Source of the DNA: Gemmataceae bacterium | Lineage (GTDB): Bacteria; Planctomycetota; Planctomycetia; Gemmatales; Gemmataceae | Assembly (NCBI GenBank): GCA_009692005.1 | Contig: SHZZ01000006.1 | Location: 1 to 64,000 of the forward strand | DNA length: 64,000 nt | Reading direction: 5' to 3' | Shown here: positions 1-64,000 of the stretch, piece after piece | Layout of the letters: each line of letters opens with the position of its first letter | Position numbering within the stretch: the first letter of the stretch is position 1 | Made by a program: the position numbers and the translations under genes | The notes under the pieces: model-generated | What the model was told of the DNA's origin: nothing | The model's input: the letters and a program-made list of their open reading frames with translations, nothing else | Database searches by the model: none

Positions 1-861
1 CTGGGAACCGGAATCTGAGTCTTCGTTGGATTCGATATCAAATCCACTTGTCTCCTCATCCAGGCCAGATTCATCGCGAACTCCTGTATCCTCGTCCATG
101 GTGAGTTCAAATTCACTTTCGGAGGAAGAAGGAACCAAGTCGGTTGAAGGAGGTTCCTGTCCGGCATCACTCCCTTCATCCAAGGAAAGTTCGAAATCGC
201 TGGACCCCTCAGAACTTGAACCACCTTCGAGTGAAAACGGGGTTTGGCCATCCCCGCCCGTGCCTTCAAGGTCAATGTCGCCCAGGGTCATTTCCTTGGA
301 CGGAGGGTTGACCGCCTCCAATTGAGAAATCTCAGCCGTATCACCGGTTTCATCCCCCAGGTCAATACTCGGCTCGGAGATTTCGAAGGGTGAATCCGTA
401 GGCAAAGCCACGCTGGATGGCCCCCCGGCATTTGAGGCGCCCGCTTTTGGCTCCGACAAATCAAAAGTGGAAGAATCAAATAAATCGCCCCCACCCAGCG
501 GGTTGTCTGGCCGAAAGGAAGCGGGAGCCATTTGGGTTGGCTGGCCAACTCGAACGGGAGGTGCGAGGTCATCCAAGGAAATGTTAAAATCTTCGGCGGG
601 ACCAAAGTCCAACGACAGGGGTTCATCCGCGGGTGAAGGTTTAGGGGTGCCGGGTTCTGGAAAAGACAAATCAATTTCCTGCGTGGCGCCCTCCGAGGCA
701 GCAACCAAATTCAGGCGGGCCTCGACATCCTCGGCACGAAAGCGGAGTTTTCCCTGGTCATGCAAGGAACGGATTTCCTTTTTCCTGGCCAAATCTCGAA
801 GTTGGTCGGTGGTGATGTTTAGCTTGGCGGCCGCTTCTTCTAGGTTGTAAAACTGCGACAT
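1..861 (-). CDS. Helix-turn-helix (excisionase/MerR-like) protein with long acidic tail, partial
   Basis: The frame is open from an ATG at 861 to the left edge without a stop (287 codons seen), so the C-terminus lies outside the window. The first 50 residues (MSQFYNLEEAAAKLNI, then LRDLARKKEI and LRFRAEDVEARL) match the short helix-turn-helix of excisionase/MerR type that binds DNA. After about residue 60 the protein becomes low complexity, rich in Ser, Asp, Glu, Gly and Pro, with repeated acidic stretches such as FELSLDEG and FELTMDED. Such HTH-plus-acidic-tail proteins are common and uncharacterised in planctomycetes (family knowledge). The target and role are unknown. It is transcribed away from the protease gene on its right. 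Confidence 0.8.
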   Translation of the reverse strand, partial: MSQFYNLEEAAAKLNITTDQLRDLARKKEIRSLHDQGKLRFRAEDVEARLNLVAASEGATQEIDLSFPEPGTPKPSPADEPLSLDFGPAEDFNISLDDLAPPVRVGQPTQMAPASFRPDNPLGGGDLFDSSTFDLSEPKAGASNAGGPSSVALPTDSPFEISEPSIDLGDETGDTAEISQLEAVNPPSKEMTLGDIDLEGTGGDGQTPFSLEGGSSSEGSSDFELSLDEGSDAGQEPPSTDLVPSSSESEFELTMDEDTGVRDESGLDEETSGFDIESNEDSDSGSQ

Positions 862-1176
862 ATTCCGGCCTGGTGAAATGGATTACCTGGCGGTTAGGAA
901 AAGAACCCCTTTTTTCCCTACCCAGGAACTAATTAGATTCTAAACCCATTTTGAAGGAATGCAAACCCAACGGGACAACTTTGCCAAAATACCCCGTTTG
1001 GCCAACCGGAAAACTTGCTTGCCGGGGACTATTGCATTTTTTCTGACTGGGTATGTTTTTCGAATTCTATTTCTTCGGGCTTCAGACTTTTAGACGAAGC
1101 CTCCAAATAAGCCCTTTTATTCCCTTTCCGGCCATGCCATGATATTCGAGTTCCCATTCCTTTTTCGGACACGCTT
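862..1176. other. Divergent intergenic region without a gene
   Basis: This 315-base spacer separates two divergent genes and must carry both promoters. It is AT-rich around 890-960. I see no hairpin followed by a T tract, no convincing repeat and no ORF with coding character. The small minus-strand ORF reaching into it overlaps the protease gene and looks like a shadow. Confidence 0.6.
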
Positions 1177-3369
1177 ATGACGATTTTTCTGAATATCTTA
1201 ATTCCTTTGGTTGTGGCGCAACCTCTCACCGTCGAGGCCGTCGCTGAACAATGCAAACCTGCCATCGTGGTGGTCACCGCCAAGGGCAGGACCGAGGGGA
1301 AGGAAGGGCTTGGCACCGGCTTCTTTATTTCCAAAGACGGGTTAATAGTCACGAACTATCATGTGATTTCGGAAGGCCGCATGATTCATGTGGAAACCCA
1401 GGATGGGAAGGAATATCCGGTTATCGAGGTCCATGCCCTCGACCGGGAAAACGACCTGGCCATTTTGAAAATTGAAAAAACAGGTTGTCCTTTTCTGGAA
1501 ATTCGGCCTTCGGGGCAAGCCAAAGCCGGCAGCCGTATTGTTGCCATCGGAAATCCCCATGGATTGAAACACAGCGTCGTGGCCGGCCACCTGTCGGGCA
1601 CCCGGGATTTTGATGGAAGGAAAATGCTCCAATTGGCCATTCCCATTGAACCAGGCAACAGCGGCGGGCCGGTAATGGATTTGGAAAAAAAAGTGATTGG
1701 CATACTTTCCATCAAATCCCTGGTCACGGAAAACCTCGGTTTTGCCATTCAGTCCGAATCGTTGATTCAATTGAAAGGAGCGAGACCAGCGCGAATCCCC
1801 ATGAAAGCCTGGTTGACAGTAGGCGCCATTAATGAAGAAGTTTGGGAAAGTAAATTTGGTGGCCAATGGCGGCAGCGGGCCGGGAAACTCCTGGTGGAAA
1901 ACCCTGGCGAAGGTTTTGGCGGCCGGGCTTTGCTTTTGCGCAAGCAGGGACCGGGGGCTTTTCCCTATGAAGTGGAAGTGGAATTGCGGATGCGCGAAGA
2001 AAATGGCGCCGCAGGCCTGGTGTTTGATTCGGACGGCAACAATTGCCATTACGGCTTTTACCCCTCCTCAGGTCAAATGCGCCTGACCCGTTTTGAGGGA
2101 CCGGATGTTTATTCGTGGAAGGTTTTGCGCCAGGAGCCCAGCAAATTCTACCGGACGGGGGAATGGAACCACTTAAAGGTGCTGGCAGAGAAGGAGAAAT
2201 TCACCTGTTTTTTGAATGGGGAAAATGTGTACGAAGAATCATGGACGCCACGGCAAAAAGGGGTTGTCGGCCTGGCCAAATTCCGTCATACAACCGCAGA
2301 GTTCAAGGGTTTTCAAATTAGACCCGGCGGGCCCAAACCAGGACCAAGCAAGGAAGAGGTCAACCAGGTGGCTCGTTTCCTTTCCACCCCATTTCCAGGG
2401 GAATCCCAAATCGCCGACAGGGTCAAGGGGCTGAAGGGGAAAGAAATAACAGCACTGCCCATGATCCAGGAAAAAATCCGGGGATTGGAAGCGAACATTG
2501 CCGGGTTAAACCGTTTGCGCCAGGAGATCCACCAGGCCGCCGTGGCGACCAAACTGCGTGAGATTTGCTCCCGCGAGGAGAAGGAAATTTCTCTGGTGGA
2601 AGCCTGCATGTGGGTCGCGAAAATCGACCGCCCCGATTTGGATATCCAATCTTATCTCGATGATTTCCGTCTGATGGGAGAGAAACTCAAAAAACGGGCC
2701 AGTCCTAAATGGACCGCCATGGAAAAACTGCAGGCCCTCAAGGAGTACTTTCACAAGGAAAAAGGGTTTCACGGCAGCCAACAGGAATACTACAACCGTG
2801 CCAACAGTTATCTGCCGGAGGTTCTCGATGACCGGGAAGGGCTGCCCATAACCTTGGCAGTGCTTTTCATTGAATTAGGGAACTATCTCGATTTGAATTT
2901 GAAGGGGATTGGATTGCCGGGCCATTTCCTCGCCGGGTTGCCTGGGGAAAAAGGCCAAATGTCCCTTATTGATGTTTTTGATGGCAGCAAAATAATTTCC
3001 CAAAAGGAGGCAGAGAAGATTAGTCTCGACATCACCGGAGAACCCCTATCCCCCCCGGAATTGAACCCGGTGACCAAAAAACAAATAGTCTTTCGGGTGC
3101 TTTCTAATCTTTTGGGTTCCGCCCGGAAGGAAAAAGATGAGGTTGCCATCCTTCGATTCCTCGACTGCATGTTGGCGGTGGACAACGAGGCCCACGAGGC
3201 GCGTGGGGCCCGGGCTGGGATTCGCGCGAAAAACGGGCATTTACACGGGGCCTTGGAGGATGTCGATCACCTGCTTAAAACCAAACCCATGAGTATCGAT
3301 TTGAAGAAAATCGGGGAATTTCGAAGCTTCCTTCTGGAACAAATGAGCAAGGAGAATCCTTCCAAATAA
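1177..3369 (+). CDS. Exported trypsin-like serine protease fused to DUF1080-like and SirB1-like domains
   Basis: A 730-residue protein with a short hydrophobic N-terminus (residues 1-15) that may act as a signal peptide. Residues 20-200 form a trypsin/HtrA-type protease: His62 in TNYHV, Asp93 in ENDLAIL and Ser162 in PGNSGGP make a complete triad. No PDZ domain follows. Residues about 222-335 resemble the LamG/DUF1080 (3-keto-disaccharide hydrolase) fold. Residues about 500-640 resemble the SirB1/transglutaminase-like family (motif REGLPITLAVLF, then GLPGHFLAG). The C-terminus has a helical tail. The combination suggests an envelope protease with accessory binding domains, but the substrate is unknown. 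The stop codon directly abuts the next ATG, so the two genes are surely co-transcribed. Confidence 0.85.
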   Translation: MTIFLNILIPLVVAQPLTVEAVAEQCKPAIVVVTAKGRTEGKEGLGTGFFISKDGLIVTNYHVISEGRMIHVETQDGKEYPVIEVHALDRENDLAILKIEKTGCPFLEIRPSGQAKAGSRIVAIGNPHGLKHSVVAGHLSGTRDFDGRKMLQLAIPIEPGNSGGPVMDLEKKVIGILSIKSLVTENLGFAIQSESLIQLKGARPARIPMKAWLTVGAINEEVWESKFGGQWRQRAGKLLVENPGEGFGGRALLLRKQGPGAFPYEVEVELRMREENGAAGLVFDSDGNNCHYGFYPSSGQMRLTRFEGPDVYSWKVLRQEPSKFYRTGEWNHLKVLAEKEKFTCFLNGENVYEESWTPRQKGVVGLAKFRHTTAEFKGFQIRPGGPKPGPSKEEVNQVARFLSTPFPGESQIADRVKGLKGKEITALPMIQEKIRGLEANIAGLNRLRQEIHQAAVATKLREICSREEKEISLVEACMWVAKIDRPDLDIQSYLDDFRLMGEKLKKRASPKWTAMEKLQALKEYFHKEKGFHGSQQEYYNRANSYLPEVLDDREGLPITLAVLFIELGNYLDLNLKGIGLPGHFLAGLPGEKGQMSLIDVFDGSKIISQKEAEKISLDITGEPLSPPELNPVTKKQIVFRVLSNLLGSARKEKDEVAILRFLDCMLAVDNEAHEARGARAGIRAKNGHLHGALEDVDHLLKTKPMSIDLKKIGEFRSFLLEQMSKENPSK

Positions 3370-3753
3370 ATGGGTAAAAAAGTACTCAGCCTGGGCCAAT
3401 GCGCCTTTGACCATGGCGCCCTTGGGAGATTTTTCCTCAGGCATTTTCAGGCAGAATTGATCCCCGCCGACAAACCCGATGAAGCCCTGGACCTTTTTTC
3501 CTCGGGTTTTTTTGACCTGGTTTTGGTCAACCGAATTCTGGACCGCGATCAAAGTTCTGGCCTCGACTTTATCAAGGTCTTTCTTTTAAAGCGCTTGGGC
3601 AAGACACCCGTGATGTTGATTAGCAATTTGCCCGAGGCACAGGCGCAGGCCATGGGCCTAGGCGCGGTTCCGGGTTTCGGCAAGGCGGAATTGGAATCCC
3701 CGGCCGCCATTCGTCTGGCAGGCAACATTTTGGCGGGTCATGCGCCAGGTTAA
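3370..3753 (+). CDS. Receiver-like protein lacking the phosphoacceptor Asp
   Basis: A 127-residue protein whose ATG follows the stop of the protease gene with no gap. Its pattern fits a response-regulator receiver fold: a first beta strand KVLSLG, then FFDLVLVNRIL where the phosphorylated Asp would sit, PVMLISN for strand 4 and GFGKAEL carrying the conserved Lys (about residue 105). The phosphoacceptor position is Asn54, and the N-terminal acidic pair is missing, so normal phosphotransfer is unlikely. It could be a pseudo-receiver used for protein-protein contact. The link to the neighbouring protease is inferred only from gene position. Confidence 0.7.
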   Translation: MGKKVLSLGQCAFDHGALGRFFLRHFQAELIPADKPDEALDLFSSGFFDLVLVNRILDRDQSSGLDFIKVFLLKRLGKTPVMLISNLPEAQAQAMGLGAVPGFGKAELESPAAIRLAGNILAGHAPG

Positions 3754-6700
3754 TGCATGACAAACCTGAGAATGTCCCCTGGGCCAAGTTTGGGATGGAC
3801 CACCTGAATGCCGCCTGGGATTTCCTGAAAGGGCAAAGATCCAAGGAAAGCGCTTTCCACCCGCAAGGGTTTCCCTGGAAGGCGAATTTTAAAAGAGATT
3901 TTACTTTCCTTGTCGGACTGGTAATTGGCCAAGGGCAAAAACCAATCCCCGCCCTCCTTTTTAATAAGCCTCTTATCCACCAAGGGTGGATCGCTAGTAA
4001 CCCAGGGCTTCAAACTGGCATCGGCCAGCACGGATTCCAAAGCGGTTAACAGTTCCGACTGACCAAAATCGGGCAAGCGGTGAACATTGATTCCACGGTC
4101 GGGAACGCGGGGTGGCTGCAGGCATGACCAAAGAAATCCCAAACCTGGAAGCGTGGAAAAAGTAACCACCGAGCCTTTGTCAATCTTTTTTGCCACGACC
4201 GCGGGACTGCCATCTTCTTCCCATTTTCCTAAAACCCTTGCTTCCTTGCCCGGAAGAATTTTCTCCGCTGGGCCCAGATTGGGAAGCTTCCATTTTTCAC
4301 CCTGCAAAAATCCTGTTGGTTTCATGGGGGGCAATTCAATCCCCGGACGGATCAGCGAGGTGATTTCCCCCGGCAAACGGGCTTCCAACCCCAAAAGGTT
4401 TTGAAAATCCAGGATTGGACTTTTGTATTTATCAAAACGACCTGCCCCGGCGCTGGCAACAAGGTGTCCGCCCTGGGACACCCAATCCTGCAACACCGCC
4501 GCCAACTCGGGCGGCAAACAATCACCTGTTAGAAATAGCACTTTGTAACGGCGCAAATCCTCTTGGTTAATGTCTTCTTCAATGATCAGGTCGGGAGCAT
4601 GTCCAAGGAATGTCAGAGCCTTCCATAGGCCCAGGCGGTCGAGATGATAATGCAGCCGGGTTTTCCTGAAATCGGGACCAAACCAGGCATGGCCGGCGCG
4701 ATCCTGGGCAATCCCCGCGAAATCCCAGCGCTCCGTGCTTTCACTCACCAGGATCGCCACTTCCGACTGGGCAGGGACCGATTGGGGCAGAAGGTCTTCA
4801 ACAAAACCAACCGCGTGGGTGACATCGCGAATGGCTCGGAATCGGCTTAAAGCCCGGTGGTCCACATGGTTTTCCGTGAAGGTTTCGTTCAGGCCGATGC
4901 CAAAAAAGTCGAGCATTTTGGCGCCATGCGCCAGGTGGGTGAAAGCCGTGCGAAGAAAGTCTTCATCCGTATTTCCCGGAGCGTGCGGCATGGTGTATTG
5001 GCGCAGTACGGCGCGAGGATTTTTCCGCATTCCAGCGCTGAACATTTCCGCGATGTAGCCATTGCCAAGAGGGCTGGGCTGGGTCACCTGCCAGTAATAC
5101 TCGCTATGCCTGCCCAGTTCGGCAGCCCCGGAACGGAACCAGCGGACATACATGGCCACGGGAGGATAATAAAACGGATGGCAGGAATAATTGGCGCCGC
5201 ATAAAACATCCTGCCCCAATTGATCCCGGACATTTTTCGCCCACTGAGCCACCTGGCTGATGGCATAGGTTTCATAAAACTCCAGGGAATCAACATAAAG
5301 CACCGGGTTTTGCAAAGCGGCCTTGGCGCTTGAATCGGGCTTCATGCGCATGGGGTCAGGGTTTCCCCAGTCCGGCAGCCAGTAATCCCTTAATTGCGCC
5401 TGAGGGCGTTTTTTCTCCAGCCAGGCTTTCCAACCAGCGGCGAGCAAAGTTTCCGCCTTGACCTTGCCCACTCCCTTATTGAGCGCTGCCACTTGCTCGT
5501 TCAAAGCCAAATCAAGCCATTCCGAAAAGGCAATTTCATCCCCATAGTCAAACCAGCGCACACGGCCTTCGAGTTTCTCCCTTTTCACTTGAAGAAGTGC
5601 TTTGGCAATATTATTGGGTGTCGGGGGGTTTCTATAGGAAGAAATGGCTGCTGACTTCGAAGGTGGTATTCCCACCTCGGCCATGTTCTTTTCCACATGC
5701 GTACCGGAATTCGCAGGGTGATACGAGCGGAAACCCAAAGCCGCGTACAACTTCGCGTAATATTTGCCATATTCATTGTCCTGCCCCAAGGGCATCCATC
5801 CACCGTAGCAGAAAGGTTGAATTGGCTTTTTCCCAATGGGCTTGCTGCTGGCCAAATAGCCAAGGATCTCTTGAATTTTCGCCTCGACGCTGACCGATTG
5901 CTCGCCCTTGTCCGGGTAGGGGGGAATGAAAATGACCGCCTGGTTATTCCCATTGAATGCTTGAATTTTGCCTCCGGCAACCGGCTTGATTTCGACCGTG
6001 AATTCACCTGGCCCGTTGAAACGCGTTGCGCCGAAATGGCAGGTGTCTTGCAGGAAAAGGGGAACCCACTCCGACTTTTTTCCAGGAGGAATATCCCGTG
6101 CAATCAACCCCTCGTTGATTCCCCAGGGACTTCGGTTGTAAATATGGCTGGCTGAATACGATGCTGCCTTGCCGCTTTCATTGGTAAAACGAATGGAAAA
6201 CCGAGCCCCGGCAAGTTCCCTGACCAAATCCAGGAACGGATAGAGATTATTCCCTTTTCTTTTTTCCTTAATGCCAGCGTCTCCAAGATCGCGGGTTAGC
6301 AAGACCAGGTCAACATTTCGGTTAGCAAACACCCACGGGGATTTTTCCTGCCCGGCTCCCTTCAATTGAATTTGAATCTCCCCCGCTTCCAATTCCGGGG
6401 TGGTAAAAGCTTCCTCCATCAGCCCCTCGGAACCCCATGAAGGATCGTGTTGCGCCTTGGAAACTGGGTCACCCAGGCCATAACGCAAGGCGGTTTGCGA
6501 CCCTACTAAAGTGGAAAAAACCACTTTGCCTTTTTGCACCACCTGAACTTCAAAGGAACAATCACTACCCACGGGGTACTCGTAGCGGACCCAAAGGCGA
6601 TATTGGCCATTTTCTGACAAACGAGCATTGGCAGTGGCCAACCCTTTTTCATCCCCAGCAGGCAAACTCAGCAACCGTTCACCCGAAATGTGATTAAAGC

Positions 6701-6875
6701 CAATGATGTCCACCATGTAATTCCCCTGACCATTCGTCAGAACTTTCCAGCCGGACTGGATTTTGAAATCCTCCGCTTCCAGCAACACCCCGGGGAACTT
6801 TCCGGGGGTAGGGCTTTGAGCCATTGCCAGGGAAAGAAGAAAGAAAGAGAGCAGGAAGGCTGAAAAGCGAAACAT
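3750..6875 (-). CDS. Secreted beta-galactosidase-like glycoside hydrolase
   Basis: A 1041-residue protein with a clear signal peptide (hydrophobic residues 5-18, cleavage near AMA-QS). The middle part has a TIM-barrel look with acidic clusters such as GDEIAFSEW and DSLEFYETY that could hold catalytic Glu/Asp residues. Residues about 700-850 resemble the glutamine-amidotransferase-like trimerisation domain of GH42-type beta-galactosidases (VAILVSESTERWD, KVLFLTGDCLPPELAAVL, WVSQGGHLVASAGAG). I infer a role in polysaccharide breakdown in the periplasm or outside the cell. The exact GH family is not certain. The 3' end overlaps the convergent receiver-like gene by 4 bases. Confidence 0.7.
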   Translation of the reverse strand: MFRFSAFLLSFFLLSLAMAQSPTPGKFPGVLLEAEDFKIQSGWKVLTNGQGNYMVDIIGFNHISGERLLSLPAGDEKGLATANARLSENGQYRLWVRYEYPVGSDCSFEVQVVQKGKVVFSTLVGSQTALRYGLGDPVSKAQHDPSWGSEGLMEEAFTTPELEAGEIQIQLKGAGQEKSPWVFANRNVDLVLLTRDLGDAGIKEKRKGNNLYPFLDLVRELAGARFSIRFTNESGKAASYSASHIYNRSPWGINEGLIARDIPPGKKSEWVPLFLQDTCHFGATRFNGPGEFTVEIKPVAGGKIQAFNGNNQAVIFIPPYPDKGEQSVSVEAKIQEILGYLASSKPIGKKPIQPFCYGGWMPLGQDNEYGKYYAKLYAALGFRSYHPANSGTHVEKNMAEVGIPPSKSAAISSYRNPPTPNNIAKALLQVKREKLEGRVRWFDYGDEIAFSEWLDLALNEQVAALNKGVGKVKAETLLAAGWKAWLEKKRPQAQLRDYWLPDWGNPDPMRMKPDSSAKAALQNPVLYVDSLEFYETYAISQVAQWAKNVRDQLGQDVLCGANYSCHPFYYPPVAMYVRWFRSGAAELGRHSEYYWQVTQPSPLGNGYIAEMFSAGMRKNPRAVLRQYTMPHAPGNTDEDFLRTAFTHLAHGAKMLDFFGIGLNETFTENHVDHRALSRFRAIRDVTHAVGFVEDLLPQSVPAQSEVAILVSESTERWDFAGIAQDRAGHAWFGPDFRKTRLHYHLDRLGLWKALTFLGHAPDLIIEEDINQEDLRRYKVLFLTGDCLPPELAAVLQDWVSQGGHLVASAGAGRFDKYKSPILDFQNLLGLEARLPGEITSLIRPGIELPPMKPTGFLQGEKWKLPNLGPAEKILPGKEARVLGKWEEDGSPAVVAKKIDKGSVVTFSTLPGLGFLWSCLQPPRVPDRGINVHRLPDFGQSELLTALESVLADASLKPWVTSDPPLVDKRLIKKEGGDWFLPLANYQSDKESKISFKIRLPGKPLRVESAFLGSLPFQEIPGGIQVVHPKLGPGDILRFVMH

Positions 6876-7159
6876 GGTAATCCCTCGAAAAAGTAAGCAA
6901 CGGCGAGGGATTATGGACAGGATCAGTAAAAACGGGCAAGAGGAAAGGGCTGGGCAACACCCTTTCTCTCAACTCTTTTGCCTAACTTTTCCATCTTCTT
7001 TTACAGCGAATGGACCTGGCGATTTTCTTGTGATTCGCTATGTTCCCTCGCCTCTGGGGCCGATTAATTCCGGGAGGATTCCCTTTTCCTGAAACAGGTT
7101 ATGAATATTTCCCTTTCAGGATTTACGGAAGTCCCATGGCTGGTTTGGGAGTTTTAAAA

Positions 7160-8521
7160 ATGACTAGCAGCAGTATTAAAGCAAGTAACCACACCTCCAA
7201 GTCGGGAACACTTCCCGCCTTAATGTTTGGCATTCCCCTGGCAGTGGGATTTTGGTCCCTGGCCATGTTTGGCCCCATCGAAATCCCCTTATTGAAACGG
7301 TACCTGGGCCACCCGGTGGAGTTGGTGGAAATCATCATGTTTTCTTGCGCCATGGCTGCCCTGGCCTGGAAGTACCTGTCCAATCGCCGGGAAAACGCCG
7401 CCTTAAAAAGCGACTTGCTTCCATCCTGGGATGAGAAACTTGTGTCCCCCCTGGAGGCAAAAAAACTCCTGGAACGACTGGACACCTCGCCGGTTTGGTT
7501 GACAAAAACCATGGTGTTCAGGCGAGTTTACATTGCCTTGGGCTTTGTCAGGCAGCGGGGATCCGCCGAGGATTTGGATGATCAACTGCGCTCAGCTTCC
7601 GACATGGACTCTTTGGAAATGGATGGAAGTTTTGGCTTAACCCGTTTCATCACCTGGGCCATTCCAATCCTGGGTTTTTTGGGAACCGTCTTGGGGATTA
7701 CCGGGGCCATTTCCGGAGTAACCCCGGAGATGCTCGAAAAATCCATGAGCACCGTCACCGACGGCCTGGCACTCGCGTTCGATGCCACAGCCCTCGCTCT
7801 GGGGCTCACCATGGCCTGCATGTTCACCAGTTTCTTGGTGGAAAAATCAGGGGAACAGATCCTGGAAAAATTGGATCAATGGCTCGACCGGGAAATTTCG
7901 CATCGCTTTATCCGTGTGGGAACGGATCAAGGGCCGGTAATGGAAATTCTCAACCGCCATATTCAGGAATTGACGCAAAACTCTCAGTCCCTGGTGAAAA
8001 CCCAGGTGGATCTTTGGGGCCAAGCCATGGAAAAACTGGAGCAGCGTCAAAATGATTTGGCGCAAACCAGTATGCTCGTGGTTAAAACAGGATTGGAAGG
8101 GGCGCTCTCCTCTTCCCTGGAAATTCATCGGCGCAGCCAGGCACAACAAGAAGAGGCTTCCTCCAATTTGTCCAGAACTTTGGCTGGGCAAATGGGATTG
8201 GCGGCCCAGGCAATCCGTGAAGCGGGAAGGGACCAGCATACCGCTATTTCAACCATGCTGGAGGGCATGAGCAGACAGACCGCAGTCTTGGCTGAATTGC
8301 AACATGGGGAAAAACACCTGGTTCAATTACAGCGAGTTTTGCAGGAAAACCTCCAGCATTTGACTCAATCAGGGGAATTCCTTGAAGCGGTCCATTGCCT
8401 GACCGCGGCGGCGCACATGTTGACTTCGAAAGTTCAGGGAAGGCCTTCCGAACCTTTTTCCTATTCGGTCAACCCCCCGGCAAGTGGTCCTAACTGGGGA
8501 TCACCCGGAAAGGCGGCATGA
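7160..8521 (+). CDS. MotA/TolQ/ExbB-family proton channel protein with coiled-coil tail
   Basis: A 453-residue inner-membrane protein. Two hydrophobic segments lie near the N-terminus, and the typical TolQ/ExbB pair follows, with the conserved GFLGTVLGITGA segment and FDATALALGLTM carrying the Thr that lines the ion path in this family. After this comes a long, probably cytoplasmic tail of about 200 residues rich in Gln, Glu and Leu that should form coiled coil. I chose the ATG at 7160 because GGGAG lies 8 bases before it. The ATG at 7136 and the upstream ATG at 7040 are in frame but have weaker ribosome sites. The next gene overlaps the stop by 4 bases (ATGA). It is probably the ion-conducting subunit of a stator complex with the next two proteins. 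Confidence 0.85.
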   Translation: MTSSSIKASNHTSKSGTLPALMFGIPLAVGFWSLAMFGPIEIPLLKRYLGHPVELVEIIMFSCAMAALAWKYLSNRRENAALKSDLLPSWDEKLVSPLEAKKLLERLDTSPVWLTKTMVFRRVYIALGFVRQRGSAEDLDDQLRSASDMDSLEMDGSFGLTRFITWAIPILGFLGTVLGITGAISGVTPEMLEKSMSTVTDGLALAFDATALALGLTMACMFTSFLVEKSGEQILEKLDQWLDREISHRFIRVGTDQGPVMEILNRHIQELTQNSQSLVKTQVDLWGQAMEKLEQRQNDLAQTSMLVVKTGLEGALSSSLEIHRRSQAQQEEASSNLSRTLAGQMGLAAQAIREAGRDQHTAISTMLEGMSRQTAVLAELQHGEKHLVQLQRVLQENLQHLTQSGEFLEAVHCLTAAAHMLTSKVQGRPSEPFSYSVNPPASGPNWGSPGKAA

Positions 8522-10656
8522 AGCGGCGAAAAAAGTTAGAAGTCTCGACTTTTCCTTTCCTCGCTGTGCTCCTTTGCACCATGGGATCGTTGATCCTTTT
8601 GCTTTTGGTTATTGATCGGAAAGCCAAGAAGGCGGCATTGGAAAAAACTTATGAAGCCGCGCGCCTGGCACAGGATAAAAACTCGCAAGACTCTGGCCTG
8701 TCAGCCAAATTGCGACGGGAAGAAAAATCCCGGCTTCTCGAGAAGGAAACCCAATTAGATTCACAAATCTCACGCTGGAAATCGGAGTGGGAAGGCGCCT
8801 TGCAAAACAGCCTTGAACAAAAAGCCGCCGAGGCCCGGCTTAATCAGGTCGTTGCTAAAAAACAACAACTTCTCCTTTCGATTCGGGCAGCCAGCCAGGA
8901 TCTGGAAAAAACCAAAGGGGGCAAAGGCCTGTTAGGAAAATCACCTGAGGATAAAACTCAAGAGCTGCAAGTTAACATCAACCGTTTGGAAGGATTGCTG
9001 AACGAACATAAAATTTCCAAAGACCGGGACACCCCTTCGTTTTCCATTGTGCCCTATTTCGGAAATCAGGGTTCCAATCGCAGACCGCTTTATCTCGAAT
9101 GCACGGAAGCCGGGATTATGTTCCATCCCGACGGGATGTTGTTTAGCCCAAAAGAGAACCCTGGTGAACTAGCATCAGAACTGCGACATCGGACAGGATT
9201 GCTGCGCGCCTTGCTCCAAGCCACCAAGGATGACCCTAACCCAGTTCCTTATCTGATGATTCTCATTCGGCCAAAGGGCATTGCCCATTACTGGAATTTT
9301 CAAGCCATTTTGAAGCAATTTGACCTGGAATTCGGCTACGAACTCGTTGACCAGGAGTGGAAGATTGCCATTCCCGAGGAACATTCCGCGCCAGCGCCAA
9401 AAGTCCTCGCGGCCATGGTTCAAAAGGCAGGTGGCTTACCCAGGCCCATGCCGGCGCCTGGAATTTTTCCTGGCGGGGCAAACCTGAATAATCCACCCAA
9501 GTGGCTTGACGGTTCGGCGGGGAATTCCGGTCGTCAAGGCCCAGTACAAAACAGTTTTGGCGCCAGCGCAAAAACCGTTCAACCCATTCAAGGGCCACCT
9601 GGCTTTCCCCTGGCGCGAGGCAACCCTCCTTCCTTTCCTGGGTCCAAGGGAAATGGGCTCAATGGCATTGATCCCTATGCCATTGGAGGAAAAAGTAAAA
9701 CGGAAATCCCCACAGGTTTTGGGGAAAATCCTGGCAGCAATCCGAACAACCAAATTTTTCCAAACAACCAAGGCAATTCCCTATCTAACAACCAAGTCAA
9801 ACAAAATGGGTTGATCAACTCCTTGGGCAAGGACGGAAAAGGAAATGAAAACAAGCAAAATAACAAACCCGAAGGAATAGAAGGTGATGGCATCCCTGGT
9901 AACTCCCCAGCCATGACGGGATCACCAGGAATTGGCAAAGGGTTGTCCAATTCCGAACCAGGTTCAGGCAAACCAACCAAGAGTGGTAATCCACAAGGGA
10001 ATTCCTCGGAAATGGAAAAAGCTTTGGCTCAAAACAAGGAGTATTCCAAAGCGGGAAAGGAAAATGGCTTGCCAAAACAACCGGGAACACCCACTCAGAA
10101 AATGGTAAATCCCAATGGCCCGCCGCAAAACATTTCCCTTTCTCCCAAGCAAAGCGAAGCCAACCTGGAAAATCCGCGGCCATTGCCACGAACCACCTAT
10201 GCACCTCCTTCCTTCCCCGATCAATCAACCGACCAAGAAACATTGAGCAAAGTCGCGGTTCCTTTGCCCGAATTGGGTCCGCGGAAATCACAAACTCCTG
10301 CACCCCTTCGCCCTGCCAGAATTTTTGCCGACCGGGATTGGCCAATTTTCCTGGAATGTAAGTTTGACGAACTCGTATTGCACCCAAACCAGGTGCGAAT
10401 TCCCACGACGGAACTGGGCCAAGGCGCCGGTCTGCTAACCCTTAATGAGGAAATCAAAAGGATGATTCGCAAGAAACAAGAAACATTGCGTCCTGGCGAG
10501 GCGCCCTACCGGGCGCAAATCCGGTTTCTGGTTTGGCCCGATGGGTTGCGGTCCTACCACCTTGCCTACCCAGTGCTGGAATGGATGAAATTGCCTCAAA
10601 CCAGGCAAAACCTCGATGCCGACGACAACCTTACAGAAGTATTGAACCGAAGGTGA
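8518..10656 (+). CDS. TolR/ExbD-like membrane-anchored protein without the membrane Asp, with Gly/Asn-rich linker
   Basis: A 712-residue protein with a basic N-terminus (MKRRKK) and one membrane segment at residues 12-32. Within it FLAVLLCTMGSL lines up with FLDVVANVVGII of the next protein, with Ala16 at the place of the Asp. A coiled coil follows (about 35-165). Residues about 190-270 form one periplasmic module (from LECTEAGIMFHP to LIRPKGIAHYWN). A Gly/Asn/Pro/Gln/Ser-rich linker covers about 300-600. A second copy of the module ends the protein (about 608-695: FLECKFDELVLHP, FLVWPDGLRSYH). The module resembles the TolR/ExbD periplasmic domain in layout (inference). It overlaps the channel gene by 4 bases. 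Confidence 0.75.
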   Translation: MKRRKKLEVSTFPFLAVLLCTMGSLILLLLVIDRKAKKAALEKTYEAARLAQDKNSQDSGLSAKLRREEKSRLLEKETQLDSQISRWKSEWEGALQNSLEQKAAEARLNQVVAKKQQLLLSIRAASQDLEKTKGGKGLLGKSPEDKTQELQVNINRLEGLLNEHKISKDRDTPSFSIVPYFGNQGSNRRPLYLECTEAGIMFHPDGMLFSPKENPGELASELRHRTGLLRALLQATKDDPNPVPYLMILIRPKGIAHYWNFQAILKQFDLEFGYELVDQEWKIAIPEEHSAPAPKVLAAMVQKAGGLPRPMPAPGIFPGGANLNNPPKWLDGSAGNSGRQGPVQNSFGASAKTVQPIQGPPGFPLARGNPPSFPGSKGNGLNGIDPYAIGGKSKTEIPTGFGENPGSNPNNQIFPNNQGNSLSNNQVKQNGLINSLGKDGKGNENKQNNKPEGIEGDGIPGNSPAMTGSPGIGKGLSNSEPGSGKPTKSGNPQGNSSEMEKALAQNKEYSKAGKENGLPKQPGTPTQKMVNPNGPPQNISLSPKQSEANLENPRPLPRTTYAPPSFPDQSTDQETLSKVAVPLPELGPRKSQTPAPLRPARIFADRDWPIFLECKFDELVLHPNQVRIPTTELGQGAGLLTLNEEIKRMIRKKQETLRPGEAPYRAQIRFLVWPDGLRSYHLAYPVLEWMKLPQTRQNLDADDNLTEVLNRR

Positions 10657-10663
10657 CCCACGG

Positions 10664-11722
10664 ATGCTTCGTCGCAGACGGCCGAAAAAAGGCATTCATT
10701 TCAGCTTTGACTCCTTCCTGGATGTCGTTGCCAATGTGGTAGGCATTATCATCCGGTTGATTCTCGTGGCCTGGGTCGGAGCCAAATCCTACAAGGGAAT
10801 AGAGTTGCCCGCGAATTTATCCCAACCCCCGGCCCTGTTGGGCGTGGAGGAGAGCATGCAACCCCTGGCCCAGAGGGTAGGGGAAAAAGAAATGGCAGCG
10901 GTAAAGTGGGGGGAAATATCCGCTGGTTTGAAAATAAAAGGGCAACGAGAAAAACTGCGGGAAACCGACAGCGCCTTCACCCAGATGGAACGAGACCTTC
11001 AACATCTCGTCAAGGAAGAAAAATCGTTGAAGATGGAGTTGCGTAATAAACAGGAACTGGAGAATTTCCAAAAGCAAAACCTGGGCAAGGGCCTTGAGAA
11101 ATTAACCAAGTTGGAGGCCGAATATTTGGCTTTGAAAAAGTCCAGGGGGCCGGTTCAGGAACTCCGGTATCAAACCCCAGTAAGCAAAACCCTGCAATCG
11201 GAAGAACTTCTTTTTGAATGCCGCCATGGCCGAGTGACCGCAATTGACATTGGTTCCATGCTGGAGGAAATCGGCGGGCAAATGCAGGGCCTGGGAGAGC
11301 GGTTGCGCACCCAGTGGGAAGTGGAGGACACTTCACAGCCCCATGGGGCATTTCGCATGCGTTTTACCGTCGAAAGGATAAAAACCGCCCTGGAATTGTC
11401 AGCGCCTAACGCCCCGCCTGATAGCCGAGGCAATTTTCGCTTTGCCTTAACTGGTTGGGAAATGCAAGGCTTGGACCCTGAGCGGGGGGAGACCCTGGAA
11501 CAGGCTTTACAACCCCAGGCGGAATTCATGCGCATTCTGAACGGGTTGGACCACAATAACACCGCCATCACCTTTTGCGTTTACCCTGACAGTTTTCCTT
11601 TATACCGGCGGCTAAGGGATTTAACCCACGAAAAGAAATTCGTGGTGGCGGGCAGACCTCTCATGGTGGAAGCGCCCATTGCCATGTCGGTTAAAAAAGG
11701 GACGGCATCGCGCGGGCAGTAA
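10664..11722 (+). CDS. TolR/ExbD-like membrane-anchored protein carrying the membrane Asp
   Basis: A 352-residue protein, third gene of the channel unit, starting 7 bases after the previous stop with AAGGTGA as ribosome site. The N-terminus is basic (MLRRRRPKKG), followed by one membrane segment at about residues 15-40. Asp20 in SFDSFLDVV sits where ExbD and TolR have their ion-carrying Asp. An Arg at residue 31 inside the segment is unusual. Residues 75-160 are predicted coiled coil. The periplasmic end (180-330) repeats the module seen twice in the preceding protein (LFECRHGRVTAIDI, then FCVYPDSFPLYRRL). I infer that it pairs with the preceding protein inside an ExbB-type ring. It ends 1 base before the convergent pfp stop. 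Confidence 0.75.
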   Translation: MLRRRRPKKGIHFSFDSFLDVVANVVGIIIRLILVAWVGAKSYKGIELPANLSQPPALLGVEESMQPLAQRVGEKEMAAVKWGEISAGLKIKGQREKLRETDSAFTQMERDLQHLVKEEKSLKMELRNKQELENFQKQNLGKGLEKLTKLEAEYLALKKSRGPVQELRYQTPVSKTLQSEELLFECRHGRVTAIDIGSMLEEIGGQMQGLGERLRTQWEVEDTSQPHGAFRMRFTVERIKTALELSAPNAPPDSRGNFRFALTGWEMQGLDPERGETLEQALQPQAEFMRILNGLDHNNTAITFCVYPDSFPLYRRLRDLTHEKKFVVAGRPLMVEAPIAMSVKKGTASRGQ

Positions 11723-11723
11723 G

Positions 11724-13016
11724 TTAAACCCCAACCAAATAACCAAACCGCTGTTTGAATTTTTCCGGGACCCACTTCACACTGGCCGCTAATGCTTCCA
11801 GACGATCCGGAATGGTGAAATCGGCCTTATCCAGGCGAATCATGTAACGGCGCGCGCATTCAAAGCCTTCCCCATCCACATCCACTTTCCGGGTTTGCAT
11901 GCGCTTGGTAACCGGGTCGAGGATTTTTTCAAAGGGAATGGGGTCCAACCTGCCACCCACAAGAGAAATGACAGCGCCAAATTTTCCCGCTTCCGGCGAA
12001 CGCAAGAATTTGACTGCTCCATAACCCAGGTCGCGGGTGTATTCCGCGTCGAAAGGAATTGGGTCAGCACAGCGGAGTTCGTAGCCAAGGTCTTTGTCGA
12101 TGATCGTCATGGTGACATTGAACTCTTCCAGTTTTTGCAAAAGTCGGTCCTTGACCATCCGGCCAAATTCAATTTCCCCAAGTCGAAGATGGCCGTGAGG
12201 ATCGCGCTCCACCCGGCCGTATTTTTTTAATTGCCCGTCATCCATGCTGGATAGGCCTTTTTCGCCAATTGCTTCCAGCAACCCTTCTGCCAAAACCCCC
12301 ACGCCATAATTCGAACCATTCATCCTGCGTTTCAGCATGGAGCCGAGAATAATGTCGCAAACTTCATCGAGATCAACGCTTTTGCCTCGGAATTCCTCGG
12401 GAATAACGGTCAAGGTGGCAGCCGAGGCTTTGCCCATCCCCAAGGCCAGATGGCCGGCGGCGCGGCCCATGCTGATCAAAAGATACCAGCGGGAAGTCGT
12501 GCGGGCATCCTCGGCGAGATTGCGAATTATCCCCACCCCATAGTGACGCGCGGTTTCAAATCCAAAAGTCGGTGTGGAAGGAGCCAGAGGTAAATCGTTA
12601 TCGATGGTCTTGGGAACATGGGCAACGCGAATGGCGCCGCCGGCGCGGTGGTACACCTGGCTGCAGGAATAAGCGGTATCGTCTCCACCTATTGTCACCA
12701 GGCTGGAAATGCCCAGATTCCCGAATGTTTCCAGGACATTTTTCATGTCCGCTTCGTTCTTGGCGGGATTGGTACGCGAAGTGCCTAACACCGAACCGCC
12801 TTTCAAATGGATGGCTTTGACATCGTTTATAGCTAGCTTGCGAAAATGGCCAGTATCACCCTTGATCAACCATTTGAAACCGTCTTGAAAACCATAAACT
12901 TCCAATCCCTGTAGCACCGCCTCAATAGTTACGGCGCTGATCACTCCATTGATTCCTGGGGCTGGGCCGCCACCTACAACTATACCCAGTTTTCCCGAGG
13001 GGTTTTTTGGTTCCAT
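11724..13016 (-). CDS. pfp: Pyrophosphate-type 6-phosphofructokinase
   Basis: A 430-residue phosphofructokinase that phosphorylates fructose 6-phosphate in glycolysis. Near the N-terminus is the glycine-rich GGGPAPGING. The phosphoryl-donor loop reads TIGGDDTAYS and the catalytic loop reads PKTIDNDLPL. In this family GGDD and PKTIDND mark enzymes using pyrophosphate, whereas GGDG and PGTIDND mark ATP enzymes, so PPi use is likely and the reaction would be reversible. ISMGRAAGHLAL binds the sugar phosphate. I chose the ATG at 13016 because GGAAAG precedes it by 5 bases. A TTG at 13055 would add 13 residues. The neighbouring genes do not suggest an operon. Confidence 0.9.
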   Translation of the reverse strand: MEPKNPSGKLGIVVGGGPAPGINGVISAVTIEAVLQGLEVYGFQDGFKWLIKGDTGHFRKLAINDVKAIHLKGGSVLGTSRTNPAKNEADMKNVLETFGNLGISSLVTIGGDDTAYSCSQVYHRAGGAIRVAHVPKTIDNDLPLAPSTPTFGFETARHYGVGIIRNLAEDARTTSRWYLLISMGRAAGHLALGMGKASAATLTVIPEEFRGKSVDLDEVCDIILGSMLKRRMNGSNYGVGVLAEGLLEAIGEKGLSSMDDGQLKKYGRVERDPHGHLRLGEIEFGRMVKDRLLQKLEEFNVTMTIIDKDLGYELRCADPIPFDAEYTRDLGYGAVKFLRSPEAGKFGAVISLVGGRLDPIPFEKILDPVTKRMQTRKVDVDGEGFECARRYMIRLDKADFTIPDRLEALAASVKWVPEKFKQRFGYLVGV

Positions 13017-13134
13017 CTTAACTTTCCAATCTGAAATAATAAGAGCTATTGGCAAGGCTTGCCTTTCAGTAAAGTTTAGGATTTCCAGGCTTTTTTTAAA
13101 CAGGGCGAGGGCTTTAGCAGTTTCTTACAAGGGT

Positions 13135-14931
13135 TCAGGCGGCTTGTTTTTTGGCCCTTGGAGCAATGGCAAACAAGCCAAATACTTCTTCCTCGCTAAG
13201 GCCCAGAGCAGGCGGAAGCCCCCCGTGGTCGATGATTTCCGCGAAAAGCTTGCGCTTCGTCTCAAGCACTTCGGCAATTCTTTCCTCAATGGTTTTTTGG
13301 GAAATAATCCTCTTCACGAACACCGTGGATTTCTGCCCCAGGCGATGCGCCCGGTTGATGGCTTGGTCTTCCACGGCGGGATTCCACCACCGGTCGAACA
13401 AGAATACATAATTCGTAAACTGCAGGTTTAACCCGACACTCCCGGTCCCATAACTCATGAGCAAAACATGGGTGGAAGGGTCCTCCTTGAAGCGGTCGAG
13501 AATTCCCTGTCGGAAACGGTGGGGAATTCTCCCATGGTAAAGCAAAGGATTGAATTCCACCAAACTTTTTGCCAGTTGTTCCAACGGGTGGACCCATTGG
13601 GAAAAAACAATGGCTTTGCTTCCATTGGCGGCAACCTCCGCCATGTCGGCCAGAAGTTGGTCTGTCTTGGAACTTGCCCCCGTTCTTGGATCAAAATTAC
13701 AGATTTGCTTCAAACGCATGATCAATTCAAACACATGCTGAACCGTAATGGTATCCCCCAACTCATTCAGGTGGATAACCCCTTCTTTTTCGGCCAATTC
13801 GTAGGCGGCCTTTTGCTCTGGGGTCAGGTCGAGGAACACATCCTGAATAATCAGGGGAGGCATGTCGGGGGCAACTTCTTCTTTGGTCCGCCGGATAATA
13901 CTGCCATTGGTCAGCGCGGGCAAAAACTTCGAAGGAGTGTCCTTGGGAATCAGTCCCTGATCGACAAAATCAAAAATGTGGATCAAGTCTTCATGGCGGT
14001 TTTCAATGGGCGTGCCTGTCATGGCCCAGGATCTTTCCCTTGGAAGCGCGCAGGCAGCGTGAGCCGTTTTTGAATCCCGCGTTTTGATCCGCTGAGCCTC
14101 ATCCAGAACCACCAGATCATGAATCCGCTCGCCCACCAACCCTTCCATCATGTCGCGAGTCATGATTTCATAATTCACCAGCTTGACCTGGGTGTTGGTC
14201 ACCTGCCAAGATATTTTTCTTTCCTCGGCATTTCCATAGATGACCTCGAAGGGCAAGTCTGGAGCCCAGATTTTCAATTCCCGACTCCAGTTGTTGACCA
14301 GGGGTTTGGGACAGACAATGAGAACCCGGTTGAGAATCCCAGCCCGGAACAGCAGCCGGATGGCAACGATCACCTGAATCGTCTTACCAAGCCCCATTTC
14401 GTCAGCGATCAAGGCCGACCGCCGGGGCATCAAAAAAGCAATCCCTTTAATCTGGTAAGGAAAGGGCTTGAAGGGCAAACTGACTTCCCGACCGGAAAAT
14501 ATTTCTTCAATGGGAGGCTGCAATAAATACATCAGCCTTTCCTTGAATTGAAGCATGTCCTTGAGTGGCCGAACCCGAGTCTGTTTTTTTTCCGGGTCAG
14601 TGGAGGGAATTTCCATTCCAGGAGGTATTTCAGGGGTTTGGACCTGGCCTTCCGCAACCAGAAGGGACGGAACAGTTTGTTTCTCCAAAGGGGTGGGAAA
14701 CTTCCATTCGGTTGTGGTTAGCTTCGGTTCCAATTCAGGCACGGTCCGGATCCAAGGAAAATTGGCGCCCAGGGGAAACGACCGGACAGTTAAATTTCCA
14801 GAGTGAGGCAGAACTTCAAACAGGCGCACATTCAGGGAAAGGGTTAAAGGAATTGCCTTCAGGGTGGGGGAAGTAAATGGTTCAGAATCTTCTTTCCCGC
14901 AAGCGATTTGAGCCAAAACCTCAGGGTTCAT
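13135..14931 (-). CDS. SNF2-family DNA helicase/translocase
   Basis: A 598-residue SWI/SNF2-type ATPase. Residues 1-150 are a variable N-terminal part. The core begins near residue 158 (PFPYQIKGIAFL). Walker A is DEMGLGKT at 177-184, the Walker B/DEAH box is VVLDEAQRIK, motif III is MTGTPIENR, and the C-terminal RecA lobe has KAIVFSQWV, GTGSVGLNLQ and the SNF2-typical RAHRLGQ. All motor motifs are intact. It should use ATP to move along duplex DNA or displace bound proteins. No nuclease or SWIM zinc finger is visible, and no defence genes are nearby, so I take it as a housekeeping SNF2 protein of unknown target. Confidence 0.9.
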   Translation of the reverse strand: MNPEVLAQIACGKEDSEPFTSPTLKAIPLTLSLNVRLFEVLPHSGNLTVRSFPLGANFPWIRTVPELEPKLTTTEWKFPTPLEKQTVPSLLVAEGQVQTPEIPPGMEIPSTDPEKKQTRVRPLKDMLQFKERLMYLLQPPIEEIFSGREVSLPFKPFPYQIKGIAFLMPRRSALIADEMGLGKTIQVIVAIRLLFRAGILNRVLIVCPKPLVNNWSRELKIWAPDLPFEVIYGNAEERKISWQVTNTQVKLVNYEIMTRDMMEGLVGERIHDLVVLDEAQRIKTRDSKTAHAACALPRERSWAMTGTPIENRHEDLIHIFDFVDQGLIPKDTPSKFLPALTNGSIIRRTKEEVAPDMPPLIIQDVFLDLTPEQKAAYELAEKEGVIHLNELGDTITVQHVFELIMRLKQICNFDPRTGASSKTDQLLADMAEVAANGSKAIVFSQWVHPLEQLAKSLVEFNPLLYHGRIPHRFRQGILDRFKEDPSTHVLLMSYGTGSVGLNLQFTNYVFLFDRWWNPAVEDQAINRAHRLGQKSTVFVKRIISQKTIEERIAEVLETKRKLFAEIIDHGGLPPALGLSEEEVFGLFAIAPRAKKQAA

Positions 14932-15086
14932 CGGAGCATCTCTAGGGTGGCAATTCCTTCCTTTATTGGTTCGGGTCTATTGGATTGGGACTTAAGGCAT
15001 TGAAAGGGAATCCGTCGTCGGCCAAGGCACAAATGCCCATGCAATTATTACGGGTGGGAGATGCGGGATACCCCATGCCCAGGAGG

Positions 15087-16943
15087 CTAGCTGCCAGGAG
15101 TTTTTGACTTTTCCTGAACAATCCGAGTCACTTCTTTGGCGAATTCCTCATAGTATTTTTCCATCACTGGCCATGACGATCCTGTCCGGGCGGCATTTTC
15201 GATATTTCCGGATAATTCAGCCAGATAGGAATAACCAAAAAGGCCAGCCGCCCCACGCGACTGATGTAAAATTCGGGCCAGGGCATCCCGGTCCTGGCGT
15301 TCGAGAGAATCGCGAAATCCACTCTGCCTTTCGGCCAAGTTATCGAGGAAAACCTTTGCCAAATAACCAGGAGAATGGATGTTCTTACCCTGTAGGGAAA
15401 AGTCATCCTTGGACTTGGGAAGAAAATAGCCCAAAGCTTCCAATAATTTTTCCCGGTCCACAGGTTTTGTCAGGAAGTAATCAAAGCCAGCGGCAAGGCA
15501 ATCTTCCTCATCCTCCTTGGTTGCCATGGCAGTCAATGCCAGCAAAGGAATTTTTAAACCCAGGTCTCGCAACATACGGGCCGTTTCCTTGCCATCGCCA
15601 TCCGGCATTTGGATATCGAGCAGGATCAGGTCAAAGTGTTGATGAAGAACAGCATGCATCACCTCAGCCCCCGACCCAGCCACCTCGACATCCAATCCTT
15701 CCTTTTCAAGCAGGTAACGAAAGTAAACTTGGATATCCTCGGAATCCTCTGCCAGGAGAATTCGCGCTGACATTCCCAGGGAAAGTGTGCTTGTGATCTG
15801 ATGTTTCTTGGAAGTAACCAAGGTCCCTAACTGCCCGGGTTCGACTCGCTTTTGTAATTCCTTTTCCCCAACTGGCAGCAAAAAAGTAAAGCAAGACCCT
15901 TCCCCTTCAGAACTGGTTACTTGAATAGCGCCTCCCAGCAATTTCGCAAGTCTTTGCGTGATGGTCAACCCCAGGCCGGTTCCCGCTTGTCTGTCTGTCT
16001 TGGCGCGATTTACTCGAATAAACGGTTGAAACAATCCTGCAATTTGCGCCGGGTTCAGCCCTGGCCCTTGGTCTAAAATGGAAAAAGCCAAACAAGTGTT
16101 TTCACTTTCACTTTGGTTTTGAAGAAACAGATCGACACTGACCTTTCCCCTCGGGGTGTACTTAATGGCATTGCCAACCAGGTTGACTAAAATCTGGCGC
16201 AGCTTGACCGGGTCGGTATGGATCAAGGTGGGTATGGCCTCCAGGGCCTTAACCTCCACCTGCAAGCCTTTCTCCAGGGCCTTTAGTCCAACCGTGTCCA
16301 TGACTTCGTTTAAGGTTAGCCAGGGAGAACATGGCAGGATTTCCACCCCTTCCTTGCCTGCCTCGATTTTGGAGAAATCCAGGATGTCCTTGACAAGTTG
16401 AAAGAGAAAATGACCGCTCTTTTCCATGGCCTGGGTCATCTTCTCTCGTTCACCTTGAGAAAGATTGGGATTGGCCAAAATATGGGAATAGCCCAATACC
16501 GCTTGAATGGGCGCCCGGATTTCATGGCTCATATTGGCCAGGAAACTACTCTTCGCCCGGGATGCGGTCTCAGCTTCCACAAGCTTCTTTTGAATTTCCT
16601 CCACGGTTTGCCCATGGGGATAAACCTCCTTTCCGGAGCAAAAAAATTCTATTTCCCCACCAGCGCTTGGCACAGGGACCGCAACGCCATGGAACCAGGT
16701 CCATACCCCGGAATGGCCTGAAAATCTGCACTCAAAGGAAAAAGGCTTAAAAGACTTCGCCGCGCTGGTCAAAGCTTTTCGCACAGGCTCCACATCCGCG
16801 GTTTGGGTTTGCTGCTCCAAACCAGCCAAGGGAATAATTGCCGGGAACTTGCTGGAAAAGGCCGGATCGAAATTAAGGATGCGGCCGTCCTTGTCCCAAT
16901 GCCACGAGTAAATCAAATTGAAACCCTGTCTTCCTTTTTTCAC
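15087..16943 (-). CDS. Soluble hybrid histidine kinase with receiver and Hpt domains
   Basis: A 618-residue phosphorelay protein without membrane segments. A PAS-like domain (about 10-105) is followed by a coiled linker. The HisKA domain has phosphorylated His140 in NMSHEIRAP. The ATPase domain holds VNLVGNAIKYTP, LDQGPGL and GTGLGLTI. The receiver has Asp443 in LLDIQMPDGD and Lys493 in LTKPVD. The Hpt domain at the end has His560 in ILHQSRGAAGLFGY. All relay residues are present, so the full His-Asp-His chain can run inside one protein, and the final partner must be a separate regulator not encoded nearby. The start is a GTG at 16943 without a strong ribosome site. The signal is probably cytoplasmic. 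Confidence 0.9.
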   Translation of the reverse strand: MKKGRQGFNLIYSWHWDKDGRILNFDPAFSSKFPAIIPLAGLEQQTQTADVEPVRKALTSAAKSFKPFSFECRFSGHSGVWTWFHGVAVPVPSAGGEIEFFCSGKEVYPHGQTVEEIQKKLVEAETASRAKSSFLANMSHEIRAPIQAVLGYSHILANPNLSQGEREKMTQAMEKSGHFLFQLVKDILDFSKIEAGKEGVEILPCSPWLTLNEVMDTVGLKALEKGLQVEVKALEAIPTLIHTDPVKLRQILVNLVGNAIKYTPRGKVSVDLFLQNQSESENTCLAFSILDQGPGLNPAQIAGLFQPFIRVNRAKTDRQAGTGLGLTITQRLAKLLGGAIQVTSSEGEGSCFTFLLPVGEKELQKRVEPGQLGTLVTSKKHQITSTLSLGMSARILLAEDSEDIQVYFRYLLEKEGLDVEVAGSGAEVMHAVLHQHFDLILLDIQMPDGDGKETARMLRDLGLKIPLLALTAMATKEDEEDCLAAGFDYFLTKPVDREKLLEALGYFLPKSKDDFSLQGKNIHSPGYLAKVFLDNLAERQSGFRDSLERQDRDALARILHQSRGAAGLFGYSYLAELSGNIENAARTGSSWPVMEKYYEEFAKEVTRIVQEKSKTPGS

Positions 16944-17041
16944 GGCCTGGGAGTGCGGGCTAATCCCTTCCCATCCCGGTAGTTAATTGTTATTCTAAGT
17001 AAACTCACCATTTCTCGCGAGGGGGTATTTTACCCTGGTTT

Positions 17042-18925
17042 ATGCGCATGTTGGCAGGCGGTATTTTTCTGCTGGTGTTTCTCCCTCTTCTCCAAGGGCA
17101 GCCAAATCATGCTTACTTAAAAACTTTCGTTGACAAGTCGGTGGCCGCTGGCGTGGCTTATTTGAAAAAGAACCAAGCCGCCGATGGCACCTGGGGAAGG
17201 ACGGACATTGGCGCCACGGCTCTGGCCGGCTTGGCGCTAATGGAAGCCGGTTGCCCTGCGGACGAACCGGCCTTGGTCAAAGCCCGCCTTGCCGTGCTGC
17301 AACAAGCTTTTTCAACCACTCAAACTTATTCCATCGCCCTTTCCTTGTTGTTTCTGGATCGCCTGGGGACTGCCTCCGACATTCCCATTATTGAATCCCT
17401 GGGAGTTCGTTTGCTGGCTGGCCAGGGTTCAAGCGGTGGATGGGGATATAATTGCCCGGGCCTGGCTAACGAAGAACAAACGCGGTTGCAAAACCTGCAA
17501 TCGGCCACCGTGGAATTAAAAGGAGCCCGGACCTTTCCCAAAGTCGGCTCCCCCAGAAAATCTTTTACCGACCTCCCTCTGGAAATTCAAAAACAAATCC
17601 GTCAAATCCAGGTAACGCAAGCGGCGGAAGGGAATGCCCTGGAGGCAGGAAGCAACGACAATTCCAACACTCAATTTGCCACCCTGGCTCTGTGGGTAGC
17701 CCGGCGGCATGGAATTCCGGTCGACATCCCCATGCAAAAAATCCGCATCCGCTTTGCTCGGTCGCAAGGGCCCGATGGCGGCTGGGGATATACACCCGGG
17801 ACCTCATCCTCCGTCACCATGACCGCCGCCGGCTGCCTTTGCTTGGGGCTTTCCTCCGGCTTCCTTTTCGAAAAAGCCCAAGAGTTAAATCTCCGGGGGA
17901 ATTTTGACCCGGCCAAGGATCCTTTCCTTCTACGGGGGCTTCAAGCGCTGGGTTCATGCACTGGCGTTCAAGCTGGGGCGGGGAAGCAAGCGTATTTCCC
18001 CCGTTTGGGAAACCAAGCGGGTCAAAGTTATTACTTCCTTTGGTCCTTGGAAAGAGTGGCGCGCGGTTTGGGACTTGCCACCTTGGCCCGGAAAGATTGG
18101 TACGCCTGGGGGGCAGAAATTATTGTGGCCAGCCAAAGCCCTGAGGGGGGCTGGGACGGTGATTACCGGGAATATTTTGCCGACACCAGTTTCGCTATCC
18201 TGTTTTTGACCAAGGCCAATTTGGCCCAAGACCTGACGACCCTGCTGCGTGGTTCGGTCAATGACCCGGGAGTGGTGGAATTGCGGACAGGAGGCGTTGG
18301 GGGAACAGGCCTGGTTGATCTGGCCACGAAAAAAGGGCTTGGCCTGGCCATAGGCGGCAAGGGCGAGGGAGCCTCACAGGGCAAAATGAAATACAACCAA
18401 ACCAAAAAGGACACTCCCGGGAAAACGGTCACCACGCCAAATCCCAAAGACAACCAACCAATTGATTCCCACGCATCCCAATTGAAGTCACCCAATCAGG
18501 CAATGTTCATGGAAGCTTTGGAATCTCTTAAGAACGGAAAAGGGGTCGAATTTTCCCTCACCTTGGCCAAGACGATTCCGGAGCTCGCTGAAGACAGGAA
18601 ACTATCTGCCAGGAGGGCGCTGGCTGAACGGCTTGCAGGTTTTTCTCCTGCCACCATTGCCTCCTACCTGGACAACCCCTTGCCAGAGGCCCGGGCCGGA
18701 GCCATTAATGCCCTGGCTTTAAGGGAAATCGATACTTACCTGGAAGCCATTGTGGACCACCTGGGGGATCCCTCTCCTTGGGTGCGAAAATGTTCTCTGT
18801 TGGCGTTGAAACAATTGGCGGGCAAGGAATTTCCACCGCAATTCGACTCCTCTCCGGACGATCCAATAAAATTAATCGCGGCGTGGAAATCCTTCTTGAA
18901 ATCTCGTCCCGCCAAGGTCAAATAA
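17042..18925 (+). CDS. Exported squalene-cyclase-like repeat protein with C-terminal HEAT domain
   Basis: A 627-residue protein with a signal peptide (hydrophobic residues 3-17). Prenyltransferase/squalene-oxidase repeats recur with QW-type motifs: QAADGTWG near residue 46, GSSGGWGYN near 135, QGPDGGWGYT near 242 and QSPEGGWDGD near 365. The DxDD acid of squalene-hopene cyclase is not seen, so a cyclase reaction is unlikely. A low-complexity Lys/Gly/Thr stretch (about 430-490) leads to a C-terminal HEAT-like region (510-625). Planctomycetes have many such exported proteins of unknown role (family knowledge). The following gene starts 95 bases downstream, so co-transcription is possible. Confidence 0.8.
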   Translation: MRMLAGGIFLLVFLPLLQGQPNHAYLKTFVDKSVAAGVAYLKKNQAADGTWGRTDIGATALAGLALMEAGCPADEPALVKARLAVLQQAFSTTQTYSIALSLLFLDRLGTASDIPIIESLGVRLLAGQGSSGGWGYNCPGLANEEQTRLQNLQSATVELKGARTFPKVGSPRKSFTDLPLEIQKQIRQIQVTQAAEGNALEAGSNDNSNTQFATLALWVARRHGIPVDIPMQKIRIRFARSQGPDGGWGYTPGTSSSVTMTAAGCLCLGLSSGFLFEKAQELNLRGNFDPAKDPFLLRGLQALGSCTGVQAGAGKQAYFPRLGNQAGQSYYFLWSLERVARGLGLATLARKDWYAWGAEIIVASQSPEGGWDGDYREYFADTSFAILFLTKANLAQDLTTLLRGSVNDPGVVELRTGGVGGTGLVDLATKKGLGLAIGGKGEGASQGKMKYNQTKKDTPGKTVTTPNPKDNQPIDSHASQLKSPNQAMFMEALESLKNGKGVEFSLTLAKTIPELAEDRKLSARRALAERLAGFSPATIASYLDNPLPEARAGAINALALREIDTYLEAIVDHLGDPSPWVRKCSLLALKQLAGKEFPPQFDSSPDDPIKLIAAWKSFLKSRPAKVK

Positions 18926-19019
18926 ACCATTTCCTCAGGCTCGTGGGCGAGGCAAAATCCTTTCCGGGCCAAGAGTTCCATAAAATTGACCCGGTCCACC
19001 TCATTGCTGGGATCACAGG

Positions 19020-20420
19020 ATGCACCGTGACCGTTATCTCTTTGTCACAGGGAAACTCGCGGAACCCGCGCTCGCGGGTTTATTATCCGAAGCTCAAAAG
19101 GACCTGACATTTGATTGGGACATCGGTTTGTTACCGATCAATGTGGCGGCGCTGGCAACCACGGATTGGATCGCCACCCATTTAAAAGTTCCCAGTGAAA
19201 CCACGCGAATTCTAATTCCTGGATTGTGCCGAGGTTCCACCGACATACTTGAATCGGCCTTTGGCAAGCCGGTTGTGAAGGGGCCAAAGGATTACCGCGA
19301 TATCCCAGACTATTTCAAATTACCCTCCGCAGGCGAATACCCCGCAGGCTATGGGGAACACAGCATCGAAATCATCGCGGAAATCAACCACGCGGGCGAA
19401 CTTCCTTTTGCTCAATTGGAAGAGATGGCCAGAAATTACCAGTCCCAGGGAGCAGACCGGATCGACCTCGGCTGTACCCCAGGAAATCCATGGAAAGGAA
19501 TTGGAACGGCTGTTCAAAAACTGAAAAAGTTGGGTTTTCAAATCTCGGTGGACAGCATGGACGGTTGGGAAATCGCCACTGCCGTGGATTCAGGCGCCGA
19601 TCTCGTGCTAAGCGCCTGCGCGTCCAATCTGGAATTTTTCCGAAACCTTGATTGTGAAATCGTGGTTATACCGGAAACGCCAAGCGACCTGGAAACTCTG
19701 TATGCCGCCCGCGACACTCTCCTGTCCTGGGGGAAAAAAATCCGCCTCGACCCCATTCTTGAACCAATTGGCCATGGTTTCGCTGCCTCGCTCCGGCGCT
19801 ACTATGAAGTCCGCGATAAGTTCCCCCAAGATCCAATCCTCATGGGTGTGGGTAATTTGACGGAACTCACCGATGCGGATTCCTCAGGGATCAATATCCT
19901 TCTTTTAGCCATTTGCCAGGAGTTGGACATCCAAAGCGTTCTAACCACGGCGGTAATCAATTGGTGCAAAACCGCCGTGCAAGAACTTCACCTTGGCAGA
20001 AAAATGGTCCACTATGCCTGCAAGAACCGGGTGATTCCCAAAAGACTTGAACCCGAACTGGTTACACTTCGCGACCCAACCATTCGGCGGTTTGGACAGG
20101 AAACCCTGAATCGCCTGGCCCGGGAAATCAAAGACCCAAACTTCAGGGTTTTCGCCGAGGAGGGCTTGATCCATGTCATGAACAAAGACATGCACCTTAC
20201 CTCCGACAACCCATTCCACCTGGCCAAGGAATTGGTTGAAAAGGCCGGAGTAGACCCGGCGCATGCTTTTTACCTGGGATACGAAATTTGCAAGGCCAAC
20301 ACCGCACTGACTTTGGATAAGAATTACACTCAAGACCAGGAACTTCGCTGGGGATTTTTAACCCGGAAAGAAGCCCCTGGAAACCACGGAGCCAAGGAGA
20401 CACAGAGGAATCCGGATTGA
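19020..20420 (+). CDS. DUF6513 dihydropteroate-synthase-like protein
   Basis: A 466-residue protein. Residues 1-110 match the DUF6513 N-terminal region (RYLFVTGKLAEPAL, ILIPGLCRGS). The rest is a TIM barrel related to dihydropteroate synthase (IIAEINHAGELP, GADRIDLGCTPG, ISVDSMDGWEI, GADLVLSACAS, GVGNLTELTDADSSG). Proteins of this kind are linked in methylotrophs and planctomycetes to tetrahydromethanopterin-dependent C1 metabolism (family knowledge, from memory). The adjacent pabB would supply 4-aminobenzoate, the building block needed for methanopterin, which supports that idea. The exact reaction is not established here. A true folP is at the right edge of the window, so this is not the main folate enzyme. 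Confidence 0.8.
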   Translation: MHRDRYLFVTGKLAEPALAGLLSEAQKDLTFDWDIGLLPINVAALATTDWIATHLKVPSETTRILIPGLCRGSTDILESAFGKPVVKGPKDYRDIPDYFKLPSAGEYPAGYGEHSIEIIAEINHAGELPFAQLEEMARNYQSQGADRIDLGCTPGNPWKGIGTAVQKLKKLGFQISVDSMDGWEIATAVDSGADLVLSACASNLEFFRNLDCEIVVIPETPSDLETLYAARDTLLSWGKKIRLDPILEPIGHGFAASLRRYYEVRDKFPQDPILMGVGNLTELTDADSSGINILLLAICQELDIQSVLTTAVINWCKTAVQELHLGRKMVHYACKNRVIPKRLEPELVTLRDPTIRRFGQETLNRLAREIKDPNFRVFAEEGLIHVMNKDMHLTSDNPFHLAKELVEKAGVDPAHAFYLGYEICKANTALTLDKNYTQDQELRWGFLTRKEAPGNHGAKETQRNPD

Positions 20421-20435
20421 CGATTCCAGAAGCCT

Positions 20436-21893
20436 ATGCAATCGCGTCAAGAAATTTCGCCCCTGTACCAGGAAATCACCGTCCCCTTAACCCCCGAGGA
20501 GGCGTTGCGGGCTTTTCAGAATGAACCCGGCTTATTATTCCTGGATGGCCAGCATGAAGCCGGGCATTTTTCCTTCCTCACCGCCTCGCCTTTTCAAACC
20601 ATTCGAGAAAGCCGAGGGGAATGGTTCGTAGATGAGAAAAAAATCCACCTGGAAAATCCCCTGGCCTTTTTGCAATCGCTCGTGAGTTGTTGGCAGGTGA
20701 GCCCCTCCAAGGGAGCGCCTCCTTTTCCCGGCGGGCTGGCCGGATATTTCAGTTACGAATTCGCCAACTATTTGGAAAAACTCCCCTGCCCAAAAGACTC
20801 CCCCATCAATCCTCCGGGCCTTTGGCTGGGAATGTACGACTGGGTTTTGGCCTTCAACCTATCCACCGGAAAAACTCATTTGGTATCGACGGGGATTCCT
20901 GAAGAAACCGCCTCCGGGAGAATCCTGCGCGCCCATAAACAAGCGGCCTGGGTGATGGAAAAAATCCACTCCCGCCAAGAGCTCCATTTCCCAGTGATTT
21001 TCCCTCTTCCCGCCGATTTGTCTGGCTGGATCGAACCGACCAGCCAAGACGGCCTGTTTGCCGATTTTTCAGAAGCGGATTACCTCAACCGGATTGGCCA
21101 GGCGCGCGAATTCATCCACGCTGGTGATTGCTTTCAGGTTAATTTCACGCAACGCTTTTGGCATAGGCAACTCCTGCCCAACCTGGATCAGTATGAAATA
21201 TTGCGCCAGGTCTGCCCGGCCCCTCATTCGGCGTATTTTTCCACTCCCTGGGGCGCCATTCTCAGCGCTTCACCAGAAAGGTTTTTGTCCGTGAGAAATG
21301 GCCAGGTTCAAACTTTCCCCATCAAGGGAACCCGGCCCCGGGGGAAAACCCAGGAACTCGACCAGCAACTGGCTGAGGAACTTGCATCCAGTGCCAAAGA
21401 CCGCGCGGAAAATGTCATGATTGTCGACTTGATGCGCAATGACCTGGGGCGAGTTTGCCAATATGGCTCAGTCCAAGTGAAATCCCTTTGCCAGGTGGAA
21501 ACTTTTTCCAATGTGCATCACCTTGTGTCTCAGGTGCAGGGCCAACTCGCCCCAGGGAAGACACCCATGGATTTGTTTTTCGGCTGCTTCCCCGGCGGTT
21601 CCATTACTGGGGCGCCAAAAATCCGCTCGATGGAAATCATCCATCAATTGGAAAAAACGCCTCGTGGAATTTATTGCGGCAACCTGGGTTACTTTGGCTT
21701 CGATGGCTCAGTCGACACCAGCATTTTAATACGCAGCATTTTTTCCCATAAAGGCTGGCTGCAATTTGGCGCCGGCGGCGGCATTGTCGCCGACTCCGTA
21801 CCCAGCGAGGAGTACAGCGAAGTGTGGAACAAGGCCAGCGGCATTCTGCGCATGCTTGAAGAAACCAAGAAAGCCGCACTGCAAATCACCTGA
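20436..21893 (+). CDS. pabB: Aminodeoxychorismate synthase component I
   Basis: A 485-residue chorismate-utilising enzyme, 15 bases after the DUF6513 gene. It converts chorismate with ammonia to 4-amino-4-deoxychorismate, the precursor of 4-aminobenzoate. Conserved parts are GDCFQVNFTQRF, SASPERFL, DLMRNDLGR and GCFPGGSITGAPK. The key difference between PabB and TrpE is the residue in PIxGT: here it is Lys297 (PIKGTRPRG), as in PabB, while anthranilate synthase has Ala. The N-terminal part (GGLAGYFSYEF) is also PabB-like. The amidotransferase subunit and PabC are not in the window. It converges with the oxidoreductase gene and overlaps it by 8 bases. Confidence 0.92.
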   Translation: MQSRQEISPLYQEITVPLTPEEALRAFQNEPGLLFLDGQHEAGHFSFLTASPFQTIRESRGEWFVDEKKIHLENPLAFLQSLVSCWQVSPSKGAPPFPGGLAGYFSYEFANYLEKLPCPKDSPINPPGLWLGMYDWVLAFNLSTGKTHLVSTGIPEETASGRILRAHKQAAWVMEKIHSRQELHFPVIFPLPADLSGWIEPTSQDGLFADFSEADYLNRIGQAREFIHAGDCFQVNFTQRFWHRQLLPNLDQYEILRQVCPAPHSAYFSTPWGAILSASPERFLSVRNGQVQTFPIKGTRPRGKTQELDQQLAEELASSAKDRAENVMIVDLMRNDLGRVCQYGSVQVKSLCQVETFSNVHHLVSQVQGQLAPGKTPMDLFFGCFPGGSITGAPKIRSMEIIHQLEKTPRGIYCGNLGYFGFDGSVDTSILIRSIFSHKGWLQFGAGGGIVADSVPSEEYSEVWNKASGILRMLEETKKAALQIT

Positions 21894-23004
21894 GAAAAGG
21901 TTCAAGAAGATTTCTTGGGTTGACCGCCTGGTGGGTCTCAGCGGATTGCATGACCGCCTCGCACAGGGCCAGCGTTTCCAGGTTATCTAGGCCGCTTATG
22001 GCAGGAGTGGAATTCTTTTCCACCGCAACCAGCAACTGCGCCATGGTGCCAACAAAGGCATCGGGAAACCATACTTCGTTCCAACGGGGAGTAACCCATT
22101 CCCCCTGACGGCTGCAGGAAGTGAAATCAAGGGTGCTGGGAGTTTTTTCGGGATAGCTGGGCCAGCCAATCGTTCCCCGGGCCATCCCCAGAGTTCCTTC
22201 GATCCGCCAGCGGATGCCAATGTCTTTTCCCGCGCCTTCTCTGGCGGGGCCAGTCCAGACATCATCCCATCCCGAGGCCCGCACGCCGGAATCATATTCC
22301 AAAATGTACAAATTGATGCCATCGCGATGGGGAAAACGGGTGCGGGGATCTGGGCGAGTACTGGCCAAAACCCGGTCGGGAGTGCCCAGCCAATAGCGGA
22401 AAGTATCTAGATGGTGAATGCTCATAATAAAAGTGGAAAGGGAACGCAGCCCCTCGCTCCAGGGCATCCAATGGGGGATGGCCCGCATATCCAGCGTGGC
22501 CAAGACCACCTCGCCAAGCTCTCCTGACTGAAGGAGAAATTTTGCCGCGCGGATCGATTGGTCATACCGCATATTGTGGTTGACCGCGAGTTTGACTCCT
22601 TGGTCACCACACTGGTGAACCAATTCCGCTGCCTCAGCAATCGACATGGCCAATGGCTTTTGCGCCAGTATTCCCTTGAGCGGTTTTTTCCTTTTCAACG
22701 CCTGGCGGATCAAGTCGGGTTGACAGTCCGGAGGCACGGCCACATCGAGGATTTCAATTTCCTCGTCTTGGATCAATTCAAGATAACTGGCGTAAACTTT
22801 TGGGATCCCGTGCTGCTTGGCCACTGCGACTGCGGTGGCTTCGCGACGGGAAGCCACACCCTGAACCTTCCAGCCTGCGGAATGGTAAGCCGGGATGTGA
22901 CAATCCCGCACGATAAATCCAGCTCCAAGGCAGCCAATCCTGAAATCTTTACGCAAAGGGAGTTCTGGCAACCGAGCCGCTTCAATCTCTTCCCGGGTCA
23001 CCAT
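21886..23004 (-). CDS. Gfo/Idh/MocA-family NAD(P)-dependent oxidoreductase
   Basis: A 372-residue protein starting with ATG at 23004. The Rossmann fold begins at about residue 22 (IGCLGAGFIVRDCHIPAY). The family EKP motif is present as AQKPLA, and LAVNHNMRYD and SIHHLDTFRYWLG belong to the C-terminal sugar-binding domain. Such enzymes oxidise or reduce sugars, inositol or related alcohols with NAD(P). The absence of a twin-arginine or Sec signal places it in the cytoplasm. Planctomycetes carry dozens of paralogues, so the substrate cannot be read from sequence. The gene follows ispH on the same strand after 15 bases, but the functions show no clear link. Confidence 0.88.
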   Translation of the reverse strand: MVTREEIEAARLPELPLRKDFRIGCLGAGFIVRDCHIPAYHSAGWKVQGVASRREATAVAVAKQHGIPKVYASYLELIQDEEIEILDVAVPPDCQPDLIRQALKRKKPLKGILAQKPLAMSIAEAAELVHQCGDQGVKLAVNHNMRYDQSIRAAKFLLQSGELGEVVLATLDMRAIPHWMPWSEGLRSLSTFIMSIHHLDTFRYWLGTPDRVLASTRPDPRTRFPHRDGINLYILEYDSGVRASGWDDVWTGPAREGAGKDIGIRWRIEGTLGMARGTIGWPSYPEKTPSTLDFTSCSRQGEWVTPRWNEVWFPDAFVGTMAQLLVAVEKNSTPAISGLDNLETLALCEAVMQSAETHQAVNPRNLLEPFLR

Positions 23005-23019
23005 GGTTTTTCCCCTGCC

Positions 23020-23958
23020 TTACTTCTTTTGATTTACCAAACGCAGTTCCCTGGGCAGTGGAAAGTGAACATGCTCTTCCCTCACCACCTTGTTTTCCAC
23101 TACTGCTTGATAATTATTCTTCAACCAGGCAACACATTCTTCAACCACATCCTCCGGCGCGCTGGCCCCTGCAGTGATCAGCACCGTTTGGGCCTGGTCC
23201 AGCCAGGCGTGTTGAATCTCGCCGCAGGAATCGATCAAGTAAGCCGGTTTGCCCAGCGACTGGGCCAGTTCCGCCAGCCTTTTGCTATTGGAACTATTTT
23301 GGCTGCCCAAGACCAAGACCACATCAGCCAGGGGTACAAGTTCCTTGACTGCCTCCTGGCGGTTTTGCGTCGCGTAACAAATGTCTTCCTTCGATGGCCC
23401 CGCAATCGAGGGAAACCGCGATTTAAGAACTTGGATTATTGCTTCCGCTTCATCCACGCTGAGTGTGGTTTGGGTCAAGTAGGCGACTTTGGCATCCTTG
23501 GGCAATTCCAGGGCTTGAGCTTCCGCTACATCCTGAACCAAAACAATGTTATTGGGCGCCTCTCCCATGGTTCCCAAAACCTCGTCATGCCCTTCATGCC
23601 CAATTAAAATAATGGTGAACCCTTCCCGGGCAAAACGCACCGCTTCGTTATGAACTTTGGTCACCAGGGGGCAGGTGGCATCAATGGCCCGCAAATTCCT
23701 GCCGTTGGAAGTTTGCCGGATGAGGGGAGAAACCCCATGGGCGCTGTAAAGCACTGTGGCCCCATGGGGAATTTCTTCCACTCGGTTGACAAAAGTCACG
23801 CCGCGTTTGGAAAACCGCTCCACCACATGAAGGTTGTGAACAATTTCGTGGTAAACAAAAAGGGGGGTGCCAAACTGAATCAGAGCTTGCTCGAGGCTTT
23901 CAATAGCCATGTTGACACCGGCGCAAAAGCCGCGCGGATTTGCCAGAATAACTTTCAT
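23020..23958 (-). CDS. ispH: 4-hydroxy-3-methylbut-2-enyl diphosphate reductase
   Basis: A 312-residue iron-sulfur enzyme making IPP and DMAPP in the last step of the MEP isoprenoid pathway. Cluster cysteines are Cys12 (ANPRGFCAGV), Cys96 (AIDATCPLV) and Cys194 (DICYATQNR), matching the usual spacing. Substrate-binding histidines are at 41 (VYHEIVHN), 74 (SAHGVSP) and 124, and the catalytic Glu lies in GHEGHDE. Length is normal and nothing is missing. An intrinsic terminator lies just upstream, belonging to the previous minus-strand gene, so ispH must have its own promoter in the 119-base gap or depend on readthrough. Confidence 0.97.
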   Translation of the reverse strand: MKVILANPRGFCAGVNMAIESLEQALIQFGTPLFVYHEIVHNLHVVERFSKRGVTFVNRVEEIPHGATVLYSAHGVSPLIRQTSNGRNLRAIDATCPLVTKVHNEAVRFAREGFTIILIGHEGHDEVLGTMGEAPNNIVLVQDVAEAQALELPKDAKVAYLTQTTLSVDEAEAIIQVLKSRFPSIAGPSKEDICYATQNRQEAVKELVPLADVVLVLGSQNSSNSKRLAELAQSLGKPAYLIDSCGEIQHAWLDQAQTVLITAGASAPEDVVEECVAWLKNNYQAVVENKVVREEHVHFPLPRELRLVNQKK

Positions 23959-24017
23959 AAGTCCCTTCCTTATAGTGAAATCCTAGCAAAGGATGCAGTG
24001 AATTTCCAAGGAGGGAT

Positions 24018-24046
24018 AAAAAAACCGCGGCCATTTCTGGCCGCGG
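24018..24046 (-). terminator. Intrinsic terminator after the small Cys-rich protein gene
   Basis: A perfect 9-bp stem (CCGCGGCCA at 24025-24033 with TGGCCGCGG at 24038-24046) closes a 4-base loop. On the minus strand it is followed by seven T residues (24018-24024). It lies 32 bases after the stop of the 24078-24422 gene and before ispH. Confidence 0.92.
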
Positions 24047-24077
24047 GGTGTAAACCTCTTGGTATTAACCAAGCTGT

Positions 24078-24422
24078 TTATTCAGTATATTTCACACCAC
24101 CCTTGCCAAGGGTAATCCATTTCTTCCCTTCCTTTTCCACAACGACTCCCTTGACGGTGCCTTCAGCCGGCTTGCCGCAAATCTTCTTGTGATAGGATTC
24201 GGCTTTGCCCTTATCTTTGAAGTAGAACACCACCTCTTTGTCATCCTTCTTTACCTTGATGGCATTGCCGCACTCTTCAGTTTCCTTGAGGCAGCACTTG
24301 GTGCAGCACACTTCACCCTTCAATTCAATCGCCTTGGCCTTTTCCTTTTTCTCCTGAGCAGTAACGCTCATTCCGAACAAAACAAAGGCGAACACACCCG
24401 AAAACACTGCTAAACGACTCAT
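24078..24422 (-). CDS. Small exported cysteine-rich protein
   Basis: A 114-residue protein. The ATG at 24422 is chosen over longer in-frame starts because GGGGGAGG lies 6 bases before it and a signal peptide then begins at residue 1 (LAVFSGVFAFVLFG, cleavage near TAQ). The mature part starts Lys-rich, then shows VCCTKCC, a paired-cysteine motif suited to binding a metal ion, and a further Cys at ECGNAI and at KICGKP. The second half (VVFYFKDKGKAESYHKKI) resembles small planctomycete proteins of unknown function, possibly the DUF6370 type (from memory, not certain). It is the only gene before a strong terminator, so it is its own transcription unit. Confidence 0.75.
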   Translation of the reverse strand: MSRLAVFSGVFAFVLFGMSVTAQEKKEKAKAIELKGEVCCTKCCLKETEECGNAIKVKKDDKEVVFYFKDKGKAESYHKKICGKPAEGTVKGVVVEKEGKKWITLGKGGVKYTE

Positions 24423-24428
24423 AACAAT

Positions 24429-24436
24429 CCTCCCCC
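24429..24436 (-). promoter_or_regulatory. Ribosome binding site fixing the start of the Cys-rich protein
   Basis: GGGGGAGG on the minus strand, 6 bases before the ATG at 24422. It decides against the longer reading frame that begins at 24563 and lacks a signal peptide at its N-terminus. Confidence 0.8.
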
Positions 24437-24597
24437 TGGTACGAAAATAATTCACTTTCCTCAAACGCCAACATGATAATAATCCATTCCAAAAGAAAAT
24501 CCAGATTTTTAACGGATTTTTTTCTCTGGAGACTCCCTCTTTCCATTGCCGGTTGTTTTCCATTGTCTAGGATGACTTTTTAATTCGGGTTAAACCA

Positions 24598-25467
24598 ATG
24601 GAAAAGGCGTCAAGGGTCGATCTCCTGGTTGAGGCAATTCATTGCCTATCCAAGTTTCGCAACAAAACAATTGTGGTGAAACTGGGGGGAAGCGCCATGG
24701 ACTTGGATACCCCTTTCCTCGCTTGCTTGCAAGATTTGCTACTTCTGCAAAGAGCTGGCCTGAAGGTAATTCTGGTTCACGGGGGAGGAAAGGCCATTGA
24801 TCAAGCCATGGTAAAAAGCGGTCTTCAGCCGAAAAAAATTGCTGGCCGCCGTTTCACTGATGATGCCACATTGAAAATCGTGGCCGAGGTCCTTCTGAAT
24901 GAAACCAATTCCGGGATAGTCAAAAGGATTGGGGATCTCGGAGGCAAGGCGGCTCCCTTGCATTCAGGAAGCCTACAGGCTCTTTGGGGAAGCAAATGGC
25001 GGCTGGATTCGGAAGTCGGCCAGGTGGACTTGGGACATGTGGGCCAAATTGACCGAGTGGATTGCCAAGTCATTCAGCAATCACTTCTAGCAGGAGAAAT
25101 TCCTGTCATACCCTCCCTGGCGGAAAAACCCGAAGGCGGTTTATTGAATGTGAACGCCGACACCTGTGCTTGCGCCGTCGCCTCCGCCATGAAAGCAAGT
25201 TCCCTGGTATTTCTTTCCGACACCCCAGGAATTCTCCGAGACCGGAATAACCCGTCTTCCCTGATTTCCCAACTGAATGAAAAAGATTGCCAGGATTTGA
25301 TTGCCAGCAAGGTTATTGACACCGGTATGATCCCCAAGGTGGAATCTTGCCTGGAAAGTCTCAAAAATGGCGTGGGCTCCGCCCGCATGATTGATGGCAG
25401 GGCCAATCATTCCTTATTGCTGGAGTTCACCCAGAACCAAAGTACCGGAACCGTGATCACCCTTTAA
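24598..25467 (+). CDS. argB: Acetylglutamate kinase
   Basis: A 289-residue amino-acid kinase that phosphorylates N-acetyl-L-glutamate in arginine synthesis. Motifs: VVKLGGSAM near residue 27, VHGGGKAID near 61, and NVNADTCACAVAS with FLSDTPGIL in the ATP-binding part. It is the first gene of an argB-argD-argF-rph run. Its stop overlaps the argD ATG by one base. No N-terminal extra helix typical of strongly arginine-inhibited forms is clear. The ribosome site before the ATG is poor. Confidence 0.96.
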   Translation: MEKASRVDLLVEAIHCLSKFRNKTIVVKLGGSAMDLDTPFLACLQDLLLLQRAGLKVILVHGGGKAIDQAMVKSGLQPKKIAGRRFTDDATLKIVAEVLLNETNSGIVKRIGDLGGKAAPLHSGSLQALWGSKWRLDSEVGQVDLGHVGQIDRVDCQVIQQSLLAGEIPVIPSLAEKPEGGLLNVNADTCACAVASAMKASSLVFLSDTPGILRDRNNPSSLISQLNEKDCQDLIASKVIDTGMIPKVESCLESLKNGVGSARMIDGRANHSLLLEFTQNQSTGTVITL

Positions 25468-26666
25468 TGGAGCGAGAACCAGGAATGAAATCCGGCCTGC
25501 AAGAGATTTATGATCAGCATGTCATCGGGAATTACAAACGCTACTCCGTTTGCCTGGTGCGGGGAGAAGGTTCGCGTGTTTGGGACGATGAAGGCAATGC
25601 CTATTTGGATTTTTTCCCGGGATGGGGATGCGGATTGGTTGGCCACTGCCCTCCCCGTTTAGTGGAAGCTGTGCAAGGGCAAATCGCCAGGTTAATCCAT
25701 GTGCCCAACACCTGGCACACGGAACCCCAGGGAATGCTGGCCAAGGAACTTGCCTCTCGGACCGGCTGGGGCGGGCAGTCCTTTTTTTGTAACAGCGGCA
25801 CGGAAGCCAATGAGGCAGCTATTAAAATGGCCCGTTTGCATGGTGGCCCGGGCCGGTTCAAAATCCTCGCCACACTAAACAGCTTCCATGGAAGAACCTA
25901 TGGCGCCCTCAGCGCCACCGGCCAACCCAAATATCACCAGGGAGTGGAGCCGATGTTGCCCGGCTTTGTCCATGTGCGCTACGGAGATTTGCGCGCCATG
26001 GAAGCCGCCGTGGATGGCGAAACCTGCGCCATCCTTGTGGAACCAATTCAAGGGGAAGGCGGCATCCATCTCCCTCCGCCCGATTATTTGAAAGGATTGC
26101 GAAACCTGGCCGACCAGCATGATTTGATGTTGATCCTGGACGAGGTTCAAAGCGGCATGGGCCGAACCGGAAAATGGTTCGCTCACCAGCATTGGGGGAT
26201 TGCACCGGACTGCGTAACCCTGGCCAAAGGCTTGGGTGGAGGCATCGCCGTTGGCGGGTTGATCGCGCGGGAGGAATTTGCCTGCAAATTAAAACCAGGA
26301 ACCCACGCGGCGACCTTTGGAGGAAACCCCATCGCTTGTGTCGCCGCCCTGGCCACGATTCAAACCATTGAAGAAGACGGGCTGTTAGAACGCGCCATTC
26401 ACCTGGGAACCCGGTTCCGCAGCCGTTTCGAATCGCTGAAAACCCGCTGTGGCTTGATTGCCGATATCCGCGTCAAAGGGGCGATGATTGGCGTGGAACT
26501 GAATCGCGACGGCGCTGAAATCGTGGCCCGCTGCCTGGAAAAGAAGTTGCTAATTAACTGCACTCACCAGACTGTGTTGCGCTTGCTCCCGGCCTTGAAC
26601 CTTTCTGACGCCGACCTGGATGAAGGCTGTGACATTCTGGAAAGCGTCCTCTTGGAATGTAAATAA
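25467..26666 (+). CDS. argD: Acetylornithine aminotransferase
   Basis: A 399-residue class-III PLP aminotransferase converting N-acetylglutamate semialdehyde to N-acetylornithine. Seen are FFCNSGTEANEAAIK, SFHGRTYGALSATGQPKY, ILDEVQSGMGRTG and the PLP lysine Lys254 in LAKGLGGG. The first ATG overlaps the argB stop. A second in-frame ATG at 25485 has CAGGA close before it and may be the main start. Position between argB and argF supports the arginine role over other class-III enzymes. Confidence 0.95.
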   Translation: MEREPGMKSGLQEIYDQHVIGNYKRYSVCLVRGEGSRVWDDEGNAYLDFFPGWGCGLVGHCPPRLVEAVQGQIARLIHVPNTWHTEPQGMLAKELASRTGWGGQSFFCNSGTEANEAAIKMARLHGGPGRFKILATLNSFHGRTYGALSATGQPKYHQGVEPMLPGFVHVRYGDLRAMEAAVDGETCAILVEPIQGEGGIHLPPPDYLKGLRNLADQHDLMLILDEVQSGMGRTGKWFAHQHWGIAPDCVTLAKGLGGGIAVGGLIAREEFACKLKPGTHAATFGGNPIACVAALATIQTIEEDGLLERAIHLGTRFRSRFESLKTRCGLIADIRVKGAMIGVELNRDGAEIVARCLEKKLLINCTHQTVLRLLPALNLSDADLDEGCDILESVLLECK

Positions 26667-26687
26667 GTTTTGCAGGAATTGTTGCCG

Positions 26688-27608
26688 ATGAAAAACTGCC
26701 TTTCCCTATTGGAATATGACTCCAAGGAAGTGGAGCAAATTCTTGAAACCGCGCTGCGGATCAAGAAGAGCTGGTCCCAGGGTAAAAGACCACCCCTGTT
26801 AGCGGGAAAAGTCCTGGCATTGGTATTCGAAAAACCCTCCCTTCGGACCCGGGCCAGCTTTGAAGCAGCTATGTTTCAAATGGGGGGATCAAGCATTTTC
26901 CTCAGCGCCTCCGACGGCGCCATAGGGAAGCGGGAAAGCGTGGCGGACTTTGCCCGGACGCTGAGTCATTTTGCCGATGCCGTCGTCCTGCGCACTTTTA
27001 GCCACCAAACCATTGTGGAATTCGCCGAGCATGCCACCGTGCCGGTCATTAACGGCCTGAGCGAACTGTACCATCCCTGCCAGGCGCTGGCCGATATTTT
27101 GACGATCCGAGAAAATTTCGGCCCCAAGAAAGGCCTCCAGGTCGTGTTCGTTGGCGATGGCAACAATGTCTCCAGGTCGCTGGCGATTGCCTGCGCCAAG
27201 GCCGGCCACTGCTTTCGTCTTGTCGGACCAAAAGGCTATCTGTTCGACAAACCGTTCCTTGATTTTTTCAAAAAAGAATTTCCTGACTCCTCCTTGGAGC
27301 AAACTTCAGATCTGAAAAACTCCATGACCGGAGCCGACGCAATTTACGCGGATGTCTGGACCAGCATGGGCCAGGAAAAAGAACGGGCCAAACGACTGAA
27401 AATCTTTAAACCCTACCAGGTCAACAATACCCTGATGGCCAAGGCATCCTCGAATTGCATTTTCCTCCATTGCCTGCCGGCCCACAGGGGTGAGGAAGTC
27501 ACCGAAGAGGTGATTGATGGCCCGCAAAGCCGGGTATTTCCCCAAGCAGGCAATCGCATGCATGTGCAAAAAGCCCTGCTCTTAAAAATGATCGGCCCCC
27601 GTAAATAA
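26688..27608 (+). CDS. argF: Ornithine carbamoyltransferase
   Basis: A 306-residue enzyme joining ornithine and carbamoyl phosphate to citrulline. The carbamoyl-phosphate motif is SLRTR (where most enzymes read STRTR), followed by HPCQALAD and the ornithine loop HCLPAHRG. The ATG at 26688 is preferred; a TTG at 26670 is in frame but less likely. Genes argB, argD and argF are packed within 3 kb, with argF 21 bases after argD. ArgG, ArgH and ArgJ are not in the window. Confidence 0.95.
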   Translation: MKNCLSLLEYDSKEVEQILETALRIKKSWSQGKRPPLLAGKVLALVFEKPSLRTRASFEAAMFQMGGSSIFLSASDGAIGKRESVADFARTLSHFADAVVLRTFSHQTIVEFAEHATVPVINGLSELYHPCQALADILTIRENFGPKKGLQVVFVGDGNNVSRSLAIACAKAGHCFRLVGPKGYLFDKPFLDFFKKEFPDSSLEQTSDLKNSMTGADAIYADVWTSMGQEKERAKRLKIFKPYQVNNTLMAKASSNCIFLHCLPAHRGEEVTEEVIDGPQSRVFPQAGNRMHVQKALLLKMIGPRK

Positions 27609-27624
27609 CCCAATCAGGTGCTCC

Positions 27625-28359
27625 ATGCGATCCGATGGCCGAAACGCTTCCGAACTTCGCCCCATGTCTTTCACCCGGAAATTCACCGGGCAAGCGGCCG
27701 GCAGCGTCCTGGTTTCCATGGGCCGAACTTCGGTCCTTTGCACCTGCTCCATTGAAGAAAAGGTCCCGCCTTTCCTGGAAGGCAAAGGAAAAGGCTGGTT
27801 GTCTGCGGAATATTCCATGCTGCCGGGCAGCACTTCCTCTCGCAAGGCCAGGGACAAAGGAGGGAAAGTTGATGGCCGAAGTGTGGAAATTCAACGCTTA
27901 ATTGGCCGGAGCCTGCGGGCCATTATCCATCTCGACAAAATCGGCGAAAGAACCTTGTGGATCGATTGCGATGTCTTGGAAGCGGACGGAGGCACCCGCA
28001 CCGCCTCGATTAACGGCGCCTTTGTTGCCCTGGTTGACGCTTTGGATCATTTAAAAAGCAAAAAGTTAATTCCAGGCGCGGGCGCAGTGCTGCAGGATAG
28101 TGTTGCCGCCATCAGCATGGGGATTGTCCACGGGCGCCCCCTTTTGGACCTTTGTTACAAAGAAGATGCCGAAGCGGAAGTGGATAGCAACCTTGTCATG
28201 ACAGGTTCTGGGGAATTCATCGAAATTCAGGGAAGCGGGGAAGAGGCGGTATTTAACGAAAAACAACTTGGCTCCCTGTTAAAACTGGGAAAACAGGGGA
28301 TTAAGGAGATTATTCAAAAACAAAAGAAGGCTCTCGGATCGAATTGGCCTCTGGACTAA
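27625..28359 (+). CDS. rph: Ribonuclease PH
   Basis: A 244-residue phosphorolytic 3'-5' exoribonuclease that trims tRNA 3' ends. Characteristic stretches are RSDGRNASELRP at the start, GWLSAEYSMLPGST, RSVEIQRLIGRSLRA and WIDCDVLEADGGTRTASING. Length fits the family. It lies 16 bases after argF and is probably read from the arg mRNA, an unrelated passenger in function. No hairpin is seen at its end, though a run of nine T lies just after the stop. Confidence 0.95.
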   Translation: MRSDGRNASELRPMSFTRKFTGQAAGSVLVSMGRTSVLCTCSIEEKVPPFLEGKGKGWLSAEYSMLPGSTSSRKARDKGGKVDGRSVEIQRLIGRSLRAIIHLDKIGERTLWIDCDVLEADGGTRTASINGAFVALVDALDHLKSKKLIPGAGAVLQDSVAAISMGIVHGRPLLDLCYKEDAEAEVDSNLVMTGSGEFIEIQGSGEEAVFNEKQLGSLLKLGKQGIKEIIQKQKKALGSNWPLD

Positions 28360-28434
28360 TACATTTTTTTTTGCTATGGACCTCCCCCACAAGGGTTCAA
28401 ACCACCCGTTGTTTCCGGTTGGTGGAGGGTTACC

Positions 28435-29415
28435 ATGCAAAGTTTTTTTATTACCATTTTTGGCATCCCCATGTTGTTTCTGGCCTCGGCCCTTTTGGCT
28501 AATGGGCCTGGGGTGAAAAATCCCTATCCCCTTGTGCCGGAAGCGGGAACCTGGTTGATATGTTGCGGAAGTTATTCGGGTCCCGATGCGGCGGAAATGT
28601 CCCGCCAAGTGGCGGAAAATCTGCGGACCCGCGATAAAGTCCCGGCCTACATTTTCAACTATGGCGAGGAAGAACGAAAAAAACAAATCGCCGAATGGGA
28701 ACGGCGGCAGAAATTGACCCCGGAAATTCGCCAACCGATGAAATTCACTCGCGTGGCCGACCAGTGCGCGGTCTTGATCGGCGGCTTTAGGGACATCGAT
28801 GATTCCAGGAAAAATCTTGAAAAGGTGAAAAAATTCCAGCCCCCTGTCATCAAGCTGGAATCCGGCAAGGAAGTTTCTGATGTGATCACTTTGTATGTGC
28901 CGCTCCCCGATAAAAAGGGCGCGGAAATTCGCCGCGAAAGGGTCAACCCGTTTCAAAATAGTTTTGTGGTTAGAAATCCCCTGATACCTCAGACCAATCT
29001 GACCAAAAAACCAGATCCCATTCTAAAATCCTTAAACGCCGAAGAAAAATTTAGCTTGTTAAAAAATTCCAAACAGGTCACCTTGCTGGTCAAGGAATAT
29101 TCAGGGAATAGCACGATTCAAGCAACCAAGTCCGGCCCTTCCTCTTTTTTGGACAAACTGTTTTCTTCGGGGAAACAAGGCGAAACCCTAAACGCGGCGG
29201 CCATGCAAGCCCATGAAACCGCCCGCTTCTTGCGCAAACTCGATTTTGACGCTTATGTTTTACACACGCGCACAAACAGCCTCGTGACCGTGGGAGGATT
29301 TGATTCCCCCACCGACCCTAACCTGGCCCGGATTCAAAAAGCCATTACCCAACTGAAGATTCAAGCATTGGATCTTTATGTCAACCCGGTTCCCATGGAA
29401 ATTCCCAAGTTTTAA
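28435..29415 (+). CDS. Exported protein with two SPOR-like halves, unknown function
   Basis: A 326-residue protein with a signal peptide (residues 3-22, FFITIFGIPMLFLASALLA) and a good ribosome site (GGAGGG). The first half has WLICCGSYSG, then a helix with Arg/Glu, then CAVLIGGFRDIDDS. The second half has VTLLVKEYSG, then AHETARFLRKLDFDAYVL and LVTVGGFDSPTD. Both halves share the order strand, helix, strand and GGF-x-D that recalls SPOR domains, which bind denuded peptidoglycan (inference by pattern only). I do not recognise the family. Confidence 0.7.
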   Translation: MQSFFITIFGIPMLFLASALLANGPGVKNPYPLVPEAGTWLICCGSYSGPDAAEMSRQVAENLRTRDKVPAYIFNYGEEERKKQIAEWERRQKLTPEIRQPMKFTRVADQCAVLIGGFRDIDDSRKNLEKVKKFQPPVIKLESGKEVSDVITLYVPLPDKKGAEIRRERVNPFQNSFVVRNPLIPQTNLTKKPDPILKSLNAEEKFSLLKNSKQVTLLVKEYSGNSTIQATKSGPSSFLDKLFSSGKQGETLNAAAMQAHETARFLRKLDFDAYVLHTRTNSLVTVGGFDSPTDPNLARIQKAITQLKIQALDLYVNPVPMEIPKF

Positions 29416-29666
29416 TCGCCCGGGTGAACACTGTGGTGATTGATTGTGGCTTGGCCAACCCGGCCTTTAAAAACTGCCGCTTTGAGTTCCTCGTCTTCAT
29501 GCGAGCCGCCATGGCACCCATGAAAAAATATACTTGTCAGCAACAAACCAAAAATAATCTTGAAACAAAAACCGGATAGTTCGCCCTGCCGCCAGGACAG
29601 GTGACTCTTCATCCCGCCGGGAATAATCTCCCCCGGGCCAATTTTCTTTTTCGTTTTTACTACCAT
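29412..29666 (-). CDS. Small hypothetical membrane or lipoprotein
   Basis: An 84-residue ORF. A hydrophobic segment (FCFKIIFGLLLTSIFFHGC) ends in a cysteine that could be a lipid-attachment site, though the residues before it are a poor lipobox. The true start may be the ATG at 29612, which places the hydrophobic segment near the N-terminus. It overlaps the end of the preceding plus-strand gene by 4 bases. The function is unknown, and it may not be a gene. Confidence 0.45.
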   Translation of the reverse strand: MVVKTKKKIGPGEIIPGGMKSHLSWRQGELSGFCFKIIFGLLLTSIFFHGCHGGSHEDEELKAAVFKGRVGQATINHHSVHPGD

Positions 29667-29670
29667 AATC

Positions 29671-30552
29671 GTGGTTGCGACTCCTTGGGCCCTCTGGCGT
29701 TCACCGAGCTATTTCTTGGATTCAATCTCTTTACCTTGGATTCTAATTCAACCCGGCCTGGCTGGCATGGAAATTATTGAATCCTCACCTGGGTTTCCCC
29801 AAAAAACCGTCCGCCGGTTGCTGCAACTCATGGACGGCATCCAATGGCCAGGCCCTATCGATACCCCGGTTTCCAATCCGGTAATGTCAACTGGAATTAA
29901 TTCTCAATTCCAAGGCATATTTCTTTGGACCCACACCCGCCTACGAATCCTCTTAATTCCCCTTCTCCTTTACCGCAGCCTTGGCGCCAACCCCTTTCAC
30001 GCCCTTTCTTGCATTCAGGAAGTCGGGAATGGATCAGAAACCAACACGGCTTTCCAAATCCTACATGCTGAGCCGGTTCCCTGGACGCCTCAAACCCTTG
30101 CCGAAATACTCAAAGCCAAGTGGGGACCAAATTATTTGGGTGCCGCCCAAGCCCTGTTGGATGGCAACCGTGTAATCCTGCCTCCCCGGGAAAATCCCCA
30201 CGAAATTGCTAAGAACCTCCTTTTCCTGCTGCCCTTGGCTAACCGCTTGGAAATCGGCCTCACTCTCCTCCCTTCCGTAAACAACAAAAACTTTCAAATC
30301 CAAACGGAAATGCCTGGGAAGTCTGGAAAGGAAGAGCCCGGCGCCGTTCTTTTTTCCCAGGCAGGGGATTATCCCGAAGGGAAATTTGAATATTCCTTGC
30401 AATGGGCGGTGGAAAATGAAGACCTATACGAATTGAACCGGCTCTATTTCCGGAAAACCACGACTCAGGTTTTTTGGTTTGCTTGCGGCCTTCTGGCCAT
30501 TGTCTCCCTCGTACCTATGGCCTTGCAACTAATCAAATTGTTGTTTCCGTAA
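29671..30552 (+). CDS. Hypothetical protein with C-terminal membrane anchor
   Basis: A 293-residue reading frame from a GTG. The only clear feature is a C-terminal hydrophobic segment (about 265-288, FWFACGLLAIVSLVPMAL) that would anchor the protein in the membrane. The start is not settled: an ATG at 29767 (MEIIESSPGFPQ) is also possible, and neither has a good ribosome site. The segment GLAGMEIIESSPGFP faintly recalls GTPase-associated GAP1-N proteins, but I do not claim this. The Nudix gene follows after 27 bases. Confidence 0.6.
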   Translation: MVATPWALWRSPSYFLDSISLPWILIQPGLAGMEIIESSPGFPQKTVRRLLQLMDGIQWPGPIDTPVSNPVMSTGINSQFQGIFLWTHTRLRILLIPLLLYRSLGANPFHALSCIQEVGNGSETNTAFQILHAEPVPWTPQTLAEILKAKWGPNYLGAAQALLDGNRVILPPRENPHEIAKNLLFLLPLANRLEIGLTLLPSVNNKNFQIQTEMPGKSGKEEPGAVLFSQAGDYPEGKFEYSLQWAVENEDLYELNRLYFRKTTTQVFWFACGLLAIVSLVPMALQLIKLLFP

Positions 30553-30579
30553 ACCCAATCTAGGCGAAAGGTTTGAACG

Positions 30580-31167
30580 ATGGTCGAAAAAATCCTGGTG
30601 TTGCCTCGAGCAGATGTCCCCGAAAGAATTTTGCAACATGGATTCACTCCTGTGACCGACGAGCTTTTTCTCCAATTGGTGAATCACCCAAACTTGCATT
30701 TCATGGACCGGCCAGCGGCCGAAATCAATCCTGCCTTCAAGCAGCTAATTCCCTATGTGATCATCCGGTTAGGTAAAGAGTATTTTAATTACCGCAGGGG
30801 AAAAAGCGGGTCGGAGGCCAGACTCAGGGAACTTCGCTCCATGGGTGTTGGCGGCCACATCGACCAAGGAGACATTTCCCCAAGCGACCCTTTGTACATG
30901 GAGGGCCTAAGGCGGGAATTGCGGGAAGAGGTTGGCATTCACCAAACCCCGGCACTAAAGACTTTGGGTTTTATCAATGACGACTCCAACGAGGTGGGCA
31001 AAGTGCACATAGGAATTGTTCATTTGCTGGATGTAGACGACCCGGGTTTAACTTCCCGGGAAACTCACCTTGTGGACTGCCGGTTTTCTCCTCTGCCAGA
31101 GTTATTAAGCATGAAGGATCATTTTGAAACCTGGTCCCAATTGATCTTGCCGCATTTACCTTCCTAA
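30580..31167 (+). CDS. Nudix-domain hydrolase
   Basis: A 195-residue protein. The Nudix box ends in RRELREEVGI (residues 111-120), giving the catalytic RExxEE core. The preceding GVGGHIDQGD is separated from it by about ten extra residues, a longer loop than the standard 23-residue box. Nudix enzymes cleave a diphosphate linked to another group. The substrate cannot be inferred, and a similar arrangement is found in isopentenyl-diphosphate-isomerase-like and regulator-type Nudix proteins. An N-terminal part of about 60 residues precedes the domain. Confidence 0.8.
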   Translation: MVEKILVLPRADVPERILQHGFTPVTDELFLQLVNHPNLHFMDRPAAEINPAFKQLIPYVIIRLGKEYFNYRRGKSGSEARLRELRSMGVGGHIDQGDISPSDPLYMEGLRRELREEVGIHQTPALKTLGFINDDSNEVGKVHIGIVHLLDVDDPGLTSRETHLVDCRFSPLPELLSMKDHFETWSQLILPHLPS

Positions 31168-31301
31168 GAACCATTCCCCATTTTGACTGCGGTTTTGGAT
31201 ACCGTGAACTGACCCGCCCCGTCCCCCTGGTTTTCCTTGGTAACCGCTGCCAGCCGACTGTTTCTTTGATATTTCAGAATGATTTCCATCCCCATTTACG
31301 G

Positions 31302-32114
31302 TTAACTTTTTGAAAGGTCTAGCCTGAATTCTTTCCCTGGATCGATGTTTTTCATGAGGAGTTTCAGCCTCTCCAACTTATTTGCAACTTGCGGCTCAGG
31401 TCCAATTTCTTTTCCCGGTTCACTTCCCCAAATTATTCGTTTAGCCCCATCAGGCGACTGAAAAAACAATTGCTTATTATCCAACCCAACGATGGGGGGG
31501 AAGGAAATCCATTTTTCGTTTTGAAGAAGACTCGCAAGTCGGGCGCTAACAACGACATCGGCTTGCTCGATTGGCTTTCCCGGGATAATTAGGGAGTTAT
31601 CCAGCAATCGAAAGAACTCTGGTAATCCTTCCTTGGGCGCCGAGGCCGGCAACATTACTCCCGCCGAGTCCACCACCCGGAGAGTGTCCAGGCGAGAATC
31701 CCCTAGTAAACGAATTCTCATGGCGGGTTTGCGAAAAACCAACTGAACCAAAGCCCGTCCCTCGCGAGGAGCTGAAATGCTCGACACTTTTTCCACCCAG
31801 GGATGAAGAGAAAAAGCGTTTTTCAAAATGTCTCTTTTTTCTTGCAAGGACAGGTCCATCTCCGCAGGCAATTTGCCCAGGTATTGAACTTCCTCGAGAA
31901 AACCTTCTTTCGTCAAGCCAGAAGGAATGGAGCAATCGATTTGCGAAAAAACCAGATTTTGTGAAGTCGAGGAAGGATGAAGCGCCGGTACTTTTTTACC
32001 AAACTGATTGAGAAGAAAAACCCCGGCCAAAGACAAAAGAAAGACCAGGAAAGCGATCAAAAAAAAACGAAGGCCTGGTTGCAACTTGCCCCGGCAGGGC
32101 GGCCCATGGCTCAT
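31302..32114 (-). CDS. FtsQ/DivIB-like single-pass membrane protein
   Basis: A 270-residue protein with a short cytoplasmic N-terminus, one membrane segment (residues 16-37) and an extracytoplasmic rest. The segment around 95-135 (ILKNAFSLHPWVEKVS, then ALVQLVFRKPAMRI) fits the end of a POTRA domain with the following beta strands as in FtsQ. Next comes VVDSAGVMLPAS, like the conserved D-x-x-G-x-x-LP of FtsQ. It starts 6 bases after the murB stop, and murB-ftsQ is a familiar pair in division and cell-wall clusters. I rate FtsQ as likely but not proven; the sequence is divergent. Confidence 0.65.
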   Translation of the reverse strand: MSHGPPCRGKLQPGLRFFLIAFLVFLLSLAGVFLLNQFGKKVPALHPSSTSQNLVFSQIDCSIPSGLTKEGFLEEVQYLGKLPAEMDLSLQEKRDILKNAFSLHPWVEKVSSISAPREGRALVQLVFRKPAMRIRLLGDSRLDTLRVVDSAGVMLPASAPKEGLPEFFRLLDNSLIIPGKPIEQADVVVSARLASLLQNEKWISFPPIVGLDNKQLFFQSPDGAKRIIWGSEPGKEIGPEPQVANKLERLKLLMKNIDPGKEFRLDLSKS

Positions 32115-32120
32115 GAGGGG

Positions 32121-32996
32121 TTACCAAATGGAAATTTCGGGTTCCAATTCCACATTAAACCGTTCCCTAACGCCTTGGCGAATATGCTCAATCAAGCGAA
32201 GGACATCCTCGGTTTGGACGCCCGGGTGAAGAATAATGTAATTGGCATCCCGGTCGCAAATTTCCGCCCCGCCAATTTTCTCCCGTTGCAATCCAGCCTG
32301 TTCAATCAAAGTGGTTGCCACCAGACCGCGGGGGTTGCGGAAAATTTTCCCGGCATAGGGAACACCCGTGGGAAGATTGATTTTCCTCCCCACCCAGGAC
32401 TTCTTCAGCCTTTTCATGATGGCTTCAGGTTTATCCTGGTCAAACTGAAATTCCACTGAAAGCAGGACGGGATCATTCAAGTCGCTTCCTTGTTCCCTAA
32501 AGGAAATCTCCTCTTTGTCCCGGAATTGGCGATTCCCCTGGGAATCCAAAACCTCGACCCTGCTGACAAAGCGACCTACCGAACCGTTGCGGTCGCCGAG
32601 GTTGGATATTACCGCCCCGCCTATGGTGCCCGGAATCCCAACCAGAGTTTCCAACCCGGCGAGGTTGTTTTGCGCGCAAAAAGAAATAGCGGAAAAAATC
32701 GAAGCCCCCGCACCCATGCGGGTGATTTTCCCATCCTGCTCACAGGCGACAAACGGTTTTTCAACAAGGCGGACCACCACTCCAGGCAAATAGGCTTTGC
32801 AAACTAGCAAGTTGCAGCCGTTCCCCAAGATTCTTAAGCTGATATTTTTTTGCAAGCAGGCCTGAAAAAGGGCAGCCAATTCCCTGACATCGCGGGGAGT
32901 GGCCAGCATTTCGCAGCTTCCCCCTAGGCCGGTAAAGGTATACCCCGCCAGAGGCTCTTTGGTTTTGATTATTTCCTTGAATTCACTAAGTACCAT
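32121..32996 (-). CDS. murB: UDP-N-acetylenolpyruvoylglucosamine reductase with altered catalytic residue
   Basis: A 291-residue FAD enzyme that reduces UDP-GlcNAc-enolpyruvate to UDP-MurNAc for peptidoglycan. The FAD-binding part has ILGNGCNLLV and GIPGTIGGAVISNLG. The catalytic Arg is Arg167 (SFREQG) and the C-terminal Glu is Glu287 (LEPEIS). The proton donor, Ser in the usual AGSxFKNP (Cys in some), is replaced by Lys217 in PYAGKIFRNP, as I checked in the DNA. The enzyme may therefore be slow, use another donor, or act differently. It is followed by the ftsQ-like gene. Confidence 0.88.
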   Translation of the reverse strand: MVLSEFKEIIKTKEPLAGYTFTGLGGSCEMLATPRDVRELAALFQACLQKNISLRILGNGCNLLVCKAYLPGVVVRLVEKPFVACEQDGKITRMGAGASIFSAISFCAQNNLAGLETLVGIPGTIGGAVISNLGDRNGSVGRFVSRVEVLDSQGNRQFRDKEEISFREQGSDLNDPVLLSVEFQFDQDKPEAIMKRLKKSWVGRKINLPTGVPYAGKIFRNPRGLVATTLIEQAGLQREKIGGAEICDRDANYIILHPGVQTEDVLRLIEHIRQGVRERFNVELEPEISIW

Positions 32997-33133
32997 GGAT
33001 GAATCCCGTCCATTTCCTTCAGATTTTCCGTTTTTTACCCAACCCCGTTTTCCTTTCGCTTCCTTAACTGCCTAGCCCCATATCATAAACCAGGATTGGG
33101 AATCCCTTTCACGCTTTCCCTTGTTGATAATTT

Positions 33134-33829
33134 ATGGATTTCACCCAGTTAAATAATGGCGCCAGCCAGCCGATTGCCATCCTCGTGAGCGGGGGATTGG
33201 ACAGCGCGGTCTTACTTGGGACCCAAGTTAAAAAATCCCGGCAAGCAGTATGGCCCTTGTACATTCGCTGCGGTTTGGCCTGGGAACGGGCGGAACTCCA
33301 CCAATTGCAGCGTTTTTTGCAAGCGATCCGAGAACCGAATTTACAACCCCTAAAAATCCTGGATCTTCCTGTTGCTGATATTTACGGGAACCACTGGAGT
33401 TTAACTGGACAAGGAATTCCGGATAAAAACTCCCAGGATGAAGCGGTATTCCTGCCCGGGAGAAATGTGCTTTTGACCATGAAAGCAGCCCTTTGGTGCC
33501 ATTTGAACCACATTCCCAATCTGGCCCTGGCCCTTTTGGGGGGGAATCCCTTTCCCGATTCCAGCGGAAATTTTTTCAGCGGTCTCGAGCAAACATTGAA
33601 CCAATCCGTGGGCGGGCAGGTGCAAATCCTACGGCCATTTTCCCAAATGAAAAAGGACCAGATAATCCTCCTGGGGAAAGACCTTCCACTGGAACATTCC
33701 CTTTCTTGCATCAACCCCAAGGGAAATCACCATTGCGGACAATGCAACAAATGCGAGGAACGGATGCAAGGATTTAAGGTTTCTGGGATTTCTGATCCAA
33801 CGGTTTATTCAAGGAGCGGTAATGTTTAG
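33134..33829 (+). CDS. queC: 7-cyano-7-deazaguanine synthase
   Basis: A 231-residue enzyme that turns 7-carboxy-7-deazaguanine into preQ0 with ATP and ammonia, in queuosine synthesis. The PP-loop is VSGGLDSAVL (residues 18-27). The zinc site at the C-terminus has four cysteines: SCINP, then CGQCNKCEER. It overlaps queD by 8 bases. QueE and QueF are not in the window. Confidence 0.93.
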   Translation: MDFTQLNNGASQPIAILVSGGLDSAVLLGTQVKKSRQAVWPLYIRCGLAWERAELHQLQRFLQAIREPNLQPLKILDLPVADIYGNHWSLTGQGIPDKNSQDEAVFLPGRNVLLTMKAALWCHLNHIPNLALALLGGNPFPDSSGNFFSGLEQTLNQSVGGQVQILRPFSQMKKDQIILLGKDLPLEHSLSCINPKGNHHCGQCNKCEERMQGFKVSGISDPTVYSRSGNV

Positions 33830-34223
33830 CGTGACCAGAGAACTGGTTTTTTGTTATGGCCACCGTTTGCTGAATTACAATGGCAAGTGCCGCCACCTCC
33901 ATGGGCATAATGGAAAAGCCCTTATCACGCTGGAAGCGAAAGACCTCGACTCCTTGGGAATGGTGGTGGATTTTTCCCGGCTGAAGCAAACCGTGGGGGC
34001 CTGGATCGATGAAAACCTCGACCACAAAATGGTCCTGCACAAAAATGACCCCATGCTGGAACATTTCCGTTCCCAGGGAGAACCTGTGTACATCATGGAA
34101 GCAAATCCCACGGCAGAGAACATCGCCAAGGAAATTTTTCAGCTAACAAAAAAGATGGGCTTTCCAGTGGTGGAAGTGCGACTTTGGGAAACGGAATCCT
34201 GCTACGCAACCTACAGGGCTTAA
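33822..34223 (+). CDS. queD: 6-carboxytetrahydropterin synthase
   Basis: A 133-residue PTPS-family enzyme that converts dihydroneopterin triphosphate to 6-carboxytetrahydropterin, the step before QueE. Zinc ligands are His14 (CYGHRL), His27 and His29 (HLHGHN), and the catalytic Cys23 precedes them. LDHKMVL and WETESCYATY complete the active site. Pairing with queC supports the queuosine role over eukaryote-type pterin synthesis. Its stop overlaps that of the convergent ligase gene by 4 bases. Confidence 0.93.
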   Translation: MFSVTRELVFCYGHRLLNYNGKCRHLHGHNGKALITLEAKDLDSLGMVVDFSRLKQTVGAWIDENLDHKMVLHKNDPMLEHFRSQGEPVYIMEANPTAENIAKEIFQLTKKMGFPVVEVRLWETESCYATYRA

Positions 34224-35260
34224 TGGCGGCTTTTTCCCCGGTTCCATGCACCCAGCACCAGCTTCCGTAAAAACCCAGGGTAAGTCTCACCCAGGGAATC
34301 CAGGCTGATCGCCAGACCCGCTTCAATATGCAAATCCGAGTTGGGGTTCACCTCAATGACAAACGGTTTTCCTTCCTTGTTCGTGCGCAAGTCGATTCTG
34401 CCGTAATCTCGCAATCCCACAGCATGAAAAGCCCGCAACGCCAGTTGTTGAACTTCGGCATTCAATGCTGGGTCCATTTTGGCTGGATATTCGAAAGGGG
34501 TTCCATCGAATTCCACCGAGTCCGGTTTCCATTTGGCATCATAGGAGATGATCGGCCACAATCCTTTGTCGCGGATGTGAAAATGGATTTCTGAGGGGGA
34601 CATCGCTTTGGCTTCGGGGTAACCCGCCAAGGCAACGGTAAACTCACGGCCATCAAGAAATTCTTCCACCAGAACAGGGGACCCGTATTTTTCCAAAACA
34701 TACTGAACCCGGGCTTCCAATTCTTTCTGGTTTGTCACGACGCTGCCCTGATCGATGCCGATACTGGCATCGGTGGACGCTGGTTTTACCATCCTCGGCC
34801 AGGCCAAATCGTGTTTTGCAACCGGAAGGGATTCCACCTGGAAAAACTTGGGGGTTGGAATTCCGTGGAAAGAAAGCACCTGTTTACACAGGAGTTTGTC
34901 CCTGCCAATAAACAAAGGCCCAGGAGAGGAACCGGTGTAGGGGATTTTTTTCCACTCAAGTAAACCCGCCAGGTAAATCTCAGTCTCGGTAAAATCGCCA
35001 AACCCTTCGAAAAGATTGAGGACCACATGGGGCGGGTTGGAATTAAGTCTCTGGATGAATGGGGCCAGGTCTATTTCCAGGGGAATTTTTTCGGAAACCA
35101 GTCCGGATTTAATCAGGTTTTCTTCAATGACCTCAACGGTTTCGAGGATTTCCAGTTCGGAATAGTAATCCTCATGCTCCTCCGGGAGGACCGGCTGGTT
35201 ATAAATTATCGTGACCCGGAAATCACCCGGGAGCTTTTCCTTAAGGTTGAGTTCAGACAT
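34220..35260 (-). CDS. ATP-grasp ligase, D-Ala-D-Ala-ligase-like (second of pair)
   Basis: A 346-residue ATP-grasp enzyme. LNLFEGFGDFTETE and IPYTGSSPGPLFIGRDK resemble the N-terminal domain of D-alanine-D-alanine ligase. The grasp domain has WPRMVKPASTDASIGI, VLVEEFLDGREFTVAL and the metal site PFVIEVNPNSDL. It should join a carboxylate, as acyl phosphate, to an amine. The neighbours are a similar ligase and a lysine 2,3-aminomutase homologue, so the product is more likely a small amide or peptide than cell-wall D-Ala-D-Ala. The substrate is unknown. Confidence 0.85.
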   Translation of the reverse strand: MSELNLKEKLPGDFRVTIIYNQPVLPEEHEDYYSELEILETVEVIEENLIKSGLVSEKIPLEIDLAPFIQRLNSNPPHVVLNLFEGFGDFTETEIYLAGLLEWKKIPYTGSSPGPLFIGRDKLLCKQVLSFHGIPTPKFFQVESLPVAKHDLAWPRMVKPASTDASIGIDQGSVVTNQKELEARVQYVLEKYGSPVLVEEFLDGREFTVALAGYPEAKAMSPSEIHFHIRDKGLWPIISYDAKWKPDSVEFDGTPFEYPAKMDPALNAEVQQLALRAFHAVGLRDYGRIDLRTNKEGKPFVIEVNPNSDLHIEAGLAISLDSLGETYPGFLRKLVLGAWNRGKSRH

Positions 35261-35290
35261 GAATGCAACTTCTATTCCAAGGGAATGGCG

Positions 35291-36283
35291 TCAAACCGCC
35301 AGGTTATGTCTTTTCGCAGACTCCATGAAAATTCGTGAAATCAAGCGCTCGTAGGTCCAACCCATTCCCTTGGCCAAAAAACAAAGGTCGCTGGTAACGG
35401 GATTCAACCCCGGCAAGGGATTGGCTTCAATGAAAAAAGGCCGGGATAAAGCATCCAGGCGAAAATCAATTCGTGCCAAGTCTTTGCACCCCAGGGCGGT
35501 AAAAGCTTTTAGCGCCTGATCAAACAAGGCTCTTTCCACTTTTTTATCGAGCAACGCCGGAGCTTGGTATTTAACCCGGTTGAGGAAATCCCTTTTGACA
35601 TCCAAACTGTAAACAAACCGTGGTTCGTCGGCGAGGGGAATGATTTCCATGGCGCCAATCACCTCGGGGTGGCCATTGCCAATCAAACCAACGGTGATTT
35701 CGCGCCCTTCAATAAACTCCTCAACCAAAACCGGCTGGCTGTAAATCCGCCCAAGTTGGTTGATGATTTTTTGAAGCTGGGCAAAATCATCAACCACTGA
35801 GGCATCCCGGATCCCCTTGCTGGAACCTTCCCAGGCGGGCTTGGCAATTAGCGGAAAGGCCCAGGATTGCTTTTTTAACTCGCTCAAATCCCCGCAGGGG
35901 TCGATCAGTTGGCCTTTAGGAAGGGAAACCCCGGCAGAAGCGACGATTTTTTTCGCCACTTCCTTATCCAAAGTGACGCACAAGGTAAAAGGATCGGAAA
36001 AGGTATACGGGATGCCCATGATTTCCAAAAGCCCGGGAACCCGGGCTTCACGGGAGCGGCTGCAACCCCGCCCTTCGGCAAAATTAAAGACAAAATCCGG
36101 GCGGCATTCCACCAGCCGAGAGGGCAATTCAGCGCCCTCGGCCAGAAACGCTACTTCATGTCCCAAGGATCTCAGGACCTGGGTTATCGCCTCAACCGTT
36201 TGCGGGCTATCAAACTCTTCCTCGAGATCTCTGGTGGACGAGTGCGAAGACTCTTTCAAATTGCAACAGATGGCGATTTTCAT
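35291..36283 (-). CDS. ATP-grasp ligase, D-Ala-D-Ala-ligase-like (first of pair)
   Basis: A 330-residue ATP-grasp enzyme, distantly similar to the following gene. Motifs are FVFNFAEGRGCSRSREA, GIPYTFSDPFTL, LIAKPAWEGSSKGI, VLVEEFIEGREITVGL and the metal site FFIEANPLPGLNP. Its ATG lies 15 bases beyond the T tract of a terminator and has no visible ribosome site, so expression may depend on readthrough from kamA. The next ligase starts 30 bases after its stop. Two different ligases in a row suggest two successive bond-forming steps. Confidence 0.85.
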   Translation of the reverse strand: MKIAICCNLKESSHSSTRDLEEEFDSPQTVEAITQVLRSLGHEVAFLAEGAELPSRLVECRPDFVFNFAEGRGCSRSREARVPGLLEIMGIPYTFSDPFTLCVTLDKEVAKKIVASAGVSLPKGQLIDPCGDLSELKKQSWAFPLIAKPAWEGSSKGIRDASVVDDFAQLQKIINQLGRIYSQPVLVEEFIEGREITVGLIGNGHPEVIGAMEIIPLADEPRFVYSLDVKRDFLNRVKYQAPALLDKKVERALFDQALKAFTALGCKDLARIDFRLDALSRPFFIEANPLPGLNPVTSDLCFLAKGMGWTYERLISRIFMESAKRHNLAV

Positions 36284-36297
36284 GAAACCAGTTGCTC

Positions 36298-36339
36298 AAA
36301 AAAAAATCGGCCGCCCAAGTCACCCGGACAACGGCGGCC
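36298..36339 (-). terminator. Intrinsic terminator or attenuator between kamA-like and ligase genes
   Basis: A perfect 7-bp GC stem (GGCCGCC at 36309-36315 with GGCGGCC at 36333-36339) closes a 17-base loop. On the minus strand the stem is followed by GA and nine T residues (36298-36306). It lies 28 bases after the kamA-like stop and 14 bases before the ligase ATG. Confidence 0.85.
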
Positions 36340-36367
36340 TAATACTTTACTGCAGCAAGGATATGAA

Positions 36368-37849
36368 TTACTCCCTGGCAAATCCATCCACGCTGCGCTC
36401 CAAGGGCATCAAGGGCTCTTTTTCCACCACTTCGCTCTGGCAACCTGCGGACCCCACATTGGAAGTGGTCAGAAGATTGAGTTGCCTGCGAACCATGCGT
36501 TCCGAATTTTCAGGAATCAGCGCCGACTTGCTTCCTTGAAGAAGCGAACTGACACCCCGGGTTCGGGTTTGGTCGCTGGTTTGCAAAGGTTTGTCCTCGG
36601 CCTGGTAACGAACCAGCATGCCCTCGTAATTGCGCAGGACGACCGCGTCATCGGATGCGGAAACCACATAATTTGGCATCACGGGAATTTTCCCGCCACC
36701 ATGCGGGCTGTCCACCACATAGGTCGGAATGCCAAGGCCAGACATATGGCCCCGCAATCCCTCCATGATTTCCATGCCCTTCCATACGGAAGTGCGGAAA
36801 TGCCCAGCGCCAATGACAGGATCGCAATGGAATAAGTAATAGGGGCGCACCTTGATTTTCAACAACCCCCGCATCAACTGTCGCATCGTGTCAAGAGAGT
36901 CGTTAACCCCGCGGAGAAGAACCGTGTGGTTATTGACCGGCACCCCGGCTCGCAAAAGAGCCATGCAAACTCGGGCGGACTCAACGGTGATCTCTCTTGG
37001 GTGGTTGAAATGAGTTTGCACCCAAACTTTCCCCACTGAGGAAAGCAAATCTACCAAAGACTGATCAAATAAACGCTGGGGTAGAGTAACGGGAACCCGG
37101 GTGCCAATTCGGACCACATCCACATGGGGAATGGCGGCAAGGTTTTCCAGGAAAAAGCGGAGCTTGGCCACCGGCAAGGTCAGGGGATCGCCCCCGGAAA
37201 CGATCACATCGCGTATTTCCGAATGGGCCCGGACATATTCAATCATTCTTTCATCGTCACGGCTGATGGAATCCCACCCCCCGCGCACCATGGTTGCCCG
37301 TTTTCTGGTGCAAAACCTGCAATACATCGAGCAAACATGAGTGGTGACCAGCAAGGCGCGGTCGGGATAGCGGTGCGTCAACCCGGGCACGGGAGAATCC
37401 TTGTCCTCTTCCAGGGGATCAACCAATTCATAACCGCTGGGATTGGTTTTTTCCAAAGGGGAGGGAATGGACTGCAACCGGATGGGGTCATCCATATCGT
37501 CAGGGTTGATCAAGGAAAAATAATAAGGGGGGATGGCAGTTTTGTATTCTGTTTCAAGATTGCCGATAGCCTCAATTTCATCTGGGGTAAAACGGATGAG
37601 GCCTTTTAACTGCCTAATAGAGCGAATGGCATTTTGCGATTGCCAACGCCAGTCATTCCACTGGTGATCAGGGATATCGCGCCAAAGTGGATGGCGCCTA
37701 GACTTACCAGGAGGCTCTTCATCCTCGCCGCAAAACTGTTCGGCAGGGAATCCATGCGCCACGCTGGCCCGCACTTCAGATTCACTCATACGATTAAAAA
37801 CCTCCAAAAGGACTCGTAAATCACTTCCTTGACTCCCCTTCGCATCCAT
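36368..37849 (-). CDS. Lysine 2,3-aminomutase-family radical SAM enzyme
   Basis: A 493-residue KamA-family enzyme. Cys173, Cys177 and Cys180 (HVCSMYCRFC) bind the 4Fe-4S cluster. Lys387 in SPHGGGKIPV is the PLP lysine. The two Asp residues that bind the lysine side-chain amine in lysine 2,3-aminomutase appear in HCDPVIGAGHF and YVVDSPHG, whereas glutamate aminomutases differ there (family knowledge), so L-lysine to beta-lysine is the likely reaction. The ATG at 37849 is used; a TTG at 37879 and an ATG at 37789 with GGAGG 11 bases before it are alternatives. A C-terminal extension after residue 400 is Ser/Glu-rich. It is longer than EpmB, so EF-P modification is less likely. Confidence 0.88.
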   Translation of the reverse strand: MDAKGSQGSDLRVLLEVFNRMSESEVRASVAHGFPAEQFCGEDEEPPGKSRRHPLWRDIPDHQWNDWRWQSQNAIRSIRQLKGLIRFTPDEIEAIGNLETEYKTAIPPYYFSLINPDDMDDPIRLQSIPSPLEKTNPSGYELVDPLEEDKDSPVPGLTHRYPDRALLVTTHVCSMYCRFCTRKRATMVRGGWDSISRDDERMIEYVRAHSEIRDVIVSGGDPLTLPVAKLRFFLENLAAIPHVDVVRIGTRVPVTLPQRLFDQSLVDLLSSVGKVWVQTHFNHPREITVESARVCMALLRAGVPVNNHTVLLRGVNDSLDTMRQLMRGLLKIKVRPYYLFHCDPVIGAGHFRTSVWKGMEIMEGLRGHMSGLGIPTYVVDSPHGGGKIPVMPNYVVSASDDAVVLRNYEGMLVRYQAEDKPLQTSDQTRTRGVSSLLQGSKSALIPENSERMVRRQLNLLTTSNVGSAGCQSEVVEKEPLMPLERSVDGFARE

Positions 37850-38086
37850 TCCCGTTGCATTTTCAGCTGAAGGAATCAAGGAACATTATTCGGCGATGAT
37901 AACGATGTCCACCTAAATTACAATACCTACCTGGCTTTCCTCATCGACTTCAAACCACATTTTCGTTTTTTTTCGTCCCACTTTTTTCCTTATCACTTGC
38001 TCAATCCTGGCGCTGCTTGACTTGGGCTTGCGGCTTTCCCATACGATCTCCTTGCCAGGTTTTCTCTCCTCCATTCGATTGCGTCG

Positions 38087-38860
38087 ATGGGCTCCACTGC
38101 CATGAAGACTATTTCTCCTCCCGATTGGGTGCTTCCGCCAGGCGTTGCCAACACGCAATGGGAATACCTTTCCAGCGAATCCTTGGCGCGGGAATATGAC
38201 GACAAGATCCAAGGCTCCGGGCTATGCCCAGTGGACAATAGTTTTTTCCTCAGACATTGCCCCCGACCGGGAATTACACTCGACCTGGGATGCGGCACTG
38301 GACGGTTGGCCCGAATCCTGAATCCCCAAGGGTACAAAGTCATGGGGGTTGATTTGTCCAGCCCCATGTTGTCGGAGGCTTCGCGTTGGCAAGACCAGGG
38401 CAATTTGAATATCCGGGCCAACATGATTGAATTGCCTTTTTTGGAAAGCTCTTCGATGGATTACGCCGCCTGTTTATTCAGCAGCTTTGGCATGGTCTTG
38501 GAAAAGGGATTCCGGGAAAAGATGGCCGGGGAGATTCACAGGGTCCTCAAACCCGGGGGGATTCTGATCCTTCATGTTCACAATTTTTGGAGCGCCTTGA
38601 CTGGACAGGGAGGGATGCGGTGGGTCTTGGTTGACCTGGCAAAAAGAATCCTGAGAAGTGAGCCTTTTGGTAACCGAACCATGCCCTTTCATCAGGGGAT
38701 TTCGGGATTAACCCTTCATTTGTTCACTGAAGGAGAAATCAAATCGTTATTAAGGAAAAAGGGCTTTTCGGTAGTCGAAGTCTTGCCATTGACGGGCAAA
38801 GCCGCGGCCTGGCGGATGGCCATTCCTCAGGGATTTCTGTTGGCAGCCCGGCGGGCATGA
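38087..38860 (+). CDS. Class I SAM-dependent methyltransferase
   Basis: A 257-residue protein. Motif I is LDLGCGTGRLARIL near residue 66, motif II is VMGVDLSSPML, and YAACLFSSFGMV and HRVLKPGGILILHVHN match motifs of the UbiE/Methyltransf_11 group. It should transfer a methyl group from SAM to a small molecule or lipid. The substrate is unknown. ATG codons at 38087 and 38102 are both possible starts. It is divergent from the kamA-like gene, sharing a 237-base upstream region. Confidence 0.85.
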   Translation: MGSTAMKTISPPDWVLPPGVANTQWEYLSSESLAREYDDKIQGSGLCPVDNSFFLRHCPRPGITLDLGCGTGRLARILNPQGYKVMGVDLSSPMLSEASRWQDQGNLNIRANMIELPFLESSSMDYAACLFSSFGMVLEKGFREKMAGEIHRVLKPGGILILHVHNFWSALTGQGGMRWVLVDLAKRILRSEPFGNRTMPFHQGISGLTLHLFTEGEIKSLLRKKGFSVVEVLPLTGKAAAWRMAIPQGFLLAARRA

Positions 38861-39038
38861 GAACATTTAAGCGCCCACAGGTCCCATCTAAAAGAACTTT
38901 AGCGGATTTGCCGATTTTGCCGATTCCGATAAATGGAAATATTCGGCAGATTGTTTTGGATTTCTTTTTACAAAGGTTAGGCTATGATTAATTCGCTCAA
39001 TCGGGTTGCCCTTTGAGGATTGTGATTTTTCAAGAACC

Positions 39039-39515
39039 ATGCGTTTCCGGCTCGTCCCCCTTGAAGGGGGCAAAACTGTTGATTTAACCCGCGACCTGAC
39101 CTTGGTTGGGCGGAAGGACGATTGCGATTTGCGCATCGACCATAAGTCCATTTCCAAATTCCATTGCATAATCGCCAAGCTGGAAAAGGAATTGTTGGTT
39201 CGCGATCTGGGAAGCACGAACGGGACCAAAGTCAATGGCCAACGAATCCGCCGGGCCATCCTGAATTCCAACGATTGCTTGGCCATTGCCAACATTCCCT
39301 TCAAGGTGCAAATCACCAATGAGAGCCCGCCAGCGGCATTCAATCATGATGTGACTTTGATGTCGCAAGAGGAAGAAGAAGTGGTAGTGGCTGAGGAAGT
39401 GGTGGAGGAAAAAATGGGGGAGAAGAAAGGCAGCGACAGCGATGAAAGTCGTGTTATTCCCAAACCGATGGACAAAATCAACGACCTGCCTGATGTTTAT
39501 CCATCCAACCCTTAA
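39039..39515 (+). CDS. FHA-domain protein with acidic tail
   Basis: A 158-residue protein from the ATG at 39039 (a TTG at 39006 would add 11 residues). Residues 5-90 form a forkhead-associated domain, which binds phosphothreonine peptides: TLVGRKDDCDLRI, SISKFHC and GSTNGTKVNG are the phosphopeptide loops. The tail (about 105-140) is Glu/Val-rich and then Lys/Asp-rich and likely disordered. Planctomycetes use many Ser/Thr kinases, so it may read out kinase activity, for example of the kinase at 53.4 kb, but no link is shown. It converges with bioF, 4 bases apart. Confidence 0.85.
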   Translation: MRFRLVPLEGGKTVDLTRDLTLVGRKDDCDLRIDHKSISKFHCIIAKLEKELLVRDLGSTNGTKVNGQRIRRAILNSNDCLAIANIPFKVQITNESPPAAFNHDVTLMSQEEEEVVVAEEVVEEKMGEKKGSDSDESRVIPKPMDKINDLPDVYPSNP

Positions 39516-39519
39516 CCAA

Positions 39520-40719
39520 TCAACATCCAGAGTTTTGCAAGTCAGACAAAACTTGGATAACCCCCTTTAACATTTTCTTGGTGTGGAAAACCGCCAGTGA
39601 TAAACGGATTCGTGATTCCCCCTCGGGCACCGAGGGCGGCCTTATAGCCGGGGCAAAGTAACCTTCTTGGGCCAGGCGTTTGGACCATTCCACTGCCCTG
39701 CCTGGATTGTCCAAAAGAACCGGAATAATTTGTGTTTGCGTTTGGCCAATATTCATTCCGTGTTGGCGGAGTTCATCCCTGGTGAAACCAAAGTTTAAAG
39801 ACAGGCGCTTGCGATTTTTTGCCTGGCGGATGATTTTCAACCCTGCCAGGGCTGCGCCAATAGATGCCGGACAATTTCCCGTGGAAAAAATATACGACCT
39901 GGCACGGTTCCTTGCCAATTGAACCAGTTCTTTTTCTCCACAGGCAAATCCGCCCTGCGCTCCAAAGGCTTTGCTGAATGTGCCAGTTTTTACCAGGAAT
40001 GCTGGCCACTCCTTTCCCGCCAACTCGGATTCCAAGATCCCACAACCACGATTACCAAAAACACCTGTTGCATGGGCTTCGTCCACCACAACCATCGCCT
40101 GAAACCTTTGGGCAATTTCCAGAATTTCCTTTAAGGGCGCAATGTCCCCATCCATGCTGAAAATGGAGTCAGTAACAATCCAATTGCGGCGCGCCTTCCC
40201 GCCTTGCCTGGCAAGTAGACACTCCAAATGATTGAGGTCGGCATGGCGGTAGGTCCGGTAAAAGGCCCTGGAAAGGCGGCAGCCATCGATCAGGCTGGCA
40301 TGGTTCAAGGCATCGCCAAAAACCGCGTCACGGGGACCAATCAACCCGGAAAGCACACCGAGGTTCGCGCCATAACCCGAGGGAAAAACCATGGCATCCC
40401 CTGCCCCTTCCCATTGGGCCAAGGCTTGTTCCAATTTCTCCACCAAGGGGAACCGTCCTGAAACTAAAGGGGAAGCGCCAGCGCCTGAGCCATATTTTTC
40501 AATGGCCAGCCTGGCGGCGGTTTTCAGGCGCGGGTCCTGGGAAAGCCCCAGGTAATCATTGGAGGAGAAGTTGACCAGCTTTTTGCCATTTAGCTGAAGG
40601 AAACCGCCAGGAAGCATCCGGGCAGTTTTCATTTCGCGAAGAAGCCCGCTGGAAAAAAGGGACTGCAGTTCCCCGGTTATCCAGGGAATAGCTAATGCCG
40701 CGCTAGACTTTTTTGCCAA
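39520..40719 (-). CDS. bioF: 8-amino-7-oxononanoate synthase
   Basis: A 399-residue alpha-oxoamine synthase that condenses pimeloyl-CoA or pimeloyl-ACP with alanine in biotin synthesis. Seen: FSSNDYLGLSQDPRL, VFPSGYGANLGVLSGL, VVVDEAHATGVFG and the PLP lysine in GTFSKAFGAQGG. The related 2-amino-3-ketobutyrate CoA ligase is ruled out mainly by the neighbour bioB, whose stop lies 10 bases upstream. The start is a TTG at 40719, needed to include the normal N-terminal helix; the first ATG (40632) would cut it. Confidence 0.9.
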   Translation of the reverse strand: MAKKSSAALAIPWITGELQSLFSSGLLREMKTARMLPGGFLQLNGKKLVNFSSNDYLGLSQDPRLKTAARLAIEKYGSGAGASPLVSGRFPLVEKLEQALAQWEGAGDAMVFPSGYGANLGVLSGLIGPRDAVFGDALNHASLIDGCRLSRAFYRTYRHADLNHLECLLARQGGKARRNWIVTDSIFSMDGDIAPLKEILEIAQRFQAMVVVDEAHATGVFGNRGCGILESELAGKEWPAFLVKTGTFSKAFGAQGGFACGEKELVQLARNRARSYIFSTGNCPASIGAALAGLKIIRQAKNRKRLSLNFGFTRDELRQHGMNIGQTQTQIIPVLLDNPGRAVEWSKRLAQEGYFAPAIRPPSVPEGESRIRLSLAVFHTKKMLKGVIQVLSDLQNSGC

Positions 40720-40729
40720 GGATTGTTTT

Positions 40730-41821
40730 TCACCCCTGCAATACCGGCAGTGAAAAAACAGGACTAGAGTGCCCCTCGGCCGGAACGGAGGCCACCGGCA
40801 ACTCGTGATCCAAGTCGCCCACGCGATCGTCCTCCCACTCCAATTCCAGATCGCTGATCATTTGCAGGTCTTCCTGGTTGGGACGCCCAGTTGTCGACAG
40901 GTAATTGCCAATCAACCCGCTGGTGCCCCCCACATAGAAAATCCAGCTTTGCAAATCCCGGAGATTTTTCTCCCTGCCGCCTGCAACTTTCAAATCCTGC
41001 TTGGGAAGGATCAGACGCATGACGGCGATGATTTTCAAAATCTCCATGGGTTTTAAACGGGGGGTGTTTTCCAAAGGCGTGCCGGGAATTGGGTGGAGGA
41101 AATTCAAGGGAACCACATGTGGATTCAATTCCTTGAGACTAAAAGCCACGCTAACCCGGTCCTGTACACTTTCTCCCATGCCAAAAATACAACCGCAGCA
41201 AGCTTCCAACCCGACCTTTTGCGCCAGGCGCACAGTATCTACCCGTTCTTGCCAGGTGTGGGTGGTAACTACTTTGGGATAAAACTCTCGAGAGGTTTCT
41301 AAATTATGGTTAATACGGCGGATCCCAGCAGCTTTTAATTCCTTGGCTTGGTCTTCCGTCAGGGTACCAAGGGTAGCGCAATGGCAAATACCGTCCACCT
41401 TCTTCATGGACCGGACAGCTTCCATGATTTTCGGCCATTCTTTTTTGTTCGGCCCGCGACCGCTGTTCACGATGCCAAAAGCGCTGGCGCCATTATCACG
41501 AGCGCTGACACAAGCTTTTTCAACTTCCTCCCCATCCATCATGGAATGGGATTGAACCCCGGTGTCGAAGTGGGCGCTTTGGGCACAAAACTGGCAATCT
41601 TCGCTGCAGGAACCAAACTTGGTGGGAAGGATGCTGCAAAAAGTCACCTTGTTGCCATGAAAGTGCCGCCGAACTTTGTTGGCCGCGTAGAACAAGTCGT
41701 AAAGCGAATCCCCTTCCAGATTTAGAAGGTAACTCGCTTCTTCACGGGTTATTTCCCCGCCCCGAATTACTCTTTCAGCAAAGGGAAGAATGTCCATTGA
41801 CTGGTCACGGGAAATTTCCAT
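40730..41821 (-). CDS. bioB: Biotin synthase
   Basis: A 363-residue radical SAM enzyme inserting sulfur into dethiobiotin. The cluster motif is GSCSEDCQFCAQS with Cys72, Cys76 and Cys79. Further signatures are ASAFGIVNSGRGP, HNLETSREFYP, CCGCIFGMGES and PLNFLHPIPGTPL. The C-terminus carries about 35 extra acidic and Pro-rich residues beyond the usual end. BioF follows; bioA and bioD are not in the window. Confidence 0.95.
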   Translation of the reverse strand: MEISRDQSMDILPFAERVIRGGEITREEASYLLNLEGDSLYDLFYAANKVRRHFHGNKVTFCSILPTKFGSCSEDCQFCAQSAHFDTGVQSHSMMDGEEVEKACVSARDNGASAFGIVNSGRGPNKKEWPKIMEAVRSMKKVDGICHCATLGTLTEDQAKELKAAGIRRINHNLETSREFYPKVVTTHTWQERVDTVRLAQKVGLEACCGCIFGMGESVQDRVSVAFSLKELNPHVVPLNFLHPIPGTPLENTPRLKPMEILKIIAVMRLILPKQDLKVAGGREKNLRDLQSWIFYVGGTSGLIGNYLSTTGRPNQEDLQMISDLELEWEDDRVGDLDHELPVASVPAEGHSSPVFSLPVLQG

Positions 41822-41869
41822 TTGGAACCTCCAAACAATCGAAAAAACAACCAGGCTTAGTCAATGATA

Positions 41870-42058
41870 TCAATTTTTTCGGCTAGGCATGCAAATGACA
41901 AACAATACCAAAAGGCTACAGAGAAAGGCAAAAGTGCCGACAAGGACCAGGGATGGTTTGCTTGAATCCACAACTGGGGCAGTTTCGCCTCCCTGCCCAA
42001 AGGCCAGGGAATTCAACCCCATAAAAAAAACAGTTGTTAATAACCAAAGAAGCCGCAC
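41870..42058 (-). CDS. Small membrane protein with signal peptide
   Basis: A 62-residue protein with a signal-peptide-like N-terminus (LLWLLTTVFFMGLNSLAFG) and a C-terminal membrane segment (SLVLVGTFAFLCSLLVLFVI). It starts with GTG at 42058; GGAGGGA 4 bases before the GTG makes this a real start. It is 24 bases after the DUF4203-like gene and probably in its operon. Function unknown. Confidence 0.6.
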   Translation of the reverse strand: MRLLWLLTTVFFMGLNSLAFGQGGETAPVVDSSKPSLVLVGTFAFLCSLLVLFVICMPSRKN

Positions 42059-42062
42059 AAAC

Positions 42063-42069
42063 TCCCTCC
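42063..42069 (-). promoter_or_regulatory. Ribosome binding site before a GTG start
   Basis: GGAGGGA on the minus strand, 4 bases before the GTG at 42058. It is the main support for calling the 62-residue ORF a gene. Confidence 0.7.
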
Positions 42070-42082
42070 AGCGGAGAAGGTC

Positions 42083-42775
42083 TCAACCCGCATGCCTCCA
42101 GGGATTCTTCCACCAACTACCCAGACTTGGCGAGGAATATTCTACCGCTTCCCTTTGCAACCGGTCCCGTTCCTCATCCTGGCACTGGCGCCACCGATTT
42201 TTTCGGTACCAACGATGAATGTAATACTGAATTATGGCCCCAATTACCACCATGCACATGGCCACAGCATCCACCAAACCAGGTTTCTTATCCAACAACC
42301 CAGCGCCATCCACGGCATTTAACCGGTCCAACAGGGCCAGGATACCATAGGTGAAACCAATTGTACCCAAAAGACTTGAGAATCCAGTGAACCAAAACGG
42401 GTACAAAAGGATGGCCAATAATCCCCCTACGAGGAGTGCGGCCACCCAGGGGTCCCCGGCGGGCAGAAAAACGCCGGCCAGCGAGGCGCCGGTCATTCCT
42501 CCCAACAGGAAAACAAAAACTCGGATCAATGCCAATGAGAGAATCCCCGCTGAAAAACCAAAGAGCAAGGCTGAAAGCAAGGGCTGCATACCCATGGCCG
42601 GGCCAGTTTCAAAACCGAAATAACCGGCCAACCCGGTGGAAAGAAAGACAACCCAAAACTTGTGGGTCGTGTATCCCATGGTCCAAAGGAGCAAGGAAAA
42701 CGCCGCCAAAAATATCAGGGTCAGAGCGGACAGCTTGTTTACATCAGCGAAAATTTCCGGATCCAGGAAGTGCAT
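42083..42775 (-). CDS. Multi-pass membrane protein, TMEM198/DUF4203-like
   Basis: A 230-residue protein with about six to seven hydrophobic segments (starting at LIFLAAFSLLLWTMGY) and a charged C-terminal tail rich in Arg, Glu and Trp. The Gly-rich repeated segments (GLAGYFGFETGPAMG, LLGGMTGASLAGVFLP) fit the TMEM198/DUF4203 pattern, which is a guess from composition. No catalytic motif is seen. It precedes the 62-residue membrane protein. Confidence 0.65.
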   Translation of the reverse strand: MHFLDPEIFADVNKLSALTLIFLAAFSLLLWTMGYTTHKFWVVFLSTGLAGYFGFETGPAMGMQPLLSALLFGFSAGILSLALIRVFVFLLGGMTGASLAGVFLPAGDPWVAALLVGGLLAILLYPFWFTGFSSLLGTIGFTYGILALLDRLNAVDGAGLLDKKPGLVDAVAMCMVVIGAIIQYYIHRWYRKNRWRQCQDEERDRLQREAVEYSSPSLGSWWKNPWRHAG

Positions 42776-42851
42776 GGCCTGGCGAACTCCTTTTCAAGCC
42801 GAGAGCCAAAAAGTTTAACTCGTGAAGGGTAATGGGAAAGCAGTGTTTCTG

Positions 42852-43349
42852 TCAATAAAAGGAAGGATTATTGATGAAAGAACGGGTCCATTTTTCCAAA
42901 ACAGCAGTTTCTTGCCCCCCTTGGCCGGAAACCTCCATGGTCCTACTAGCCTCCCCGGTAATTACCAGGCTTATATGTATGCGGTTGATTGGCAGGTATT
43001 GCCGGATTTTTTCCTCCCATTCCACCAAGAGTACCCCTTCGGGGTCAAAGGCTTCAAGCCCGCCCATTTCCAGAAAGTCTCGCGGGTTTTTCAGCCGGTA
43101 AGCATCCATGTGAAAAATTGGGCAGCGAGCCGAGTATTCTTGAACCAAGACATAAGTCGGGCTGGTGACAAATTCCGGGTGTTTACAGCCTAAGCCAACA
43201 GCAATGGCGCGCACCAAAGTGGTTTTCCCCGAACCTAGCAGACCTTGCAGCCCCACCACCATTCCAGGGCACAATAGTTTTCCTAACTCCACTCCTAGCG
43301 CCTGAAGCTGGCACAAATCAGAGATGGGAATTAAAAGGGGAAAGTCCAT
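42852..43349 (-). CDS. tsaE: tRNA threonylcarbamoyladenosine biosynthesis ATPase
   Basis: A 165-residue P-loop ATPase needed by TsaB/TsaD to make t6A37 on tRNAs reading ANN codons. Walker A is GLLGSGKTTLVRAI; SPTYVLVQEY, FHMDAYRL and VLLVEWEEKI are TsaE signatures. The ATG at 43349 is used; a GTG two codons upstream is possible. It lies 12 bases after the long TPR gene. Confidence 0.93.
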   Translation of the reverse strand: MDFPLLIPISDLCQLQALGVELGKLLCPGMVVGLQGLLGSGKTTLVRAIAVGLGCKHPEFVTSPTYVLVQEYSARCPIFHMDAYRLKNPRDFLEMGGLEAFDPEGVLLVEWEEKIRQYLPINRIHISLVITGEASRTMEVSGQGGQETAVLEKWTRSFINNPSFY

Positions 43350-43361
43350 GTTCACAAAATA

Positions 43362-45959
43362 TCATTCCTCATCCTCATTTTCATCGGGTTTATCGGCGCG
43401 GGGATTCCCTTTCCCTATCCGCTGCAATTGCTTGCGGTAATAAACTTTCACAGGGTCGAGTGCCACCGCTTTTTGTTGTTCCTCCAGCGCTTCCTTTTGT
43501 CTTCCTAACTGAAACAAAACTTCGGCAAGCGTATCGTGGTAGGCCGGGCTCTCCGGGTCGATTTGCACCGCCTTTTGAGAATGGCTCAATCCCCAGTCGA
43601 GGTCTCGTTTGCAGCAGGCGCTCATCCAGGCGGCGGAATTATGAGCCCAGGCACAGCCGGGGTACATCGCACATATTTCATCCAACCGAGTTTTCGGCGT
43701 TTGAAAAACCCTATCCGCCATTTCCTTCTTTCCCTTGCCCGCCAGGACCTCATAAACCAGGATGGGCAAGTCCACATCGGCGGGAAATAACTCCTGGGCT
43801 TTGCTCAAATACTTTTCACATTGGAGAAACTCGCCTTTCTCGGCGAAATCGCGGGCCCGTAAGCGGTAAGTAATCGCCGGGACACCCAGGTAAGCCGGCG
43901 ACTGCAAGAAAGTCACATAAGGCGTCATGCAGCGAAGCAAGGCAAGTTCATAGGCATTGGCGCCATCGAGGAATTTTTTCTTGGCGACCAAACTGCCTGT
44001 CAAAGCCCGAGTGGCAGTGCCCACATGAAAAGACCCCGGCTCGCCCGTTTGTTTAACCAGCGTAAATTCCTTTTGAGCCTCATCAGGAAAGCCCCGGCGG
44101 GCAAGGGCAAATGCAAAGTCTGTTCGCACTTGATCATTGCCCAGTGGGATCCACCTGGCCAGCCGGGTCCATTTTTCCTCTTCGCTTTTCAGCCCCTCGG
44201 CGCGGGCCATGCGGCCGGCAAGGAAGACAGGCAAGGGGTTGCCCTTGTTCATTTTCCATGCTTTCAAATAAACTTCACGGGCGAGACTCCACTTTTTCGT
44301 CCCAGCCTGCAGGTCGGCCAATTCCATCCAGCACTTTTCGTCACTGGCTTCCTGGCACAACTTTTCCAACTCTTCCACTGCGCCATGCGTTTTCAAGTGC
44401 CTGGCGCAAGCTCGAAGCAGATTAACTCCCTCCGAAGAAATGACTCTTTTCGAATACTCCAACATTTCCCCAACAAGAGCCTGTAGTTCCTCTTTGGAAC
44501 ATTTCCGGTCAACCAATTTTTGAATAACTGGCATGATTTCTTTGGCGCTTACCGAAGAATCTTTTTTGAATAGATACCGCAACACAGGATCGAGGTATTC
44601 CTCGCCATCGCCATAAAGTGCCTTGAGAATTCTGGCGGCGCTTTCACGCTGGTCCGGTTGGGAAAGGTAAAGAGTGGCCGCGTCTCTTGCCTCAGTTTTT
44701 AGTTTCAGTTGGGTTAGACTTTGAATCAAATGAATCGGCCAATCCCCTTCGGCCTTCTCCTTAAGCTGCTTGGAATATTTGCTGAATACGGCCAAGGCCG
44801 CTTCCCTTTTCCCCACGGAATAATGGGCTTTGGCCAGGGTCAATTCCATCAAAGGGAGACTCCTGTCGGCAAGTTCTCTGGCCTCGGCAACCAGTTTTTC
44901 CGCCTCCGGATGCTGAAAGCCGGCGATCAACAATTCCAGCACCATTTGCTTATTCCCAGAGCGTATCAACCAATCGAGCCCTTCTTTTTTCCGGCCGTTG
45001 ATCAGGGCGATTTTTCCCAATTGCGACTCGTTTTCCTGTTTTTCATCGGGAACTTCAAAATCCTTGAATATCGCCTGGAATTCCTTTTCGTCCCCAGCCA
45101 ACCGGGCCATGGCCAACCTGTATCCCAACTTTCCCGGCATCAAATCGTCGGGGTAAACATTTCCCTTCAAGACCGCGGACCAATCCCCGTTTTCCAAAAA
45201 CAGGTTGCACGCCAGAATTTCATGACCCGCTTTTTTAGCAATGGCAGCGGCCTGCCCGGTGTCTCCCAGCGCCCGATGCAAATAGGCCCCCAAAACATCA
45301 CGAGTATCCTTCTCCATCCGCCCAAACTTCGGATCCCTGGATTTTTCCAATTGCTCTTTCACCCGCCCATCCAATACCGCGAAAGCGGCCAGGTGAGAAT
45401 GCGCACCTTCGGCACGGCACTCCAGCAAGAAGAAGAGGAATTGCTGCAACAGAGCCATTTCATTGGCTTCCACTAACGAGGGAACCGCCTGGGGAAACCG
45501 TTTGGAAACATGGGTTACCAAGGGCAGACGGATTTCTGCCTGTTCTTCTGCTTGCAACACTTTGATGGCAGAACGAATGCCGGGCAGGCCAGCTTCCAAT
45601 AGTTTGTTCAAGTGCTCCTCTTTTTTGTCGGCTGGGGAGCTTTGGTAAGCTTGAATCAAGTCAACGATGGCGACCGGCGTGTCGACATAAATTCCCCACT
45701 TGAATTTTTCAAGAAGCTCCTGGCAGCGTTTGCGAATTTCGGGGTCATCCCGCTTGACTGCTTTTTTCAAGAACTCTTCGGCTTGGGTTCCGGCTTTCCA
45801 CAAATTCTTCTGCGCTTGTTCCCGCTTGACAAACTCTCCGGAGCCCAAGTCTTCAATCCAGTTTTCAATTTGCGCGGGCGCCGGGCCTTGGGAACGGCCT
45901 ACAAAGCCCACCAGGGCAAGTATCAAGCAAGAACAAAATAACCGGAGAAAGGTTTTCAT
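43362..45959 (-). CDS. Exported TPR/HEAT-type helical repeat protein
   Basis: An 865-residue protein with a signal peptide (LFCSCLILALVGFVG, cleavage near SQG). The whole mature protein is helical. The first part (about 25-100) resembles a HEAT repeat seen in many planctomycete exported proteins, with PEIRKRCQELLEKF. The rest has TPR-like pairs such as HSQKAVQIDPESPAYHDTLA and VLFQLGRQKEALEEQQKAVA. It probably scaffolds envelope proteins. No enzyme motif is visible. The ATG at 45959 is chosen to put the signal peptide at the N-terminus; a TTG-type start at 46001 is also in frame. Confidence 0.75.
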   Translation of the reverse strand: MKTFLRLFCSCLILALVGFVGRSQGPAPAQIENWIEDLGSGEFVKREQAQKNLWKAGTQAEEFLKKAVKRDDPEIRKRCQELLEKFKWGIYVDTPVAIVDLIQAYQSSPADKKEEHLNKLLEAGLPGIRSAIKVLQAEEQAEIRLPLVTHVSKRFPQAVPSLVEANEMALLQQFLFFLLECRAEGAHSHLAAFAVLDGRVKEQLEKSRDPKFGRMEKDTRDVLGAYLHRALGDTGQAAAIAKKAGHEILACNLFLENGDWSAVLKGNVYPDDLMPGKLGYRLAMARLAGDEKEFQAIFKDFEVPDEKQENESQLGKIALINGRKKEGLDWLIRSGNKQMVLELLIAGFQHPEAEKLVAEARELADRSLPLMELTLAKAHYSVGKREAALAVFSKYSKQLKEKAEGDWPIHLIQSLTQLKLKTEARDAATLYLSQPDQRESAARILKALYGDGEEYLDPVLRYLFKKDSSVSAKEIMPVIQKLVDRKCSKEELQALVGEMLEYSKRVISSEGVNLLRACARHLKTHGAVEELEKLCQEASDEKCWMELADLQAGTKKWSLAREVYLKAWKMNKGNPLPVFLAGRMARAEGLKSEEEKWTRLARWIPLGNDQVRTDFAFALARRGFPDEAQKEFTLVKQTGEPGSFHVGTATRALTGSLVAKKKFLDGANAYELALLRCMTPYVTFLQSPAYLGVPAITYRLRARDFAEKGEFLQCEKYLSKAQELFPADVDLPILVYEVLAGKGKKEMADRVFQTPKTRLDEICAMYPGCAWAHNSAAWMSACCKRDLDWGLSHSQKAVQIDPESPAYHDTLAEVLFQLGRQKEALEEQQKAVALDPVKVYYRKQLQRIGKGNPRADKPDENEDEE

Positions 45960-46346
45960 CGAAATTGCCCGCCCTGGCGCCTTGTTTGCCAATTTCCACA
46001 TTTATCCTAAGCCTTTTTCAGTATTGAGAGCAAGTTAAACCTCCCGCTTGGATGAGGGATGGGTGACGAACAAGCGGGACCAATTTGGTTTTTTTTGACC
46101 CAAGCACAAGGAAGTAACGGTTTAATTACGCAAAGAAAATACAGGATTCGATAACCTTGTTCCCTTGGCGCCCTGATGACTTTGCGTTAAATGGATTCCC
46201 CGAAAAACCGGGTAAAGGAAAAATGCCCGGGTCGAAGGCACCTTGTACCAGTTACCTTTCCTGAATTTGTTTGGCTTTCGAATTGATTTGAGTAATTATT
46301 GGGCAAGTCAATAAGGTGGCGGCTAATTCTGTGGAGAAATAATCCC
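45960..46346. other. Divergent intergenic region
   Basis: A 387-base spacer between the TPR gene and the ceramidase-like gene. It holds one GC hairpin candidate (described separately) and an AT-rich part at 46085-46140. I see no supported gene; the 73-residue minus-strand ORF at 46187-46408 runs into the ceramidase-like gene and lacks coding character. Confidence 0.55.
46043..46078 (+). other. Hairpin candidate in the spacer
   Basis: CCCGCTT (46043-46049) and AAGCGGG (46072-46078) can pair across a 22-base loop. A second small hairpin, CCAA with TTGG, leads into eight T residues from about 46089. No plus-strand gene ends here, so a terminator role is doubtful; it could be part of the 5' leader of the ceramidase-like gene. 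Confidence 0.35.
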
Positions 46347-47756
46347 ATGCGTTTTTCCTTACCAATTGCCCTGGTGGTTTTGTTTCTGTCTAGCCTCCTT
46401 CTTCCCAAAAATGGAATGACGGAGGAAAAACCTGGAGAGGAATTTCAATGGGGTTTTGCCGAGGTTGATATCACTCCCCCCCTTGGGAAAAACCCTGTTT
46501 ATGTGGCGGGGTTTGGGCACAACCGACTTGCCACGGGAGTTCACGATCCACTTTTGGTTCGCACGGTGGTAATCAAAGGGAAGGGAAAAAAAATAGCCTT
46601 GGCCTGTGCTGACCTTGTGGGTTTGTTTAATCATGAGGTAGAAAAAATCCGGCAGGGACTGCCTAACTTCGATTATGTCCTGGTTTCCACGACGCATAAT
46701 CATGAAGGCCCCGACACCCTGGGGCTCTGGGGGAAATCTCAGTTTCAATCTGGCATTGACCACGCTTACATGGATTTGGTCAGGGAAAAAGTCATCCAGT
46801 CGGTTCAGGAAGCGGAAAAAAAATGCGCTCCAGGCACCGCCAAAATCGGTCAGGTTCAGCTACCAGAACTGCTTCACGATTCCAGGGAACCCCAAATTAA
46901 ACTCGATACCCTAACCGCTTTGACCATTCAGGGGAAAAACCAACAAGCCTTGGGGACAATGGTTTTTTGGCATTGCCATCCAGAAACACTGGCCAGCGAA
47001 AACAAGCTGATCAGCTCTGATTTTGTCGGATACGCGGCCAAGGAAATTGAAAAACAGATTGGGGGAAAATCGGTGTTATTCACTGGCGCGGTCGGCGGCT
47101 TGATGACCTCTTTGCGGGTTCCCATCAAGGATTCAAAGGGGGAATTACTCAAGGACGGATCGTACGAAAAAACGGAGAGGTATGGGAAATTGCTGGCTAA
47201 GGGTTGCGTGGATTCCCTAAAGGCAGGGGCAAAGTTGAATCTTTCAACCCTTTCGGTTCGTGCCAAGAAAATCTATTTGCCGGTGGACAACCCGCTGTAC
47301 CGCCTGGCAGGCCAGCTTGGCGTTTTCAAACGGCCGAATTATGAATTTGACGCCAACACTCGGGAAGGAACTGGCCCCATAGAAGGCGCCAAAAATCCGG
47401 CCATTCAAACCGAGGTGGCCATAGTCCGAATTGGAGATCTTTCCATTGCCTGCATCCCTGGAGAGATTTACCCGGAACTGGTCCTGGGTAAAGTAGTTGA
47501 AAAGGCTGAAAAAGAAGCGGACTTTCCCGAGGCCCCGATTGAGCCGCCGGTTTTTCATTCCTTAAAAACCAAATATCAAACCATGGTAGGACTTGCCAAT
47601 GATGAAGTTGGTTACATTCTTCCTAAAAGGCAATGGGATGAGAAAAAACCCTTCGCCTACGGGAGGAAAACCGCACCGTATGGGGAAGTCAACAGCCTCG
47701 GGCCGGAAACGGCAAAGTTGATTTGCGAATCCTTACAATTCTTATCCAAAGAGTAA
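46347..47756 (+). CDS. Exported neutral/alkaline ceramidase-like protein
   Basis: A 469-residue protein with a signal peptide (residues 3-20) and GGAGA before its ATG. The start AEVDITPPLG, then STTHNHEGPDTLG and FWHCHPETL, matches the N-terminal domain of neutral/non-lysosomal ceramidases, where the histidines bind zinc. The catalytic Ser motif GDVSPN of known ceramidases is not found; the matching place reads FTGAVGGLMTSL. Many bacterial relatives have no proven ceramidase activity (family knowledge), so the substrate is uncertain. The C-terminal domain of the classical enzyme is missing or shortened. Confidence 0.8.
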   Translation: MRFSLPIALVVLFLSSLLLPKNGMTEEKPGEEFQWGFAEVDITPPLGKNPVYVAGFGHNRLATGVHDPLLVRTVVIKGKGKKIALACADLVGLFNHEVEKIRQGLPNFDYVLVSTTHNHEGPDTLGLWGKSQFQSGIDHAYMDLVREKVIQSVQEAEKKCAPGTAKIGQVQLPELLHDSREPQIKLDTLTALTIQGKNQQALGTMVFWHCHPETLASENKLISSDFVGYAAKEIEKQIGGKSVLFTGAVGGLMTSLRVPIKDSKGELLKDGSYEKTERYGKLLAKGCVDSLKAGAKLNLSTLSVRAKKIYLPVDNPLYRLAGQLGVFKRPNYEFDANTREGTGPIEGAKNPAIQTEVAIVRIGDLSIACIPGEIYPELVLGKVVEKAEKEADFPEAPIEPPVFHSLKTKYQTMVGLANDEVGYILPKRQWDEKKPFAYGRKTAPYGEVNSLGPETAKLICESLQFLSKE

Positions 47757-47760
47757 GCGG

Positions 47761-48114
47761 TCATTTCCCCCGGGACACTGGGTTGGCTGGAGTGGGTTGG
47801 GCTTGCGGCACGATTTTGGGCATTGGCGCCGGAGTCAAAGGCAAGCCATCTTTGCCGTTAAGCTTGGGTGGTTCCGTTTGCGTAGAAACCCCCGGGGGAG
47901 GCAAAATCGGCGCCTGCTGGATAATTACCGGCGAAGATTCCTCAATAACAGGCTGCCCCTGCTGCACGATGAATTCGCCCGTCCCCAAAGAATCGCTCAT
48001 TGCCGCGTTGGCATCTTTATTCCGGTTCAGGAAAGTGCCATTGCCCCAATGGCATCCCAAAGTGGTAGCAAGGCCAGCCAAAATTGCGCCAGAGACAATT
48101 TTTCGAATGAACAT
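47761..48114 (-). CDS. Small Pro/Gln-rich lipoprotein
   Basis: A 117-residue protein with a lipoprotein-type signal (IVSGAILAGLATTLGC, cysteine at residue 21). The mature part is rich in Pro, Gln and Ala with no recognised domain (APILPPPGVS, PTPANPVS) and is probably an extended envelope protein. It converges with the ceramidase-like gene, 4 bases apart. Confidence 0.7.
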   Translation of the reverse strand: MFIRKIVSGAILAGLATTLGCHWGNGTFLNRNKDANAAMSDSLGTGEFIVQQGQPVIEESSPVIIQQAPILPPPGVSTQTEPPKLNGKDGLPLTPAPMPKIVPQAQPTPANPVSRGK

Positions 48115-48204
48115 AGTTCCGCACCCCGTTGGAAAGCTGAAAAACCCCGTGTTGAACTATGACCCAAAAAATCAGGTGCGGCAATTTTGTTGAGAAAATT
48201 AAAT

Positions 48205-48240
48205 AAAAACGCGATGAACCTGGTATGGTCCATCGCGTTT
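48205..48240 (-). terminator. Intrinsic terminator after the caspase-like/S41 protease gene
   Basis: A perfect 10-bp stem (AAACGCGATG at 48207-48216 with CATCGCGTTT at 48231-48240) closes a 14-base loop. On the minus strand the arm ends in a run of five T, then ATTTAATTTT. It lies 40 bases after the protease stop and before the lipoprotein gene. Confidence 0.85.
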
Positions 48241-48280
48241 AAGAGTATCCACCGGAAAAACCGGCAAGGTTTTGCAAAAA

Positions 48281-50887
48281 CTAGCCTGCCTTTTTGGCGG
48301 GAGATTCCTTGGCGGTGGAAATGTTCTCGCGCAAATAATTCAGGGCTTCATCCAGTTGCTTGTCTTTGAATTCCTTTTTTTCACCGGGAGTCCCACTCGG
48401 AATTTTCTTGTGAATAATCTCAATTTCCCGGTGGTGCTCCATCAAATCATCCCTTTCCTTGCGGGACAGCTTGATTTCCAAATCAGGCTTTACTCCCCAT
48501 TCATCCTCGTCTTTTCCCCCGGTGCTGGATTTGTTGAGATTCTTGCCATTGGGCCGCCAGAAAGAAGCAATGGTAAGTTTCAATTCGCCATCGCCAAACG
48601 GCTGAATGTTTTGCACGCTGCCTTTTCCGTAACTCCGCTCACCAACAATCAAAGCGCGGTGATGATCCTGCAAAGCGGCGGAAACAATTTCGCTGCCACT
48701 GGCGCTTCCCCCGTTAACCAGGCAAACCATGGGGAATTCCAGCAAGCTGCCTTCGTGGATGCCGGTATGCTTGGATTCCCGTCCGGCGCGCGGACGAATG
48801 CTGACGATCAAGCCGTCATCAATGAAAAGATCGGAAATATCAACCGCGCTGTCGAGCAACCCACCGGGGTTAAAGCGCAAATCGAGTACAAACCCCTTAA
48901 CGCCTTTGCCCACAAGTTCCCGCATGATTTTCAGCAAATCGCGAGCGGTGTTTCGGGAAAAACTGGTCAAGCGGACATAGCCAATTTTTGATTTGGGATC
49001 GATCATGTAATTCCAATCGTCGTCCTTATTCCTTTGAAAGCCAAGGACCGTTTCAACCTCCACCCTGCCCCGGGTAATTTCAAATTCCAAAGGCTTCTCC
49101 TCTCCTTCCCGTTTAACCACAATTTTGACCTTGGTATTGGCCCGGCCAAGGATTTTCTTGACCGCATCCGAAAGCTGCATGCCCTTGGTGGAAATCACTT
49201 CCTGTTCGGGCAACTTTTTCCCCTCACTATCGACTTCACGAATTACGGTTGTGATAATATCCCCCGCCATGACTCCGGCTTTGTAGGCCGGGCTGTTTTT
49301 GATCGGAGTCACGACCAGCAACATATCAGTGTTAGAGTCCTTGCGAATTTGCACGCCAATACCGGTAAAATTCCCCTGCACATCCCGGTCAAAATTGGCC
49401 TTGGTTTCGGCGTCAATGTAAGTGGTGTAGGGGTCCAGGTGGCTTAACATGCGTTGCAAGGTAATGTCGATATCCTTGCCTTTATCAAGGTCCTCTCTTT
49501 TTCCCAGGTGCATGCGGGCGGCAGCAAGAACCTCGAGAATATCCTTTTCCTTGAGTTCCTTCGGGGATTTCAATTTATCCCCAATCGCGCCTGGAATTTT
49601 TTCCTCAATCCGGCGGAATAACCCCCGGATGCCCCATGCAGCCATCTCCCCAGGGTTGACATCCTTGACATAGCCTTTACGAATGGCTTCAATCGCTTTC
49701 AAAACCGTTTTTGAAAAGGCATCGGCCTTTCCTTGACCCAACTTGGTTTGCTCGAGGATTTCCTTCCTTTTGGTTTCAAACTGATCGTAAGTCGATTTCC
49801 CATCCGCCAGGGCCTGGTATTCCTTGCGCAGGTTCCTTTGCGCCTCGAGGCGTGGCATTTGCGCCAGGTAAGTTTTTCCTTCCTGGACCATTTCCTTGGA
49901 AAGTTTTCCATCTCCGGCCAGCTTTTCAAATTTGCTCAAGCGCGCCTGCGATTGAGAATATGGCCCAGGATTCCTGCAAATGCCAAAATGGTTGATGCGT
50001 CCACCAAGGGCCCAATGCATCTGGTTTTTCTCTTCCCGGGTTTTTCCATTTTTCCTGGCCAGTTCAGGAATTTCCTTGTCCAAGTATTCGGCCAGTTCAT
50101 CGACGGTGACAATGCCATCGGGTTCATACCCGTCCTTGTCGGCGGCGCCTTTCAATCCATTCAAAAGGGACTGAGTAAAAATCCCCTGGTTTTCCAGGTC
50201 AAGAGATTGGGTCAAGCCATTGGTGGCAAGAAAAACCGCCCGGCCTTGCACCGGACTGGAATCTTCGCCTTCATCCTCGCCAAAAAATTCCTGGTAGGGG
50301 TTCTGCCCAAGAGTAACCTCCGCCACCGATTTCCCTTGAGCCAGGAAGCCCTTAAAGTTGATATCAATGAAGGCGCAAAACTGATTCGATTTTAGGTTTT
50401 TCAAAACATCGAGAATTTCGGAACTGGCCAAGGCATTTTTCTCCCGACCTTGAAAGGTGGAGTCGGAGGTGAAATAGCAGCGTTGGTCGCCAGAATCCCG
50501 CAGCGGCCCGCCTTCCCCAATGAAAGCAAAAAGCACCAGATCATTCGGCCCGGCCTTGGAAACCAGGAATTTCAACCCTTCTAAAATATTGGCCTTGGTG
50601 GCTGGGGCAGCGTCCTTGCCGGCATCCCCTGCCTGGGCAGGATTTCCCAAAAGCAAGCGGGTGTTTTCCTTCGACAACCCCAGCACGCCCTGTTTGGAAA
50701 GCAAGGCATGCAAAGCCAGAACATCCTTTTCCGCATTGACCCGCTCCTTGATTTGGGGGTCTTTGTATTTGCTGATCCCGGCCAAGACGGCGTAAACCTT
50801 GCCGCCCTGTCCCTGGGCCTGAGCCAAAGGAGCCAACAAGTGAGTTGCCAGGAGGCCAATGAAAACTGGGGAAAACAACTTCTTCAT
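48281..50887 (-). CDS. Pseudo-caspase domain fused to S41 C-terminal-processing protease
   Basis: An 868-residue protein with a signal peptide (residues 1-24, ending PLAQA). Residues 30-300 have the caspase/C14 fold: YAVLAGISKYKDP, NAEKDVLALHALL and a strand DLVLFAFIGEGG. The catalytic His place holds Glu125 (GEG instead of GHG), and the Cys place holds Asn177 (IDINFKG instead of DxCHSG), so it cannot cleave. The C-terminal half is an S41 peptidase: PDZ (GIGVQIRKDSN, SPAYKAGVMAGDII), the Ser in NGGSASGSEIVSAALQD (around 728-732) and Lys in YGKGSVQ, all intact. It should degrade or process periplasmic proteins, with the dead caspase domain as a regulator or binding module. Confidence 0.85.
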   Translation of the reverse strand: MKKLFSPVFIGLLATHLLAPLAQAQGQGGKVYAVLAGISKYKDPQIKERVNAEKDVLALHALLSKQGVLGLSKENTRLLLGNPAQAGDAGKDAAPATKANILEGLKFLVSKAGPNDLVLFAFIGEGGPLRDSGDQRCYFTSDSTFQGREKNALASSEILDVLKNLKSNQFCAFIDINFKGFLAQGKSVAEVTLGQNPYQEFFGEDEGEDSSPVQGRAVFLATNGLTQSLDLENQGIFTQSLLNGLKGAADKDGYEPDGIVTVDELAEYLDKEIPELARKNGKTREEKNQMHWALGGRINHFGICRNPGPYSQSQARLSKFEKLAGDGKLSKEMVQEGKTYLAQMPRLEAQRNLRKEYQALADGKSTYDQFETKRKEILEQTKLGQGKADAFSKTVLKAIEAIRKGYVKDVNPGEMAAWGIRGLFRRIEEKIPGAIGDKLKSPKELKEKDILEVLAAARMHLGKREDLDKGKDIDITLQRMLSHLDPYTTYIDAETKANFDRDVQGNFTGIGVQIRKDSNTDMLLVVTPIKNSPAYKAGVMAGDIITTVIREVDSEGKKLPEQEVISTKGMQLSDAVKKILGRANTKVKIVVKREGEEKPLEFEITRGRVEVETVLGFQRNKDDDWNYMIDPKSKIGYVRLTSFSRNTARDLLKIMRELVGKGVKGFVLDLRFNPGGLLDSAVDISDLFIDDGLIVSIRPRAGRESKHTGIHEGSLLEFPMVCLVNGGSASGSEIVSAALQDHHRALIVGERSYGKGSVQNIQPFGDGELKLTIASFWRPNGKNLNKSSTGGKDEDEWGVKPDLEIKLSRKERDDLMEHHREIEIIHKKIPSGTPGEKKEFKDKQLDEALNYLRENISTAKESPAKKAG

Positions 50888-51025
50888 TACAATGAGCCCT
50901 TTCCCTATTCACGGTGATTTCAGATTATTTCCAGGTTAACCAAAGGTTGGTAGGAAAAACTCCGCATGCCTAAATTATTGTCGCAACCGGGAGGATGGAC
51001 TGTCAACCCGTAAGCAGGAGAGAAA

Positions 51026-52141
51026 TTACCAGGTCTGTCTTGCCAGTTTGCGTAAAACACCCACTCCTTTTTCCAATGTCTCTTGGCTTGTAGCGTAACT
51101 CAATCGGAAATGAGTGTCCTGGCGGCTAAAAGTTATGCCCGGAATAACCATCAGTTTTTCTTGCAAAGCCCTCTCCACGAAGCGGGTTGCCTGCCCCCCT
51201 GGCGCCTTGGGGAAAATATAAAAAGCCCCGCCAGGAGTATTGATTTCATAATCCTCTTGCAGTTCACTGATCATAAAATTCAGCTTTTGGCTGTAGGACT
51301 CGCGAATCTTCTGGGTGTCGAAATTCACAGCTTCCAGCGCCGCTTCCTGAAATGGGCTTGGGGAACAGACAAAAGTAAACTGTTGCAGTTTGATCATTTC
51401 CTGAATTAGATGCGGGGGGCCATGGGCAAATCCCACTCGCCAACCAGTCATGGCACATGATTTACTGAATCCATCCACCACCAAGACATCGGGGTTGTAA
51501 TTAGCTGGGCTGTCCATTTCCCCATCGTAATGAAATGCGCTATACACCTCATCGGAGACCAAGAGGAGGTTGTTTTCCTTGGCAAGGACGGCCAGGGCTT
51601 TCATGGTTTCCGAATCGTAAGCTTTTCCGGTCGGGTTGGCGGGGTTATTAAAAAGGATGGCCTTGGTCTTGGGGGTAATTGCTTTTTGAACCTTGCCGGG
51701 ATCAATGGAAAAATCGGGGTAAGTATCGATAAAAACCGGCACGCCTCCCGCAAGGGAAACGAGATGCGGGTACATGACAAAATAAGGGTCAAAAACAATT
51801 ACCTCGTCACCGGGGTCAATAACGGACATCAAGGCCAAGACGAGGCCGCCGCTGGTGCCGCTGGTCACCACCAAGTCCCGGTCTTGGCCAGGAAACTTCG
51901 CCTGCACAATCGCCAGCAATTTTTCCCTTAGCGCTGGTATGCCCTGAGTAACGGTGTAGGCGTTTTTCCTTGAATCAATGGCGCGCTTGGCGGCCTCCCT
52001 GATTTCCTCGGGGACATCAAAGTCCGGCAAGCCAAGGCTCAGGTTGATTGGATCCTTGATGGACCTGGCCAGTTCAAAAATCTTGCGAATGCCGGAAGAT
52101 TCAATTTTCGCCATTCGGCTGGCAATCCACCGTGAAACCAT
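51026..52141 (-). CDS. Class I/II PLP aminotransferase
   Basis: A 371-residue fold-type I aminotransferase resembling aspartate/aromatic enzymes. Visible are LGLPDFDVPEEI, VTSGTSGGLVLALM, NNPANPTGKAY, VSDEVYSAFHYDG and the PLP lysine in VDGFSKSCAMTGWRVGF. The C-terminal Arg that binds the carboxylate is in THFRLSYATS. The true amino donor cannot be told. It starts 2 bases after the DUF3754-like gene, so the two are co-transcribed. Confidence 0.9.
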   Translation of the reverse strand: MVSRWIASRMAKIESSGIRKIFELARSIKDPINLSLGLPDFDVPEEIREAAKRAIDSRKNAYTVTQGIPALREKLLAIVQAKFPGQDRDLVVTSGTSGGLVLALMSVIDPGDEVIVFDPYFVMYPHLVSLAGGVPVFIDTYPDFSIDPGKVQKAITPKTKAILFNNPANPTGKAYDSETMKALAVLAKENNLLLVSDEVYSAFHYDGEMDSPANYNPDVLVVDGFSKSCAMTGWRVGFAHGPPHLIQEMIKLQQFTFVCSPSPFQEAALEAVNFDTQKIRESYSQKLNFMISELQEDYEINTPGGAFYIFPKAPGGQATRFVERALQEKLMVIPGITFSRQDTHFRLSYATSQETLEKGVGVLRKLARQTW

Positions 52142-52143
52142 GG

Positions 52144-53394
52144 TTACCTGTTGTTTTTCAAGGCAGTGGGGAGGTCGTGGGGTTTTTCAAAGGCTGCTGC
52201 TTCCAGGTTTTGGTAGCGCAAATTCCACAATTTGGCCAGTGCAACCTTGGCTTCAAGGGGAGGAATCGCCCGCAATTTGCCCCCGTTTTCCCGCACCATT
52301 CCCAGTGCAATGAGCTTGTCCAGGGCATCCTGAATTTCAAAATCGATCTTTCTGCCTGTGATTTCCTGAACAAACAGTTCCGCATAGTCATCGAGCTGGC
52401 TGGCACACCATCCTTCCTCAGGCGAAAATTTCAACAAGCAAAAATAGGCCAGCAAAGCCTCCAGGGTTTCTTGCTCCTCGGCTTCATCCACCAACCGAGT
52501 CAAAACCCCGGCATTGGAATCGAGTGTCTGGTAATAAAGGTTCTTGGTCATGCGCAGGTCGTAATCCTGTTTCCTGGCCACATAGTTGTAATAAGTCCTG
52601 TAGCCATAGCCGCCGAATGCCAACGCCAAGGGCCAAATTGTCATCCCCACGATCGCCACCAGCCCCGCCTTAAGTATCCCCAGAACCAGGTTGTAAAAAA
52701 TCATGACCATCCCCGCCAGGATGGGATAGCCAATCAGCCCTTTATCAAAAGGGTTTAATTTTACCTTGGCTCCAGGAAACATCATGGGAACCGAGGTTTT
52801 GGGAATATCCTTGAATAACTTCAAGAACACCTTTTGCGTATTGACCTCTTCACCTTCCCTGGCTTTTTCCCTCATTTTGATAAAGAGGGCCAGACGGGAC
52901 AACCCCGGCACGGAAATCAAGTCCTTTCTCCAGGGACGCCACCAGCGCCGCACTTTCCTCTCCAATTTGCACTCGCCCCGGTAGTACATCAATAGGCGGT
53001 CGAATTCCTCCGAATTGACCATCACCTTCATCCCGAGGAATTCCCTGGATTGTGCCAGCCATGTGTCGACCATGTCCCAATTGAGTTTTTCAAAGTTGGC
53101 TTTACCCAGGAGTGATTTCACACCGTTTTCCAAATCATCCAAGGGTATTGCGTGGTTTCCCGTAGCCGGGGTAATGGGTTGAATATCCGAATCGGGATCA
53201 AAAAGCAGGTAATGGGATTTCAACCCTTCCGCTGCTTGAAGGAAATCGAAATTGATCAGGGCAGTAAGCCCTTGAAAAACCTGGAAAAGCAGGCCGGTCT
53301 CTTCTCCAGGGACTGCGGGATGTTTGATTAGAAATCCAACCAGGTCCACTCTGCGAATGGGAATTTGGTGTTCAAGATCCCAGGGATTTCCCAT
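52144..53394 (-). CDS. DUF3754 (TMEM143-like) membrane protein
   Basis: A 416-residue protein. The middle has the conserved KLFKDIPKTSVPMMFPG followed by VKLNPFDKG, then two hydrophobic segments (YPILAGMVMIFYNLVLGIL, GLVAIVGMTIWPLAL) and the family part YYQTLDSNAGVLTRLVDEAE with QETLEALLAYF. This is the DUF3754 pattern, also seen in the mitochondrial TMEM143. Its function is unknown. A charged Arg/Trp-rich stretch (ERKVRRWWRPWRK) lies upstream of the membrane part. Start ATG at 53394. Confidence 0.8.
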   Translation of the reverse strand: MGNPWDLEHQIPIRRVDLVGFLIKHPAVPGEETGLLFQVFQGLTALINFDFLQAAEGLKSHYLLFDPDSDIQPITPATGNHAIPLDDLENGVKSLLGKANFEKLNWDMVDTWLAQSREFLGMKVMVNSEEFDRLLMYYRGECKLERKVRRWWRPWRKDLISVPGLSRLALFIKMREKAREGEEVNTQKVFLKLFKDIPKTSVPMMFPGAKVKLNPFDKGLIGYPILAGMVMIFYNLVLGILKAGLVAIVGMTIWPLALAFGGYGYRTYYNYVARKQDYDLRMTKNLYYQTLDSNAGVLTRLVDEAEEQETLEALLAYFCLLKFSPEEGWCASQLDDYAELFVQEITGRKIDFEIQDALDKLIALGMVRENGGKLRAIPPLEAKVALAKLWNLRYQNLEAAAFEKPHDLPTALKNNR

Positions 53395-53448
53395 GATAGG
53401 ACTTTCGCTAAGGCGCCGCCGGGACAGAAAAACCGACTCGGAAAACGG

Positions 53449-54297
53449 TCACCATTCAAGGCCCTCAAGGCCCTCATCAGGATTTTTGATAAGGTCGTTG
53501 GCCAGCTTTTCCAGAAGAGTTTGGATCTCCTCCATTGATTCCGGGCGCGAGGTGGCCTGGAAAGACAAACAGCGGTTGACCAAATCCGCCAGGGCCTTAG
53601 GCGCCGTGGGAATTACCGTTTCCACCGGTTTGAAATTTTTCAACCAGGTTTTCAAGTCCACCGGCTTTTCTTCCTCATTCAAAGAGGCCGGGGGAAGGCG
53701 GCTGGTAATCATTCGGTACATGGCAGCGCCAAAGGAATAAATGTCGGTCCGCTCATTGACCATGTAATGTTTGGCCTGCTCCGGCGCCATGTATTCAGGA
53801 GTTCCCTGCAGCCTGACCTTGGGTTCGTCTCGCAATCGAGCCAATCCGTAATCGACAACCCGCACAATGCCATCCTGCCCTAGCATGATGTTGTTGGGCT
53901 TCAGGTCGGAGTGAAAAACATCCTTTTCGTGCAAGTGGGCCACTCCGGCGGCCACCTGGGAAAAAACCTGGACTACCCTTGGGATAGAAAGCCGGGGCGC
54001 TTCATCCAGGGTTTTTCCATTCACGAACTGAATTAACATGTGCAATTTTTTCAGACGAAACAGCCAATCCTTGACCGGCTCCAAGGCGTAAATCTTGACT
54101 AGGTTGGGATGGTCGAGCATTTGGGCCACGCGAAATTCATGTTCCGCCTGGTCTTTGAATTTTAGCTCTTCAGGCGAATTGATCGACACGATCTTGAGGG
54201 CATAGCTGGTGGCATCTTCTTCCCGCTGAATATGCAAAATGGTGCTATGGGCCCCAGCGCCCAAGGGGCCAAAGATGGTAAACTTCCCAATTTTCAT
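53449..54297 (-). CDS. Soluble Ser/Thr protein kinase
   Basis: A 282-residue Hanks-type kinase. The Gly-rich loop is GPLGAGAHST, Lys35 (YALKIV) binds ATP, the catalytic loop is HSDLKPNN (Asp131), and the metal site is DYG (Asp149). The activation segment has GTPEYMAPEQ. It is a non-RD kinase because the Arg of HRD is Ser130, and DFG is DYG; both are still compatible with activity. No membrane anchor or sensor domain is attached, so it acts in the cytoplasm. The ATG at 54297 has GGAGGGCG before it. The start of the next gene is divergent. Confidence 0.9.
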   Translation of the reverse strand: MKIGKFTIFGPLGAGAHSTILHIQREEDATSYALKIVSINSPEELKFKDQAEHEFRVAQMLDHPNLVKIYALEPVKDWLFRLKKLHMLIQFVNGKTLDEAPRLSIPRVVQVFSQVAAGVAHLHEKDVFHSDLKPNNIMLGQDGIVRVVDYGLARLRDEPKVRLQGTPEYMAPEQAKHYMVNERTDIYSFGAAMYRMITSRLPPASLNEEEKPVDLKTWLKNFKPVETVIPTAPKALADLVNRCLSFQATSRPESMEEIQTLLEKLANDLIKNPDEGLEGLEW

Positions 54298-54437
54298 CAA
54301 CGCCCTCCACAAAAAAATTTGCCAGACAACTGGCCAACGCCAATCCCAAAAGTTAGCTTTTGACCTTCCCCGCGACCGGTTGTCCCATAATTATAAAGGA
54401 TATTCCTATTTCGTCCCTTGCACATTTAGACTTCCAC

Positions 54438-57400
54438 ATGGAACCGAACACGGTTGCCGCAGGGCGGCTTGAAACCAGGATTTCCCAATTAGGTAAAGCC
54501 CTATTCTCCCTTGCCAAACCGCAACAGCAAGTCCCATTTACCCTTTCTTGGTGGGAAGACCGGGTGATGGAATTCACCATGGCAAATGAACCGCTCAAAG
54601 TTGAACTGTTCCGGTTTATTGATGCGCTGCCGGCCCTGAAAACCCCTTCCCTGCTGGCCCAAGGTCTGGGCCCGGTTTTCCAAACTATTCCTTTTGGGCA
54701 ACCCTTTCTGGGTCAATTCCTGCCATTTCTGATTCCGCAAAAACGGTGGCCCGGAGACCTTTTCAAATCCTTCGTGGAGTATTGCGCCAACCGCATGGCC
54801 AGAAAATTCATTGCCGGCGCCAATCTTGAAGCGGTCACTCGAGAATTATTTAATCTCCGTCGTTCCGGGCAGGGTTTCACTGTTGATGTTTTAGGTGAAG
54901 CCACCATGACAGAAAAGGAAGCGGAAATATCCCTCGAGGAATACACAAAATTGGCCAGGCACCTGGCCCAGGAAGTGAAGGGATGGGAAGAAGATCAGCG
55001 CCTTGACTTTAACTCGCAAGGCAGACTGCCCAGGGCCAATATTTCCATCAAGTTATCTTCCTTGGATTCGCAATTCGATCCCATCGCCCCAGGAACCGTG
55101 GTGGAACGAGTCTCCGGCAGAATTCGCCCTTTACTCAGGTTTGCCCGCGACAACCAAATATTCATCTATTTCGACATGGAGCAATATGCCCTCAAAGACC
55201 TGGTGATGCAAATCTTCCAGGAAGTCTTGCGAGAAGCGGAATTTCGCGAGTGGCCCCATGTTGGCCTGGCCATCCAGGTCTACCTGAAAGACACCCGCCA
55301 AGACCTGGAAAATTTATGCCAATGGGCCAGGGAACGGGGAACGCCGGTTTGGGTTCGCCTGGTGAAAGGGGCGTATTGGGATTACGAAACAATTCATGCG
55401 GGGCTGGAAGGCTGGCCCTCTCCCGTCTGGGAAAAAAAATGGGAAACCGATGCCAGTTACGAAGAGATCACGACTTTTCTTTTGGAAAACAGGGCGCACC
55501 TTCGGCCGGCGTTCGCTTCCCACAACATTCGCTCAGTCAGCCAGGCCATTGCCAAGGCTGAAGCAAGAGGAATCCCCGCCAAGGAAATGGAGTTTCAGGT
55601 TCTCTACGGAATGGGCAAACCAATTGGCGATGCCTTGACATCACTCGGGTACCGGGTGCGTGTTTACACGCCGTATGGCGAACTAATTCCCGGGATGGCT
55701 TATTTGGTGAGAAGACTGCTGGAAAATACGGCCAACGATTCATTCATCCGCGCCGCAGGCGCCGATTCGCTTTCCGAGGAAAGACTCCTTATGAAACCAA
55801 TGCACAATCCAGTTCGAGAACAAAACTCGCCAACAACTCCTGGGATTACCCCCAGGGAATTTCGCAATGAACCCTTGGCGAATTTCTCCTCGGTTATGCC
55901 ACGAACAGACATGACCTCAGCTTTGGCCAGAGTTCGCAACCAACTGGGTAAAGAATACGCCCCCATGGTGTCAGGTAAAGTGATCAAAACCCAAATGTCT
56001 TTCGAAAGCGTGAATCCCTCCAGAAAAAGAGAAGTCGTTGGGCGAATTGGGTACGCAAGTCCGTCCGACGCCATGGCTGCGATGGAGGCAGCGGAGCGAG
56101 CAAGAAAATCGTGGGGGGCCACCTCCTGGAAAACGCGGGCGGACCTTTTACGAAAGACCGCCTCCCTTTTGCGAAAAAGGAAATTCGACCTTGCAGCCTG
56201 GCAAATACTGGAATGCGGGAAAAATTGGCGAGAAGCGGATGCGGATGTTTGCGAAGCCATTGATTTCTGCGATTACTACGCGGCCACTGGCGAACTGCTC
56301 GGCCGTAGCCGCGTTGTGGAAATGGCCGGGGAATTGAACAAAACATTTCTCGAGCCCCGCGGCGTGGCGGTGGTAATCGCCCCCTGGAACTTCCCCCTGG
56401 CCATCCTGGCCGGAATGTCCGCCGCCGCCCTCGTCACGGGAAACACCCTGGTCATGAAACCCGCCGAGCAATCCAGCGTGAATGGCGCCCTGTGGCATCA
56501 AGCTTTGCTGGATGCCGGTTTTCCCCCCGAGGTGATTCAATTCCTTCCGGGAAAGGGAGAAGAAATTGGGCCGGTGCTGGTCAATCACCCGGCCACATCC
56601 ATCGTGGCCTTCACTGGGTCGCGGAAAGCGGGATTAAGCATCAACCGTTCGGCGGCAGAAATATTTGCCGGGCAGACTCAAGTAAAAAAGGTGATCGCGG
56701 AGATGGGAGGCAAAAACGCTATTCTCATCGATGCCAACGCCGATTTGGATGAAGCCGTGGCGGGCGTAACCGCGAGCGCCATGGATTTTCAGGGGCAAAA
56801 ATGCTCTGCCTGCAGCAGGGTTTTGGTTCCCAGGGAAATGCACAACTTGTTTCTGCAAAGGCTGGTGGAGGCAATCGCTTCGAGAAAGATTGGCCCTGGC
56901 GAGGATCCACAATTTAAATTGGGCCCGGTCATTGACGAGGAAGCGCAAAACCGAATTGAAGCTGCCATTACCGCTGGGCGTCAAGCAGGAAAATTGGTTT
57001 ACCGGGGAGACCCGGGCCCCTTGAAGGAGGAAGGCTTTTTTGTTGGACCAGCAGTCTTCACCGACACCCCGCCGGAATCGCCACTGTGCCAGGAGGAAAT
57101 CTTCGGCCCAGTTGTGGCGGTTATTCCCTATGCCACTTTGGAAGAAGCCTTGCAGATCGCAAACGGCGTTCCCTACGCCCTGACCGGAGGATTTTATTCC
57201 AGGTCGAATCAGAATATTGAACGGGTGGCCCGGGAGTTCCATGTGGGGAATTTGTACATCAACAGGAAAATCACCGGGGCCTTGGTACATAGGCAGCCAT
57301 TTGGCGGTTTCAAAATGAGTGGCGTCGGATCAAAGGCCGGCGGAGCCGATTATTTGTTGCAATTCCTACTCCCAAGGACTATTACTGAAAATACCTTGAG

Positions 57401-57482
57401 AAGAGGTTTTGCCCCGGATCGTCCCGCCAGTGGTTTTAACCTCGAAGAAAATGTCAACCCGCCAGAGAACCCCGAACCATGA
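54438..57482 (+). CDS. putA: Bifunctional proline dehydrogenase / glutamate-semialdehyde dehydrogenase
   Basis: A 1014-residue protein degrading proline to glutamate. Residues about 120-440 form the FAD-dependent proline dehydrogenase barrel (SIKLSSLD, RLVKGAYWD, AFASHNIRSVSQ, RVYTPYGELIPGMAYLVRRL). Residues about 510-990 form the aldehyde dehydrogenase (APWNFPLAIL, EMGGKNAIL, catalytic Cys789 in QKCSACSR, EEIFGPVVAV). There is no N-terminal ribbon-helix-helix domain, so it is not a PutA repressor. The ATG at 54438 is chosen over a TTG at 54360. The next gene overlaps its stop by 4 bases (ATGA). Confidence 0.95.
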   Translation: MEPNTVAAGRLETRISQLGKALFSLAKPQQQVPFTLSWWEDRVMEFTMANEPLKVELFRFIDALPALKTPSLLAQGLGPVFQTIPFGQPFLGQFLPFLIPQKRWPGDLFKSFVEYCANRMARKFIAGANLEAVTRELFNLRRSGQGFTVDVLGEATMTEKEAEISLEEYTKLARHLAQEVKGWEEDQRLDFNSQGRLPRANISIKLSSLDSQFDPIAPGTVVERVSGRIRPLLRFARDNQIFIYFDMEQYALKDLVMQIFQEVLREAEFREWPHVGLAIQVYLKDTRQDLENLCQWARERGTPVWVRLVKGAYWDYETIHAGLEGWPSPVWEKKWETDASYEEITTFLLENRAHLRPAFASHNIRSVSQAIAKAEARGIPAKEMEFQVLYGMGKPIGDALTSLGYRVRVYTPYGELIPGMAYLVRRLLENTANDSFIRAAGADSLSEERLLMKPMHNPVREQNSPTTPGITPREFRNEPLANFSSVMPRTDMTSALARVRNQLGKEYAPMVSGKVIKTQMSFESVNPSRKREVVGRIGYASPSDAMAAMEAAERARKSWGATSWKTRADLLRKTASLLRKRKFDLAAWQILECGKNWREADADVCEAIDFCDYYAATGELLGRSRVVEMAGELNKTFLEPRGVAVVIAPWNFPLAILAGMSAAALVTGNTLVMKPAEQSSVNGALWHQALLDAGFPPEVIQFLPGKGEEIGPVLVNHPATSIVAFTGSRKAGLSINRSAAEIFAGQTQVKKVIAEMGGKNAILIDANADLDEAVAGVTASAMDFQGQKCSACSRVLVPREMHNLFLQRLVEAIASRKIGPGEDPQFKLGPVIDEEAQNRIEAAITAGRQAGKLVYRGDPGPLKEEGFFVGPAVFTDTPPESPLCQEEIFGPVVAVIPYATLEEALQIANGVPYALTGGFYSRSNQNIERVAREFHVGNLYINRKITGALVHRQPFGGFKMSGVGSKAGGADYLLQFLLPRTITENTLRRGFAPDRPASGFNLEENVNPPENPEP

Positions 57483-58420
57483 TTTACAGAAAACTTTTGA
57501 TCCCCACCCTTTGCCTGGCCCTCACGGGAATTTCCCTGGCTGCGCCTCCAGAAGAAATCAAAGTTCACAAGGCGTTGGTTTATAGCCTGGCTTTCAGCCC
57601 AGATGGGAAAAACCTGGCCACCGCCGGGTTCGATAATGTGATCAAGCTCACCGATTTTTCCAACGGCAAGGAAATCTTGACCTTCACCGGCCACACTGGG
57701 CCAGTTTATTGCGTTGCTTTCTCCAAGGATGGGGCCACATTGGTTTCTTCCAGCCTCGACACGACGATTCGCTCTTGGAATGTTAAAGATGGAAAGCAAT
57801 TAAAAGAATTGAAAGGCCACACAGGGATCGTGGATGGCATTGCCCTGAGTCCGGATGGAAAATTGCTGGCTTCCGGAAGTTCCGACAAATCGGTCCGCCT
57901 TTGGAATCTGGCCGAGGCCAAGGAGCTAAAAACCCTAGGCTCCCATGGCGGTTCGGTTTATTCAGTCGTCTTTTCTCCCGATGGCAAGACCCTGGCTTCC
58001 GCAGGCGCAGACATGACCATCAAAGTCTGGGATGTCGCGGGGCAAAAAGAACTAAAAACTTTGAAAGGCCCGACCGGCGCTATTACAGGAATCACTTACA
58101 CCAAGGACAATAACACCCTGGTTTCCATCGGCCACGACCGCATGGTCCGCATTTGGGATATTGCCCAAGGAAAAGAAACCAAAGCCATGGGGCCGACTGC
58201 AGATGACCTTTATGGAATTTCGCTTTCCAAAGACGGAAAAACCCTGGCGACCAGTGGTTATGGGGGAAATTTATCCACCTGGGATCTGGGCGGCGGAAAA
58301 CAAATCCTGAGCAAGAAGCTCAAGACTTTTGGCGCTTATTGCGTTTCTTTTTCCCCCGACGAGAAATTCCTGGTTTCCGGACATGACAACAGTTCTTGCC
58401 TGGTCACGCCTGTCAAGTAA
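57479..58420 (+). CDS. Exported seven-bladed WD40 protein
   Basis: A 313-residue protein with a signal peptide (IPTLCLALTGISLA). Seven WD40 repeats fill the rest, each with a turn like LAFSPDGKNLATAG, LSPDGKLLASGSSD or VFSPDGKTLASAGAD and several ending in RLWN, KVWD or RIWD. Seven blades make one closed propeller and no other domain is left. It should bind a partner in the periplasm. It overlaps putA by 4 bases, although the protein is exported and PutA is not, so co-translation is the main link. Confidence 0.92.
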   Translation: MIYRKLLIPTLCLALTGISLAAPPEEIKVHKALVYSLAFSPDGKNLATAGFDNVIKLTDFSNGKEILTFTGHTGPVYCVAFSKDGATLVSSSLDTTIRSWNVKDGKQLKELKGHTGIVDGIALSPDGKLLASGSSDKSVRLWNLAEAKELKTLGSHGGSVYSVVFSPDGKTLASAGADMTIKVWDVAGQKELKTLKGPTGAITGITYTKDNNTLVSIGHDRMVRIWDIAQGKETKAMGPTADDLYGISLSKDGKTLATSGYGGNLSTWDLGGGKQILSKKLKTFGAYCVSFSPDEKFLVSGHDNSSCLVTPVK

Positions 58421-58612
58421 CTAAGGGGAGGTGGCGGGAGCTGCCCTGGCCATCGTATGCCCAGTCGATCCCGCGGATTTCTCCGAAACCAACAAGGGGT
58501 CCGGGTAGGCGCCTTGATTATTGGCTGCCAGAAATTTTTGCTGGCACCCGGCGGCTGCCCAGGAAGCCAGAATCAGGAATAACCCAGCCAATGCAGCGCT
58601 TCGGAGTTTCAT
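58421..58612 (-). CDS. Small lipoprotein
   Basis: A 63-residue protein with a clear lipoprotein signal (AALAGLFLILASWAAAGC, cysteine at residue 23). The mature part is short, with Ala, Gly and Pro residues and no recognised domain. It converges with the WD40 gene; the two stop codons are adjacent. Likely an outer- or inner-membrane lipoprotein of unknown role. Confidence 0.65.
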   Translation of the reverse strand: MKLRSAALAGLFLILASWAAAGCQQKFLAANNQGAYPDPLLVSEKSAGSTGHTMARAAPATSP

Positions 58613-58975
58613 TATTCACCAGCAAAGATATACGGGGATATTCCCTCTTTAATTAGACCATCAAATCAGCGGGAATCTGAAAACTTTTGGAAATTGATAA
58701 TTTTTCGCCCTGGCACTTGTGCCCCTATCCCTTTCTTTTGGAATATCCGGATTTTTCCTTAACTTCGAATGGTAACCAAGGCGGGTGTTTTCTTGGGTGT
58801 GGATTTTTTCACGGGCGCGTTCTCAGCCCCAGGGCGCGTTCATTCGGGCCAATTTTTCCAAGGAGCATTTTCGGACCCAGGGTCGCAACCATTCCAACCC
58901 TCGGAACATCGCCGACCCGGACATTTCCCGTTTTCGGGATTTGAATTACTCCGCCTCCCCTAGGGATTATTGCAA
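58613..58975. other. Intergenic region without a supported gene
   Basis: A 363-base spacer upstream of the small lipoprotein gene and after the HEAT-protein gene, both on the minus strand. The plus strand has three overlapping small ORFs (58687-58979) in different frames and a 9-base repeat GGGCGCGTT near 58813 and 58837. None has a ribosome site or coding character I can support. It must hold the lipoprotein promoter. Confidence 0.5.
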
Positions 58976-60538
58976 TTAAAGTTCTTCGCTTAAATTGGCA
59001 ATGGCTTCGCGGGCGTGAACTGCGACATCGCCATCCGGTGCATCGACCAACTGGTCGAGTTCCGGCCACAAGAGGGAAATTCCCTGCGTTGAAACCGTGT
59101 GAATAGTTTGATGAACAATAAAAGGATCATCATTCAACAAGCCGGAGCGCAACCACTGTAAGGAGGATCGCTCCCCCAGACGAGCCAAAGCGCTTCTGGC
59201 TGCATACCGTGTTTCCATTTGTTTATCACCGCAGTGTTTTTTTAAGGCCGAAATCACTGCGGTTCTTCCAAAAGGTTCCCACCACCCCAAGGCGTTTAAA
59301 GCTTCCAATTGGGGGAAGCCTTTTCCTGCAAGCGCCAATTTCACCAGGAATTTCTCCGTGGCCAAGGAAGGGTGGAACCGCAAACAGCGGGCCAGTGAGG
59401 CAAGGCATGCTGCTTTTTCCTTTCGCGAGGAAAGCGATTCCCCCCAGGAAGATTGCAATCCTTTTGCCCAATCGAGAAGGAAATCTCCCAAATCCTGTTT
59501 GGAAAAGGAGAAGCACTCTAAAAGGAGGGTTTTCCAGGCATAGTTTTTATCATGAAGCAGCTTGCGCAGTTCTCCGTTGGGAGGGCATTTCAATTCGCAC
59601 ATGGCTTGCAAATAGTCCGGGTGTTGCAGCAAGGGGGACCTCGTGAGGGCATATTGCAAACCCTTACGAGCATTCTCCAGGTACTCCTCAATGTGAATTT
59701 CTAGAGATTCCATACGGGTCAACTGCCATTGGCACTCATCGGCGGTTTCCCCAGCGCCAGGAAAATCGGCTTTTAATCCCTTGAAGCGCTTGAGAACCCG
59801 CAAGGCATGGTGAAACACCAAGGCCATATGGGGGTTAATATCGTCTGGCCTATTTACTGCCGCCGGAGCCTTTTCCGCCTTGCGGGAATCCCACAAGGCT
59901 TCGAGTAAATCGCCCAAACGGGCTTCACTAACTAAAGAAGGAGAATTCCCTGCCCGGATCCCCTGAAGGGCCAGGCATAAGGCTTTCAAAGCCAGGCGCC
60001 CTGTGGGATTATTTGGCTTGCGCAAGTAGCCTTCAAAGGAAAGAAAGCAAATCAATTCCCCCGCCAGCAAATGATGGTACCCGTGCTGATTTTCTTCCAG
60101 ATACCGTAACATTTCTGGAAGCATATCATGACGGTTGAGAGCCCGCAGCCCACTGGCCAAATCAATGGAGAACCATTCCTGCTCCATGGAGTCGCGGGAC
60201 AGGGGTTTGCCAAAAGTTTTTTCCAAAATTTGGGCAGCGCTTTCGGTGCCGATTTCCGTAAGGGCGCGAACTTGAACGAGAAAATCGAGCCCGCCTTGAA
60301 GCATTTTCTCCAAGGCCTGCGCTTCCCCGTCCTCCAACATTTGCCGGAAGCGGTTTTTTGTCTTTTCCAAAGCCGTGGAGGAAACATCCTCACCTTGAAA
60401 AGCATCCAAATGCTGGCGGGAAACCGGAGAAAGAAAAATTGTTTGCGGGTCTGAAGAGGGCGGAGTTCTTCTGAGGATGACAAAGAATCCCAGCACTGCC
60501 AGGAGAAATAAAACCAGCATTGCCAGAATAGGGTCCAT
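58976..60538 (-). CDS. Membrane-anchored HEAT-repeat protein
   Basis: A 520-residue protein with an N-terminal membrane segment (residues 4-22, ILAMLVLFLLAVLGFFVIL). The rest is helical. The end has HEAT-type repeats (AVISALKKHCGDKQMETRYA, ARSALARLGERSSL, DGDVAVHAREAIANL). HEAT repeats form a curved binding surface. The partner is unknown. The start codon is a normal ATG 25 bases after the proA stop, so the two genes could share a message. Confidence 0.75.
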   Translation of the reverse strand: MDPILAMLVLFLLAVLGFFVILRRTPPSSDPQTIFLSPVSRQHLDAFQGEDVSSTALEKTKNRFRQMLEDGEAQALEKMLQGGLDFLVQVRALTEIGTESAAQILEKTFGKPLSRDSMEQEWFSIDLASGLRALNRHDMLPEMLRYLEENQHGYHHLLAGELICFLSFEGYLRKPNNPTGRLALKALCLALQGIRAGNSPSLVSEARLGDLLEALWDSRKAEKAPAAVNRPDDINPHMALVFHHALRVLKRFKGLKADFPGAGETADECQWQLTRMESLEIHIEEYLENARKGLQYALTRSPLLQHPDYLQAMCELKCPPNGELRKLLHDKNYAWKTLLLECFSFSKQDLGDFLLDWAKGLQSSWGESLSSRKEKAACLASLARCLRFHPSLATEKFLVKLALAGKGFPQLEALNALGWWEPFGRTAVISALKKHCGDKQMETRYAARSALARLGERSSLQWLRSGLLNDDPFIVHQTIHTVSTQGISLLWPELDQLVDAPDGDVAVHAREAIANLSEEL

Positions 60539-60563
60539 AAATCAAATACCCAAGCCCGGCGGC

Positions 60564-61826
60564 TTATTCCCTTACTTGCCCCTTTCCCAGGATAACATAT
60601 TTGTAAGAAGTCAACTCGTTTAATCCGCAAGGACCGCGGGCATGGTACTTGTCGGTGCTGATGCCAATTTCCGCCCCCAGGCCCAATTCCCCGCCGTCGT
60701 TAAACCGCGTGCTGGCATTCACCATGACAGCGGCGGAGTCAACGCACTGGGTAAACCGCTCAGCAGCTTGCGGGTTTTGCGTGAGAATCGCCTCGGTATG
60801 GCCGGAACCATAACGGGCAATGTGCTCCATGGCCTCGTCGATCCCCTCTACGACTTTTAAAGAAATTATCTTATCCAGGTATTCCTCAGAGAAATCCCCC
60901 TCAACAGCCTTTACTACGCCGGTAGCCAGGAGGCAAGTTTCTTGGCAGCCACGGATTTCAACACCCTGACTTTGCAATGCTCCTACCAGGCGGGGAATAA
61001 CCCTGGGGGCAATTTCCCGGTCAACCAGCAAACTTTCAGCGGCATTGCAAACTCCAGGGCGCTGACATTTGGCGTTGATAATAATTTGTATCGCCATTTC
61101 CATATCCGCTGTCGTTTCCACATACACATGGCAATTGCCCCGGTAATGCTTCATCACCGGCATGCGCGCTTCCTGACTGACGCGGCGGATTAATTCCTCA
61201 CCACCGCGGGGTATCACCAGGTCCACCAAGTCATTCCTGGTTAGCAAGTCACCCACAATTTTTCGGTCGGGATTGTCAATCAGTTGAATAGCATCAAGGG
61301 GAATGCCTGCTTCGGCCAGTCCGGAACGCAAAACGCCAACCAAGGCCAGGTTGGAATGCAGCGCTTCCTTTCCTCCCCGGAGAATAATGGCATTGCCACT
61401 TTTGATGGCCAGGGCCCCTGCATCCACGGTGACATTTGGCCGAGATTCATAAATAAAAAAAATCACGCCCAAAGGCACGCCGGTTTTTTTCACTACCAAA
61501 CCGTTAGGCCTGACGGTAGAGGAAATGACTCTGCCCACCGGATCCTCGAGCAGGGCGATTTCCTCCAAAGATTTGGCCATGGAGCCGATTCGCGCGGGGT
61601 CCAGCCGCAGCCTATCGAGTTGCGCGGAACCCATACCGGCATTTGCGGCTGAAGCCAAGTCGCGGGCGTTGGCCTGCATAATCCCTTCGGTTGCTTGTGG
61701 AAGCCTTTCGGCGGTTTGTTTCAGCCATTGGTTTTTACTTGCGGTCGAACAGAGCGAAAGGGCCCGCGCGGCCAACCTGGCTTTGGCCCCGATTTCCTGG
61801 GCTAAGTGGGTTTCCGATTTTTTCAA
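60564..61826 (-). CDS. proA: Glutamate-5-semialdehyde dehydrogenase
   Basis: A 420-residue enzyme reducing glutamyl 5-phosphate to glutamate semialdehyde in proline synthesis. Motifs: GVIFFIYESRPNVTVDA, ILRGGKEALHSN, MPVMKHYRGNCHVYV, the catalytic Cys in AKCQRPGVCNA and ARGPCGLNELTSYKY. The start is a TTG at 61826, with no ATG in the expected place. It follows cdaR by 15 bases. ProB and ProC are not in the window. Confidence 0.95.
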   Translation of the reverse strand: MKKSETHLAQEIGAKARLAARALSLCSTASKNQWLKQTAERLPQATEGIMQANARDLASAANAGMGSAQLDRLRLDPARIGSMAKSLEEIALLEDPVGRVISSTVRPNGLVVKKTGVPLGVIFFIYESRPNVTVDAGALAIKSGNAIILRGGKEALHSNLALVGVLRSGLAEAGIPLDAIQLIDNPDRKIVGDLLTRNDLVDLVIPRGGEELIRRVSQEARMPVMKHYRGNCHVYVETTADMEMAIQIIINAKCQRPGVCNAAESLLVDREIAPRVIPRLVGALQSQGVEIRGCQETCLLATGVVKAVEGDFSEEYLDKIISLKVVEGIDEAMEHIARYGSGHTEAILTQNPQAAERFTQCVDSAAVMVNASTRFNDGGELGLGAEIGISTDKYHARGPCGLNELTSYKYVILGKGQVRE

Positions 61827-61841
61827 GTTATTCGATCCGAA

Positions 61842-62909
61842 TCAAGGTTTCTCGGGAAGGCCAGGGGGAACTTTTCCACCCTTTTCTGGCAAGAATAATT
61901 CTATGGTCCGGTCGCGGGGAAACTCTTCCAGGAGTGAAAAATCCCTGGGTAATTGAATTTGCACTTTTTCGACCTGCACGCCTGCCACGCCCGGCCTTTC
62001 CGCCAGATCAATGAAGGCCAAAATCCGTGGAGCCTGGGGCAACACCGGCCCTTCCACGCGCAAATCCACTTTGCGGGAGCGCTCATCCTGGAACGACGGG
62101 CGAAAAGGAAAATCCGCCGGGTAGAGGAAGCGAATGGGGATTTCCTTGATTTCATAAACTTTGCGAGGTTCCGGCAGCAATTTCACAGTGACATAATCAG
62201 GTTTAGTCTGCACCGGCTTGCCTTCCAATTCGCGTGCCAAGGACACTTTAAAGTCGCGCGGAGATTTTCCCTGGGGAGAAAAACTAATGGAAGTAGTCCA
62301 AGGCACAGTTTGGATTGCCTTGGTCCTTTCCAGGATTTCCTGAGGGCCGCGAACAGCTACCGAGGCCGGTTCGAAAAGGATTTGCGAATTCGAAAGAGAA
62401 AACCCTCCCGTTTCCACCTGCACCGGCAGGTTTTTTTCGACCAGTTTATGCACAGTAATGGGAATGCGGTTTTTCCCCTCCACCATGCGCGGGTGAACAC
62501 CCCGGAAAAGGTGCATGTTTTCCTCGGAAACCAAAATGGTATCGGAGAATTTCGCCTCTTTGAGGCGGCCATCGGGAATGGAATACTCAACCCTGGCGGT
62601 GATTTGCTCCTTTTGTAGCAACTCCCTGGCCTGGCGAATTTTCAACGGGCTGCCCTTGAACGAAACCGCCGCCTGCTTGGGTCCAAGAATTTCCAAAAGA
62701 TAATTATCCGCCTGAGCGGGGTTCAGGGTGATTTCGACAGGGATGGTAATGGGGTCCAATACTTCCTGATCCCGGTTGCTGGCATACAGCCAAGCCAGCA
62801 AAGCCAAGGCCAGGGAAACCGCGATGGAACTGCAGCGGTCCAGCCATTTCGACCGCGGGCTTTTGGGTTTCATTTTGACCAGGAAGGGCAAGTCGCTTTC
62901 AGGCGGCAT
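61842..62909 (-). CDS. cdaR: YbbR/CdaR-like regulator of diadenylate cyclase
   Basis: A 355-residue single-pass membrane protein with a membrane segment near residues 30-46 (SIAVSLALALLAWLYAS), followed by three to four YbbR repeats outside the membrane (IPVEITLNPAQADNYLLEI, IPITVHKLVEKNLPVQV, VAVRGPQEILERTKAI, VDLRVEGPVLPQAP). CdaR binds and controls CdaA in Firmicutes (family knowledge). The ATG at 62909 overlaps the cdaA stop by 11 bases and has GAGGAAG before it, so co-translation is likely. A longer frame exists but is less likely. Confidence 0.88.
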   Translation of the reverse strand: MPPESDLPFLVKMKPKSPRSKWLDRCSSIAVSLALALLAWLYASNRDQEVLDPITIPVEITLNPAQADNYLLEILGPKQAAVSFKGSPLKIRQARELLQKEQITARVEYSIPDGRLKEAKFSDTILVSEENMHLFRGVHPRMVEGKNRIPITVHKLVEKNLPVQVETGGFSLSNSQILFEPASVAVRGPQEILERTKAIQTVPWTTSISFSPQGKSPRDFKVSLARELEGKPVQTKPDYVTVKLLPEPRKVYEIKEIPIRFLYPADFPFRPSFQDERSRKVDLRVEGPVLPQAPRILAFIDLAERPGVAGVQVEKVQIQLPRDFSLLEEFPRDRTIELFLPEKGGKVPPGLPEKP

Positions 62910-63717
62910 GGGCTTCCTCTTCCGTGCCAGGTTTTTTTCTGGCCAAGTACAATTCCAGCATTCGGGACCGCAAGGATTCCTGCGGTACGGATTGCAATCT
63001 GCCTGCATGGGCCAACGAAATCCTTCCCGTTTCCTCGCTCACCACCAGCAGAATAGCATCCGTCTCCTCGCTGGTTCCCAAGGCGGAACGATGGCGCATG
63101 CCATGAATCATGCGGTTGGAAACTTCCAAGGGAGCAAGGGGAAGTTGGCAGCCAGCGGCCAGGATTCTGCCGCCACTCACGACCACGGCCCCATCATGCA
63201 TGGGGCTGCTTTTTTGAAAAATGGCTTTCAGCAAAGGCAGGCTAATCTCGGCGTCAAGGCGCGTGCCCGTTTCCGCATAGAGCCCCAGCGGTATCTCCCT
63301 TTCTAAAGCAAGCAAGGCCCCAATTCGCAGGTTGGAAAGGGAAATGGCAGCATCTGCCAGCTTATCCAAGTAGGGCCGATCGACCTGAGAATTTAAAACC
63401 TTCCACAGGCCATGGCGCCCAAGCCACATCAAACCCCGGCGCAATTCCGGCTGAAAAATCACCAACAAAGCCACCATCATGGTGGCCAAAAGGTAATCGA
63501 GAACCCTGCCCACCACTGTCAGGTCAAAGATAATAACCAAGACCTGTGCCGCCATGAAAATGGCAACGACGAGGAGGCCAAAGGCTCGCACCACCCCTGT
63601 GCCGCGGCTGCGCCCCAAAAATTGCAACAGGAAAAATATGCCCACGGCCAGGATGGCGATTTGCACCAAAGCCCTGGCATCCAGCATTTCCCAAGTATTT
63701 AAAATTCGGTCAATCAA
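62899..63717 (-). CDS. cdaA: Diadenylate cyclase
   Basis: A 272-residue membrane enzyme that makes cyclic di-AMP from two ATP. Three membrane segments fill the N-terminus (from about residue 15 to 90). The DAC domain has the DGA motif in MHDGAVVV and the RHR motif in GMRHRSALGTSE, so it should be active. The start is a TTG at 63717 with GGAG about 9 bases before it; an ATG at 63687 would cut the N-terminus. The gene sits after folP and before cdaR and proA. Confidence 0.93.
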   Translation of the reverse strand: MIDRILNTWEMLDARALVQIAILAVGIFFLLQFLGRSRGTGVVRAFGLLVVAIFMAAQVLVIIFDLTVVGRVLDYLLATMMVALLVIFQPELRRGLMWLGRHGLWKVLNSQVDRPYLDKLADAAISLSNLRIGALLALEREIPLGLYAETGTRLDAEISLPLLKAIFQKSSPMHDGAVVVSGGRILAAGCQLPLAPLEVSNRMIHGMRHRSALGTSEETDAILLVVSEETGRISLAHAGRLQSVPQESLRSRMLELYLARKKPGTEEEAHAA

Positions 63718-63747
63718 ATCACATGGCTCCGAGGCGACCTATTACAC

Positions 63748-64000
63748 TCAAAACTCCGCTTGGGGATGCTCTTCCAGGGCTTTCATGGCCCGCAACAAAT
63801 CCGCTGCCTGCCAAACATCATGCACCCGAAAAATTTGGGCAGTTTTCCTCAGGGCACAATATGCCAGAACTCCCAAAGTTCCCGCAAGGCGGTCCTCTAC
63901 CCCTCGACCCAGCAAGGATTGCAGGAATTTTTTCCGCGACACTCCAAGGCAAATCGGCCGACCGATTTCCTGGAAATCGCGCAACGAGGCCAGCAGCGCC
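63748..64000 (-). CDS. folP: Dihydropteroate synthase, C-terminal part
   Basis: The frame is open to the right edge, so the N-terminal part lies beyond it. The visible end has ICLGVSRKKFL, the typical DHPS C-terminal motif with the sulfonamide-binding SRK, followed by LAGTLGVLAYCALRKTAQIFRVHDV, which is the normal end of FolP. DHPS joins 4-aminobenzoate to the pterin diphosphate in folate synthesis. It is 30 bases before cdaA and thus probably part of the same unit. Confidence 0.88.
   Translation of the reverse strand, partial: ALLASLRDFQEIGRPICLGVSRKKFLQSLLGRGVEDRLAGTLGVLAYCALRKTAQIFRVHDVWQAADLLRAMKALEEHPQAEF

Follow-up and report, generated by a model that had tools for sequence, protein, structure and literature searches.

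The locus described here raises the question of whether an ion-driven membrane motor can work with two unequal plug subunits, of which one alone carries the aspartate that binds the ion. Three adjacent genes, A, B and C, occupy positions 7160-11722 of the window (the whole 64,000-nt stretch of Gemmataceae contig SHZZ01000006.1 that was analysed), all on the forward strand. A (7160..8521, +) encodes a channel protein of the MotA/TolQ/ExbB family (453 aa), B (8518..10656, +) an Asp-less plug subunit (712 aa) and C (10664..11722, +) an Asp-bearing plug subunit (352 aa). The gene order, the 4-base overlap of A and B (ATGA) and the 7-base gap between B and C are as originally predicted. By sequence, the flanking reading frames are glycosidase-like and 6-phosphofructokinase-like. 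The 4.19-Mb genome contains two further MotA/ExbB genes and three ExbD genes, and thus the trio coexists with ordinary ExbBD systems; outside the window, at locus L244 (G000 contig 57, bases 75144-76626), an ordinary ExbB gene is followed by two ExbD genes. On balance, we favour a reading in which A, B and C form a single inner-membrane ion-driven 5:2 motor, where five copies of A surround one B and one C.

A matches PF01618 (MotA_ExbB) with E 2.6e-9 and 37.3 bits against a curated cut-off of 22.9, and is therefore a member of the MotA/TolQ/ExbB superfamily. It had been taken for an ExbB/TolQ-type protein, which holds for the family and not for the topology: A has four hydrophobic segments (residues 20-38, 52-70, 160-178 and 203-221), a MotA/ZorA-like arrangement, while ExbB and TolQ have three. 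The tail of about 200 residues expected on A is present at that length (~200-230 residues) and has, in the family alignment, a conserved tip, FxEAVHxLTAAxHLLTxK/R. This tip is common to the two types of channel protein described below (LTAAxHLLTxR in both) and may bind a cytoplasmic partner. A also matches the PADLOC ZorA2 profile (E 2.8e-9), and a long cytoplasmic tail of the channel protein is likewise found in the Zorya complex ZorAB, whose ZorB subunit dimerises with itself and has a peptidoglycan-binding domain (PMC11890865). Identity with Zorya, which this match had raised, was rejected, as B and C have no PADLOC match and no Zorya gene adjoins A; within the window, no Zorya partner genes were found beside the trio.

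Both partners begin with a membrane segment, FPFLAVLLCTMGSL in B and DSFLDVVANVVGII in C. These segments were compared without the rest of the proteins to exclude coiled-coil bias, and the two profiles aligned over 42 columns without a gap (E 1.3e-6), with Ala16 of B (codon GCT; 8563..8565, +) over Asp20 of C (codon GAT; 10721..10723, +), the putative ion-carrying residue. Both the matching segments and the Ala/Asp pair of the original prediction are thus borne out, the latter in the codons as well. As controls, the B and C segments were compared with the four membrane segments of A; seven of these eight comparisons gave E 0.12-0.65, and the eighth (B against the second segment of A) gave E 9e-4 across 20 columns. 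Full-length profiles of B and C match with a probability of 98.5 and E 1.9e-15, which further supports the view of B and C as homologous plug-type subunits. Their relation to ExbD is looser. In a Pfam scan no family, PF02472 included, matched B or C with E of 1 or less, so that neither is an ExbD/TolR member by profile match, and no meaningful NCBIfam match was seen. Against ExbD profiles built from the ExbD proteins of 21 genomes, the membrane segment of C matched with E 0.015 and that of B with E 0.067, both weak, with the same columns landing on the ExbD Asp, and the domains matched PF02472 weakly as well (E 0.07 and 0.14). At the profile level, a relation of B and C to ExbD proteins is suggestive. 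A single N-terminal membrane segment with Asp at the ExbD position is found in C, in all 106 loci with A, and not in B of the window.

The two proteins differ in what follows the membrane segment. In the AlphaFold2 model of B, the membrane helix is followed by a stalk of long helices up to residue 170, a first ExbD-like periplasmic domain (residues 174-284; 9037..9369, +) with the conserved block VPYFGxxG...LYxEC...GYELVD, and then disorder: a low-complexity linker (residues 306-602; 9433..10323, +), mostly with pLDDT <50, in which 46 Pro, 43 Gly and 34 Asn are found among 297 residues. A second ExbD-like domain (residues 607-698; 10336..10611, +) is modelled confidently. For this domain the best VIA-align match was ExbD 8p9r (Z 7.8, rmsd 2.3, 70 of 74 residues), followed by TolR 5by4 (Z 7.7) and ExbD 8vgd (Z 7.6), although unrelated folds reached Z 7.0-7.3; the modelled resemblance to ExbD/TolR is therefore good but not conclusive. 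C is modelled (mean pLDDT 85.5) as a membrane helix (residues 16-42), a long helix (67-159) and a periplasmic domain (180-342), for which the VIA-align matches listed were all unrelated folds with Z 5.6 at most, ExbD not being among them. Foldseek searches of the PDB with B and with C gave no significant match. C ends in Ser-x-x-Gln (11708-11719), a possible docking motif kept in most loci, including those that lack A.

A single-sequence search detected C in 39 of 95 family genomes, and a profile search in 164 of 199 Planctomycetia genomes; among 246 genomes sampled evenly across the phylum 29 matched, of which 15 belong to the class. Searched against genome contigs, the single C sequence found nothing and the alignment as query gave matches. 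The usual order is A-B-C; B and C are neighbours in nearly all loci where both could be read, mostly with A, and within the family they are kept together or lost together. One locus (L055) has a C gene, and a motif search upstream detected no B. Clustering of reading frames around 119 loci for a constant partner gene found the commonest neighbours in 25 loci; as such neighbours fit lineage-level synteny and their orientation varies across the class, we name no partner gene.

The asymmetry between B and C had been predicted to be fixed, with acid at B position 16 as the finding that would speak against it. Within the family, B16 is Ala in all 27 members with a readable N-terminus. The wider class set gave a different answer and disposed of the idea, drawn from the family set, that Asp in B never occurs. 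Asp in C was retained in all 106 loci with A, and beside channel proteins of type A1, B16 was neutral in 82 of 83 cases (76 Ala, 3 Ser and 3 Thr, with 1 Asp). On the other hand, where a second type, A2, is the only channel protein, B16 was acidic in 15 of 23 cases (14 Asp and 1 Glu; the others being 7 Ala and 1 Ser), bearing in mind that the genomes compared are mostly draft assemblies, in which an absent A1 may be an assembly gap. The predicted conservation of the Ala16/Asp20 pair thus stands for C and for B beside A1, and fails in most of the A2-only loci, so that "fixed" was too strong a word. Considering that the acidic exceptions accompany a changed channel protein, we argue that position 16 of B matters.

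For A-B-C loci the channel type was read from gene order, and for all others from profile scores. In the A tree, built like our other trees by a quick method, A2 proteins form a clade (starred branch, support 100); in a search of 298 genomes they scored at least 504 bits and the rest at most 275. Six alignment columns separate A1 from A2 at >80% each, and all six lie within TM3-TM4. The differences include Gly-Ile-Thr to His-Phe-Gly in TM3 (Gly179-Ile180-Thr181 of A, 7694..7702, +; GIT in A1-type, HFG in A2-type) and Asp208 to Asn in TM4 (7781..7783, +), where 81 of 83 A1-type proteins have Asp and all 26 A2-type proteins have Asn. In the A tree, the channel proteins of acidic-B loci fall in one clade (starred, 100), with L192 and the paralogous trios as exceptions. 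The trees of B and C instead scatter the acidic-B loci beside A-B-C loci with Ala: L215 groups with L193 (starred, 100), a B-C-A clade groups with L185 and L201 (starred, 99), and L133 and L134 fall among L125, L126 and L135, on branches that bear no star. This scatter suggests that acid in B was gained repeatedly. At least five label changes are forced by supported branches, and the best tree has 10. Eight independent pairs with branch support contrast in A type; B16 differs in the same direction in four or five of them and in the opposite direction in none, the remaining pairs having no B16 difference, which gives a sign test of 5:0 at best (two-sided p 0.06); a Fisher test (p 1e-11, uncorrected) ignores kinship and is not counted as evidence. 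The association of acid at B16 with A2 thus appears repeated and one-directional, while falling short of formal significance. The coupling is not strict, since B retains Ala or Ser in eight genomes with A2 alone and since acid occurs in B of L192; the rule that B has Asp whenever A2 replaces A1 was accordingly rejected. In G232, G248 and G113, both A types are present and B keeps Ala.

Several exceptional loci bear on the placement of B. At L343 (G533, A2 only), B retains its domains (E 1.6e-108) and has a C-type membrane segment, SFLDVLANMVGILIILLVI, with SFLDVLANMVG; it looks as if the segment had been exchanged between the partner genes. At L347 (G521), B16 is Glu (FPFLEMLLSTLG), and an A2-type channel protein is encoded elsewhere in the genome. 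Among A-B-C loci, L192 alone has Asp in B; the A protein there groups with A1 on a long branch, has an altered TM3 (LGFVGTIGGL) and is possibly a third channel type. L100-L104, L211 and L213 group with an Isosphaeraceae record in one clade (starred, 99) and have no A at the locus, and a search for A in five genomes with such loci gave generic matches only. In L100-L104, the membrane segment of C lacks the Asp motif; throughout the group, the periplasmic domains of both B and C are retained and may have a task that does not involve the motor. In the paralogous trios L236, L238 and L241 and the paralogous partner genes of L262 and L263, B has FPFLS and C has DSLLD; the pairing of a neutral residue with Asp recurs in these paralogues, which lie beside an A wherever the locus was readable. 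The more distant trios L239 (FAFQD) and L264 have Asp in both partners.

Taken with the association of B16 with channel type, G533 and the Isosphaeraceae-type loci suggest that B16 faces the channel of A, and therefore that B and C probably share one plug, with residue 16 of B and Asp20 of C looking into one lumen. The simplest account of the plug acids is one with A1 and often two with A2. In the motor that we propose, one B and one C would form the plug inside the A pentamer, and, as C alone supplies a protonatable Asp, the plug would have one ion site instead of two. Ions would pass the Asp of C, aided by Thr176 and Thr181 in TM3 and Asp208 in TM4 of A, and their passage would move the plug, and with it the periplasmic domains and helical stalks of both partners. 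The ExbD-like end of B, on its flexible linker of ~300 residues, could extend far into the periplasm in the manner of TonB/TolA, and we suggest that linker and end domain could carry force or contact across it. We infer the stoichiometry, the heterodimer, the single-site cycle, the ion species and the cell-envelope task of the trio. That B and C form an obligate heterodimer with a single ion site, and that the two-acid version evolved repeatedly after replacement of the channel protein, we put forward more tentatively, at slightly less than even chances.

Homodimers of C would account for part of the data too, if B packs at another site. C could be an ordinary two-Asp homodimer inside the A pentamer (A5C2), as the Asp-bearing subunits of known motors self-dimerise, and B a transducer whose helix lies outside the pentamer; B is indeed built like TonB/TolA, with one N-terminal membrane segment, a Pro/Gly/Asn-rich linker of ~300 residues and a small end domain, and a neutral B16 is what one would expect if B does not carry ions. 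We nevertheless consider this unlikely, because the membrane segment of B is a clear homologue of that of C in the same register, because acidity at B16 tracks changes in TM3-TM4 of A (taken as lumen-lining by analogy with known motors), because a C-type segment has been swapped into B of G533, and because a gain of acid exactly at the Asp position is unexpected for a helix outside the pentamer. Still less probable, in our estimate, are two alternative complexes, a conducting A5C2 and a silent or regulatory A5B2, or mixtures of these. Each partner does have a complete plug-type membrane segment, stalk and periplasmic domain, and the same choice has been left open for AglRQ and AglRS (PMC9389320), but B and C are kept and lost jointly in the family, and in most lineages A5B2 would have no plug acid, Asp208 of A being its only membrane acid.

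That residue, five per ring, could itself be the main proton carrier of A1 motors, comparable to GldL Glu49, with A2 motors placing acid in the plug as Asp208 changes to Asn; a B-C heterodimer would then be optional. The near-complete Asp/Asn split between A1 and A2, the confinement of acid in B almost entirely to A2 loci, and the reliance of GldLM on a glutamate of the pentamer subunit (PMC8986121) all fit such a scheme. At the same time, the A1 loci L123 and L124 combine Asn208 with a B that has Ala or Ser, and the eight A2-only genomes with a neutral B have neither acid, so that the acid swap is not strict; the Asp of C, moreover, is invariant. We regard this scheme as improbable, to about the same degree as the C homodimer.

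The original prediction held that no system of this kind had been characterised, which is too strong, since AglR/AglQ/AglS of Myxococcus is comparable and is the nearest characterised arrangement to the trio. In this gliding motor of Myxococcus xanthus, a single cluster likewise contains a MotA/TolQ-type gene with two ExbD/TolR-type genes after it (PMC3169522, PMC9389320). AglQ and AglS are both described as carrying the membrane Asp, and it is stated to be unknown whether each pairs with the other or with itself (PMC9389320); in the planctomycete trio, the Asp is found in C only in most lineages, B16 of the window being Ala. With 162 and 194 aa, AglQ and AglS are short members of PF02472, unlike the long B and C without a PF02472 match, and gliding genes were not seen linked to the planctomycete trio. 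ExbBD-TonB and TolQRA share with the trio an ExbD/TolR-like domain, in the last domain of B, and a long TonB/TolA-like linker, but in the trio the extended protein B has a plug-type membrane segment. In the flagellar stator MotAB, MotB pairs with itself, so that the dimer has two equal Asp residues, and it ends in an OmpA-like domain. MotAB resembles the trio in the fold family of A (MotA_ExbB) with its four hydrophobic segments and in the single membrane segment with a conserved Asp of C, and differs from it in the two equal plug Asp residues, the trio having mostly one. In GldLM the likeness lies in an acid within a membrane segment of the pentamer subunit (Asp208 of A, Glu49 of GldL; PMC8986121). 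The trio differs from it in that GldM, like MotB, is a homodimer. Among the open-access papers searched, we found none on the planctomycete trio.

In the general model of 5:2 motors, the plug acts as a turnstile with two equal acids, which gives 10 ions per turn and steps of 36 degrees (PMC9389320). By the same reasoning a one-acid plug, if it exists, would pass at most five ions per turn in 72-degree steps, or would not rotate fully, and would challenge the view that 5:2 motors require two equal ion sites. Related genomes with one or two plug acids would be a natural test of the turnstile model, and the family would offer a natural series of motors with one acid and with two. As the trio is present in most of the Planctomycetia sampled and is apparently uncharacterised in the papers searched, it may serve these bacteria as a core motor of the envelope.
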